40,059 bases of DNA from Chloroflexota bacterium (lineage in GTDB: Bacteria > Chloroflexota > Anaerolineae > Anaerolineales > Villigracilaceae), in NCBI GenBank assembly GCA_026390015.1, contig JAPLGS010000090.1, positions 1-40,059 on the forward strand, read 5' to 3'. The notes beneath the pieces are model-generated. The model saw only the letters and a program-made list of their open reading frames with translations. It was not told the DNA's origin and searched no databases. Positions 1 to 40,059 of this stretch are shown here, piece by piece. Positions within the stretch are counted from its first letter, which is position 1. Each line of letters starts with the position of its first letter. The translations under genes and the position numbers were made by a program.

Positions 1-123
1 AATTTACTTAAGCAAGACAAAACTAGCAAGCGCAGTATCAAAACCAAACGTATGCAGGCTGCTTGGGATAATGCCTATTTGCTCCAAGTACTTTCAGGTT
101 TTTCTAAACTTGTCCAGACGTAA
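1..123 (+). CDS. 3' end of a host gene, hypothetical
   Basis: The first 40 codons of the window are open in frame 1 and end in TAA at 121-123. The peptide is basic, then amphipathic, and ends in KLVQT. It lies outside the phage, upstream of the tRNA promoter, so it is the end of a chromosomal gene whose start is off the window. I do not recognise a family. The frame could be fortuitous because only 40 codons are visible. Confidence 0.45.
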   Translation, partial: NLLKQDKTSKRSIKTKRMQAAWDNAYLLQVLSGFSKLVQT

Positions 124-157
124 GATGCGTTCGCCCTGCAAGGTGCCCGTTTTTTCG

Positions 158-185
158 TTGACACTCATTTTCTTTGGTGTATAAT
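158..185 (+). promoter_or_regulatory. sigma70-type promoter of tRNA-Lys
   Basis: A perfect TTGACA (158-163) and a perfect TATAAT (180-185) are 16 bp apart. The predicted start is near 192, about 30 nt before the mature tRNA 5' end at 222. Because the tRNA terminator was displaced to the far end of the phage by integration, transcription from here may continue into the integrase gene. Confidence 0.85.
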
Positions 186-221
186 ATCGTCCGCGAATAA
201 AGCCGTGCAAATTCTAAAAGC

Positions 222-296
222 GGCCCCGTAGCTCAATGGCAGAGCAGTTGCCTCTTAAGCAATTTGTTGACGGTTCGAGCCCGCCCGGGGTCACCA
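222..296 (+). tRNA. tRNA-Lys (anticodon CTT), phage integration site
   Basis: A cloverleaf can be drawn by eye. The acceptor stem is GGCCCCG/CGGGGTC with one G-U pair. The D arm is GCTC/GAGC. The anticodon stem is GTTGC/GCAAT with loop CTCTTAA, which gives anticodon CTT and reads the lysine codon AAG. The T arm has loop TTCGAGC and one A-C mismatch in its stem, and CCA is encoded. From position 235 onward the sequence is the phage-supplied copy of the att core. Integration therefore rebuilds a full tRNA gene at the left end while the original 3' part is left at 38212-38273. Confidence 0.93.
235..296 (+). repeat. att core, left copy
   Basis: These 62 bp run from the tRNA D-loop through the encoded CCA and are identical to 38212-38273. 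The repeats differ immediately on both sides (C versus T before, T versus A after), so they are the crossover core of site-specific integration. Strand exchange probably happens at the anticodon stem-loop (about 248-264), as is usual for tRNA-targeting tyrosine recombinases. That last point is family knowledge, not visible here. Confidence 0.93.
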
Positions 297-365
297 TGTA
301 GCAAGATGCCTACTCAGTAGGGGAGAAGCAACAGGTCGGATGATTGGAAAAAGGATAACTTTCCA

Positions 366-1307
366 ATGACATCTGACCTGTTACTAAAACAAGCAATGCA
401 AGGCTTTTACCTGGCGCGTCGTGCGGATGGATATAGTCCAGACACGATCCGTCAATACGATTGGGCACTATCACGATGGGCAACATTCACGGGGGATAAA
501 CCGATCAATGCAATCACGATTGATGACGCGCGCAAATTTATTGTCTACCTACAAACTGACTACGGTAATTTGTCGCCTGTAAGTATCTTCCACGGGTGGA
601 AAGCGATACGCGCGTTTTATAAATGGCTGGATACTGAGGGACTGGCGCCCAACGTCATGGTCAATCTAAAAAAGCCGCCATTCCGCGCGTCTGAAATATC
701 TCCACTATCCAACGCTGACATCGACAAGCTGCTGAAGGCGTCAACAACGATCAACCACAAAGATGCTAAAAAGGAATATGACCGCAGAGCTCCACACGGA
801 GAACGCAACAGGTTGCTAATATTATTTTTGTTGGATACTGGTTTACGTGTTGGGGAGTTTTGCAGGCTCAACGTTGAGGATCTAAACATGGATACCTGCG
901 AGGTGTCTGTGAAGCCGTTTCAGTCATCCCGTAAAAGCAAGCCGCGGACCGTGTACATCGGGAAACGTGTGCAAAAAGAATTGTGGCGTTACCTACTCAG
1001 TAGGGATAGAACAATCCAAAGAGATCCATTATTTTTATCGGAGCGGGGCAATCGGATGACGGTTGACTCAATAAATCATTTACTGCTTCGGATCGCAGCC
1101 AGGGCAGGGGTCTCCAATGTTCACCCACATATTTTTCGTCATACATTTTCCATTCAATATATCAGAAATGGGGGCGATATTTTTACGCTTCAAAAATTGC
1201 TGGGGCATGCGTCTTTAGAAATGGTTAAGTATTATTTGCACGTCGCCCAGGTGGACATGGAGTCGGCTCATCGTCGAGCCTCGCCTGTGGATAATTGGCG
1301 ATTATAG
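366..1307 (+). CDS. int: tyrosine recombinase (phage integrase)
   Basis: A 313-aa site-specific recombinase of the XerC/D-lambda Int type. It has an N-terminal SAM-like core-binding domain (about residues 5-95) and a C-terminal catalytic domain. Visible catalytic residues are R161 (TGLRVGEF), a likely K192, H255 and R258 (HPHIFRHTF), H281 (LLGHAS) and the nucleophile Y290 (KYYLHV). The start is ATG 366, with AAAGGA about 12 nt upstream. The gene follows the left att core by 70 bp, as expected for the integrase that recombines attP with the tRNA-Lys gene. In the prophage it lies downstream of the tRNA promoter. It ends 6 bp inside the convergent gene at 1302. One TACTCAGTA site lies in the CDS at 994 and one upstream at 311. 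Confidence 0.96.
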   Translation: MTSDLLLKQAMQGFYLARRADGYSPDTIRQYDWALSRWATFTGDKPINAITIDDARKFIVYLQTDYGNLSPVSIFHGWKAIRAFYKWLDTEGLAPNVMVNLKKPPFRASEISPLSNADIDKLLKASTTINHKDAKKEYDRRAPHGERNRLLILFLLDTGLRVGEFCRLNVEDLNMDTCEVSVKPFQSSRKSKPRTVYIGKRVQKELWRYLLSRDRTIQRDPLFLSERGNRMTVDSINHLLLRIAARAGVSNVHPHIFRHTFSIQYIRNGGDIFTLQKLLGHASLEMVKYYLHVAQVDMESAHRRASPVDNWRL

Positions 1308-2114
1308 TGCTGGTACGACTGGCTTGGTTGTTAGCTTCCAGTTTGGGTTTTGGATCCACTCGCCTGGTCGCCTTACTAATCGTAGGGGGATCTCGCCCGC
1401 ATCGGTACGGCCATACACGCTTGCGCCTTCCAGCCTGTAACTGGTGACTGTGCCTTGTGCCAGCGTAAACGGCAGAGGGGGAAACATCTCAACGTCTTTT
1501 TTATGCGTCCATAATTCTGGCTGTTGCTTCATGACGGCTGTGTATGCGTCCAGTTCGTTGCCGACGTTCCGCAGGTCGCCAGCGACATTCCGCATCTGCG
1601 CCTTCCAGAATAGGTGCGGCTCGTGAAACCAGTTGTTGATCGCTGGGTTGAGCGCCCGCGCTGTCGCTGATTGCGTTGTCCTCGCCCTGATCTGCACATG
1701 CGTATCAGTCTCGGATACCATCTCAAAAAAGTTACAGGGCAAGATCAAACATTCAAATCGTATAGGATCTGTTGCCTCTGTCCCGCCTGTCACGCCATCC
1801 AGCCAGTGAGGGAGATTAGTCATCATGCAGTATGGCTTGAATATCCAGTTATGCGCCGCGGGCGATTGGAGTAACTTAAAATAGTTGTACCAGGCCAGCG
1901 GTACGATCATCGTGTGCCCTTTATTAGTTCCCAGCGGATGATCCATTGCCGCGTTTGTGGCAGGGTCGAATGCCATCTGTGTTGATGTAACTACTGGTAA
2001 TCGGATGATGCCGTATCTGGCTACGTAAGTCGGCGCAGGCGCGTCTACCTGCACGCTGCCGTCGCTGTAAATGCGGATATTACTGAGGCGTAACAATGAT
2101 ACTCCCGTCACCAT
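1302..2114 (-). CDS. hypothetical protein, last gene of the tail region
   Basis: I do not recognise a family. About 270 aa, rich in aromatic residues, with no signal peptide or membrane segment. It is the final gene of the leftward late operon and overlaps the end of integrase tail to tail. The open frame reaches 2162 only with a TTG start. The ATG at 2112-2114 has no clear Shine-Dalgarno sequence, whereas a TTG at 2094-2096 has GGGAG five bases upstream, so the start is uncertain. Near the start it carries NIRIYSDGSVQV, resembling the end of the upstream SH3-like protein (NIITVHGDGSIIV). Position suggests a tail-associated or host-interaction protein. Lysis function cannot be excluded, but no lytic-enzyme motif is visible. 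Confidence 0.7.
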   Translation of the reverse strand: MVTGVSLLRLSNIRIYSDGSVQVDAPAPTYVARYGIIRLPVVTSTQMAFDPATNAAMDHPLGTNKGHTMIVPLAWYNYFKLLQSPAAHNWIFKPYCMMTNLPHWLDGVTGGTEATDPIRFECLILPCNFFEMVSETDTHVQIRARTTQSATARALNPAINNWFHEPHLFWKAQMRNVAGDLRNVGNELDAYTAVMKQQPELWTHKKDVEMFPPLPFTLAQGTVTSYRLEGASVYGRTDAGEIPLRLVRRPGEWIQNPNWKLTTKPVVPAL

Positions 2115-2376
2115 GTACGGTGATAATGTTCGTGACGATCCTACCTGAAGAAGGTGGATCAACGGGCGGGGGCGTGGTTGTACTTTTTACAAACACTGCT
2201 ATCACGCTGCCCTTCATGACATTCACATAACCACCTTGTGTTCTGGTCAGCCAGTTACCGTTTTGCGCGGTGACGTCAAACACAATGCCAGCGCTAATCG
2301 TGCTAATCTGCCTGCCGCTTGCGTTAGGAGTGTCGAATACTTTTACCTGTAAAACTGTTGTGCCTGTGATCATCAT
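2080..2376 (-). CDS. SH3b-like small tail-associated protein
   Basis: A 98-aa protein. Residues 1-65 look like a bacterial SH3 (SH3b) fold: VKVFDTPN, ISAGIVFDV, NGNWLTRTQGGYVNV. A proline-rich linker (TTTPPPVDPPSSG) and a short strand with DGS follow. SH3b domains usually bind cell-wall peptides or mediate protein contacts, so this may be a cell-surface or wall-binding module of the tail or of lysis. It overlaps the next gene by 17-35 bp depending on that gene's start. The end of this protein and the start of the next share an N-I-x4-DGS-x2-V pattern, which suggests a small duplication. Confidence 0.6.
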   Translation of the reverse strand: MMITGTTVLQVKVFDTPNASGRQISTISAGIVFDVTAQNGNWLTRTQGGYVNVMKGSVIAVFVKSTTTPPPVDPPSSGRIVTNIITVHGDGSIIVTPQ

Positions 2377-2408
2377 TACTCCTTGGGGCTATAATGTTGG
2401 CGCTACTC

Positions 2409-3017
2409 CTATGTAGTCGAACCAAGTTTATTTTTTTCATAATGCAATCCAACAATGTGTAAAAATGCACTGCCTGTAAATGTGTCAGTTGGATCATTTC
2501 CTAAACGATAAATCCTAAAATCTAAAGATGCTCCTGCGGTTATGCCAGTTCCACTAATTGTCGCCAGTGTTTTATATTGGTGAGTTCTAACAACTCCACT
2601 ACCCGCCGCTAATACCGTCACTGTTGTGGGGGCGCCCCATACACCCAGCATATTACAAATGGAGTAATCTATTGCCCATAAACAATTCCCTGTATTCGTG
2701 GTAGACGATGACCAATGGATATGGAATTCAAAATCAGATCCATCCTTATAATCGTGCAATATCTCGAAACTTCCCTGCAAGTCAGTAGTAGCGCTATTTA
2801 TAAATTCGGGTGCGTAAAGCGTGCCGTTATACGGCGTCCACGTTGGTGGAGTTGCGCCAGCCCGCAGTGTATGCGCCGAGATAGATAAATCATCACGAAC
2901 GGTTGCTGTTCCGACAAGCTGTAAACGGCCTTCTGCGTCAATTAGAACATGATTAGCCAACGACCCAAATCTATACGGCGCGGAAATATCTTGGGGCAAT
3001 ACTTGTTGTCTTGTCAT
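2409..3017 (-). CDS. putative tail fibre / receptor-binding beta-sandwich protein
   Basis: A 202-aa protein without a recognised catalytic motif. The sequence is beta-rich, with alternating hydrophobic strands such as FEFHIHWSSST, LDFRIYRLG and AFLHIVGLHYEKN. This is typical of small phage tail-fibre or knob domains with a jelly-roll-like fold. Its stop/start arrangement with the 131-aa upstream gene (TAATG at 3015-3019) implies translational coupling. Position in the distal tail cluster supports a structural role; the exact role is inference. Confidence 0.6.
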   Translation of the reverse strand: MTRQQVLPQDISAPYRFGSLANHVLIDAEGRLQLVGTATVRDDLSISAHTLRAGATPPTWTPYNGTLYAPEFINSATTDLQGSFEILHDYKDGSDFEFHIHWSSSTTNTGNCLWAIDYSICNMLGVWGAPTTVTVLAAGSGVVRTHQYKTLATISGTGITAGASLDFRIYRLGNDPTDTFTGSAFLHIVGLHYEKNKLGSTT

Positions 3018-3412
3018 TAATAATCTCCACCTTCCGCAACAACATTATGGTTCTCAGCCTTCTCTGTGCTTGCTCTGAGGGAATATCCAGTTGGAAGTAC
3101 TAAAGCCGACTCTCCAAAAAGTTCAATAACATATTCCCAAGCAGGAACGGTTGCGGACACTGTGATAGCCACGTTCGTTATTTCACGCCATAAGAAATAA
3201 GCCGCACCTGTATAGATATATAACCGAATAGTTCCGGCAGTCGTAGTAACGGTTGCCTTCAAATTAATTCTGTGTATTCTAGTGCCATTCGCTCCTGCGG
3301 TTAGTACTGTACCAATAGTTCCAGTTCCGTCTCGATTAGCATTAGCCGTCGCAATAGCTACGCACGCAGTTACGGGGGTAAGAGTGAAAATCGGTGATGT
3401 GTTTGCGGCCAT
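3017..3412 (-). CDS. small beta-rich tail-associated protein
   Basis: A 131-aa protein rich in Thr, Ala and Val. It has an N-terminal segment of small residues and a C-terminal stretch (PTGYSLRASTEKAENHNVVAEGGDY) of a kind seen in many phage tail-fibre accessory proteins. No catalytic residues are evident. It sits between the two jelly-roll paralogues and the 202-aa fibre candidate and is coupled to the latter by a TAATG junction. A structural role in the host-recognition apparatus is inferred from context only. Confidence 0.6.
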   Translation of the reverse strand: MAANTSPIFTLTPVTACVAIATANANRDGTGTIGTVLTAGANGTRIHRINLKATVTTTAGTIRLYIYTGAAYFLWREITNVAITVSATVPAWEYVIELFGESALVLPTGYSLRASTEKAENHNVVAEGGDY

Positions 3413-3421
3413 TTAATGCTC

Positions 3422-4087
3422 CTATGAAACTCGTCTGAACCAAGAATACGACACGTCTAAACTCGGCCCGTTATGCCACGACCCAACACCAAAATGAGTC
3501 GGGACTCCTGCTAGGTAGGTTGCTTGTGCCGTAGATGATATTGAATAAAAATTAAATCCGTCTGCGCTATGCTTGAATATAAAGTTAGTTCCATCGTACT
3601 CAAGTTCTAGGTAAAACTTATTTTTCATGTACCACTGATTTAAGCCTACCTCAACTGTCCAACTGATATAACTTGGGCCGTGAAAATGTATGGGTGCAAA
3701 GTATCCCCAAGATGAATGGTGCATCATGCTGTAATGGTCTACCCTTGTAGTGGTAGAACATCTAACAATAAAACCTACACTATCAAAGTTTACTCCGCAA
3801 CTATTGAAATGAGCTAACGTTCGTATCTTCCAGCGATTGCCAGATATAGGCTGTTCAATGCCCTTTACGACTCCGTTAAGTGCGCCTTCGGTTATTCTGT
3901 AACTACCGTTACTAACGGTGTGTATTGGAGTTCCAGCCCCTACTGTCGTCCATTTAGGATGTAAGGCGTTTCCATTAAACTCGTCATCCCACACTGACGG
4001 ATTCGTAGGCGGATTATCAGGATGGCGCAATACCCAATCAGGCAAAACAGCTTTTGCATTGCTAACACCTCTCATTCCAGAATTCAT
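3422..4087 (-). CDS. concanavalin/LamG-like tail protein, paralogue 2
   Basis: A 221-aa protein whose sequence matches the upstream neighbour (4084-4752) over nearly its whole length. Shared blocks include HPDNPPT, WDDEF, KGIEQP, MMHHS-WGYFAP, YLELEYDGTNF, FKHSADG and AGVPTHFGV. The WDDEFNG...LHPKWT opening is characteristic of jelly-roll carbohydrate-binding (concanavalin-like, DUF1349-type) domains. ATG 4087 is preferred over the longer open frame because AGGAG precedes it and it overlaps the upstream stop as ATGA. Probably a glycan-binding component of the tail tip arising from tandem duplication. No hydrolase catalytic residues could be assigned. Confidence 0.72.
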   Translation of the reverse strand: MNSGMRGVSNAKAVLPDWVLRHPDNPPTNPSVWDDEFNGNALHPKWTTVGAGTPIHTVSNGSYRITEGALNGVVKGIEQPISGNRWKIRTLAHFNSCGVNFDSVGFIVRCSTTTRVDHYSMMHHSSWGYFAPIHFHGPSYISWTVEVGLNQWYMKNKFYLELEYDGTNFIFKHSADGFNFYSISSTAQATYLAGVPTHFGVGSWHNGPSLDVSYSWFRRVS

Positions 4088-4752
4088 GCGACTCTCCTGA
4101 AATATTCCCAAGACACATCCATTGGAAGTCCGTAATGATGGGTGCATACTCCAAAGTGGGTTGGGACTCCTGCTAGAAACGATGCCTGAGCGTAGGTGTA
4201 GATAGTGTAGTAATTTACACCGTCCGCACTGTGTCTGAAATTGAAGTTAGTTCCATCGTATTCCAGTTCAAGATACCATTGCATATTCATGTACCACTGA
4301 TTAGCATTTGTTTCACTGGAATAAGTGTCTATTGCTGTTGTGTGAATAATCAGGGGTGCAAAGTATCCCCAAGTTGAATGGTGCATCATCGTATACAAGT
4401 CGTATCTGCCATTTACAGCATTTTTTACTAAAAGACCTATTCCGTTGTAATTCAACGCCGGGCCGTTGAAGAAACATTTCGTTCTTATCTTCCAATTTCC
4501 CGTTGGGCAAGGTTGTTCAATTCCTTTCCCTCGCTCGTTTACAGCCGCTTGCTCTAATCTCAACAGGCTGTTAGATACAGTCCAAATAAGAGTTCCAGAC
4601 CCGACTTTTGTCCATTTGCTATGGAGGCGTTTCCCATCAAACTCATCATCCCAAGCAGATGGCTTTGTAGGTGGATTATCAGGATGATTCAATACCCAAG
4701 CAGGTATATCTTTTTGTGGCGAGCTTGTTCCAAATGTTCCTCTGTTACTCAT
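4084..4752 (-). CDS. concanavalin/LamG-like tail protein, paralogue 1
   Basis: A 222-aa protein and tandem paralogue of the gene at 3422-4087. It carries the same WDDEFDG...LHSKWT entry, the MMHHSTWGYFAP block and the YLELEYDGTNFNF strand pair, ending in FRRVA. It lies directly after the glycine-rich fibre gene and is coupled to its paralogue by an ATGA overlap in which the RBS is embedded in the FRR codons. The likely role is recognition of surface glycans. The two copies have diverged clearly, consistent with duplication followed by specialisation. Confidence 0.72.
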   Translation of the reverse strand: MSNRGTFGTSSPQKDIPAWVLNHPDNPPTKPSAWDDEFDGKRLHSKWTKVGSGTLIWTVSNSLLRLEQAAVNERGKGIEQPCPTGNWKIRTKCFFNGPALNYNGIGLLVKNAVNGRYDLYTMMHHSTWGYFAPLIIHTTAIDTYSSETNANQWYMNMQWYLELEYDGTNFNFRHSADGVNYYTIYTYAQASFLAGVPTHFGVCTHHYGLPMDVSWEYFRRVA

Positions 4753-4759
4753 AAAGCTC

Positions 4760-6370
4760 CTATCGAAAAGTTGCGTTCAAATAAACATTCAATGCGGGCG
4801 AACCTGCCCCACCGCCTGAATGGGAATGTAGAGTCGTAGCCCCACCATCAGTCAAATCTGTAACCTGTGCGGTAGTCAAACCCATCACGCTTGTTGCAGT
4901 AGCTACTCCCAAGTCAGGGGTTACAAGTGAAGGGGAAGTTGAAAATACTAATTTACCACTTCCTGTTTCATCGCTTATTACACCTGCCAGTTGCGCTGAT
5001 GTAGTAGCGGCGAATTGCGATAATGGGTCAGCCTTGAGAGCATCGCCGCTCCCGCCAGCACTCCCAACCACGACAATTAAGTTATCAGTAATTAGAACGC
5101 CAAAGCCTAAAGTAAATCCTAGACCGTCAATGTCAAGTGTTACGTCTGACGGATGTTGCAATACACCATCTATGTAAACTGCAATTGTAGTCGTAGCGTC
5201 TACCAAGTCAAAATGAGTCTCGCCACCTGCGATAATCTGTGCTGTCAGGTCTATGGGCAGTAAAGATAATCCGCCACCGCCGCCACCAGCAATCGTTATG
5301 TCAGTTGCGCCTGTACCAGCGTTATCAGTTGCAGTAACACCTGCGCCTTTGAAATTCAAGTTGGCTCTAGCAGTAAGCGGAGTTCCTTCATCTTGAATAA
5401 CGTGACCACTACTAGCTGAACCCCATACCCAAATCGTGCCGTTATAAAATCCTGATAGTTTTGTATCAGTCGCAAAAGCTCTCATTCCTTCTACGGGAGC
5501 GGCTATTGCTTCAACACCAGCTTTTGTTCCTTTGTACGGAAATTCTGGAAGTGACTGAAAACTTATATCTTCGGTATGTATCTGTCTGCGGGTCGTAGTA
5601 GTAGCAAGATACCTAACAATTACGACACCTGAACCACCTGCTGTCCCGACTTGACTTGATGTACTTCCTCCACCACCGCCGCCTCGATTAGCAGTACCGG
5701 CAGTTCCAACAATTGTTGTTCCCCTATTATTACCATTACCGCCACCGTCTTGACCTAATGATGGATTATTAGGCGCAAGTGAATCTGCTCCACCACCACC
5801 TCCACCATATCCAACGGCTGCACCTGAAATAGAAGATGAGACACCTGCACCACCTTGACTGGCGTACGTTACGCCCCCAAGACTTCCCATACCTCCGCCA
5901 CCACCTGCGCCGTTGTTATTTCCAACTTTGCCGTTATAACCAGTTACTCCATTCGATGTAGCAGTACCCGCCGCGCCCCCACCTGAAAAAGATGCGCCAC
6001 CGCCACCCGAAGAACCAGAGCCACCTGCACCATCAGGATATTGTCCCGCACGCCCACCACCAGTAGCAACTACTGCGCCAAAAGCAGTCGAGCCACCAGA
6101 AGTTCCAGCATTACCCCGACCAGTACTTGCAGTCCCACCTGCACCAATCACGATTGTATAAGTTGTTCCAGCGGTAACTGCAAGAGTGGCAGTTTTGACT
6201 TCGCCGCCTCCGCCGCCTCCGCCGTGATCGCCACCACCAGACCCACCACCACCAACAACTAAATATTCAATAGATCCACTTTCATCAATAAAAATCGAGC
6301 TACTTGCATTGAAGGTGTGGATTCGATATGAGCCACTTACTGTAACAGTTCCACCAATAGCATGTGTCAT
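4760..6370 (-). CDS. glycine-rich tail fibre / adhesin-like protein
   Basis: A 536-aa protein. After a short beta segment (residues 1-35), residues about 36-255 are dominated by runs of Gly with Ser, Ala and Asn, interrupted by hydrophobic strands such as TATLAVTAGTTYTIVIGAGG. This is the pattern of glycine-rich receptor-binding domains that can form polyglycine-II sandwiches. A C-terminal part follows with motifs common in phage fibres (VEGMRAFATDTKLSGFYNG, ARANLNFKGAGVTATDNAGT, THFDLVDATTTIAVYIDG). The C-terminus may trimerise. Host attachment is the likely function; the fold assignment is inference from composition. Confidence 0.78.
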   Translation of the reverse strand: MTHAIGGTVTVSGSYRIHTFNASSSIFIDESGSIEYLVVGGGGSGGGDHGGGGGGGEVKTATLAVTAGTTYTIVIGAGGTASTGRGNAGTSGGSTAFGAVVATGGGRAGQYPDGAGGSGSSGGGGASFSGGGAAGTATSNGVTGYNGKVGNNNGAGGGGGMGSLGGVTYASQGGAGVSSSISGAAVGYGGGGGGADSLAPNNPSLGQDGGGNGNNRGTTIVGTAGTANRGGGGGGSTSSQVGTAGGSGVVIVRYLATTTTRRQIHTEDISFQSLPEFPYKGTKAGVEAIAAPVEGMRAFATDTKLSGFYNGTIWVWGSASSGHVIQDEGTPLTARANLNFKGAGVTATDNAGTGATDITIAGGGGGGLSLLPIDLTAQIIAGGETHFDLVDATTTIAVYIDGVLQHPSDVTLDIDGLGFTLGFGVLITDNLIVVVGSAGGSGDALKADPLSQFAATTSAQLAGVISDETGSGKLVFSTSPSLVTPDLGVATATSVMGLTTAQVTDLTDGGATTLHSHSGGGAGSPALNVYLNATFR

Positions 6371-7327
6371 TTAATATTTATACTCCACTAACAACGAATC
6401 AAATAGTGTAGGCGCATAACTTAAAGTAAACCCTGCGTCATCATCATCCATGTAATAGGATGTCATGTGTTGTCTAACTCCACACCATACTTTAACTTTC
6501 TCGGTTGCTGTGTGAGCGAGCGTGAAGTGAGTAGCCGTTCCCGTAATTTGAGAAGATAAATTTTCAGTTATTTCAGTAGGCCTACCCATTATGCTTGACC
6601 AAAGTGTCATTCCAGCTGATTCTGCATATCCAGACAATCGCAAGTCCATAATGTCCGTATAATTACCAGACTTCAAAATACCTGTCTGCCCTATATACAC
6701 CTTCACGGCAAATAGCGGATATTTTCCAGCAGATGGATTAGGGATATTTTCAGGAACAAGTAATTCCCTGCCACCTACAACTGCTCCTGAATTCAAAGTA
6801 ACCGTTCCAATTTCGTCAACTTCGACCAAAACATATTTCGCACCAGACGTAGGTATTACAGAAGTGAAGTCAATATCTTGGTTGCGGATTTCGTGCCATC
6901 CGTTTACGTAATAAACAAATCCAATGAATGAAACAGACAGACCTGTGGATGGTATTACAAGTCCTGGAAGAAATTGTTCACCGCGCACCCACAAAGTGTC
7001 ATGCTTCGGCCATTGATGAGTCTCGCCTGCGTGATCGGGTACTTCGGGAAATGGCGGATCTATATAAATATCTCGCGCGCGTAAAACTTGTAATACGTTT
7101 GGCCTTTCCACGTCATAACCAACGATCACGGGTAGGCGGTTTACATTTGGCACTCGTGTATTGCGTACAGTTAAAACTTCGCCATTTTGCAATACGACAT
7201 ACACATTCGAGTTTTCATCCGCTTTGACAACGTCCTGCAGGTTGCCCATAAAGGCTGGGACTTGAATATCCTTGCGGGTTTCGATGAGTTTCTTAAATGA
7301 CTTCTTGAGAGTGGGTACTGAGTTCAT
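6371..7327 (-). CDS. baseplate / tail fibre protein
   Basis: A 318-aa protein beginning MNSVPTLKKSFKKL. It has a beta-rich N-terminus (VYVVLQNGEVLTVRN, LPVIVGYD) that could attach to the tail tip, a middle region with YVNGWHEIRNQDIDFTSVIPTSG, and a C-terminus ITGTATHFTLAHTATEKVKVW that resembles part of the following glycine-rich fibre. It overlaps the tail-tip gene by 4 bp (ATGA) and is directly followed by the fibre gene. I infer an adaptor between tail tip and fibres. No enzymatic motif is seen. Confidence 0.68.
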   Translation of the reverse strand: MNSVPTLKKSFKKLIETRKDIQVPAFMGNLQDVVKADENSNVYVVLQNGEVLTVRNTRVPNVNRLPVIVGYDVERPNVLQVLRARDIYIDPPFPEVPDHAGETHQWPKHDTLWVRGEQFLPGLVIPSTGLSVSFIGFVYYVNGWHEIRNQDIDFTSVIPTSGAKYVLVEVDEIGTVTLNSGAVVGGRELLVPENIPNPSAGKYPLFAVKVYIGQTGILKSGNYTDIMDLRLSGYAESAGMTLWSSIMGRPTEITENLSSQITGTATHFTLAHTATEKVKVWCGVRQHMTSYYMDDDDAGFTLSYAPTLFDSLLVEYKY

Positions 7328-10320
7328 TCGATGAACCTTAAATGCGTAATATCAAGCAGGGGCGTCATATAGGCCAGGTTGCCAGTTTTGTTAAAGATAG
7401 TCACGTTTGGTGTATTCGCTGTGGCAAAATCATTCGTGAAATATATGCCAGTGCCAGCCGCCAATATCCAGCGGTTTTCATCACGGCAGTTATCTATGGT
7501 GTAGTAATACAGATACGGGATGCCAGCCACCCATGTCGTACCGCCGTCTGACGATTTTTTATTCGTACCTCCCTCGTCAGTCGCCATCAACCGTTGGCCT
7601 GTGGGGGATATAGCCAGAGTCATATCATTTGACGCATTTGGCTTAATATAAGTGGCGACGGGATATTGAGTTACTAAATTGCCCGCGCTAATCGTTACAA
7701 ATCCACTAGCTGACCCAGAACCATCCCAACAATACATTTTTGCCGAAGTGCCTACTGTACGCCCAAAAGTAGCCATTGCAGATTGCCCGATATATTCGCC
7801 AATATCAAACATGGACAGGTATGCCCCGCTTGAGTTGAACTGAAACAGTTGCATATTTGCATTTCTATTATGTGTGGCGATTAGATTCCATTGCCCATTC
7901 GCATATAGTATTACACCACCAGTACCATAGCCGGCCGCCAAGAACTCTGCGCTTTTATTGCCAAGCACCCCTCCGCTCGACAATCTCATGCATCCTTTCC
8001 AGTATTCCGAGGGCGTGAAATCTCCAGCGTGGAATGATCCGCCGCTGGCAATGGCGATCTGATCATCATTGAGCGGGTTCATGCCAATTGCCATGATCCC
8101 AGTGGGCTTGCCGTTGATATCTATAAAATCCGAATTACTAGCGATCTGCACCCAAGTGCCGCCCAGCCTTGTCGCGCGCATCACCTTGCCGCCCGTCAGC
8201 ATACGTAGATACAGCGCGCCTGAAGGCGTCACGATCAATTGACGTATATCTGCAAAATCAACAGCGGGATTTAATCCAACATTCATAAACGTCCAGGTCG
8301 GAGAGTCGGAATCAAATTTCGTGGTGTATCCAACTCCATAATTATTGGAGGCAAACACAACCACTTTGGGATGATATGGATTGTTCACAGATGACGGCCA
8401 TTCAACAAAAGGTAAAACAGGCATAGGCGGGAAATTAGGCATAGGCGGTACAGATGTATCAAAATTTTCAATGCCTGTCGATGCGGGCACATCACCATTC
8501 ATCGCAAGATCAGGAAACACTTCCGCTTCAAACGCGATCGTTGGCGACAGCATACCAGTTTCAGGATTCCAATCATAAGAGACCGATCTCGGAATTAAAT
8601 TACCCGTGTACGAAATTCCTCGCAGTGTGTCCGCCGCACCGATCGTGATGCTTGCGAATTGATTCGGGAATAATGTATACATCCGATTATTCGCAACAAG
8701 CGGAATATCGATCTGCGGAAATTTATTATTCTTCCACGCCATTTGCAGACCGGCCAGCTCGTTGGCTTGTGCTTGCGAAGATAACAACAACCCATCCATT
8801 GTTAGCGCGTCCCCGAAATGCTTAAACGTGTGCCCATTAGCAAGGCTGAAGAACGCCGTCCCAGACCCTGATGCATCCACCGCGATCCCTGATTGGCTGA
8901 GCATCGATATTTTATTTACAATCTCGCGCTTTAGGCTAATTTTCCCGAGCCAATCGGATTTCAAAATATCCTGGATAATTGCCCAGGTGCGGTTTGCGGC
9001 GGGAGTGAGCTGTGGATCAACAGATAAAAAGAACCTCCCATACGGATCTACACCAGGATTGGCAATGATCCTGACCGTGGCAATCTCTTTGATCTGCTGC
9101 CAGAGCGATAACGATGAAGATGGAAACTCCGCCGCGATTCGCGAATCGCCAGTCAAACGGATATCCATGACTGAGGTCGCTGTAGATCGCCAATGCAGCA
9201 AATGCCATACCGCCCGATCAACTGTCAGCGCGGTCATGTCTGTCCATAGCGCGGGTGTGTTTTTAGCCAGGCGCACACTTGGCGGATAGCCTGACATTTT
9301 GTCGATCCAATAATTTGCACCGCGAGCTGTAAAATGCACGGTGCCGGCAATGGGATTTTGATCGATCGTTTCGCCATCGATCCAGCCAGTGATAACAATA
9401 TTTTCACGTCCCGCAGCCTGGCCGATGCTTTGCTCAGTAGGACCGTAAAAATCTTTGGCGAATAAAATAATAGGTGCGCGATCGCGGATTGTTGTTTGTC
9501 CGGCTCCGCCATACATCGTCACATCAAACTCGAAACCACCGTTCTCATGATCGCCACTGCATGAATTCAATTGGAATACATTGACCGGTAAGTGAGCCGC
9601 ATCATACACATATACCCAGCGATACCCAGTAAATATCTTGCCATTGGCAGCCGTCAATTTCAACGCTACGCGGATACGTCCATTGGCAGGGTATGATGCA
9701 ATAGTCAATGTCGGTGAATAGGTGGTTGCATTCGTAAGCGTTCCCGCCGTAACGGTCCATAACTTGGCGGAGATCGTCGAATCAAATACCCATGATTCGC
9801 TTGCCTCCGGGAACGTGACCGTCACTGGGTAGGTGCCTGCATACACCACCGCATCAGGCCCCATGATGGGGACAGGATCAAAATTTGTGTGTTGATCGCT
9901 GTAGACAACATCCTGATCCATTTTGATCACGCCGCTTTCGATCATCACGTGCCGCGGCCATAATCTCATTTCGTCTATGACGGTCAAATACAGGTTATCG
10001 GTCAGAGCGAGTTCGCTTTCGCGGCCAATATAGAGGATTGTGCTGGTGGGTGTTTTCCGAATACGCGCCTCGCCAACATCGTACAACCCTGCCGCGGACC
10101 CGATCCAAAGCGTTTGCCCTGGCAAAATGTCTGTGTATGCACCAGTTGTCACAGTATCGTATGTAATTTGCGCCTGCATATCATGGGTGGTGAATGATTG
10201 GTTAATACGTGCGGCAAATACGATCGGCGGCGTTTCAGTGCCTGCCAGATATAGACGGGAGTGCTGTCCTGCGGTTCGGAGCAGCGCGAGCTCGGGAGAG
10301 GTTAGAGCGCGGATCGCCAT
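7324..10320 (-). CDS. tail tip / tail-associated protein with C-terminal beta-propeller-like region
   Basis: A 998-aa protein encoded after the tape measure and a 127-aa tail protein, which is where siphoviruses carry distal tail and tail-associated proteins. Residues 1-600 are mixed beta and contain no obvious peptidase or lysozyme motif. A proline-rich linker follows (SVPPMPNFPPMPVLPF, about 625-640). The last 350 residues show repeated blocks with an Asp-box signature (SSDGGTTWV; also SDSPTWTFM), as in BNR/sialidase-type beta-propellers. These often bind or cut glycans. The gene carries the only near-copy of the TACTSAGTA motif in the 1-11 kb tail region (9431). Confidence 0.78.
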   Translation of the reverse strand: MAIRALTSPELALLRTAGQHSRLYLAGTETPPIVFAARINQSFTTHDMQAQITYDTVTTGAYTDILPGQTLWIGSAAGLYDVGEARIRKTPTSTILYIGRESELALTDNLYLTVIDEMRLWPRHVMIESGVIKMDQDVVYSDQHTNFDPVPIMGPDAVVYAGTYPVTVTFPEASESWVFDSTISAKLWTVTAGTLTNATTYSPTLTIASYPANGRIRVALKLTAANGKIFTGYRWVYVYDAAHLPVNVFQLNSCSGDHENGGFEFDVTMYGGAGQTTIRDRAPIILFAKDFYGPTEQSIGQAAGRENIVITGWIDGETIDQNPIAGTVHFTARGANYWIDKMSGYPPSVRLAKNTPALWTDMTALTVDRAVWHLLHWRSTATSVMDIRLTGDSRIAAEFPSSSLSLWQQIKEIATVRIIANPGVDPYGRFFLSVDPQLTPAANRTWAIIQDILKSDWLGKISLKREIVNKISMLSQSGIAVDASGSGTAFFSLANGHTFKHFGDALTMDGLLLSSQAQANELAGLQMAWKNNKFPQIDIPLVANNRMYTLFPNQFASITIGAADTLRGISYTGNLIPRSVSYDWNPETGMLSPTIAFEAEVFPDLAMNGDVPASTGIENFDTSVPPMPNFPPMPVLPFVEWPSSVNNPYHPKVVVFASNNYGVGYTTKFDSDSPTWTFMNVGLNPAVDFADIRQLIVTPSGALYLRMLTGGKVMRATRLGGTWVQIASNSDFIDINGKPTGIMAIGMNPLNDDQIAIASGGSFHAGDFTPSEYWKGCMRLSSGGVLGNKSAEFLAAGYGTGGVILYANGQWNLIATHNRNANMQLFQFNSSGAYLSMFDIGEYIGQSAMATFGRTVGTSAKMYCWDGSGSASGFVTISAGNLVTQYPVATYIKPNASNDMTLAISPTGQRLMATDEGGTNKKSSDGGTTWVAGIPYLYYYTIDNCRDENRWILAAGTGIYFTNDFATANTPNVTIFNKTGNLAYMTPLLDITHLRFIE

Positions 10321-10704
10321 TTACGCGAACTCCACTAACTGCCTGAATTGGAGCGTAAAATCCATCCGCTTGCGCGCAAATCGCTCTTCTTCCAAAGGCC
10401 AAAACATGATCGCTTGATAATTTTTATATGTATCTGCACTGTCGTTTGTTCGTGTGCTGATATATACAGTGGCGCTTGCGCCCGTGCAAAAAGTACGTAG
10501 TTGATCACGTTGCTCGCGTGTCAGCAAGTTCCACGTCCAATCGACCTGCGGGAAGCCGCGCCCGAATTGAGACCCATCACCCAAAGTAACAACCTCAGAA
10601 TAAGGTTTGAAAAAGGATCGCATGTTTGGAATCAGCACAGTCAAAGACTCAATGTTTGTCATGCCGCCCGATGTCGTGCCGATCTTATACTCATAAATAG
10701 ACAT
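10321..10704 (-). CDS. minor tail protein
   Basis: A 127-aa protein coupled to the tape-measure gene by a TAATG junction. Its length, its place between tape measure and tail tip, and its content (beta strands, WTWNLLTREQRDQLRTF, LEEERFARKRMDFTLQFRQL) fit a small distal-tail component such as a Dit or gpM-type minor tail protein. I cannot distinguish these. No catalytic motif is present. Confidence 0.7.
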   Translation of the reverse strand: MSIYEYKIGTTSGGMTNIESLTVLIPNMRSFFKPYSEVVTLGDGSQFGRGFPQVDWTWNLLTREQRDQLRTFCTGASATVYISTRTNDSADTYKNYQAIMFWPLEEERFARKRMDFTLQFRQLVEFA

Positions 10705-12869
10705 TAGTGCACCACCTCTGCAAATGCTTCCAGCGCCACATTCCGCATGAAGGATCTGAACTGCGCCTTGTTACCCGCGCTCAAATCGCCATTGAAGGTG
10801 ATCTCCTGCTGCAGGGTGATCTGCGTCCCAGAACCACCCAGCCGATTGGCGTTCGGAATAAATGTGCCGTTGGTGTTCGGGACAAACAATTCCGGCTGCG
10901 CTCCGACCCCGATCAGATACGCCGATCCTGCGATGCCGCTCCCGCCCGAATCACGGGACGGCGCGGTCTGAGCCAATGCCGCGCGCAATTTCTTGCCGAA
11001 TGCATCCGCATCGTTTATCGACGCAGTGTACCAATAGAGTCGGCGGTTTCGTTCGTTCAACTGGGATGTGTCAATGTCTTTTATCGCTACGCTAAACGCA
11101 TTGCGGCGCCTGATCTGCTCCGCTTGATACTGAGTATCAAGCTCGCGCAACTGCGCGGCTTTTTGTTCGCGCATTCGCGTCTGTTCCAGTTTGTATTGTT
11201 CCGCCTGTTCTTTTTCCTGAAGATCGTGCTGTTGTTTGGCTTCAACCATTTGCAGTTTGAATTGCTGCGCGCGTTGTTGACGTTCCAAGACAAATTGCGC
11301 AGCCATTTCCTGCAAGCGCATGGCAATATCCTGGCGCTTTGTGGCGATCTCAGCATTGGCGTTTCGCTCTTCTTCGCGGCGAGATTTTTCGTAGGACTCA
11401 TTTTCCTTGACCAATCCAAGCGCGTCAAAATTAGCGGTCAGTTCTTCAACTCGCCCTTCGTGATCCTCACGCAATTTGCGCAGACGTTCCTGATGGTCCC
11501 GCTCAATTTTCTGTACTTCTGCATTTGCGCTTGCCACCAATTGCGAGCGTTGTTGATAATAGTCCTGTTCGGCTTTATGTTCGCCGAGGTTGTAATTTGC
11601 AGTAATCGATTTGACCTGCACCTGATAATTTGCATTCAGGCTTGCGACTGATGCCTGATATGATTTCTGCGCGTTAAGTTCGTTCGCCTGCGCATTGGTC
11701 ATGATCTTGGCGCGCTGAGCGTAATACTCAGTTTCCGCTTGTTTTGTCTCCGCTTGATACTGAGTAAGCACCTTCGTGAAATTAGCGTTGGTTTCAGCAG
11801 CTTTCTTTGCGGCTTCTGCTTCTGCAAGAATTTGTTCGGCTGTCTTTTTTGTAGGATTGGCGGCTTTATCAGCAGCATCACCAAGACCGTAAATAGATTT
11901 ATTGAAATTCCACACCTTGGCTGATGCTTCATCAAAATTCAACGCCTTCAAGGAAATGGATAACGCAGTAAGGGGACTTCCAATCAATGCCAGTTTCTTG
12001 ACAATCGTTCCTGCGGAGTCGGCTGTACCTGCGGCAATTTCATCGCGCTTCAGATAGTTATATCCCACACCGCCAAGCAAAGTACCGCCAACGACCGCGC
12101 CTCCTACTGACCCCGCGACTGCTCCCGCCGCCTTTAATCCGCCTGATATAGCCGTTCCTGTTCCGCCTAATTTGAGAGCTTGTAATGATCCTGCGATCAT
12201 ATACATTTGCCCAATCGCGGAAACTACTGAGCCGACAACAGATAACCCAACTCCCAATCCTGCGATTGCTGTAATCAGGGTTGGATTTTTTTCAACAAAG
12301 TCCGCCAGGCGGTCAACCAGATCAGCCGCTTTCTCGATGGTCGGTGTTAATTTTTCAAGAGCAACCGCTCCAATGCGTACATAAGCATCCTGCATTTGCT
12401 TCTGCGCATCCATGTAGCGTTTCGCAGATTCGGACATTTGTCCGCCTGCTTCCTTGAGCATTTGTTGTTGCTGCAAAAATGCAGCCATTGCGCCTTGAAG
12501 CGGCGAAAGTAAAGCGCGCCCTGCATTTTGCATCCCCATACCAATATTATTGAGTTTTTCTCCAATGTCGCGTAGTTGATACAGATTATCTCGCGCATCC
12601 CTTGATCCCTGTGCCATTCCCTTAAGAGATGCCTCAACTTTTTTAGCGGCGGTGGAAATATCGGTCATTTCCTTCTCGACGCCCTGTAAATCGCTTTCTA
12701 CTTTTTTGGTATCCTGCCCAATTGACTTTAAGAATTTAAGGGTTTCCTTCAGCTCCTCGGCGCGTTTCTCTGCCTGCTGAAATTTTTCAGACATTTTTGC
12801 AAGTTCGGCATTTGCCTTAGCGGCATCTGTGCCAAACATGAGCATTATTTTTATTTGTTTATCATCCAT
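10704..12869 (-). CDS. tail tape measure protein
   Basis: A 721-aa protein that sets tail length and is later ejected. The N-terminal third is coiled coil (KANAELAKMSEKFQQAEKRAEEL). A central hydrophobic, Gly/Ala-rich region (about 195-275; AIAGLGVGLSVVGSVVSAIG and AGAVAGSVGGAVVGG) is typical of tape measures. Then comes a long charged coiled coil rich in Gln, Glu, Arg and Lys (about 350-615). By the usual rule of about 0.15 nm per residue the tail would be near 108 nm. It follows the chaperone genes and precedes minor tail genes. Two TACTGAGTA sites sit in TQYQ codons of the coiled-coil repeats. Confidence 0.92.
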   Translation of the reverse strand: MDDKQIKIMLMFGTDAAKANAELAKMSEKFQQAEKRAEELKETLKFLKSIGQDTKKVESDLQGVEKEMTDISTAAKKVEASLKGMAQGSRDARDNLYQLRDIGEKLNNIGMGMQNAGRALLSPLQGAMAAFLQQQQMLKEAGGQMSESAKRYMDAQKQMQDAYVRIGAVALEKLTPTIEKAADLVDRLADFVEKNPTLITAIAGLGVGLSVVGSVVSAIGQMYMIAGSLQALKLGGTGTAISGGLKAAGAVAGSVGGAVVGGTLLGGVGYNYLKRDEIAAGTADSAGTIVKKLALIGSPLTALSISLKALNFDEASAKVWNFNKSIYGLGDAADKAANPTKKTAEQILAEAEAAKKAAETNANFTKVLTQYQAETKQAETEYYAQRAKIMTNAQANELNAQKSYQASVASLNANYQVQVKSITANYNLGEHKAEQDYYQQRSQLVASANAEVQKIERDHQERLRKLREDHEGRVEELTANFDALGLVKENESYEKSRREEERNANAEIATKRQDIAMRLQEMAAQFVLERQQRAQQFKLQMVEAKQQHDLQEKEQAEQYKLEQTRMREQKAAQLRELDTQYQAEQIRRRNAFSVAIKDIDTSQLNERNRRLYWYTASINDADAFGKKLRAALAQTAPSRDSGGSGIAGSAYLIGVGAQPELFVPNTNGTFIPNANRLGGSGTQITLQQEITFNGDLSAGNKAQFRSFMRNVALEAFAEVVH

Positions 12870-12895
12870 AGGAAACCTTTTTAGCAGGAAAGTCG

Positions 12896-12901
12896 TATAA
12901 T
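12896..12901 (+). promoter_or_regulatory. -10 box for the small rightward gene
   Basis: TATAAT preceded by CG, 16 nt upstream of ATG 12918, with AGGAG at 12907-12911. No good -35 hexamer is visible 16-18 bp upstream, so the promoter may be weak, activated, or served by another sigma factor. It points against the late operon. Confidence 0.5.
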
Positions 12902-12917
12902 GAATTAGGAGTGTTTT

Positions 12918-13082
12918 ATGCCTACAAACGATTATTCAGAAGCACAAAAAGAAATAGATAAAATCGACTGGGGAAGATATAAGACTATGCTAGAGTATGA
13001 AAATAAAAATCCAACATCCGAAAAACCAAAAGGCTTTTTTTCTCTTATCCTGGGCATTCTTCGTTCATGGTTTTTGAAATAA
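12918..13082 (+). CDS. small antisense-oriented gene (moron candidate) between tape measure and tail chaperones
   Basis: A 54-aa ORF, MPTNDYSEAQKEIDKIDWG and onward, with its own Shine-Dalgarno AGGAG and a TATAAT box. The N-terminal 35 residues are charged; the C-terminus (GFFSLILGILRSWFLK) is hydrophobic and probably membrane-seeking. It occupies exactly the gap between the tape-measure start (12869) and the frameshifted chaperone end (13083), in the opposite direction. It is visibly richer in A and T than its neighbours. That is the classic look of a moron: an independently transcribed gene acquired into a structural operon and expressed in the lysogen. No family recognised. Confidence 0.7.
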   Translation: MPTNDYSEAQKEIDKIDWGRYKTMLEYENKNPTSEKPKGFFSLILGILRSWFLK

Positions 13083-13322
13083 TCATTCCTTTTTCTTGTT
13101 TACCTTCTGTCTCACCCATTCCAGAGTAAGCAATCCATCGATCAGCCAGGCGGGGGAATTGAGCAGATCATTTAAGGTCATCGGTCTTTCCAGTGCACTC
13201 CACCGTTTATACAGGGGCAAGAGGTTCGTAAGCATCTCCGCGTTTTCCAGCACAGACGGAATGTCGCCATCCTCACTATCTTTTTCAGTTAACGTTGCGT
13301 AGATTTTCCACGTCTGATCTTC
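13083..13322 (-). CDS. tail assembly chaperone, -1 frameshift extension (gpGT-type)
   Basis: After the slippery heptamer A AAA AAG (minus strand, 13328-13322), a -1 shift opens 79 further codons, starting EDQTWKIYATLTEKD and ending WVRQKVNKKKE with TGA at 13083-13085. The extension has no start codon or RBS of its own and fits between the chaperone ORF and the tape measure. That is the position of the T domain in G/GT chaperone pairs, where it recruits the tail tube protein during tape-measure wrapping. The fusion would be about 193 aa. The heptamer is the same as in E. coli dnaX. Confidence 0.85.
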   Translation of the reverse strand, partial: EDQTWKIYATLTEKDSEDGDIPSVLENAEMLTNLLPLYKRWSALERPMTLNDLLNSPAWLIDGLLTLEWVRQKVNKKKE

Positions 13323-13663
13323 TTTTTTTTTCTTTGCTCCGTTTGGTACTCAGTATCGCTGGGGGCTTCAGGAGCTGGAAACCACTGCGGATTGAGTCTG
13401 CGAGCTGCGGCGCTCCATTGGGCGGTATCCTCTGTCGAAACGCGAAACAGCACATCCTCAAAACTGGGAGGCGTACCGTCCACGATTGCTGCTGTTAAAT
13501 TCACATACCCGATCCGCATTAGTTGACCGGCAATATCATCATCAGCTTTGTTCTCTTCGATCGCCTTGCCGATCAGATTTTCGCGCTTAAAATCAATATA
13601 CAGCGTGTGTTCGCCCAAGGTAAAGGTTTTATCAAGTACGGTAATTATTTCAGTTTTTAACAT
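13289..13663 (-). CDS. tail assembly chaperone (gpG-type)
   Basis: A 124-aa protein with an N-terminal beta segment (TVLDKTFTLGEHTLYIDFKR) and a helical remainder, encoded between the major tail protein and the tape measure, which is the invariant position of siphovirus tail chaperones. The unshifted product ends in a very basic tail (QRKKKKIRRGKSTQR) encoded by a run of nine A residues. A fraction of ribosomes should slip there to make the longer GT form. A TACTCAGTA site overlaps the DTEY codons just before the slippery run. Confidence 0.85.
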   Translation of the reverse strand: MLKTEIITVLDKTFTLGEHTLYIDFKRENLIGKAIEENKADDDIAGQLMRIGYVNLTAAIVDGTPPSFEDVLFRVSTEDTAQWSAAARRLNPQWFPAPEAPSDTEYQTEQRKKKKIRRGKSTQR

Positions 13664-13680
13664 AATAATCTTTCAAAGGA

Positions 13681-13712
13681 TGAAGGATGTCGGCTTTCGC
13701 TTTCATCCTTCA
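13681..13712 (-). terminator. stem-loop after the major tail protein gene
   Basis: TGAAGGATG (13681-13689) and CATCCTTCA (13704-13712) form a 9-bp perfect stem with a 14-nt loop in the 66-nt gap after the major tail protein gene. No U-run follows, so it may be a weak terminator, a processing site or an mRNA 3'-end protector. The same arms occur after the capsid gene (16438-16469). Confidence 0.5.
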
Positions 13713-13729
13713 CAATTCATTCTTATTTT

Positions 13730-14539
13730 TTATCCCGCCACTTCGCGCAGGATCGTGATCTCGTCGGTGATTAATGGCGCAACAGCGAACGTGACCTTGG
13801 TGGTTGCAAGAGTGATGCCGCTGGAAACAACGGTTCCATTTTTATAGACCTTGATGCCCGATGTTTGGACGGCTGGGTAGTCGGTGGGGAAGTTGAAATC
13901 CACTGCAGCGCCTGTGCCTTTGAAGCCAGCTACACGATATGGATTGTTGCTCCATGCCTCAAGGATCTGCGCCACGAGGAATCCTTCTGTGCCATTGGCG
14001 AATGACGGTCCCCACAAGTGTTTGGTGGTTTTATTCGGCGCGATCTGGTAGGTAGTGACGCCTTTATCGGATGTCATGCCCGGTGATTTGCGGATCACCT
14101 GCGCGGACGGAATGAAGAACGTATGCCAGTAAATGCTGCCTGTCAGTAGTCCACGCGCGGCTTGGTATAGCATCATCCCGACTTTCGGCTCAAAGCCCTG
14201 CTTGTCGGTGCCAATGCCCACAATAGACATTTCGCCTACGCTGGATACAAGTGTTCCATCCAGTAACGCTGCGAGAGTTGGGTCGGCGGCTTCAACGTTG
14301 AGCTTGCCGTCTGCGCCTTCGTTTGGCGGCAGATACACCACCTGGGTAACGCCGTCTTCGCCTAATCCGCTTAATTTGCGCGCGTCAGGCACGTTCAACT
14401 CAAAGGCGGTGGATCCCGCCACCTGAATACCTTCATAGGCGGTGGCGTTTGTGCCAGCTGGTGTTCCGTTGGTATTGAGGGCAAAGATGCTTGCAAAGCG
14501 CAAGCCATAATTAAGTGTTCGTTCGGTAGGTGCTGCCAT
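13730..14539 (-). CDS. major tail (tube) protein
   Basis: A 269-aa protein directly upstream of the chaperone genes, the standard place for the tail tube subunit. It has alternating beta strands and Gly/Thr-rich loops, with no membrane segment or enzymatic motif. The C-terminal part (about 195-269; SGIKVYKNGTVVSSGITLATTKVTFAVAPLITDEITIL) reads like an extra Ig-like or small beta domain displayed on the tail. Start ATG 14539 follows GGAG. A stem-loop follows the gene, consistent with high expression and separate mRNA processing. Confidence 0.85.
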   Translation of the reverse strand: MAAPTERTLNYGLRFASIFALNTNGTPAGTNATAYEGIQVAGSTAFELNVPDARKLSGLGEDGVTQVVYLPPNEGADGKLNVEAADPTLAALLDGTLVSSVGEMSIVGIGTDKQGFEPKVGMMLYQAARGLLTGSIYWHTFFIPSAQVIRKSPGMTSDKGVTTYQIAPNKTTKHLWGPSFANGTEGFLVAQILEAWSNNPYRVAGFKGTGAAVDFNFPTDYPAVQTSGIKVYKNGTVVSSGITLATTKVTFAVAPLITDEITILREVAG

Positions 14540-14568
14540 TTTTTATGTTCTCCATATTTTCAAAATAG

Positions 14569-14922
14569 TTAGATATTATCGAGTTTCCTTGAAAAACTTA
14601 CCGCGGCCAGTCTTTCAAGCAAATTAATTTCTACGGCGTCGTGTTTTTCAAAGTCAGAAACCAATTTTTCAATAATGCTCGTCAGCTTTTCCAGCTTTTC
14701 GATCATCTGATCGTTGATGACAGTGTTGGTCTCCGACCGCGCGTCAAAATACTTTTGCCATTGTAAATTATTCTTTTCAATGATTTTAGAATAATGCGCG
14801 TTGATGTCGGCAACGGCTTTTGAAAATGCTTTTACCATCAACCATGCCCCGCCAACCAGGAGAAAGGCAAATATAACTACAACGGGAATTTGCTCCCAAA
14901 CGGTTACGGGGACAGTTGGCAT
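14569..14922 (-). CDS. membrane protein with coiled coil, possible holin or lysis accessory
   Basis: A 117-aa protein with one N-terminal membrane segment (about residues 12-32, IPVVVIFAFLLVGGAWLMV) followed by a long charged helix (35-110) likely to form a coiled coil. It is adjacent to a 60-aa holin-like gene. The pair interrupts the head-tail genes, an unusual place for lysis functions. It could be a holin partner or antiholin, or a membrane-anchored assembly factor. No endolysin follows. The function is inferred from topology and context only. Confidence 0.55.
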   Translation of the reverse strand: MPTVPVTVWEQIPVVVIFAFLLVGGAWLMVKAFSKAVADINAHYSKIIEKNNLQWQKYFDARSETNTVINDQMIEKLEKLTSIIEKLVSDFEKHDAVEINLLERLAAVSFSRKLDNI

Positions 14923-14927
14923 AATGG

Positions 14928-15110
14928 TTATCCGCGCGCAGATACGGCTTCGAGAGCGGTTCCGAGAATGTAACCAACAACCACGACGACCGCCTCAAGC
15001 AAACGAGCAGGATCAACGCCGGCGCGATCGCCAACAAATACAACCATCAGCCCAATTACAGCCGCCCAAAATTTGCGGGATTTTAAAAGTGTTTTGAATT
15101 TATTTTCCAT
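14928..15110 (-). CDS. holin-like small membrane protein
   Basis: A 60-aa protein. A basic N-terminus (MENKFKTLLKSRKFW) is followed by two hydrophobic stretches (AAVIGLMVVFVG, about 16-27, and LLEAVVVVVGYILGTAL, about 37-53) separated by a short polar turn. This is the size and topology of small phage holins that begin with KSRKFW-like residues. A good RBS (AGGAG) precedes ATG 15110. It would permeabilise the host membrane at the end of the lytic cycle if the assignment is right. Position in the middle of the structural operon is atypical. Confidence 0.65.
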   Translation of the reverse strand: MENKFKTLLKSRKFWAAVIGLMVVFVGDRAGVDPARLLEAVVVVVGYILGTALEAVSARG

Positions 15111-15124
15111 GATATTTCTCCTTG

Positions 15125-15595
15125 TTAATCAAACTTCGCAATCGTCACCGGGACGATTGTCGTTATAGTGACACGAAATTCAGAACCAACAAAATTTTCA
15201 TTCGCAAACGGCATTACCATCACGCCACCGTCGCCCAGATATTCGACACGTTCCACAAATGAAATCGGAGATCCTGCCACGCTTTTACCCATTGATGGAT
15301 GGGATAACAACACGTCTCTCGCCGCAGCAAGATACTCAGTAGCGGCTGCTTCCGCTTCGCCATCTATGCCACCCAAGATCGGCTTTACATACAGCCGTGC
15401 AAAGAACGTGCGTGTCTCTTCGCCAAGCGTCTCGCCAATCTTGGTAAATGTTGCAGGACCTGTAAAATTCAAGAAGATTGGTAGGTCCGCATGGGGTAGG
15501 GAGGATGGCGCATCTGTATAAGCGCGTTTTACTCCGACAACAGTTCGCTCCAATTCGGCCAGACGGCTTTTGATGGCGGTTAGAAGGGTGGACAT
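15125..15595 (-). CDS. putative tail terminator / tail completion protein
   Basis: A 156-aa protein between the head-tail connector and the tail tube gene region. Size and position match tail terminator proteins of siphoviruses (gpU-type), which cap the tube. The sequence opens with a helix (STLLTAIKSRLAELERTV) and continues as beta (ADLPIFLNFTGPATF, TFFARLYVKPI), ending in strands VTITTIVPVTIAKF. The assignment is from position and size, not from a diagnostic motif. Contains a TACTCAGTA site in ATEY codons. Confidence 0.65.
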   Translation of the reverse strand: MSTLLTAIKSRLAELERTVVGVKRAYTDAPSSLPHADLPIFLNFTGPATFTKIGETLGEETRTFFARLYVKPILGGIDGEAEAAATEYLAAARDVLLSHPSMGKSVAGSPISFVERVEYLGDGGVMVMPFANENFVGSEFRVTITTIVPVTIAKFD

Positions 15596-16191
15596 CAGAT
15601 GATCCTTTTATATGGATTCATCATTTCAACTACACGTGTTGGCATGGCTTTTGTGTATTGCATTGTTCCAAGTTCCGCCACGCCAATTGCATCCGTCAAA
15701 CCTGTTTTTTCTTCCTTGTAGAAGCGAACGGTCAGCACGGTAGCAGCGTTGATGATGTCTTCGGACAGACCTGTAATAACGGATGGAGTACCTGCTTCAG
15801 TACCGTAGCCGCCATTGTAGGAAACGCGTGTAAAACATTTACCCTGGTGTACAGCTTCGCCATAGATTGCCACCTGGTGTTTATTCAGGATAACAAGCGC
15901 GTCGGCATCGACTTTAATCCAAGCATCTTTTGGAGACTTGCGATACTCGAATGAGGATACGCTGTTGACAATCGCCTTTTTAAGAAACGCAATAATTACG
16001 CCATCCGCGGCAATCAGCCCGTTGCACAATTCTCCTGTCACGCTTTCAGCCATAAAATAGTTATCAGGCGCACTGCAAAGACGATCGATTGCACGACTTG
16101 CTTCAGTGATTTTTACCTGAAGCAGGGTATCGTCGGTAACGGTTTCTGCGCCGAGCGCAGCGCGAACTTTGGCGAGGGTGGTGTAATTCAT
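15595..16191 (-). CDS. head-tail connector (gp6-like) protein
   Basis: A 198-aa protein starting MNYTTLAKVRAALGA, with the helical DDTLLQVKITEASRAIDRLC segment typical of head-tail connector (gp6/gp15-like) proteins that form a ring under the portal. It follows the capsid region and overlaps the next gene by one base (TGATG). The C-terminal half is longer than in the shortest family members. Catalytic motifs are absent, as expected. Assignment from order and the N-terminal pattern. Confidence 0.7.
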   Translation of the reverse strand: MNYTTLAKVRAALGAETVTDDTLLQVKITEASRAIDRLCSAPDNYFMAESVTGELCNGLIAADGVIIAFLKKAIVNSVSSFEYRKSPKDAWIKVDADALVILNKHQVAIYGEAVHQGKCFTRVSYNGGYGTEAGTPSVITGLSEDIINAATVLTVRFYKEEKTGLTDAIGVAELGTMQYTKAMPTRVVEMMNPYKRII

Positions 16192-16197
16192 GGGGAC

Positions 16198-16419
16198 TTA
16201 TTTTCTCAAAACGCCCGCATCGATGAGCTGTTGCGCTACTTCGGACGAGCAGGCAATCTTTCCATTGGTCACTGAGTAGATCACACCGCCATGAGCGATA
16301 TTTGCAGTCTTTGGATCAACGAGTTGATACTCAGTATGAGGGGCGCGCTTTAGCTCTTCGGCTTTTGTTTCTTCGAGCTCGGGTTCTTCAACCTTTAGCT
16401 CTTCGGCTTTCTTTGCCAT
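16198..16419 (-). CDS. small acidic protein downstream of the capsid gene
   Basis: A 73-aa protein. The first 30 residues are Glu/Lys repeats (AKKAEELKVEEPELEETKAEELK), followed by a compact C-terminal domain (GGVIYSVTNGKIACSSEVAQQLIDAGVLRK). The start chosen is ATG 16417-16419, since GGAG is 8 nt upstream of it and only 2 nt upstream of the earlier ATG at 16425. Proteins of this shape after the major capsid gene are often head completion or decoration proteins. The family is not certain. A TACTCAGTA site lies in the HTEY codons. Confidence 0.6.
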   Translation of the reverse strand: MAKKAEELKVEEPELEETKAEELKRAPHTEYQLVDPKTANIAHGGVIYSVTNGKIACSSEVAQQLIDAGVLRK

Positions 16420-16431
16420 GATCATTTCTCC

Positions 16432-16475
16432 AAATTCTGAAGGATGAATGTGAAAACAAACATCCTTCAGAATTT
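16432..16475 (-). terminator. 15-bp stem-loop after the major capsid gene
   Basis: A perfect inverted repeat (16432-16446 with 16461-16475) lies between the capsid stop (16492) and the next gene and ends against its RBS. The central TGAAGGATG/CATCCTTCA arms are the same as in the hairpin after the major tail gene. It probably protects the abundant capsid mRNA, terminates part of the transcripts, or limits translation of the next gene. Confidence 0.65.
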
Positions 16476-16491
16476 ACAACTCAATTTTTAT

Positions 16492-17994
16492 TTAGGCGTT
16501 GGCAATGTTTGTGATAATGCCAAGGGAAGGCGTGAAGTAATGTGCAAGCACGCCGTCAAAGTACACTCCGCTTTCATACTGGCGTTCAGTCATCGGCCAT
16601 TCCATTTGGTAGTAATCGCGGCGTAAACGCATCTCGTACACGTTCGGTACGCCATTGATCGGATACGGCATGGTTTCTGTCACAGCCAAAATTGTGCCAG
16701 GAGGGCAGTTCGGGTGTATCTGGATCGGTACTTCAGGAGCCGCGCCCATCGCAAAGCGATTGAGCAGGGACTTGACGCGATTGCCGCCGCCAAACTCAGT
16801 GCCAGATACGTAATTGATCTGTGCGTTGGTTGCGGTCAAGATCTTCTTGGTGATGTTGTCTGCTTCCTGTGCGTTGACAAAAATCTTCGAAGGGGAAAGA
16901 CGATAGTTGTCCCACATTGAGCGAAACATATCGTTGATCTCTTGAATACTGCCATCAGCGACAGCTGTGAGGCCTGTGCCAGTACCGGCAGTGCCAGTCG
17001 CCATGTTCTTGATGTACGCGCCTGATCCGCTGCCCCACGCGTGATAGAGCAAGCCGTCATAGCCGAGGGTGTTCTTGCCATTGTCGGCAATGATGGCGGT
17101 TACATTCTGGTGAGTGCCCGCCAGACTCAGCAACTTAACGCTATTGATCGTGGTGATTGCCTCTAGTAGTACATCACCATCATGCGCGCCTACGTACCAG
17201 GCATACGCCACGGCGCCAGCCACAACAGGAGTGCTGAGCTTCAAACTGGAAGCGCCGCCGGCGGCTGCGCCAGAAACGGTGGCATTTGATTTCATGGATG
17301 ACCCGCCGCCATAAGTGAAGGAGTTCCCCGCGGCATTGGTGACGCTGACAAGCCCTGTCACGCCAGAGGTAATAGAAGAAGCGAGATAGCCGTGCAAAGT
17401 CAGAGCCACTACGCGACAGGCATATCCACCCGCATCAGCGGCAATGGTTCCGCCGTCCGCATCGGTAACAACAACGGTCGGAGCGGTGGGCGTGCCAAGG
17501 GTCACGGAGAGGTTTGCGCCAATGTCAGCGACTTCTTCTTCGATCATGGTCGCCCAAAGCAGACGTTGCGCCTGTGTCGAGCGAATATCTTCAAAGCCGC
17601 GAGCGGCAAGTTCAGCTTCGTAGGAGATGCTGTCTTCCAAGCCGAGCGCCTTATAAGTTGCGCTCTTATCAACTGCCGCGGTTGTCACAACGCCATTGCG
17701 CTTCCCTTCAGGAACGAATCCGCGCAGGAATGCGGAGTTGATCGCAGTGACTTGCTTCCAGTTGGTGGCACTCCCGCCGCCCCCGCTTACACGCGGAGTG
17801 GAATTACGGATTGGAGTCAAAACAGGGAATAAATTTTTCGCTGGGGCTTGCAGATCATACGCCGTGAAATTACTTGCGACTGTGATGCCCGCTTTCTTAA
17901 GTTCATCTGCGGGGACAGGAGTTTGGGCAGCTTTCTTGAATTCCACAATCGCGTCATTCGTAAGCTGGGAAAGATTTGAAATTAAACCATTCAT
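16492..17994 (-). CDS. major capsid protein with inserted domain
   Basis: A 500-aa shell subunit following the protease-scaffold gene. The N-terminal part (SNLSQLTNDAIVEFKKA, then NLFPVLTPIRNSTPRV) and the C-terminal part (NDMFRSMWDNYRLSPSKIFVNAQEADNI, PGTILAVTETMPYP) have the pattern of HK97-fold capsid proteins. Residues about 165-330 are a Gly/Ala/Thr-rich insertion (SVTNAAGNSFTYGGGSS, SSLKLSTPVVAGAVAYAWYVGA) that looks like an Ig-like surface domain splitting the core. GAGG precedes ATG 17994. The Arg/Met-rich C-terminus ends GIITNIANA. The HK97 assignment is by context and pattern. Confidence 0.88.
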   Translation of the reverse strand: MNGLISNLSQLTNDAIVEFKKAAQTPVPADELKKAGITVASNFTAYDLQAPAKNLFPVLTPIRNSTPRVSGGGGSATNWKQVTAINSAFLRGFVPEGKRNGVVTTAAVDKSATYKALGLEDSISYEAELAARGFEDIRSTQAQRLLWATMIEEEVADIGANLSVTLGTPTAPTVVVTDADGGTIAADAGGYACRVVALTLHGYLASSITSGVTGLVSVTNAAGNSFTYGGGSSMKSNATVSGAAAGGASSLKLSTPVVAGAVAYAWYVGAHDGDVLLEAITTINSVKLLSLAGTHQNVTAIIADNGKNTLGYDGLLYHAWGSGSGAYIKNMATGTAGTGTGLTAVADGSIQEINDMFRSMWDNYRLSPSKIFVNAQEADNITKKILTATNAQINYVSGTEFGGGNRVKSLLNRFAMGAAPEVPIQIHPNCPPGTILAVTETMPYPINGVPNVYEMRLRRDYYQMEWPMTERQYESGVYFDGVLAHYFTPSLGIITNIANA

Positions 17995-18008
17995 GATTTT
18001 TTACCTCG

Positions 18009-19109
18009 TTATGTGTTTTGGATTTTTTTGATTTCCAAACGAGCGGCTTCGTTGAGAAGCGACTGCCTTACGTTTGGATCGGACGTTTCGCTTGCCATCT
18101 TCTTGAACAGGTCGGCGCGCTGGGTATCGGCTTGCATCTGCGGAGTGATCGGTGCTACCTCCCGCAATACAGGACCCGAACCGCGTTTTTCCAGTCCATC
18201 AATGGCTACGGCGATTTTGGCCATGTCGCCAACGATCTGCGCTTTGAATTCCTCATGAGCCTTACTGAGTATCAATTGCTGATCGGTTGCCTTTGCCATG
18301 TCGCTGATCTTGGCGGACATCATCATAGTACTGCCTTGCTGTTGAACAAGTCCCAACTCCATGAGCAGGCCGATCACGATTTCCTTCACGCCATCGGCGG
18401 TCAATCCCTGACCTTCGGGCGATACGCCCGCTTCCGAGTTTGTTTCGGTTTCGATTTTGCCTGTTTCAGTTTTGCTAGCACTGGTATCACTTGTGTCATT
18501 TGCCGTGCCTTCGTCGGCGGGATTCTCGCCCTTGTCTTCGGCGGGAGTTTCGACTTCGGTTGCCACATCTTTCTTGGCGGCCATCTCTGCGGCGAATTTA
18601 TTTTTTTCTTCTTCGGTCATAACTTTTTTCATTTCGCTTTCTCCATTTGCTTTAATAAATTCAAATTGCGCGTCTGGGATACATGGCACATCCACGAGAG
18701 ATAACTCGGTAGGGATGGCCTCATAACGGATGTGATCTTTTAAAAAACCATCGGGCGCGCGCTTTCCATAACTGCCGCCAATGGAGAAGCCTGTGAACAC
18801 GCCTTCCTGCACTTTGCGCCAGGCGTTATCATCCACCACTTTCACGCCTACGCGGAAAGCCTTCGTAACATCGTCAGGTTCGAGCGCAATCACTTTGCCG
18901 ACGGCATCGGTACTGTGACTGGCCCGCACATTACCGAGTGACTTCCCGCCGCTGGCTTTATGAATTGATTCGCTCCACTTCATAAAGTTCGGTTTGGATA
19001 ATTCATAATCCATGATCTCGCGGGAACGGTCAGGCTGTTCAATGGCAGCCACACCCCAAACCTCACGGCGGGATGCGTCTACTTTTGTAAGCGGGATAAA
19101 TAAATCCAT
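18009..19109 (-). CDS. prohead protease fused to scaffold
   Basis: About 366 aa. Residues 1-165 are a U35/S78-type prohead protease. A likely catalytic His is in VRASHSTDAVGKV and Ser in GFSIGGSYG, followed by IPTELSLVDVPCIPDA, a hallmark of the family. Residues 170-250 are acidic and disordered; the rest is helical, as expected for a scaffold cut out during maturation. ATG 19109 is preferred because GGAGG lies seven bases upstream; the longer frame from 19124 would bury the RBS. A large structured leader precedes it. The gene sits upstream of the capsid gene. Confidence 0.85.
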   Translation of the reverse strand: MDLFIPLTKVDASRREVWGVAAIEQPDRSREIMDYELSKPNFMKWSESIHKASGGKSLGNVRASHSTDAVGKVIALEPDDVTKAFRVGVKVVDDNAWRKVQEGVFTGFSIGGSYGKRAPDGFLKDHIRYEAIPTELSLVDVPCIPDAQFEFIKANGESEMKKVMTEEEKNKFAAEMAAKKDVATEVETPAEDKGENPADEGTANDTSDTSASKTETGKIETETNSEAGVSPEGQGLTADGVKEIVIGLLMELGLVQQQGSTMMMSAKISDMAKATDQQLILSKAHEEFKAQIVGDMAKIAVAIDGLEKRGSGPVLREVAPITPQMQADTQRADLFKKMASETSDPNVRQSLLNEAARLEIKKIQNT

Positions 19110-19326
19110 AGTCTGTACCTCCAAATAGAAAACAAAAAATCGCCTGAAACATACCCAATCATGCGCGGAATTCCGCTGGGTGTGCTTCAGACGATACGTC
19201 TGCTAATCAGTGCCGTGGAAAATCCCTTTCCATCGGCTGCCTGTTAGGCTAAGTTTTTACTATTTGACGGGTCAGAGTGAGGGGGGCACCCTAATCACCG
19301 TCATGAATATAATAGCACAAATGTTT
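19110..19326 (-). promoter_or_regulatory. structured leader before the capsid operon
   Basis: 217 nt without a gene. On the transcribed (minus) strand a 15-position stem (19178-19192 with 19142-19156, one mismatch, some G-U pairs) encloses the palindrome GCGGAATTCCGC. Its outer arm CAGAC/GTCTG can alternatively pair with 19197-19202 as a 6-bp, 3-nt-loop hairpin (19188-19202). Further upstream lie GCCG-A-TGGAAA/TTTCCACGGC and GCCT-AAC-AGGC hairpins. GGAGG for the protease gene follows immediately. Mutually exclusive pairings suggest an attenuator or other cis-acting RNA. I do not match it to a known riboswitch. Confidence 0.55.
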
Positions 19327-19920
19327 TTATTTCGCAAGTTCGGTTTTTATAAATTCATCCGTGGCTTCTTCAAAAAATTTATTGATGTCATCTTGTGACA
19401 TTTCCAATGCCTGGTCAACAGTAAGCCATCCGCGCGCTTTATGCCCGCGCCATTGTTTGTCACCTTGCACATATTCAGCGTATGATGTGTTGTTGCCAAC
19501 CACGCCGAGTATCGCGCCTTCTATTTCGATGGTCTGTGCGTCCCACGAGCGGCCAAGCATTTCAGATAATCCGCCGTCGGCAAGTTTATAGCCAGCCACA
19601 TTAGTGGCCACGCGGATATTCTTACTTGTTTTGATCGCGCCAACAGACTTACCGATCTTCTCTCCCAAAGTCGCCCGCGTCATAATCGGATACCACCAGC
19701 CGCGCCCGCGTTCATAATAGCCCATTGGCTTGTGCGTCTTGATGCTAATGCGACCTGGCTGATTTGCTTCTGTAGACGGTGGGTATTCTGCCACGCGCTC
19801 CTGCACAGCACGCACGGAGAGGGTCATTGCCTTTTTCAAATACGGCATGACCTTTTGCGGCGTTTCTTTCAGGGCTTTTAGGAGTTCGTCGAAGCCTTAG
19901 ATTTGTAGGGTTTCACTCAT
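19327..19920 (-). pseudogene. HK97 gp10-like neck/tail completion gene with in-frame TAA at codon 8
   Basis: From ATG 19920 the frame reads MSETLQI, then TAA (19897-19899), then GFDELLKALKETPQKVMPYLKKAMTLS without another stop to 19327. An I-x-G-F-D-E-L-L opening is the family signature of HK97 gp10-like proteins, so the TAA interrupts the true N-terminus; the expected codon there would be Lys or Glu (AAA or GAA). Re-initiation at the in-frame ATG 19848 would give 173 aa lacking the first helix, but its spacing to an SD is poor. ATG 19920 overlaps the upstream gene by 8 bp. Either a nonsense mutation or a sequence error. Confidence 0.75.
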
Positions 19921-20200
19921 TCAAAAACCACCACCAGCGACCTTCTGCCCTAGCTTGCGGAGTGGAGTTCTTAGAGGGAAGAATTTTCGCAACAAACAGC
20001 CTTTTATTTTTTAGAATTTCATCCAATAAAGCGACATTCTTTTTTTCAGATTCAGACAATGTTTTCCATTTCTCAAAAATAGAATCGCGTTCAATTAAAG
20101 CATAAAAAGCATCAGTGATAACGCTCATGCCAAATTCCCCCAGAGCTCCGACTGAAGTTTCATATTCTTTTATTTGCGCAGTATTGTTCATGGTTGCCAT
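19913..20200 (-). CDS. candidate immunity protein for the MuF C-terminal toxin
   Basis: A 95-aa soluble protein, mostly helical and rich in Glu and Lys (YALIERDSIFEKWKTLSESEKKNVALLDEILKNKR), ending RWWWFLNE. It overlaps the MuF gene by 13 bp and both are visibly A+T-richer than the flanking portal and protease genes. Small genes directly after MuF proteins with variable C-terminal extensions are typically immunity proteins of phage-encoded polymorphic toxins (established family pattern). No recognised family, so the pairing is inference from position, size and composition. Confidence 0.55.
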   Translation of the reverse strand: MATMNNTAQIKEYETSVGALGEFGMSVITDAFYALIERDSIFEKWKTLSESEKKNVALLDEILKNKRLFVAKILPSKNSTPQARAEGRWWWFLNE

Positions 20201-21267
20201 TCGTGCAATATCCTTATTTTGTCCTCATCGCGTTTCACTTCTACAAGCCAGTTATTTGTTGCTTCTAAAAACTTAATGTGTTCTTCAACTGGTTTCCGCA
20301 AAAATGTGTAATGCTGACTTCTTGATTCATTATACGCCGAAAGATACCCGTCCTCAAGATCAACCAAATACCAGACCTTTTCTCCATCTTGTATTCCTGT
20401 AAACATACGTATTTGGTTGTTCTGAAGGTGCATCTCAAATTTACTCTGATAGTCTTTTGCATTGGATACCCCAACATTTTCAAACCACTTAGAGTGATAA
20501 TTCATCTCTGGGATTTTATTTGGTTTAAGCATATTTTCTAAAAGTATTTTTTGTTGTTGCTGATTAATAGAAACAAGCTCGTTATAGCGTTGCGTTTTTA
20601 ATATTGTTTGTTGAAATACATCTGCGCCCAAACTCTGCGGCAATGGTCTTGTGTCTCCACTAATTTCCTGATTATCTTTTGCCTGTTCCTTCGGCTTGTC
20701 CTTGCTTACTTTCGGCGCAACCCAACAACGGCAGCGCGGATGTCCGGGCGGTTGCGTAATATCGTTCCCATTCTTATCCTTGCCAAAGGCTTCCCCGATT
20801 TTAGCGACCTTATTATTTAACGGTCCGCAAACAGGACACACCAAGGCATCTTTGTTAGTCCGCCAAATCATTTCTTCGATCCCCTCGGCTTTATATGCTT
20901 CGATCTGACCATTCGCAAAAGCGCGAGTCGTTTCCGTCACCGCAATCGCATTGGCGCGTGTAGCACCAAACACAGGAGTAAGTACCGCATCCAGATCGCC
21001 AACGGTCATATTCGGCTTTGCAATCCAATCTGCGACGGTGGTACCGACAATCGTTTGAGTGGTCGTTCCTAAATCGGCGAGCAACTGATCGGTATAGGTT
21101 CGTGCCCACGCCTCAGCGCGTTGGTTATAAAGCGTATTGTCAAACGAAATACCCGCTTGTTTTGCAGCAGTAGTCATCCCAGTCAGCGCCATCTGCGTCA
21201 AACGTGGCAGGAAGATCGCCAACAGACGGCGTTTCTCGTTTTCCCAGAAGGTGGAATCAATCGGCAT
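20188..21267 (-). CDS. MuF-type head morphogenesis protein with variable C-terminal (toxin-like) domain
   Basis: A 359-aa protein. Residues about 80-187 are the Phage_Mu_F domain: VTETTRAFANGQIEAYKAEGI, the zinc-like VCPVC at 143-147 and the diagnostic PPGHPRCRCW at 173-182. It binds near the portal during head assembly. A polar linker (188-250) leads to a C-terminal domain of about 109 residues (EMNYHSKWFENVGVSN through RILHEWQP) that is not part of MuF and is encoded in A+T-richer DNA. MuF proteins of temperate phages often carry toxin domains there, followed by an immunity gene. The toxin activity is not identifiable by eye. Confidence 0.82.
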   Translation of the reverse strand: MPIDSTFWENEKRRLLAIFLPRLTQMALTGMTTAAKQAGISFDNTLYNQRAEAWARTYTDQLLADLGTTTQTIVGTTVADWIAKPNMTVGDLDAVLTPVFGATRANAIAVTETTRAFANGQIEAYKAEGIEEMIWRTNKDALVCPVCGPLNNKVAKIGEAFGKDKNGNDITQPPGHPRCRCWVAPKVSKDKPKEQAKDNQEISGDTRPLPQSLGADVFQQTILKTQRYNELVSINQQQQKILLENMLKPNKIPEMNYHSKWFENVGVSNAKDYQSKFEMHLQNNQIRMFTGIQDGEKVWYLVDLEDGYLSAYNESRSQHYTFLRKPVEEHIKFLEATNNWLVEVKRDEDKIRILHEWQP

Positions 21268-21285
21268 GAAGATACTCAGTATGGC

Positions 21286-23028
21286 TTAGGCAATCGCGTT
21301 CTGCAAAACACGCTGTTTCAATTCCGAAAAATATTCAATCAGTGTACGTTCCATTTCCTTTTCGGCACCCGCTTTCACATGCGTCAATGGATCTTCCACG
21401 ATTTGGGTGATGGTTTTTTGAAATCCTTCACCTAACAGGTTATTAAAAATCGTTTCAACCTCATCACGGGTTGACGCTTTGCGCAGCTCTGCTGAAATCT
21501 CCTTGGCAAGTTCCGCGGGAATTACATCGCTCTGCATAAAATACGGATCAATCTTGCCAGTTGGTTTTGAAATCTCCCGCCCGGCACGATCGCGCCAAAC
21601 GGTCAAATCTGCTTTGATCGCGCGTTTTACGTAGGACAACATTGAATGCGGCAATGGAACTGCGCCGCCCTGCCCGAATGGTAATGGTGATGGAGCTGCT
21701 GTCTTCGCAGACTGGCGGTACTTTTCCGAAATGCCAAGCCGATCCTGTACATAGTCAGGACCATACACGCCGGCATTTATGTAGCCTTGATCCACCTGTA
21801 CCTGCTGAAGTTTATCTTCCTGCGGGTCCCCATTCTTCCACTGGAATTTCACATCGCGGCGGAACATAAACTCGCGGATAACACGGTTGATCAACTGCGC
21901 GACATACCCAGAAATAGGATCGATCATCGAGCGATACTGAGTATTTTCCGCGCCTTTCATAAATCCAGCACCGCCCAATCCACCCGCACCAGGGATCAAG
22001 CCAAACTCAGACGGTGAATTCCCAAACGCCCAGCACGCCACCTTGAATAGATATTCGTCAATTGCAGTGTTATCAATATCATTCTGCGCAAATGGAAATA
22101 CATTGGAGCCAGTGCCAGACGGAAGGAATAACAATTTATTTGCGCGCGCAATATCGCCTTTCATAATCGCATCGGTATATTCTTCGATAATCGCTTTTTG
22201 TTCCGGCGTTTGCACGTCCACAAACACGATTGCACCAGGGATATTCCCGTCGGTAAATGCGCCAATGCGCTGCGCATCCTTGCGGATGGCGGTATTGATC
22301 GCAGTCAGCACCCATTCCGTAGGACTCTCACCATAAACCGTATGCGATTTCGCGTTAAGTGGTTTATAGATAATCCGATCTGCTGCGTACCAGGTGGAAG
22401 GAATGCCATATAGAACTTGCGTGAATGCCGGCATGGGAGGCAACGGAATCCGTCCGCGCGTATCGAGTAGCGGGCGCATCGTTGCTCCATCTATAATATC
22501 TAATGAGCGCAGCTTGCCAAACTTCATGTCGGGATAGATCGTCACGGCATCAATGACCAACATATCTTCCAGCAGCATTTTCAACCACGAATCCCACTCG
22601 TTGACGCCATCAGGTTTTTCGAAGAACTGCTTGATGCTGTCTGTTTCAAAGGTCCGCACGTACTCGGTATCGTCTACGGTAACCGCCGTGGATGTTTCTA
22701 CAGGAACGATATCCCATTCCATGCCACAGATCTGGCGTTTTATCAGCTCGATATTCAAACGGACTTCTTTCACACTTGCCAAGCCTCGCAGCGCAGGGAA
22801 TGAAAGCAGCGCTCCGAATCCCATACGAGGCGTGATCATCAAGTTCACACCTGGCTGATACTCAAACAGCCGCGGCGAATCTTCTCCATTGCTTGGCGTG
22901 AGTGGCTGCCCAGGGGAAAAAATGCCATTTCCCTGATATGTGTTTACAGCTTGCGACAGCCGTACCAGTGCGCGGGCTTGGTCGGTTAAGTCAATGCGGG
23001 TTGCGCCCGCGGGGACTACGTCAGTCAT
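21286..23028 (-). CDS. portal protein
   Basis: A 580-aa protein between terminase and MuF genes, which is the standard portal position. It shows portal features: a long N-terminal wing (RLSQAVNTYQGNGIFSPG), LRGLASVKEVRLNIELIKRQICGMEWDI, MKGDIARANKLLFLPSGTGS and VACWAFGNSPSEFGL before the helical crown region. It forms the dodecameric DNA gate of the capsid vertex. Start ATG 23028 follows GAGAGGAA. TACTSAGTA sites lie in its NTQY codons (21935) and just after its stop (21273). Confidence 0.9.
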   Translation of the reverse strand: MTDVVPAGATRIDLTDQARALVRLSQAVNTYQGNGIFSPGQPLTPSNGEDSPRLFEYQPGVNLMITPRMGFGALLSFPALRGLASVKEVRLNIELIKRQICGMEWDIVPVETSTAVTVDDTEYVRTFETDSIKQFFEKPDGVNEWDSWLKMLLEDMLVIDAVTIYPDMKFGKLRSLDIIDGATMRPLLDTRGRIPLPPMPAFTQVLYGIPSTWYAADRIIYKPLNAKSHTVYGESPTEWVLTAINTAIRKDAQRIGAFTDGNIPGAIVFVDVQTPEQKAIIEEYTDAIMKGDIARANKLLFLPSGTGSNVFPFAQNDIDNTAIDEYLFKVACWAFGNSPSEFGLIPGAGGLGGAGFMKGAENTQYRSMIDPISGYVAQLINRVIREFMFRRDVKFQWKNGDPQEDKLQQVQVDQGYINAGVYGPDYVQDRLGISEKYRQSAKTAAPSPLPFGQGGAVPLPHSMLSYVKRAIKADLTVWRDRAGREISKPTGKIDPYFMQSDVIPAELAKEISAELRKASTRDEVETIFNNLLGEGFQKTITQIVEDPLTHVKAGAEKEMERTLIEYFSELKQRVLQNAIA

Positions 23029-23031
23029 GGG

Positions 23032-23142
23032 TTATTCCTCTCTTGCAAAATATGGGACATAAATACAGTCGGCAGGCGCAAGCACCTGTTCGCCATTTAC
23101 GTAGATAATGATCTTCAATTCATCTTCACGCGTAGCGTTCAT
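23032..23142 (-). CDS. small coupled ORF between terminase and portal
   Basis: 36 codons plus stop, MNATREDELKIIIYVNGEQ and onward, ending VPYFAREE. Its ATG overlaps the terminase stop (ATGA) and it ends 4 bp before the portal start, so it is part of a translational relay. It reads as two short strands and could be a mini head-assembly factor. Small ORFs are common between these genes, and family membership is not recognisable. Confidence 0.55.
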   Translation of the reverse strand: MNATREDELKIIIYVNGEQVLAPADCIYVPYFAREE

Positions 23143-24545
23143 CCTTTCTCCTTGCTCTTTTTCATCTCTTCGAGTTGTTTCCGATACATCTCAACCAGAG
23201 CATTGCCATCATCCGTCAGCGCGTTGAATGCGCCCGAAGATGAATCCATAATATCGTCGTGATCAGCGTCTGGTTGGTTGTGCATGTGGTTGAGATAGTG
23301 ATCGTTCCAATCCGCTTCAACCACATCCACATTACCTGCTTCTGCCTGCGCAGATAAGGCCTTCGCGCGCGTGATCTTGTCCTTGCCGCCCGTGCCGACA
23401 GCATGAGCATCCAAACCAGCCAGGAGGGATGCCATACGCGCCGCATCTCTTTTCGACGCTGAGCCTGGCTCCTGCTCCCAACGGATCTTCAGCTTTGCCC
23501 CAAGCATCTTTGCCTTTGCCGCCCACTGCCGGCTAATGTTGACGAAGCGCTTCTCTGTCTCTGCGGGTCCTTGCTGAAAATCAACGCAATCCAATACGGT
23601 AAAGCGTCCATTGTTTTTCACCATGGCTGTCGCCGCGGTAAAATCTGGATCTGGTTTGGCAATCTCTTTTTCGGTAGACGCAAAATCCCAGAACAGCACG
23701 ATCTCGCCGCCTGATGGCATGGCGGGGACGGTCCCAAACCACGCCTTGTTAAAGATGTTGCCCGCGCTGGGTTCGATCTTCCAGTTGCTTTCCAACAGGC
23801 GCTCACGGTCTACCTTGCTTTGCGCCTTCAGGTTGGCAAGATAGCCCGGGTCTTTCTCCATTAGAATTTTGTTGTCGAATAGATTGGCGGAAATAAACGT
23901 TACGCTCTTGGCCGGAATGCCGGGATAATCGATACTCAGTATCTCTGGGGAGTCCGCCCAGATGATCTTGTCATCAATGCGCACGAACCAGCGGATCACA
24001 CCGCAACGATCTGGGATTGCTTTGCCATCCTCTCCGATCCACCAGTCAATGAACTTTGCCAGCCAACCAGGCTGGGGGTTGCACGTGGCACGCACATACG
24101 GACGCACGCCAGACGTGGATCTGTTTCGAGACATCATGTAAAAGAATTGTTTTTCCGTAAATGTTTCGAGTTGGTCAAAACACATCAGCGCAATTTGAGC
24201 GCCGCGCCAGGCATCAAGGTCTTTATCATATTGGATATGGCTAAAGGTGATCCGTCCGCCATCGGGAAAATACCATCTGCGTTCGTTGACATTCGCTTGA
24301 CCATTCAGCAATGGATACAGCTCCATACTGTTATCCCACATGGCGCCTTCCTTAGTGATCTCTGGCATGGTACGGCGAAAGACTACCGCTCCAAAATTCT
24401 TGTTTGATACATGACGAAGGGGTTCAATCAATAAGGCAAATGTTTTTCCCCCGCCAGCTGCACCTCCATAAATTCCAATATCCACCGGAGTGGATAAAAA
24501 CATCTCCTGCTTGCCAGGCTGCGGACGGATGTCGACTGTTGTCAT
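23139..24545 (-). CDS. terL: terminase large subunit
   Basis: A 468-aa packaging motor. The Walker A motif is GGAAGGGKT (residues 27-35). A Walker B-like strand with acidic residue is ALMCFDQLETF. The RNase H-like nuclease domain has acidic residues in IVLFWDFAS, FTVLDCVDF and HDDIMDSSSGAF. This is the Terminase_6/gp17-type organisation. It translocates and cuts DNA at the portal. The start overlaps the small subunit gene by 4 bp. A TACTCAGTA site lies in the EILSI codons (23933). Confidence 0.95.
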   Translation of the reverse strand: MTTVDIRPQPGKQEMFLSTPVDIGIYGGAAGGGKTFALLIEPLRHVSNKNFGAVVFRRTMPEITKEGAMWDNSMELYPLLNGQANVNERRWYFPDGGRITFSHIQYDKDLDAWRGAQIALMCFDQLETFTEKQFFYMMSRNRSTSGVRPYVRATCNPQPGWLAKFIDWWIGEDGKAIPDRCGVIRWFVRIDDKIIWADSPEILSIDYPGIPAKSVTFISANLFDNKILMEKDPGYLANLKAQSKVDRERLLESNWKIEPSAGNIFNKAWFGTVPAMPSGGEIVLFWDFASTEKEIAKPDPDFTAATAMVKNNGRFTVLDCVDFQQGPAETEKRFVNISRQWAAKAKMLGAKLKIRWEQEPGSASKRDAARMASLLAGLDAHAVGTGGKDKITRAKALSAQAEAGNVDVVEADWNDHYLNHMHNQPDADHDDIMDSSSGAFNALTDDGNALVEMYRKQLEEMKKSKEKG

Positions 24546-25090
24546 TTTGGATTTTCCCGCCCGTTATCAGGGATGTAGAAATTGACTGATACCAGGGATT
24601 CGCCATTACTGGTGATGTCCTTGCGATCAATATACTTGCCGTGAACTTTCAATATATCCCGCAAGGCCGCCTGCGCATCATACAGCTCAATTTCCAGTTC
24701 TTGAGTTTCTGAATCCGCGCCGCCCAACTTAAGTTTTGTTGTTGTCTTCTGCTTATATTTTTTTATCAGTTTTGTTAGCCCATTTTGTTGCGCAAACTGC
24801 ATATCAAACTTGCCATTTACATCAACCAATAATGCAATATCCCCGCGTGCTATATCGGATGTCAGTTTCAATGCCTCTTCTGAACTCATGTGAACTTCAG
24901 CAAGCCGCCCTTGAATTTTTTCTTTTATTTCTGATTTGGATAAATTTTCCCATCCAATTTGGTGCGCCGACTTTTCAGAATAACCGGCAAGCAAAGCCGC
25001 GGCTGTGGCATTGAAGCATTTTAGATATTCATCAATGAATATTTGTTGCTTACGCGATAATTTGATTTCGTCTTTTTCTGCTTCACTCAT
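24542..25090 (-). CDS. terS: terminase small subunit
   Basis: A 182-aa DNA-recognition subunit. The N-terminal region LSRKQQIFIDEYLKCFNATAAALLAGYS (helix-turn-helix) is the Terminase_2 signature. The middle is helical (oligomerisation) and the C-terminus LYDAQAALRDILKVHGKYIDR is also characteristic. It selects phage DNA for packaging with TerL, to which it is coupled by a 4-bp overlap. It begins the packaging and head block after a 48-bp gap with a possible promoter. Confidence 0.93.
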   Translation of the reverse strand: MSEAEKDEIKLSRKQQIFIDEYLKCFNATAAALLAGYSEKSAHQIGWENLSKSEIKEKIQGRLAEVHMSSEEALKLTSDIARGDIALLVDVNGKFDMQFAQQNGLTKLIKKYKQKTTTKLKLGGADSETQELEIELYDAQAALRDILKVHGKYIDRKDITSNGESLVSVNFYIPDNGRENPK

Positions 25091-25124
25091 GCTCTAATAA
25101 TACAGACTTATTTATTTATGCGCT

Positions 25125-25130
25125 ATTATA
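25125..25130 (-). promoter_or_regulatory. possible late promoter -10 before the terminase genes
   Basis: TATAAT on the minus strand (ATTATA on plus) lies in the 48-bp A+T-rich gap between the LuxR-type gene and terS. The region 17 bp upstream does not resemble TTGACA, so activation by the neighbouring LuxR-type regulator is conceivable. Weak evidence. Confidence 0.3.
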
Positions 25131-25138
25131 AAACTATG

Positions 25139-25372
25139 CTATGGTCTGCTTCTTGCCATAAGAACAACCATCTGAAGCGTTGTATCAGCTTTCAACCGAA
25201 AACGAGCGTTGTGAACATGCTGTATAACAGTGCTGTAGCTGATGCTTAACATTCCTGTAATTTCTTTGTATGAATATCCACAAGCCACTAAAAACAATAT
25301 TTCAGATTGGCGCGGAGTCAAATATTTTAATTTATCCGCTGCTTGCCTGCGTGTTATTTGCAATGGATCCAT
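25139..25372 (-). CDS. LuxR/GerE-type HTH transcription regulator
   Basis: A 77-aa protein that is little more than a LuxR-type helix-turn-helix. LTPRQSEILFLVACGYSYKEITGMLSISYSTVIQHVHNARFRL shows the conserved Glu, Gly and VxxHVxNxxxKL-like recognition helix (about 18-60). There is no receiver or sensor domain, as in stand-alone phage regulators. It is coupled to the upstream gene by TAATG and placed just before terminase, so it may activate late transcription. That role is inference. Confidence 0.8.
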   Translation of the reverse strand: MDPLQITRRQAADKLKYLTPRQSEILFLVACGYSYKEITGMLSISYSTVIQHVHNARFRLKADTTLQMVVLMARSRP

Positions 25373-25623
25373 TATGCGATCTCCTCGTGTATTGACTCGA
25401 TAACCGCCTTATATGCGGCGGCCATTTGCAGGTTCCTCCTGACTGTATGCAAATATCCAAATCCGGCCTTTCCTTTCCGTGCCTCTTTCTTGGCTTGTGC
25501 TATTTGTGCCGCTTTGACGTATGCGTCATGTTGCTGTTGCAGGGCAGTTACATCCCTACTCAGTAGCATCTCTATGTGTCGCTTGATTTTGAAACTTTTG
25601 ATCGACTCGGTTTCCTCTGTCAT
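25372..25623 (-). CDS. hypothetical helical protein
   Basis: 83 aa from ATG 25623, MTEETESIKSFKIKRHIEM and onward. It is highly charged with two long helices (ALQQQHDAYVKAAQIAQAKKEARK; QMAAAYKAVIESIHEEIA). The ATG 25623 overlaps the upstream stop (ATGA) and has GGGAGA upstream, so it is preferred to the longer frame. It lies between two regulators and may be a small DNA-associated or adaptor protein. No family recognised. A TACTCAGTA site lies in its LLSRD codons. Confidence 0.6.
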   Translation of the reverse strand: MTEETESIKSFKIKRHIEMLLSRDVTALQQQHDAYVKAAQIAQAKKEARKGKAGFGYLHTVRRNLQMAAAYKAVIESIHEEIA

Positions 25624-26300
25624 TTTCCGATCTCCCGTTTTGCATATTTGCGCCAATTGCCGGCAGTGCGTTCGCTCACGCCATACAGAAAGCCGATGTC
25701 TTTTGCGCTTTCTTTGGCAATTGCATTTACCTGTTCGGCGGTAAGTTGTGGACGAAGTTTCCGCCAGTCCGTCACAACGATTGGTAATCTTTCCGATTTT
25801 GGGAAACTTTCGGTAACTTTCCGTTTACTTTCCTTTTCTGCGGTCAGGGCGTGAAGCATGTCCCTGTGCTGGGTTCGCACTGCGACGATCAACGCGGCGG
25901 GAATGCTCTGCAATGTGAACATCGCGCGCACAACGATAATTGCCCACTTCGCGCCGCCTGATGCGTCAAGGATCACATTTGACACGATGATCAGCGACAG
26001 GTAAAAGATAAACGCGAATACCACGATACCGAGCGGGGCTTTCTTTGTCTCGGCTGAGTTCTTGCGATTGTGAAACCAGAATGCAAGATAAGTACTGACT
26101 GTGGAAAATCCTAAAATCTCAACCGTCACCGCGCCAGGGATTGCCACCCATTCAGGAAAGCCGAGAGTTGTCCGTGCGTGTTGGTATGTCATGTACGCTG
26201 GCGCAAGGGGAGCAAGCCAAGGGGCAATAGCAGAAACGATATTGACTATGGATGATTCGGTATCACGTATCCAATCGTTGAGGCGGTCAAAGGCGTTCAT
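25620..26300 (-). CDS. four-TM membrane protein with C-terminal HTH
   Basis: A 226-aa protein. Four hydrophobic segments can be seen (about 20-42, 51-75, 90-111, 118-138), then a charged linker. The C-terminal helix-turn-helix (about 185-222; TAEQVNAIAKESAKDIGFLYGVSERTAGNWRKYAKR) includes a strong GVSERTAxxWR recognition helix. A membrane-anchored DNA-binding protein could tether phage DNA to the membrane or sense the membrane state. It lies in a run of coupled genes ahead of the LuxR-type regulator. No named family recognised. Confidence 0.72.
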   Translation of the reverse strand: MNAFDRLNDWIRDTESSIVNIVSAIAPWLAPLAPAYMTYQHARTTLGFPEWVAIPGAVTVEILGFSTVSTYLAFWFHNRKNSAETKKAPLGIVVFAFIFYLSLIIVSNVILDASGGAKWAIIVVRAMFTLQSIPAALIVAVRTQHRDMLHALTAEKESKRKVTESFPKSERLPIVVTDWRKLRPQLTAEQVNAIAKESAKDIGFLYGVSERTAGNWRKYAKREIGK

Positions 26301-26470
26301 TGCGCGCCTCGGATGTCATAAAATCGTTTCCCGTTTTCATCTTCATCGGCCCATAATGTGATTTTGTTTTCGCGTTCCAACTCAAGCAGTTTTTCAAGCA
26401 TCTTTTCAACCGCCTCTCTGTGCGTCCAGTTTGGATACCATACAACTCTTTTGGGTTCGTTGTTTTCCAT
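26297..26470 (-). CDS. small hypothetical protein
   Basis: A 57-aa ORF from ATG 26470, MENNEPKRVVWYPNWTHRE and onward, ending FYDIRGAQ. It is charged and mostly helical. It starts 3 bp after the lipoprotein stop and overlaps the membrane-HTH gene by ATGA, so it is a real link of the operon. A longer open frame overlapping it in another phase (26287-26631) is a shadow. No function assigned. Confidence 0.6.
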   Translation of the reverse strand: MENNEPKRVVWYPNWTHREAVEKMLEKLLELERENKITLWADEDENGKRFYDIRGAQ

Positions 26471-26473
26471 GGT

Positions 26474-27514
26474 TTACAAGCCCCCCACCGCTTCCGTGCC
26501 CACGTTTGACGTACGCACGGCGGCAGGGGTGTCACTTTTGGGGATAATAGTCTGGTAGGGCGGGGGACACTCACCTGTATCTGATACGCGCGCGAGCCAG
26601 TCCTTCCCCACTTGCAGGATGGTGATCTCATTCGCTTTGACGTGCTGAGCCATGTGTTCCCGCATCAAAAAGCCACGGATCTGAGTGAGGTCTGCGCGTG
26701 AGATTACACCCTGCCACACATCGAAAGCAGGCGTCTTGCCGCGCATAATGCCATCAGCAAACGTCACTAATACGTCAATAGTGACGGGCACATCTGCGCG
26801 GGTCGCGTGCCAGCCGCCATTCGAGCGGTCCACATTCAGCGGGATTATTTCGGGCATATCACCGAAAGGTTCGGTCACTATTGGACGCTTCGCCCACGCC
26901 AAAAGAAACGCGAATAATCCGACGACCAAAACAAGAGAGGCAATTGACAGCATCATCCGGGCAAAGTAATCAATCCATCCGAAGCGGCGCATATTATCCG
27001 CGGCATTGAGTTGCCCCACACGAGTCGGCTCATACGCGGCTGCGGTGCGCTCGGCGGCGTGGTTGGTTGCATTCACCAGGACGACGGCTTCACGAGTGGA
27101 CATGATCGCGTCCGCTGTCGGCTGATACGTTGCTGTCATGTTGTCCGCGTTCTGCGTCATGCCGATCTGCGTCACGTACATGACTGCGGTCGATTGCTCG
27201 GCAGCTTGCGTGGCTTTGAAGTAATCCATAGCCATCGACTCCGCCTGTGCAGTAAACGCCACGATTGCGACCTGCGCGGCTTGGCTTGTCTCCTGCGCAT
27301 TGATGGCTTGCTGCTGTGCGGCCATGCTATCTTGCTGCGCCTGGTATGCGCCCGCATTGGCCGCGGCGACCGTTGCCGGGTAATCTGCGGCTGGCGTGGA
27401 TGTGCTAATTATTTGCGTGGCCTGCGGACTCGCAAGCGGAGCAATTCCGTACTGAGTAGGAGTTGCGCCGCACGCCACCAAGAAAAACGATAAAAGAAAA
27501 AATATGTATTTCAA
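26474..27514 (-). CDS. lipoprotein with long helical region and a transmembrane segment
   Basis: A 346-aa protein with a TTG start at 27514 preceded by GAGGA and overlapping the upstream stop as TTGA. The signal peptide MKYIFFLLSFFLVACG carries a lipobox (LVAC, Cys15). A Thr/Pro/Ala region follows, then about 100 residues of Gln/Ala-rich helix (YQAQQDSMAAQQQAINAQE). A membrane segment (about 190-212; MLSIASLVLVVGLFAFLLAWA) and a cytosolic-type C-terminal domain come next. A lipid anchor plus a TM could bridge envelope layers, as spanins do, or act in superinfection exclusion. Family not recognised. Confidence 0.75.
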   Translation of the reverse strand: MKYIFFLLSFFLVACGATPTQYGIAPLASPQATQIISTSTPAADYPATVAAANAGAYQAQQDSMAAQQQAINAQETSQAAQVAIVAFTAQAESMAMDYFKATQAAEQSTAVMYVTQIGMTQNADNMTATYQPTADAIMSTREAVVLVNATNHAAERTAAAYEPTRVGQLNAADNMRRFGWIDYFARMMLSIASLVLVVGLFAFLLAWAKRPIVTEPFGDMPEIIPLNVDRSNGGWHATRADVPVTIDVLVTFADGIMRGKTPAFDVWQGVISRADLTQIRGFLMREHMAQHVKANEITILQVGKDWLARVSDTGECPPPYQTIIPKSDTPAAVRTSNVGTEAVGGL

Positions 27515-27609
27515 TTTTCCTCACTTTCTTCACATGCAGGAAACGGTTCGTAGATTTCGCTTTCGTCTATTGCGTACACTTCGCCGTTGTCGTAGATGAT
27601 GACTGTCAT
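27511..27609 (-). CDS. small coupled ORF
   Basis: 32 codons plus stop: MTVIIYDNGEVYAIDESEI and onward, ending PACEESEEN, very acidic. Its ATG shares one base with the methyltransferase stop (TAATG) and its stop overlaps the TTG start of the lipoprotein (TTGA). The tight coupling at both ends supports translation. Function unknown. Confidence 0.55.
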   Translation of the reverse strand: MTVIIYDNGEVYAIDESEIYEPFPACEESEEN

Positions 27610-28223
27610 TACATACCCCACTGCTCAGCCATTGCGCGGGCGATGCCAGGGAATGTTTTACTTCTTGCGTATCCACCATGACCCGCCTCTGTCCAATGGC
27701 GGAGTTTCACAGTCCCATCTTTTCGAGCGGTTGCGTAAACTGCCTTTGGGTATTCTGTCGCTGTGCGCTTTCCAAACAAATCGTCATGCTTCCAATACCA
27801 TAATTTCGGTAATCCTTTCAGCCATAGGCATGTAGTTTTCAACGCTTCATCTCCAAAAAAATATGGTTGTATGATTTGGTCTGGTTTTCTGTAAACCGTG
27901 TTTGGATAGCCAACAGGATTTTCTATTGCTATTTTTTTGATTGGCGCATTGGCGCAAGCCATAAAAAAGCGCATGGCTTCTTCTCGCAGCTCTGCCCGTC
28001 CTGGTTTATTCCAAACGTGATTAGCCGCATAGCTCAAATAAGTACAAGGCGGGTGCGCTATCATCAAATCCCAACCATCATTTATGATGTCTAAAACGTC
28101 GCCCTGATAATGCGGCAAACCTTTCGCGCCTGGTTGCAAATCGCAGCTCATAGCGTCGTGTCCAAGCGCAATAAATGCGGCGGTCACTTCTTGGCTTTCC
28201 TCACACGCTACCAAAACTTTCAT
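27609..28223 (-). CDS. phage DNA methyltransferase-like protein
   Basis: A 204-aa protein. Its opening KVLVACEESQEVTAAFIALGHDAMSCDLQ resembles a C5-cytosine methyltransferase SAM-binding loop followed by a strand ending in CDLQ. DVLDI, the AHPPCTYLS loop (PPC at 58-60) and the IENPVG block (about 98-104) correspond to motifs IV and VI. The protein is much shorter than standard C5 enzymes and lacks an evident target-recognition domain. It may be an orphan or degenerate methyltransferase protecting phage DNA. It is coupled to Prim-Pol (TAATG). Confidence 0.72.
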   Translation of the reverse strand: MKVLVACEESQEVTAAFIALGHDAMSCDLQPGAKGLPHYQGDVLDIINDGWDLMIAHPPCTYLSYAANHVWNKPGRAELREEAMRFFMACANAPIKKIAIENPVGYPNTVYRKPDQIIQPYFFGDEALKTTCLWLKGLPKLWYWKHDDLFGKRTATEYPKAVYATARKDGTVKLRHWTEAGHGGYARSKTFPGIARAMAEQWGM

Positions 28224-29125
28224 TACAGCACTCCCATTTCCGCCGCCATCATTCTCACTGCCACGGAATCAACTACGCCATGCTGACGGCTGTATAAGTT
28301 GATCGCATCCATTGGCTTCATGTTGCATACCTGGCATCCGTACAATTGCATACGCGTATCAATCCAGGCAGACGGCGATTTATCATCGTGAAACAGGCAT
28401 TTCACTGCCCACCATCTTCCATCGCCTGATGTCTGGACTCGTTCTGAGAACATATTTTCAATGCGCACGGCCTGTTTGACCTTTGTCACGATATCGAGTC
28501 CCAGAGCGACTCCTGACGCGGAATTTGCCACTTCAAACGGGTCATACGCAACCGCTTTTCTGGCCGGCGTAAAGTCAAGCTGTACAGGTGCCTCACATGG
28601 AGCCGCCGCCACGTGTGGAAATAACTCAGTAGGGATTAGCGTGTCTAGGTCATACACTTCAGGAAATTCAAAGTTGAAATTCTCCGCCGTGTAGATCGCG
28701 CCGCTCGGGTGCACAGATCCCGGGCCCACACAATAACCATGCACCTTCACGTCCACGCCGCGGCGCTTCTGATTGGCATAGTTGCCAAACAGCCGTATGT
28801 ACACGTGCGCGCCACGTGCGGACCGCACAATGAACGGGCTACCGTATAGGCCGCGTAAAGTAACAAAGTAAGCCTTCCAAATTTCATACGCTTGCTGATC
28901 ATCAAAGTCAATCATTGCTAAATTACCCCAGCCGGCTACCACTCCGTAGTTGTGCCAGTCAGAGTATAGCCAGTTCATCACGTCGTATTCAGCCGGCAAC
29001 GTGGTCTTGTATTTCTCCCAAGTTCCGCCCATCATGTGGCTGGCCGGCTCTTTGCCACGATGCCGCAGCGGGATCACTGCAATTCCCATTGTCCTAAAAA
29101 GCTGTGCAAACTCTAGTTTTTTCAT
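28223..29125 (-). CDS. primase-polymerase (Prim-Pol) with CHC2-type zinc site
   Basis: A 300-aa protein. The N-terminal AEP/Prim-Pol domain (1-165) opens with GIAVIPL and carries catalytic acids in MIDFDD (D73, D75), RGAHVYIRL (H107) and VGPGSVHPSG (134-142). A C-terminal zinc site (C243, H246, C264, C267 in KCLFHDDKSPSAW...YGCQVC) is that of CHC2 primase zinc fingers. It synthesises primers for phage replication. It lies on the other side of the iteron region from the RepA-like ATPase, so the three form the replication module. An SD (AGGAT) lies 10 nt before ATG 29125. Confidence 0.88.
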   Translation of the reverse strand: MKKLEFAQLFRTMGIAVIPLRHRGKEPASHMMGGTWEKYKTTLPAEYDVMNWLYSDWHNYGVVAGWGNLAMIDFDDQQAYEIWKAYFVTLRGLYGSPFIVRSARGAHVYIRLFGNYANQKRRGVDVKVHGYCVGPGSVHPSGAIYTAENFNFEFPEVYDLDTLIPTELFPHVAAAPCEAPVQLDFTPARKAVAYDPFEVANSASGVALGLDIVTKVKQAVRIENMFSERVQTSGDGRWWAVKCLFHDDKSPSAWIDTRMQLYGCQVCNMKPMDAINLYSRQHGVVDSVAVRMMAAEMGVL

Positions 29126-29149
29126 GTTTTCTGTATCCTGTTGTTTTAC

Positions 29150-29370
29150 AATAAACTGTTCACTTTTGTGCCTGAACAGTTTATTTTTATAAATTCAGGT
29201 TTTTTCACTTTTTCAAATTTCGGTTGAACAGTTTATTTGTCATTTTCTTTCGTGTTTTGCAAACTGTTTACTGTTCATAAACTGTTCATAAACTGTTCGC
29301 GCACAGTTTCAATAAACTGTTCACTCAGTCTCTCTCTTAAGAGACTGAACAGTTTATTTTGAACAGTTTA
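29150..29370. repeat. iteron array, candidate replication origin
   Basis: The unit is ATAAACTGTTCA or its complement TGAACAGTTTAT. Copies: 29150-29162, 29173-29186 (inverted), 29225-29237 (inverted), a degenerate copy at 29260-29270, two abutting copies at 29277-29288 and 29288-29299, 29311-29323, 29346-29358 (inverted), and 29360-29370 (inverted, overlapping the ATPase stop). Copies 29311 and 29346 flank CAGTCTCT/AGAGACTG, giving a large near-perfect palindrome (29311-29358). The region is A+T-rich and lies between the replicative ATPase and Prim-Pol genes, as expected for an iteron-type origin. Confidence 0.85.
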
Positions 29371-30378
29371 GGGATTGTTTTTTAGATAATCTCTACCTTC
29401 ATCGGTTAGATCGTAAATTGCCATTTTTCCACGTCCGCCAGCGCTTCCTGATGAATTTGTGCGCTCAATAAGTCCCAAACGCGGGTCTGCTATTCTGTAT
29501 ATTGCCCGCTGCGCTTGCGTTGGTGAGCATGTATCAGCGTTGTCTATGATGTCAGCCTTTTCACTTGCACCGTTTACGTTCAAATATCTAAGCACGTATT
29601 CATCCGCTTTGGTTAGGTGAATTTTCTTTCCTGCCTTGCTTCCAGACACAGAAAGCCAAAACATCTTCGGTGTTATGTTCATCATGAAATTAGCTTCAGC
29701 CGTAAAGTCAAGCGGATCTGTGTCTCTTGACTTGACTGTTGCGAATTCAATTATTGACTTTTTGCTTTCACTTTCAACTTTTACTAAAAGGTCGATAGCG
29801 CCTTTTATGGATGTTGATCCTCGGTAGTCATTCTTGCCACCGTTTTTGTTGCTGTGGTGGATTAATAAAATCGCCGCCTGTGTGGCCTCTGCAATTTTGC
29901 GGAGCGCTAAAAATATCGGCTGCACGTCCTTTACTGCGTTTTCATCGCGCCCAGGCATTACATCGGCCAAGGCGTCAATAATTACAAATTTAGAATTTGT
30001 CAGATTTATTGTGTTGGTAAATTCAGCCAGCCAAAACGCATTCCCGAAGTCATACCCAGCAAGCGAATGACAAAACACAGGCACGGTTTCATCGTAGCTA
30101 TGGCCGCGTGCAACGTGCTCCATGCGGTCTAAAATTCTCTTGCGTCCGCTTTCCTCATCAACTATAAAAACATTGCTCTGTGTTGTTTTGAAGTTAAGCC
30201 AATCGGCGCCACGCGCCACACAAACCGCCATATCTAATAATGCCCATGTTTTTTTACTGCCGGCGTCACCGTAGAACACGTTCACACTGCCGGCTGAAAT
30301 GAAATTATCGATAATCCAGGTGATCGGCGGACGGCATTGAAAAGCGTCCTGCATTGATAGTAAAACTGGTTGAGTCAT
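29368..30378 (-). CDS. RepA-like hexameric helicase / AAA ATPase (AAA_25)
   Basis: A 336-aa RecA-fold ATPase. Walker A is GDAGSKKT (37-44), Walker B is KFVIIDAL (130-137), and LLIHHSNK (171-178) plus YRGSTSIKGAIDLLVKV (185-201) is typical of plasmid RSF1010 RepA-like helicases. The C-terminus (about 255-336) is a winged-helix-like domain (LTKADEYVLRYLNVNG and following) that may bind DNA. The gene is directly upstream of the iteron region and Prim-Pol. It would load on origin DNA and unwind it. It starts as ATGA overlap with the 40-aa ORF. Confidence 0.88.
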   Translation of the reverse strand: MTQPVLLSMQDAFQCRPPITWIIDNFISAGSVNVFYGDAGSKKTWALLDMAVCVARGADWLNFKTTQSNVFIVDEESGRKRILDRMEHVARGHSYDETVPVFCHSLAGYDFGNAFWLAEFTNTINLTNSKFVIIDALADVMPGRDENAVKDVQPIFLALRKIAEATQAAILLIHHSNKNGGKNDYRGSTSIKGAIDLLVKVESESKKSIIEFATVKSRDTDPLDFTAEANFMMNITPKMFWLSVSGSKAGKKIHLTKADEYVLRYLNVNGASEKADIIDNADTCSPTQAQRAIYRIADPRLGLIERTNSSGSAGGRGKMAIYDLTDEGRDYLKNNP

Positions 30379-30497
30379 TGCGCGTTATGCCTGGCGCAAA
30401 AGTCAATCGCTTCCCATTCCTGAGTAAATGCCGCGTGGATCAATCCATCGCCGCCCTGTACTTTGTAAAAGCCGTCCTCGTAAAAATAAGAAAACAT
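30375..30497 (-). CDS. small ORF coupled to the helicase gene
   Basis: 40 codons plus stop, MFSYFYEDGFYKVQGGDG and onward, ending FCARHNAQ. AAGGAG is 7 nt upstream of ATG 30497. Its stop overlaps the helicase start (ATGA). The sequence is strand-rich and compact. An ATG 6 nt upstream is too close to the SD. Function unknown. Confidence 0.6.
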   Translation of the reverse strand: MFSYFYEDGFYKVQGGDGLIHAAFTQEWEAIDFCARHNAQ

Positions 30498-30508
30498 TGT
30501 CATTCTCC

Positions 30509-30685
30509 TTATCCGATCATTGTTGGTTTCCAAATCCCGCGCCGTACTTTCGACCTGCGCTGCGCTTCCGCCTCACAATCTGGACAGCGGACTTTGCGGC
30601 ACTTCCGTTTACATTTACAGCATGACCTAGTAAGCAGGCGTTCTGATCTACTTACTAGGTACGCGCTGTATTCGCTGGACGTCAT
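30509..30685 (-). CDS. small zinc-ribbon-like protein
   Basis: 58 codons plus stop from ATG 30685. Cysteines occur as CCKCKRKCRKVRCPDC with a basic tail (RRSKVRRGIW), the look of a small nucleic-acid-binding zinc protein. ATG 30685 overlaps the upstream stop (ATGA), preferred over ATG 30694. A 10-bp inverted repeat lies inside it (30625-30660). Its TAA overlaps the SD of the next ORF. Confidence 0.65.
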   Translation of the reverse strand: MTSSEYSAYLVSRSERLLTRSCCKCKRKCRKVRCPDCEAEAQRRSKVRRGIWKPTMIG

Positions 30686-30843
30686 ACCCCGCATAGTGCA
30701 GCAACTTGTTCGATGGCGTGAAGTTCGTCATCAGCTTGTATGCGACCATTGTGGTAATCAAGCCCGTGGCTTGCGGTGTACTTGTAGACACCGAAAGCCA
30801 ATTCCCACACTGTAATTACCCATCCGTTCTTTTCGATTGTCAT
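30682..30843 (-). CDS. small hypothetical protein
   Basis: 53 codons plus stop, MTIEKNGWVITVWELAFG and onward, ending QVAALCGV. GGAG lies 5 nt upstream. It is coupled at both ends by ATGA overlaps. It looks like a small mixed alpha/beta protein. No family recognised. Confidence 0.6.
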   Translation of the reverse strand: MTIEKNGWVITVWELAFGVYKYTASHGLDYHNGRIQADDELHAIEQVAALCGV

Positions 30844-30881
30844 TTCAGCTCCATGTATTCGCTGGGTGTGATTGCAATCAT
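30840..30881 (-). CDS. 13-codon ORF bridging two genes
   Basis: MIAITPSEYMELK. Its ATG overlaps the VWA-gene stop and its stop overlaps the next start, both as ATGA. It may only be a translational relay that carries ribosomes across a 34-nt gap; the SD for the next gene (GGAG) lies within it. Confidence 0.35.
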   Translation of the reverse strand: MIAITPSEYMELK

Positions 30882-31435
30882 GCGGTTAATAGCAACGTGC
30901 GGACATCGGTCGCCAATTCTTTGACCTGCGCACTGGTCATGTTTTGACCACCGCTCGCTTTGGCAAGGCGTTTCAGGAAGTCCTGGCCAGCGCCGCCGTC
31001 TGGTCCGACAAATATCGTGTCAATGCGGTTTTTGAATTTCTTGGCTTCGAAGATTGCTTCACCTTCGCTGTCTGGTTCACCGTCGCTGATCACAATAAAG
31101 CGCATGTTGTTGATGTCGGCTTGCTTGGCAAACTTAAGCGCCTTGGCCAAATTGGTCATCTCGCCGAAGTCTGTCGGGATGCCTGCCGGGCAGAAGCGCA
31201 CATCACTGCTGAAGCTCAGTAATGCGAGTTTGCCAGGCATATCTGCTTGCAGTTTCTTAAGTTCCTCGCACGCGACTTCATAACGTGATTTCCCGTTGCG
31301 GGAGTCATTGGCGTGCATACTGCCTGACGTATCGACCAGGATTACAGCATCAGCCGATAAAAACGATTCAGCAATTGACTTGCCTGTTTGTTGTGCTACT
31401 GCGGCAATTGAGCCGGGTACGATTTGAGAGTTCAT
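30878..31435 (-). CDS. von Willebrand factor A (VWA) domain protein
   Basis: A 185-aa single-domain VWA protein. The metal-ion-dependent adhesion site is visible: DTSGS (35-39), a Thr in GEMTNLAKAL, and Asp in FIVISDGEPDS. It is cytoplasmic, since no signal or TM is present. VWA proteins scaffold complexes through a bound Mg2+. It is coupled by ATGA to the preceding short gene and close to a J-domain gene, so it may act with host chaperones or in replication complex remodelling. That link is inference. No MoxR ATPase is present. Confidence 0.88.
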   Translation of the reverse strand: MNSQIVPGSIAAVAQQTGKSIAESFLSADAVILVDTSGSMHANDSRNGKSRYEVACEELKKLQADMPGKLALLSFSSDVRFCPAGIPTDFGEMTNLAKALKFAKQADINNMRFIVISDGEPDSEGEAIFEAKKFKNRIDTIFVGPDGGAGQDFLKRLAKASGGQNMTSAQVKELATDVRTLLLTA

Positions 31436-31602
31436 AGTTTCACCTTTTCATGTTCTGAGTTGAGGATAAATAACAACTTTTCTTTGTAGAGCCACGAGGC
31501 AGAATACTGAGTAGCAATCTTTTCGGCTTCCGCCTTATCCTTTACCGAATACATGTAAAGCGGGGCAGGCGGTAACTCCGTGAGGGAATAAACGATTGTC
31601 AT
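31432..31602 (-). CDS. small hypothetical protein
   Basis: 56 codons plus stop from ATG 31602, MTIVYSLTELPPAPLYMYS and onward. The ATG overlaps the HARP-J stop (ATGA) and the stop overlaps the VWA start (ATGA). The longer frame from 31686 would overlap the upstream gene and is rejected. A TACTGAGTA site lies in its ATQY codons. Function unknown. Confidence 0.6.
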   Translation of the reverse strand: MTIVYSLTELPPAPLYMYSVKDKAEAEKIATQYSASWLYKEKLLFILNSEHEKVKL

Positions 31603-32423
31603 ACCCAGTCCTCTATAAATTTCTTTGCACCAGTCGGCCATGACACAACGAGTGTCTGCCCGGCTGAATTGCGAATATCTTCCCATGCGAAAATCTTTGA
31701 CACGTTGAACACCCCGACTGATTCAATGCCTTCGACCATCATCACGCCACAGCGCAACGGAGTGCGGTATCCATCAGATAAGCGGTCATATGAGCGATTC
31801 GCGCTTTCCTCTTTGCGTAGGCTTTGCTCAAAGGCGAGGCCGGCGTCATATCGATCGCGGTTCTTGCTCAACACATCAAAGGCGTGCTGAATTGCAAGAA
31901 ATTGTTCATTGGCGTTCGGCTCACGACAAACGTCGGGATGCCACTGGCGCACCATGCGGCGATAACCTGACTTGATTTCATCGTCGGTCGCGCCGCGTTG
32001 CACAGACAATACTGAGTAAAAAGTTGGCTGTTCATCCGGACTGGCCGGCGCATCAAAATACGCGCGCAACACCGGCTCTGGAAAAATGGCATTCCAACCA
32101 TCGTTTACCCAGCCATACGCGCTACGGTCATCAGAGCCTCGATCTTTGGTCGCGCCGATGTAACGTACTTCGATGATTTGTGATTTGATGATCGGCTTGG
32201 CGGCGACGATGCTCGGCACCAGCGGTAACTCGTTGAAGTAGATACTGCATAGGTTTTGGATCTTCGCGGCTTTGTTCGCGGCGATTCGCCAGGACTTTGT
32301 TTGCGGGTCGTATCGGCGTTCACCGGCCGGGATGGTTGCCTTGATGTCTGCGACCATGTCCGCATCGTACGGGAATGACAGCAGCAGGTCGTTACCTGAT
32401 TGGATGATTTTGCATTGAGGCAT
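31599..32423 (-). CDS. HARP-like domain fused to a J domain
   Basis: A 274-aa protein with three parts. Residues 10-62 (FPYDADMVADIKATIPAGERRYDPQTKSWRI and following) match the pattern of the HARP domain of SMARCAL1-type annealing helicases. Residues 134-195 are a J domain with the invariant HPD (162-164; YRRMVRQWHPDV), which would stimulate a host DnaK. The C-terminal 75 residues are unassigned. It is in the recombination/replication half of the operon. A likely role is chaperone-assisted remodelling at DNA forks; the fusion is unusual. A TACTGAGTA site is in FYSVLS codons. Confidence 0.82.
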   Translation of the reverse strand: MPQCKIIQSGNDLLLSFPYDADMVADIKATIPAGERRYDPQTKSWRIAANKAAKIQNLCSIYFNELPLVPSIVAAKPIIKSQIIEVRYIGATKDRGSDDRSAYGWVNDGWNAIFPEPVLRAYFDAPASPDEQPTFYSVLSVQRGATDDEIKSGYRRMVRQWHPDVCREPNANEQFLAIQHAFDVLSKNRDRYDAGLAFEQSLRKEESANRSYDRLSDGYRTPLRCGVMMVEGIESVGVFNVSKIFAWEDIRNSAGQTLVVSWPTGAKKFIEDWV

Positions 32424-32425
32424 GG

Positions 32426-32629
32426 TTACACCTTGCGGAGTTCTAGCGCGTCAATCTTCGCCTGCATTACTTCAATCTTGTATTCGAGTTTGCTGATTAC
32501 TTTCACAAGCGCATCAACGTCGTCGGCCAGTCCTTCTTCCGCCCACGTAACACGCGGAGCCTGCGGGTCTGGATTGATGTCGTGATCTGCGTTGTACTGG
32601 GCGTGTATTCTGTTCGTTGTATGTGTCAT
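32426..32629 (-). CDS. small coiled-coil protein
   Basis: 67 aa. A polar N-terminus is followed by a predicted coiled coil (DDVDALVKVISKLEYKIEVMQAKIDALEL). It is 2 bp from each neighbour, so clearly part of the operon. It may oligomerise or bind one of the adjacent proteins. No family recognised. Confidence 0.65.
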   Translation of the reverse strand: MTHTTNRIHAQYNADHDINPDPQAPRVTWAEEGLADDVDALVKVISKLEYKIEVMQAKIDALELRKV

Positions 32630-32631
32630 TG

Positions 32632-33336
32632 TTACACCTTCCTCAGCGTGATACTCGGCTCGCCTTCTTTGCGTGCTTCCTTCAGGAATGGATGGTCATT
32701 GCACCAGGCGTCCATCTTGTCGGTGTTCCATGTGACGCGACCTTTGACATAAACCGCGTGAAAGAATTGACCTTTGACACTTGATCCTGCCGCTTTGACA
32801 TCGGCTTTTATTTCGGCTTCGAGTTTCTTGATGTTGGCATCCACGTCTTGAGCCTTGCCGCGAAACTCAGCCTCAATGTCATCTTTGCGCTGATTGATCG
32901 CCGCGTATACATCGCGGGTCTGTCGGTCAATCTTTGCGCGGATCTCATTCTTGCGGGTGTTGTGGAATTGTTGCTGGCGGTTGCTGTAATCATCCAGTTC
33001 GCTTTTTATGGCGCGCTTTTCCTGCTCCACTTCGCCCATCCTGGAGATGATTTCGGCGCGCTGGCGGTCAAGTTCTGCTAGTGCATCTTTGTATTCCTGC
33101 GGGATGACCACCGACGCGATGCGCTCATTGATCTGCTTTGAAAATAGCGTGATTGAATTTCCATACTCGCTGTCGGCCTGTTCCGCTTCCTTCATTCCTT
33201 CGCTGACGATCTGCTCGATCTCTGCGGGGACTTTCACCTCGTCCAATAATTCGCGCTTGGATAATTCGAGTGCATCTTTCTGGCTGTAAAATTCCGCCAG
33301 TGTGTCAAGTTTCTGTTTGATAATTTCTTCGGTCAT
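32632..33336 (-). CDS. coiled-coil protein with conserved C-terminal domain (Gam-like context)
   Basis: A 234-aa protein. Residues 1-180 are almost continuous coiled coil. The last 48 residues (SVKGQFFHAVYVKGRVTWNTDKMDAWCNDHPFL and onward) form a compact domain found at the end of similar phage coiled-coil proteins. It sits next to RecT, where phages often encode a DNA-end-binding Gam-like protein, but I see no Gam signature. Its start is preceded by AAAGGAG and a structured non-coding region. Confidence 0.65.
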   Translation of the reverse strand: MTEEIIKQKLDTLAEFYSQKDALELSKRELLDEVKVPAEIEQIVSEGMKEAEQADSEYGNSITLFSKQINERIASVVIPQEYKDALAELDRQRAEIISRMGEVEQEKRAIKSELDDYSNRQQQFHNTRKNEIRAKIDRQTRDVYAAINQRKDDIEAEFRGKAQDVDANIKKLEAEIKADVKAAGSSVKGQFFHAVYVKGRVTWNTDKMDAWCNDHPFLKEARKEGEPSITLRKV

Positions 33337-33354
33337 GGTTGTCTCCTTTTATTT

Positions 33355-33681
33355 GTTGCCCTGCCGCTGCTACCACCCGTTAGGTTAAGACCACAGGGTT
33401 ATCAGTCACTACGGCAGGGACTTCTGAAAACGGGCGTCTCGGATGTAAAGCATGTGTTGGTTTTTTAGGATTTTGTCTACCAACCAACGTCCACAGACCA
33501 CGAGACACGCTCCCGTATCATTCGATTGTTGCCCCGCCGCTCCGCATTTACGCTGGATTATTACGGCTGTTTCCCGTACTCACGGCGGGGACTTCTGAAA
33601 CGGGTTGCGGGTTTCTACCGCATCACAGTTGGGCTTCTGCGAGAGGCCTGACTGGTCATTAACCAGCCCCGTATCATTCAA
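33355..33681. ncRNA. two tandem structured non-coding units
   Basis: This 346-bp gap (33337-33682) holds two related units (33355-33525, 33528-33681). Each has an 8-bp closing stem (CCCTGCCG/CGGCAGGG; CCCCGCCG/CGGCGGGG, a compensatory T-A to C-G change), the box ACTTCTGAAA, an ACGGG/CCCGT stem enclosing variable hairpins, and the box ATCATTC. The interior differs in sequence but again forms hairpins (GTCTCG/CGAGAC in unit 1; GCGG/CCGC and CTGGT/ACCAG in unit 2). Strand of the active RNA is unknown; the operon is leftward. No known family matched by eye. Confidence 0.6.
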
Positions 33682-33682
33682 C

Positions 33683-34456
33683 TTATCGCACGGTCACAGC
33701 GGAAAGTTTTTCGCGCACCGCGTCAACTTCTTCCTGCGTGCTGGGGATGCGTCCATCATTGGCCGCGAGAATTGCATCAGCAGGATACTGAGTCAATAAA
33801 TCGTTCAGCGGTGACACATTCACAGGCTCGGGCGTGGCCTCGATCACGTTGCCTTCGGCAGTCAAAGCGACACCGTATGCTTCTGGCATCTTCATCAGCG
33901 TGGTCATGCCGGCGGTAATATCAGGAGCGACTACATCAGCGGCAAAGCCAACAGCACGCCACATGCACATATTTTCTGGATACTTCGCCCAGCCAGAATC
34001 AGGCTTAACAAGTCCAGCCCGGTCCGCGTCGGCCATCGTAAAGCGTGCCGTGTGGGTAAATCCAGTGTTGCGGATCATCGTGCATTCGTAGCCGGTAAAC
34101 TTGCCGGCCGCATCAGCAAGGCGCGTAATCTGAATGTCGCGCATAGATTTGCTACTCAGTAGCAGTGCCATGGCTCCGCGCGGTGTTAGTGACGGTTTGC
34201 CCTGGATAATCTGCACAAATTCAAATGATGCAGTAATGGACAGTCCGATCTCATAGCCTTTCAGCATGATTGCATAGGCTTCTTCCGTGCGCATCACACC
34301 CATGAGGCGACTACGAGCGAGCACCGGCGCCATTCGGTCAAACATATCCAGCACGGACGGAGTGACAAAGCGCTCACTGGATAATTCAATTGCGGTAGTC
34401 TGTTGATCAACTACGGCAATTTCGGTTTCTTTAGTTAGTTCGAGTTTTTTAGCCAT
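33683..34456 (-). CDS. recT: RecT-family single-strand annealing protein
   Basis: A 257-aa phage recombinase. The RecT core is visible: MLKGYEIGLSITASFEFVQIIQGKPSLTPRGAMALL (about 67-102) and WAKYPENMCMWRAVGFAADVVAPDITAGM (about 156-185). It anneals complementary single strands during replication and repair. No RecE-type exonuclease is seen; the adjacent XPF-type nuclease, overlapping by 8 bp, may supply or process ends. A TACTCAGTA site lies in LLLSS codons. Confidence 0.9.
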   Translation of the reverse strand: MAKKLELTKETEIAVVDQQTTAIELSSERFVTPSVLDMFDRMAPVLARSRLMGVMRTEEAYAIMLKGYEIGLSITASFEFVQIIQGKPSLTPRGAMALLLSSKSMRDIQITRLADAAGKFTGYECTMIRNTGFTHTARFTMADADRAGLVKPDSGWAKYPENMCMWRAVGFAADVVAPDITAGMTTLMKMPEAYGVALTAEGNVIEATPEPVNVSPLNDLLTQYPADAILAANDGRIPSTQEEVDAVREKLSAVTVR

Positions 34457-35192
34457 TGGCGGCTATCTCCTTTTCAAATAGTTCAAGTGTTTGGTGTTCT
34501 TCGAGGCCGAGCAGGTTCTTAATATTGCGCCGTAGAGCCACGCCGATCGGAGCGTTTATAGTTAGATCAGTTAGTCCGATCAGCGCGTGGCCGACGTTGT
34601 TATCTGACCAGGTCAAAATATCCTGGACACGTTCAATGCCAACGCCGGGCAGGCTTGCAAGAAATGTCGCCTTGGGCCCGAGAATGTTCGCCGGTCGTGG
34701 CGGTAATAAATTCAGCACATCAGTCCGGGATCTCTTTCCGATTCGCAAAATACAATTTTCGTAATCAGCCGCGCCACCTGCAAAAACGACAAAAACCCCC
34801 ATTTCCTGAATACTGAGTACCGCACCCATAACGGACGAATACGCCCATCCTGTGACGCCGCGCTCAGTAACCACCTTGCCGTTTTTGTCCACCGTGAAAG
34901 GTTCAGTGATCACGAGATACGGCCACGAGGTAATCGGTTTACCGCTTAACTGTTGGTCGTAGCGTTCTTGCGCCATGCGGCCAAGCTGTACAAATAAACG
35001 ATCATCTTTCAGGGAGCCTAGAAAATCTTCCGGGGTCTTGCGTTCTACGAGAATGGTATGGCCATCGTCAGTAACTGCTTGCACATCGCCAGTTTCGAGA
35101 AACGTAACCATGGTCGGCAGTCCGCCAAACTTGAGGCTTTTTACTGAATCGGGTTCGCGGCTATCGATGAGGATTGCTGTTATTTGTGGCAT
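34449..35192 (-). CDS. XPF/ERCC4-type nuclease with helix-hairpin-helix
   Basis: A 247-aa protein. The N-terminal ERCC4 nuclease has IDSREP (9-14), GD (35-36) and the signature VERKTPED (49-56; ERKxxxD). A helix-hairpin-helix (about 175-200; FLASLPGVGIERVQDIL) follows and then a helical tail. This is the archaeal XPF/Hef-type minimal structure-specific endonuclease, which cuts flaps and forks. It is paired with RecT in the same operon. A TACTGAGTA site lies in VLSIQ codons. Confidence 0.87.
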   Translation of the reverse strand: MPQITAILIDSREPDSVKSLKFGGLPTMVTFLETGDVQAVTDDGHTILVERKTPEDFLGSLKDDRLFVQLGRMAQERYDQQLSGKPITSWPYLVITEPFTVDKNGKVVTERGVTGWAYSSVMGAVLSIQEMGVFVVFAGGAADYENCILRIGKRSRTDVLNLLPPRPANILGPKATFLASLPGVGIERVQDILTWSDNNVGHALIGLTDLTINAPIGVALRRNIKNLLGLEEHQTLELFEKEIAANG

Positions 35193-35326
35193 GTTTATCT
35201 CGTGGGTAAGTTGTGGGAGGCAGTCCGGCTTATTGAACCGCCTCCCGGTAAAAGGAGGATGCAGTCCCGTGAAAACCGCACCGTAGGAATTGGTATCCCT
35301 GCGCTGTGGTTTTCTTGGAGGCCGCG
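35193..35326 (-). promoter_or_regulatory. structured leader of the XPF-type nuclease gene
   Basis: 134 nt without a gene, between the 54-aa ORF and the nuclease. On either strand GGGAGGC/GCCTCCC (ends near 35216 and 35246) and CCTCC/GGAGG pair alternatively, and GAAAACCGCA pairs with TGTGGTTTTC (9 of 10 positions). GGACTGC occurs twice. This resembles an RNA switch or attenuator. No known family recognised. Confidence 0.45.
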
Positions 35327-35491
35327 CTAAGGGGCTAAGATACTGAGTAGTAATTCCAGAGCCGATTGATCATCACGTTCGCAAGCAATAGCGGCCGCGG
35401 CTTCCAAGTTTAGGTGTTCCATTTCGGGAACATACGCCGCAATCATTTCGATCGGGATTTCCGTTACTGTAACGGTCAGCGTTTCGGTCAT
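35327..35491 (-). CDS. small hypothetical acidic protein
   Basis: 54 codons plus stop, MTETLTVTVTEIPIEMIAAY and onward, ending LELLLSILAP. It starts 2 bp after the upstream stop. A beta start is followed by a helix rich in Ala and Glu. The TACTGAGTA site at 35341 is in LLS codons near the end. No family recognised. Confidence 0.6.
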   Translation of the reverse strand: MTETLTVTVTEIPIEMIAAYVPEMEHLNLEAAAAIACERDDQSALELLLSILAP

Positions 35492-35493
35492 GA

Positions 35494-36231
35494 CTATTTA
35501 TTCAGTGATGCGTTGATCAGGTCCAGCACTTCAACCGATTCGGCCGTAAAATACTTGGCCACGGACGGATAACCAGCCAGCGCAACAGTCACGGCGATTT
35601 TGGCGGCTTCAACGTTGGACGCGGACTTGGCCGCATTGGTGACGATCACCTTTAGGAAGGCCATCGCGGTCTGCTTTTCGGTGTCGGATACGTCAATCAG
35701 CACGTTCACAGATTGCGCGGACTTTCCACCAGCGGCAAGATAAGCATCACGGCAAGCCGCTTCGGTATCGTACAAAGCGACAAACTTAAAGTGACGTTCA
35801 AAGCCTTTCGGGGTGGCGGTCTTTTTGTCCGCGCCTTTTTCAAAGTACGGCTTGCCATCAACTTTTTCAACGCGGGCATATTTGCCGTTGATCTCGCGAA
35901 TATTGTCGATACCGAGTGCCTTGATGCTTTTCAGGGTAATGCCTGCCCAGTCGGCTGATTCAGCGATGTGATGATCTTCGCATGATTTGGTGTTGGTAAT
36001 ATCCTGTTCGGCAAGCGGCGCGATAAAGAGGTCAATTGCGGTAACGCGTTTGTGATCGGGATTGGTCGCGTCAAACGGGACCTTGCCAGTACCTTTTTGC
36101 AGATGGCACGCCCAGGCATTGATCTCCACCATGCCCCAGAGTTCGTACACGGGGGCGACTGGATTGGATGCGGATGCAAACGGGTCAAAATCTTCAACTA
36201 CTGTTACGGGGGTTTGTGTTGCTACTACCAT
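35494..36231 (-). CDS. hypothetical protein upstream of the recombination genes, possible DNA-binding role
   Basis: 245 aa from ATG 36231, which has AAGGAG nine bases upstream; the longer frame from 36351 overlaps the upstream gene and lacks an RBS. The centre is polar with a few strands (GMVEINAWACHLQKGTGKVP, ERHFKFVALYDTEAACRDAYLAAGG), ending in a helix. In many phages the gene before the recT block encodes a single-strand binding protein, and this has a similar size, but no OB-fold signature is evident. Treat as unknown. Confidence 0.62.
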   Translation of the reverse strand: MVVATQTPVTVVEDFDPFASASNPVAPVYELWGMVEINAWACHLQKGTGKVPFDATNPDHKRVTAIDLFIAPLAEQDITNTKSCEDHHIAESADWAGITLKSIKALGIDNIREINGKYARVEKVDGKPYFEKGADKKTATPKGFERHFKFVALYDTEAACRDAYLAAGGKSAQSVNVLIDVSDTEKQTAMAFLKVIVTNAAKSASNVEAAKIAVTVALAGYPSVAKYFTAESVEVLDLINASLNK

Positions 36232-36293
36232 GATATTTTTCTCCTTGTTATTTATGAGTGACGGGATGTTGCTACTGAGTAGGTGATGGAGGA

Positions 36294-36590
36294 TTATTCG
36301 CGTTGATTCACCTCCAAAATTTCGCCAGCGTAAATTACGAGCCGGCGCCAAAATTCGGTCTCATGGGCAATAACATCAGTTTTGTGCAGTGCAATGCTTT
36401 CGATGTCGGATGTGCCGCCGAGCGCCTGCCATGCGTTGTACATGTGATGAGCGCGCTGTTCTAAAATTTCACACATCAGATAAGCCTGGTTGATAAGGTC
36501 TGCGTCTTTGGTTTGCTCAACGAGGTCAAAGTATTTCGACCACGCGGCTTCTTTGTCTGTGCGTGCCTGTGCCAATTCGATGGGCATCAT
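36294..36590 (-). CDS. small hypothetical helical protein
   Basis: 98 aa from ATG 36590, MMPIELAQARTDKEAAWSK and onward. AGGA precedes it by nine bases and the ATG overlaps the stop of the 26-aa membrane peptide (ATGA). The longer frame from 36746 overlaps another gene and is rejected. The protein is helical with aromatic residues (HHMYNAWQALGG). No family recognised. Confidence 0.62.
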   Translation of the reverse strand: MMPIELAQARTDKEAAWSKYFDLVEQTKDADLINQAYLMCEILEQRAHHMYNAWQALGGTSDIESIALHKTDVIAHETEFWRRLVIYAGEILEVNQRE

Positions 36591-36667
36591 TTGTTGAAGT
36601 CCTGATAATCTTTTATGGATATCGGGATAAGCACTAAGATGATGAGGATGATTCCGAGTAAAGACAT
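36587..36667 (-). CDS. 26-aa single-TM peptide
   Basis: MSLLGIILIILVLIPISI then KDYQDFNK. A hydrophobic run of about 16 residues makes a membrane helix. The ATG is 2 bp after the upstream stop and the stop overlaps the next start (ATGA), indicating translation in a relay. Mini-membrane peptides in early operons sometimes change host membrane or protease behaviour; function unknown here. Confidence 0.55.
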   Translation of the reverse strand: MSLLGIILIILVLIPISIKDYQDFNK

Positions 36668-36669
36668 GG

Positions 36670-37059
36670 CTACGCTCGCTTTGGCTGAATGCCGTAGTAG
36701 CCGCGGATGATCGTGTCGGCATTACGCTTTGACTTGGGGTGTGCAATTCCGAGTTCCATCAGCGCGGATGTGATCCTGCGGTTATCAAACTGCGTTTCGT
36801 TCATGGTCTTCAGGTCGCGCAGGATGGTCTGGATTTCGTTGGTCGCCGTCCAAATTTGCTGATTGGCGGGGTCGATGTGGAAATTCTCAGTCAGTGCGCT
36901 GATCAGCACTTCGTCAGCCTTGAATTTCTCTGCGATCTGTGCGATGCTGATCTTGGTGCCACTCAGTAGCGCCTTCAAAACTTCCACGGAGCCGTAAACG
37001 ATCACGGTTTCTTTGGTTTCTTCGTCTTCAACGGTCACACTTATATTCAACGGGGTCAC
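36670..37059 (-). CDS. hypothetical protein with winged-helix-like C-terminus
   Basis: 129 aa from GTG 37059 with AAAGGAG six bases upstream. The N-terminal strand TPLNISVTVEDEETKETVIVYG is followed by helices; the C-terminal segment (RRITSALMELGIAHPKSKRNADTIIRGYYGI) resembles the winged-helix tail seen at the end of some phage helicase/primase (DUF3631-like) proteins. It may be an early DNA-binding regulator. Function inferred only. Confidence 0.6.
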   Translation of the reverse strand: MTPLNISVTVEDEETKETVIVYGSVEVLKALLSGTKISIAQIAEKFKADEVLISALTENFHIDPANQQIWTATNEIQTILRDLKTMNETQFDNRRITSALMELGIAHPKSKRNADTIIRGYYGIQPKRA

Positions 37060-37083
37060 GGTATTCTCCTTTACACTTTTGTG

Positions 37084-37293
37084 CTATTTCTTGCCAGATT
37101 TTTGGGATAAAACTGTCTGGATATTGCTTACGTGGCGGTTCAAAACATCATTCACGCCCGCTTCATCCGCAAATATCAAGTCGATCAGCACGGACTGGCG
37201 AATTTGCGTTTTTTCAGCAAGGCGCTTAATTTTGGATAAAGTTGATGCACGGATGAAAAAACCAGCCTTTACTTTGTTTTCTGTTTGTGCCAT
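37084..37293 (-). CDS. ribbon-helix-helix (Arc/CopG-type) early regulator
   Basis: 69 aa. A beta strand (KVKAGFFIRAS) precedes two helices (TLSKIKRLAEKTQIRQSVLIDLIFADEAG), the RHH pattern; the protein would dimerise and bind DNA through the strand. It is the first gene of the leftward early operon with AAAGGA before ATG 37293. Analogous to Cro/Arc-type early repressors in position, so it may regulate the divergent promoter region. Inference from place and fold. Confidence 0.75.
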   Translation of the reverse strand: MAQTENKVKAGFFIRASTLSKIKRLAEKTQIRQSVLIDLIFADEAGVNDVLNRHVSNIQTVLSQKSGKK

Positions 37294-37334
37294 AGTTGTC
37301 CTTTCTGTGAGAGTGGGAGATTGCTTATCTTTTT

Positions 37335-37382
37335 ATTATACGGCTACTTCGTAGATTATACGACTTATCCGTTGTTTGTCAA
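37335..37382 (-). promoter_or_regulatory. leftward early promoter with direct repeats
   Basis: Minus strand TTGACA (37382-37377) and TATAAT (37360-37355) are 16 bp apart, a near-ideal promoter for the early operon starting near 37349. A second CGTATAAT lies 20 bp downstream (37340-37335). The repeated CGTATAAT blocks overlapping the -10 look like operator half-sites. No TACTSAGTA copy lies here, only a GAGTA half-site. Confidence 0.8.
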
Positions 37383-37412
37383 GAGTATCGTATCTTTTTC
37401 GTGAATATTCGT

Positions 37413-37418
37413 TATAAT
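37413..37418 (+). promoter_or_regulatory. -10 box of the repressor, leaderless transcript
   Basis: TATAAT at 37413-37418 puts the expected start at about 37425, which is the A of the repressor ATG. No convincing -35 is present. A leaderless mRNA like that of lambda cI from PRM is likely, perhaps with activation by a bound regulator in the upstream repeats. Confidence 0.6.
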
Positions 37419-37424
37419 GAATTT

Positions 37425-37778
37425 ATGAGCTTCAAGGAATTTTTGTTCGAAAAGTTTTTAGACTGGCAAAGAGAAGTAGGGCGTAAATCTCAAAAGGATT
37501 TTGCCGAATATCTTGGAGTTCCCCCTACGTCTTATTCGACTTGGATAAATACAAACTCAAAGCCTGGCGATGAGTACATTCCGATTCTTGCAAAAAAATT
37601 AGGAGATGAGGTTTACGATATTTTAGGCAGAGCGCGTCCTTTATCCCCCGTAAAGCAAAAGTTATTCAACTGGATCAACAACCTGTCAGAAACAGAAGCC
37701 GAAAAACGAATAAAAGAAATTGAATCCGCCCAACAAACTAACCCGGTGCTAAGCGGGAAACCTAAAAAAGCAAAATGA
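37425..37778 (+). CDS. HTH (XRE/Cro-CI type) repressor
   Basis: 117 aa from ATG 37425. The N-terminal HTH is SQKDFAEYLGVPPTSYSTWINTNSKPG (about 23-49), a classic XRE fold; the C-terminus is helical and charged (ETEAEKRIKEIESAQQ). There is no S24 peptidase domain, so induction would not be by RecA-type self-cleavage. It is divergent from the early operon and coupled (ATGA) to a membrane protein. It most likely maintains lysogeny by binding the repeats in 37335-37400. Confidence 0.85.
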   Translation: MSFKEFLFEKFLDWQREVGRKSQKDFAEYLGVPPTSYSTWINTNSKPGDEYIPILAKKLGDEVYDILGRARPLSPVKQKLFNWINNLSETEAEKRIKEIESAQQTNPVLSGKPKKAK

Positions 37779-38110
37779 ATGTACGTCAAAAGAAACGCTT
37801 AATTCATGCGTTGCAAAATATTTCCGAACATCAAGCGATTTACTTTCTACTTAAGATTTACTGTCAAGCCTGCTTTGGATTTATTCGTAACCGTCGCCAT
37901 CACTGGTTAGGTAATCGCGCACCGCGTCTCGTGTTCCTCGCGTCGTATCTGTTCATCATCTGGGTCGTGGTGGCCACCGCGATATTGATCGCCGCTCAAA
38001 ATATACAACTCGGTATCATTATGTTCGGACTGTTCGTCGTTCCGTTGTACGCAGTAACACGATACGCTAGTGGATTTTCAAAACGCGCGCATTGGGGGCG
38101 TGGATACTGA
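37775..38110 (+). CDS. two-TM membrane protein, lysogenic conversion candidate
   Basis: 111 aa. A basic cytosolic N-terminus (residues 1-48) is followed by two hydrophobic segments (about 49-72, FLASYLFIIWVVVATAILIAA, and 76-95, LGIIMFGLFVVPLYAVTRYA) and a basic tail. It overlaps the repressor by ATGA, so it is expressed in the lysogen. This position and topology suit superinfection exclusion or membrane alteration. The stop codon lies within a TACTGAGTA site (38105). Function unknown. Confidence 0.65.
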   Translation: MNVRQKKRLIHALQNISEHQAIYFLLKIYCQACFGFIRNRRHHWLGNRAPRLVFLASYLFIIWVVVATAILIAAQNIQLGIIMFGLFVVPLYAVTRYASGFSKRAHWGRGY

Positions 38111-38211
38111 GTAAAAATTCCCCCATGCGACCAATTACTTAGCAACTTAAAAACCCAATCACCCGACACGTTACCTACTTAAAAGCGAAGAAGCAACACG
38201 CCGTTTGCCGT

Positions 38212-38273
38212 AATGGCAGAGCAGTTGCCTCTTAAGCAATTTGTTGACGGTTCGAGCCCGCCCGGGGTCACCA
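38212..38273 (+). repeat. att core, right copy
   Basis: Identical to 235-296. It is the 3' remnant of the host tRNA-Lys left behind by integration. The 5' acceptor arm is missing (TTGCCGT precedes it), so it is not a working tRNA. Confidence 0.93.
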
Positions 38274-38302
38274 AAACAGCCTCCGTTTTTGGAGGCTGTT
38301 TT
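38273..38302 (+). terminator. rho-independent terminator of the original tRNA-Lys
   Basis: AAAACAGCCTCC (38273-38284) and GGAGGCTGTTTT (38291-38302) form a perfect 12-bp stem with a short loop, followed by T-rich sequence. It is chromosomal, just after the att copy. It works in either orientation. Confidence 0.88.
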
Positions 38303-38367
38303 CTTATCTCGAAGTAAGGAATGGTTGGGATTCTGAATCAATTATCAGACAGGCGGGAAGCGGTTCT

Positions 38368-40059
38368 TTATCCACCAAAAATTAATTTGAAAATGTCGCT
38401 GAAGAATTTCTGGATCTTCTCCAATACTGTCTGAGTTTCTGGTTCTGTCTGCGGTATGGCAGTCGGAGTTGACGTCAGAGTGGCTGTCGGGATGGGGGTT
38501 AGGGTAGCGGTGATGGTTGGCGCAATTGTGAGCGTGGCGGTTGGCAAAAGCTCGCGATAAATTCCAGGCGCTGCCCAGAAAACGTGATTGCCTGGATCTG
38601 TATTCAATGGTGTTACATCTAAAATAAATTTGATCCTCTGACCCGTTAGGGTGCTGATATCAATATCGATTTGTGTGTATCTCTGATCGAAGAATTCTCC
38701 AACAGCCCAAAGATCCACTACGGCGTTTGAAGAATCCTGATAGCTGACTCGGAAGATGGCTGAGCAGGTTATAGAATTTGATTCACAGCTTGCGATGGCT
38801 CGGATGTGATCACCGTTCTGTACTAAAAATTCAGGATAGATGCCTTTTATGGATCCATTTAAATTATCTGGAACGATCATGATCGCCGGATTGTTAAGTG
38901 CGGTGCCATCTTCCAGAGTGGGGTTTGTGATCAGATTAATGAATTTCTGCGCTTCACTACCTGTCCCTGGACATGGTTGCTGGATATTGTTACTTAACCA
39001 TTGCGCCGAACAAATTTCTGAGATGAAGTCATACGCGAGAGTTTCCAATTGGCGCGGGGCGAATGGGGTTACTGTGGTTGGTAATCCAGTTTGAGTGGAC
39101 ACTGGCGAAGGTATTGGGGTATTGGTTGGGGCTAATATCACATTCACTTGAACCCATATCTGACCAGCTCCTGATGAACCAAGCCTAAATTGCTTTCCAG
39201 TATTGTCTTCAAAGGCCCAGTTGCCTCTATATCTGCCGGGCGCTTCGGGGGCGGTCAGCTCAATGGATATATCAATCGTTTCAGAGGGAGCGACATTATT
39301 GGGAAGTGTTATGGAGCCCACTGTATCCATTCTGTCTCCGCCGATAAAGACGAATTTATACGAAGTTGTCCATGTGCATGTGCCGATGTTCTTGAATCGC
39401 CATGTCTTGGTGAATTTTTCAGTTGCGTTGACAGTGGTTCCATCGGGCACCGTTATATCTGAAACGAACCCAGCGCGGTTGCATCCGGGGATAAGCGTGG
39501 CAGTTGGAAGAGGTGTGAACGTGAATGTTGTGGTTTGAGTAAGCGTTTGCGTGAAGGAAGGCGTGAAGGTGTGCGTGAGACTCGGTGTGCGTGAGGGGGT
39601 TTTTGTAGCGCTCGGGCGCGGCGTATACGAAGCGGTGATGGTAGCCGTTGGTCGTGGTGTACGGCTTGGAATATTCGTTGTAGTAGGTAATGGTTTACGC
39701 GTGGATGTGGATGTAAATGTAAATGTGATTGTCGGCCTGAGAGTAGCTGTATTGGTCGGCGTATTGGTCTTGGTGGGACGCGGCGTAAAGGTAGGCGTGA
39801 ATGTTTTCGTGGGACGCGGTGTACGCGTCGGAGTTAAAGTCGCGGTCGGCAACGGCGTGCGCGTGGATGTGACTGTAAATGTGACGCTAGGTGTAAATGT
39901 CGGAGTAAATGACGGTGTGATGGTTGGAGTGTAACTTGGCGTGAACGTGATTGTAGCCGTGGCCGTGTTGGTCGGCCTGAGTGTAGCTGTATTGGTCGGC
40001 GTATTGGTCTTGGTGGGACGCGGCGTAAAGGTAGGCGTGAATGTTTTCGTGGGACGCGG
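38368..40059 (-). CDS. host surface protein with Thr/Pro stalk and Ig-like NBR1-type domain (partial)
   Basis: The frame is open beyond the window end, so the start is off the window. The visible N-terminal part is a long TPTxTPRPTKTFTPTFTPR-type repeat region typical of extended, possibly glycosylated stalks. A Cys-linked beta domain (FTKTWRFKNIGTCTWTTSYKFVFIGGDRMD to GQIWVQVNV) has the NBR1-central-domain-like pattern common in Anaerolineae proteins. A second globular region follows, and the C-terminus is helical. The DNA repeats with 240-bp period (39731-39819 and 39971-40059, one mismatch). It lies outside the phage. Confidence 0.85.
   Translation of the reverse strand, partial: PRPTKTFTPTFTPRPTKTNTPTNTATLRPTNTATATITFTPSYTPTITPSFTPTFTPSVTFTVTSTRTPLPTATLTPTRTPRPTKTFTPTFTPRPTKTNTPTNTATLRPTITFTFTSTSTRKPLPTTTNIPSRTPRPTATITASYTPRPSATKTPSRTPSLTHTFTPSFTQTLTQTTTFTFTPLPTATLIPGCNRAGFVSDITVPDGTTVNATEKFTKTWRFKNIGTCTWTTSYKFVFIGGDRMDTVGSITLPNNVAPSETIDISIELTAPEAPGRYRGNWAFEDNTGKQFRLGSSGAGQIWVQVNVILAPTNTPIPSPVSTQTGLPTTVTPFAPRQLETLAYDFISEICSAQWLSNNIQQPCPGTGSEAQKFINLITNPTLEDGTALNNPAIMIVPDNLNGSIKGIYPEFLVQNGDHIRAIASCESNSITCSAIFRVSYQDSSNAVVDLWAVGEFFDQRYTQIDIDISTLTGQRIKFILDVTPLNTDPGNHVFWAAPGIYRELLPTATLTIAPTITATLTPIPTATLTSTPTAIPQTEPETQTVLEKIQKFFSDIFKLIFGG
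39731..40059. repeat. long direct repeat in the Thr/Pro stalk
   Basis: 39731-39819 and 39971-40059 are identical over 89 bp but for one base, 240 bp apart, and encode the same TNTPTNTKTPRPTKTFTPTF pattern. The second copy runs to the window end, so the repeat may be longer and more copies may follow. Such arrays vary in number between strains by slippage or recombination. Confidence 0.8.

Follow-up and report, generated by a model that had tools for sequence, protein, structure and literature searches.

Classical iteron plasmids have tandem iterons of about 20 bp in the same orientation. In phage P4 the alpha protein also includes a Toprim primase, and its helicase is of another type than the one considered in this study. 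P4 alpha binds the repeats of its origin with a winged helix, as described in PMC4234260. The same text describes RSF1010, in which binding, unwinding and priming at stem-loops are shared out among RepC, RepA and RepB', and Sulfolobus plasmid pRN1, whose ORF904 combines a primase, a helicase and a C-terminal winged helix and whose origin, a stem-loop 3' of the replication gene, is required for replication (PMC4234260). The iterons of SaPI Rep and SCCmec Cch2 lie immediately 3' of the respective helicase genes and are bound via a C-terminal domain, which in the case of Cch2 was shown to bind direct repeats (PMC7581432). The same paper groups Cch (DUF927) and Cch2 (Primase_Cterm/D5) with two SaPI Rep helicases (PMC7581432). 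In pWTY27 of Streptomyces, RepA, called a hypothetical protein, was shown by gel shift and footprint to bind the array next to it, in which 8-bp repeats run in both orientations and a long inverted repeat is present; RepB is a predicted primase/polymerase and replication is bidirectional (PMC3583192). The "c" gene names and coordinates in that text suggest that the array lies 3' of repA, and pWTY27 may be an experimental precedent, likened to the AAA_25 helicases by description only. GP46 of Lactococcus phage F13 is a RepA-family, AAA_25-like 5'-3' helicase of a phage, a type shared with the helicase reported here; no origin array is described in the available part of PMC8965321. Two other proteins were rejected as precedents: the mycobacterial prophage "RepA", which is a different HTH initiator with no identified iterons (PMC7157519), and PLE RepA, which is of the RepA_N type (PMC7145576). 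No described AAA_25-iteron system was found in the open-access literature.

The locus of this study lies in a window of 40,059 bp, which is a whole contig. The window contains a tyrosine integrase, an HTH protein that matches CI weakly, both terminase subunits (genes at 23139-25090), a Mu-F-like protein and a portal match that falls short of the curated cutoff, and is therefore most likely a temperate integrating phage. Its relevant features are given below.

29151 to 29371, no strand: iteron array, proposed replication origin, from repeat counts and from arrays of other sequence at the equivalent place in relatives
29152, 29278, 29289 and 29313, plus strand: exact copies of TAAACTGTTC
29174, 29226, 29347 and 29361, minus strand: exact copies of TAAACTGTTC
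29180 to 29224, no strand: A+T-rich stretch within the array (15% G+C at 29180-29219), candidate unwinding element
29311 to 29358, no strand: inverted iteron pair around an inner hairpin, with 16-nt arms that are 94% complementary and 16 nt apart
29150 to 29185, no strand: second inverted iteron pair, with 13-nt arms that are 100% complementary and 10 nt apart
29368 to 30378, minus strand: RepA-like AAA_25 ATPase (P0001, 336 aa) by Pfam and structural matches, putative helicase
29377 to 29610, minus strand: C-terminal winged helix of the ATPase (residues 257-334) by predicted fold, proposed iteron-binding domain
28223 to 29125, minus strand: Prim-Pol with CHC2-type zinc ribbon (P0002, 300 aa) by Pfam, proposed primase of the same module
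366 to 1307, plus strand: tyrosine integrase by family match
37401 to 37778, plus strand: HTH protein with a weak CI-repressor match by family match

Upstream of the ATPase gene, positions 30878-35192 encode a vWA protein, a DnaJ-domain protein, a RecT-like annealing protein and an ERCC4-type nuclease, likely a recombination or repair set. A Thr/Pro-rich repetitive gene occupies 38368-40059 at the right end of the contig. A second copy of the final 50 bases lies some 240 bp further upstream, possibly because the contig terminates in a repeat. PADLOC gave nothing convincing.

The array is the sole dense repeat cluster in the 40 kb. Among 795 window tiles of 350 bp, all seven with at least five copies of an 8-mer overlap the array, and the next best tile has four copies. 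In a scan of the window the decamer TAAACTGTTC has eight exact copies, and none occurs outside the array at up to one mismatch; degenerate copies with two mismatches lie at 29260, 29267 and 29301. The last iteron overlaps the TAA stop codon of the ATPase gene. An initial annotation of this sequence had placed the array between a RepA-like ATPase gene and a Prim-Pol gene, with iterons in both orientations and a high A+T content, and these descriptions were borne out: the array spans 29151-29371 between the ATPase stop codon and the Prim-Pol gene, Pfam identifies the neighbours as an AAA_25 ATPase and a Prim-Pol, each strand carries four exact decamers, and the G+C content is 31% compared with 48% for the window. 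The nine copies reported there apply to the octamer AAACTGTT, with nine copies inside the array, but not to the 12-mer ATAAACTGTTCA, which has six exact copies and eight at up to one mismatch, every copy within the array. The 48-bp palindrome that had been described is present at 29311-29358, but it is an interrupted one, because as single-stranded DNA it folds into an inner stem with a 4-nt bulge (z -5.2; whole region z -8.3). The inner hairpin at 29325-29348 has the stem TCAGTCTCT/AGAGACTGA and, on the plus strand, the loop CTCTTA. GC skew had been proposed as a check on the origin and gave no support for the array, the cumulative minimum being at 34-35 kb.

The ATPase has only AAA_25 matches in Pfam (PF13481, E 5.6e-31) and carries the motif GDAGSKKT (Walker A). 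In its predicted structure (mean pLDDT 86) the RecA core precedes a winged helix, a domain that was also modelled alone (pLDDT 87). The top structural matches of the core in the predicted model are 1nlf, 1olo and 1g8y, all RSF1010 RepA, with TM-scores of 0.71-0.75 on the target.

This locus resembles each of the systems above in part. First, as in SaPI Rep and Cch2, the iterons lie directly downstream of the helicase gene and a C-terminal DNA-binding domain is predicted, but the helicase is of the RecA-fold RepA/AAA_25 type and not of the DUF927 or D5/Primase_Cterm type given for those proteins. Secondly, set beside P4 alpha, the window protein joins the helicase to a predicted winged helix, and the primase is a separate Prim-Pol, which is fused in some relatives. 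Third, RSF1010 as described shares the RepA helicase fold (by the predicted model), the iterons, the origin hairpin and a separate primase. RSF1010 uses a separate RepC initiator; here the predicted winged helix is fused to the helicase, and a Pfam scan of 29 window proteins, a set that covers part of the ORFs and in which many proteins match nothing, recognised no replication-initiator or plasmid Rep family. Fourth, pRN1 as described has an SF3 helicase, no iterons and a 100-nt stem-loop. Lastly, unlike classical iteron plasmids, the array is made of irregularly spaced units of about 10 bp on both strands. The term "plasmid-style origin" used in the initial annotation is therefore loose, since the anatomy is closer to SaPI rep-ori or P4 alpha than to classical tandem-iteron plasmids. 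We read the array as an origin that the winged helix would recognise so that the helicase loads itself, a way of working known from SaPI Rep, SCCmec Cch2 and P4 alpha, here with a helicase of the RecA fold. The parts are known; no system found in the open-access literature unites them as proposed here, with a winged helix fused C-terminally to a RepA-like helicase of the RecA fold and a putative origin of iterons and hairpin 3' of its gene.

Relatives of the helicase were surveyed for arrays at the equivalent place. The survey contained 143 loci with an ATPase ORF, which formed 74 clusters at 60% identity, and 71 of these had at least 150 bp of 3' flank; the other three were dropped. Ten loci that repeated other loci (L001, L002, L005, L013, L015-L019 and L043) were left out beforehand, as was L004, a false match in another gene. 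Repeated 8-mers in 350-bp flanks were compared with first-order Markov shuffles, with 100 shuffles behind each p-value for control flanks and 300 for the others. Arrays at p<=0.01 were found in 45 of 71 3' flanks and in 1 of 68 5' flanks; the 3' flanks of other ORFs at these loci served as controls, and 10 of 374 had an array. These fractions describe this sample only, because the loci were gathered by similarity to the window ATPase and the largest search, the viral one, contributed 80 of 371 relatives. At least four copies of an 8-mer were present in 44 of 71 3' flanks, 1 of 68 5' flanks and 7 of 374 control flanks. Because many control flanks are coding, a background of 350-bp tiles away from the ATPase end was added, in which at least four copies occurred in 18 of 1713 tiles, and in 10 of 341 tiles that were mostly non-ORF. 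In the 44 arrays with at least four copies, the distance from the stop codon to the first repeat copy ranges from -13 to +58 nt (median 8.5), the +58 extreme coming from L006, where the flank was measured from the end of an ORF in a shifted frame, and 35 of these arrays use both orientations. The ATPase relative in L006 (G052:C79, 1300-2420) is apparently split, with core and winged helix in different frames.

The iteron sequences differ widely among the array-bearing relatives. The closest relative, an IMG/VR contig (L003), has both genes and seven of the eight decamers, and its array differs by 7 substitutions in the first 217 aligned columns. Distant relatives have other repeats at the equivalent place, for example AGTTGTGAA in L026 and GACTGTTTCCC in L008, and further divergent repeats lie behind the ATPase gene in L030 and L034 (CGTTTGGCA) and in the Caenibius plasmid (CTTCCGCA). 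Chloroflexota account for five of the six relatives from genome contigs. In L010 a repeat array of CAACTTTGT/CAACTTCGT units occurs twice 3' of the ATPase gene, at 2550-2640 and 2735-2830, and a similar gene start, ATGACCGACCT, comes after each copy, giving the impression that the array was duplicated together with the gene start.

No array at p<=0.01 was found in 26 of the 71 clusters. These results include L007, with a winged helix 27% identical to that of the window, and L151, a 44% relative that looks array-like by eye; degenerate arrays escape the 8-mer test. Inspection by eye covered 33 flanks. A C-terminal tail of at least 55 residues was present in 83 of 85 proteins tested and the two shorter-tailed proteins had no array, a grouping without statistical power.

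The genes around the array vary. Ten array-bearing proteins were scanned, and all ten have AAA_25. In front of it, three have a Prim-Pol (fused in L008, L154 and L160), three have a primase-associated domain (PriCT_2 or NrS-1 polymerase HBD), one has Toprim (L164) and three have no primase family. The gene 3' of the array was scanned for 39 of the 45 array-bearing clusters, giving Zn_ribbon_DnaG in 10, Prim-Pol in 2 and three small-terminase families with one member each. When clusters with and without an array were taken together, 55 neighbours gave Zn_ribbon_DnaG in 15 and Prim-Pol in 4; these 55 remained from 65 after ten spurious-looking ones were removed by hand, and in L020 the neighbour was replaced by the annotated gene. 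A gene with the motif [KR]WGVGRL recurs after the array in several phages, for example in L053 (4438-5112), L061 (4140-4931), L050 (4180-4851) and L100 (4220-4912), with no obvious family in the 3'-neighbour tallies. Thus, as repeat sequence, primase type and next gene all vary, the array is tied to the helicase gene and not to Prim-Pol.

This bears on the possibility that the iterons serve as an operator for Prim-Pol or for the whole operon, to which a repressor or the ATPase itself would bind, with no role in the start of replication. The array does come immediately before the Prim-Pol start codon (29125), a short dyad core, AAC-W-GTT, is present in each iteron, and initiator proteins often autoregulate too. 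However, the next gene varies among relatives as given above, and arrays are found at the 3' end of the ATPase gene, not the 5' end, even in the three loci with Prim-Pol fused ahead of it. In addition, a search that covered sites of the sigma-70 type found none in the array. Since the array is linked to the helicase gene, an operator for Prim-Pol is unlikely as its main function, and an origin bound by the helicase is favoured.

Hairpins are a second recurrent element of these flanks. Hairpins with a GC-rich stem and an AT-rich loop, such as CCCC-CTTTA-GGGG, were counted with a strict pattern and occurred in 42 of 71 3' flanks, 13 of 68 5' flanks, 48 of 374 control flanks and 160 of 1420 shuffles, and in 31 of 45 flanks with an array and 11 of 26 without. 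A best-stem statistic (p<=0.05) gave 34 of 45 with an array, 13 of 26 without and 17 of 68 5' flanks; it was rejected as confounded by the inverted iterons, and the strict pattern, itself only partly free of this confounding, was relied on instead. The window hairpin has a weaker stem, and its cluster (L003) scores none by the strict pattern, yet it folds well. The enrichment of such hairpins, together with one terminator-like match in the array, would fit a transcription terminator or RNA structure at the end of the ATPase gene as the main role of array and hairpin. We regard this as quite improbable for several reasons. The match is on the plus strand while the ATPase and Prim-Pol genes are on the minus strand, and shuffles average 1.9 matches. 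Also, a terminator has no need of a repeated unit in both orientations, and by eye T-rich tails are missing after most of the printed hairpins.

The initial annotation had found no obvious protein to bind the iterons and start replication, and had named the winged helix as a candidate. The recurrence of arrays directly behind the helicase gene points to the helicase itself as the putative starter protein. Covariation was analysed in the 44 clusters with at least four copies at p<=0.01. Iteron similarity has a Spearman correlation of 0.13 with winged-helix similarity and 0.17 with core similarity, and the partial correlations are 0.084 (p 0.019) for the winged helix given the core and 0.133 (p 0.004) for the core given the winged helix. 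Covariation specific to the winged helix was thus not supported, as the core tracks the iterons at least as well. The winged helix is proposed as the obvious iteron-binding domain from its predicted fold, which the covariation does not prove. The earlier interpretation, an origin with the winged helix as binder, is therefore only partly supported: the arrays in 45 of 71 clusters and the predicted winged helix lend it strong comparative support, while binding and replication are putative, the iterons covary at least as well with the core and "plasmid-style" fits loosely.

The winged-helix fold also allows for a partition (centromere-like) site, with the domain in the role of TubR or AspA. A search of the winged helix with Foldseek alone yielded nothing at E<=0.001 (no E-value below 0.002). 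A second structural alignment matched TubR (Z 10.9), AspA and the pNOB8 centromere-binding protein, and TubR-type proteins bind repeats. The same alignment, however, matched MarR proteins equally well (up to Z 11.8), the domain belongs to a protein with a RepA-like helicase core and not a partition motor, and the window phage carries an integrase, so that partition appears very unlikely. A packaging or recombination site can be given hardly any credence. Small-terminase families do follow the array in a few relatives, but the window terminase genes are more than 4 kb from the array, and what located the arrays in the survey was the 3' end of the helicase gene and not the vicinity of terminase genes.

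The reading that we consider probable is that the array is the replication origin of the phage, with the winged helix of the ATPase binding the iterons, the helicase loading itself and Prim-Pol priming. After induction, the RepA-like helicase would bind the iterons of about 10 bp on both strands via its C-terminal winged helix, and rings of its RecA-fold domains would form on the array. Opening of the A+T-rich stretch next to it would follow, the helicase would load itself and unwind, and the neighbouring Prim-Pol would prime, perhaps at the hairpin thus exposed. The array, its genes, the predicted folds and the recurrence of arrays 3' of this helicase gene are what the data show, and every step from binding to priming, as well as their order, is inferred by analogy with the known systems.

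A broader proposal is more tentative, and we would not yet favour it. AAA_25/RepA-like helicases with a C-terminal winged helix could be a large, overlooked class of self-loading initiators in phages and phage-plasmids, each with its own origin 3' of the gene. In such a class the iterons would diverge freely with the protein, the GC-stem/AT-loop hairpin would be the start site for the primase, and the primase (Prim-Pol, PriCT_2 type or Toprim) would be swapped at will. If this is true, one gene-plus-origin cassette does what RSF1010 spreads over RepA, RepC and ssi. Also, if origins sit directly 3' of RepA-like helicase genes, they could be read from many genomes; to our knowledge, a replication origin has yet to be assigned in many phages. 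Escherichia phages such as Envy and Rhizobium phage 16-3 would be ready laboratory systems for testing this class.

Among named phage and plasmid records, 6 of 18 have an array at p<=0.01, and four of the 18 (L020-L023) are also in the survey. The six are Promineifilum breve plasmid III, Caenibius p1, Rhizobium phage 16-3, a Manatee Spring phage (ct3Oc712), a Klebsiella plasmid that carries a capsid gene and Idiomarinaceae phage 1N2-2. The six actinophages among the 18 (four Gordonia phages, Mycobacterium Vincenzo and Nocardia NTR1) have no array at this threshold, nor do two of three further records, a Campylobacter plasmid and a Lactococcus phage (L168), which is a phage other than F13 and by eye has no winged-helix-like tail. 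When all named records are taken together, 14 of 21 are without an array at this threshold. Escherichia phage Envy has six repeat copies (p 0.003), and its AGCGGGACA repeats lie 3' of a helicase-primase gene (L169, 3640-4220). The stretch that holds the Envy array was matched in 155 phage records, and in 144 of these the match covers at least 80% of it; this is a count of the stretch and not of the repeats. In Rhizobium phage 16-3 (L154, 1349-3850), thirteen copies of GCGTGACA lie behind the Prim-Pol/AAA_25 fusion gene p101.
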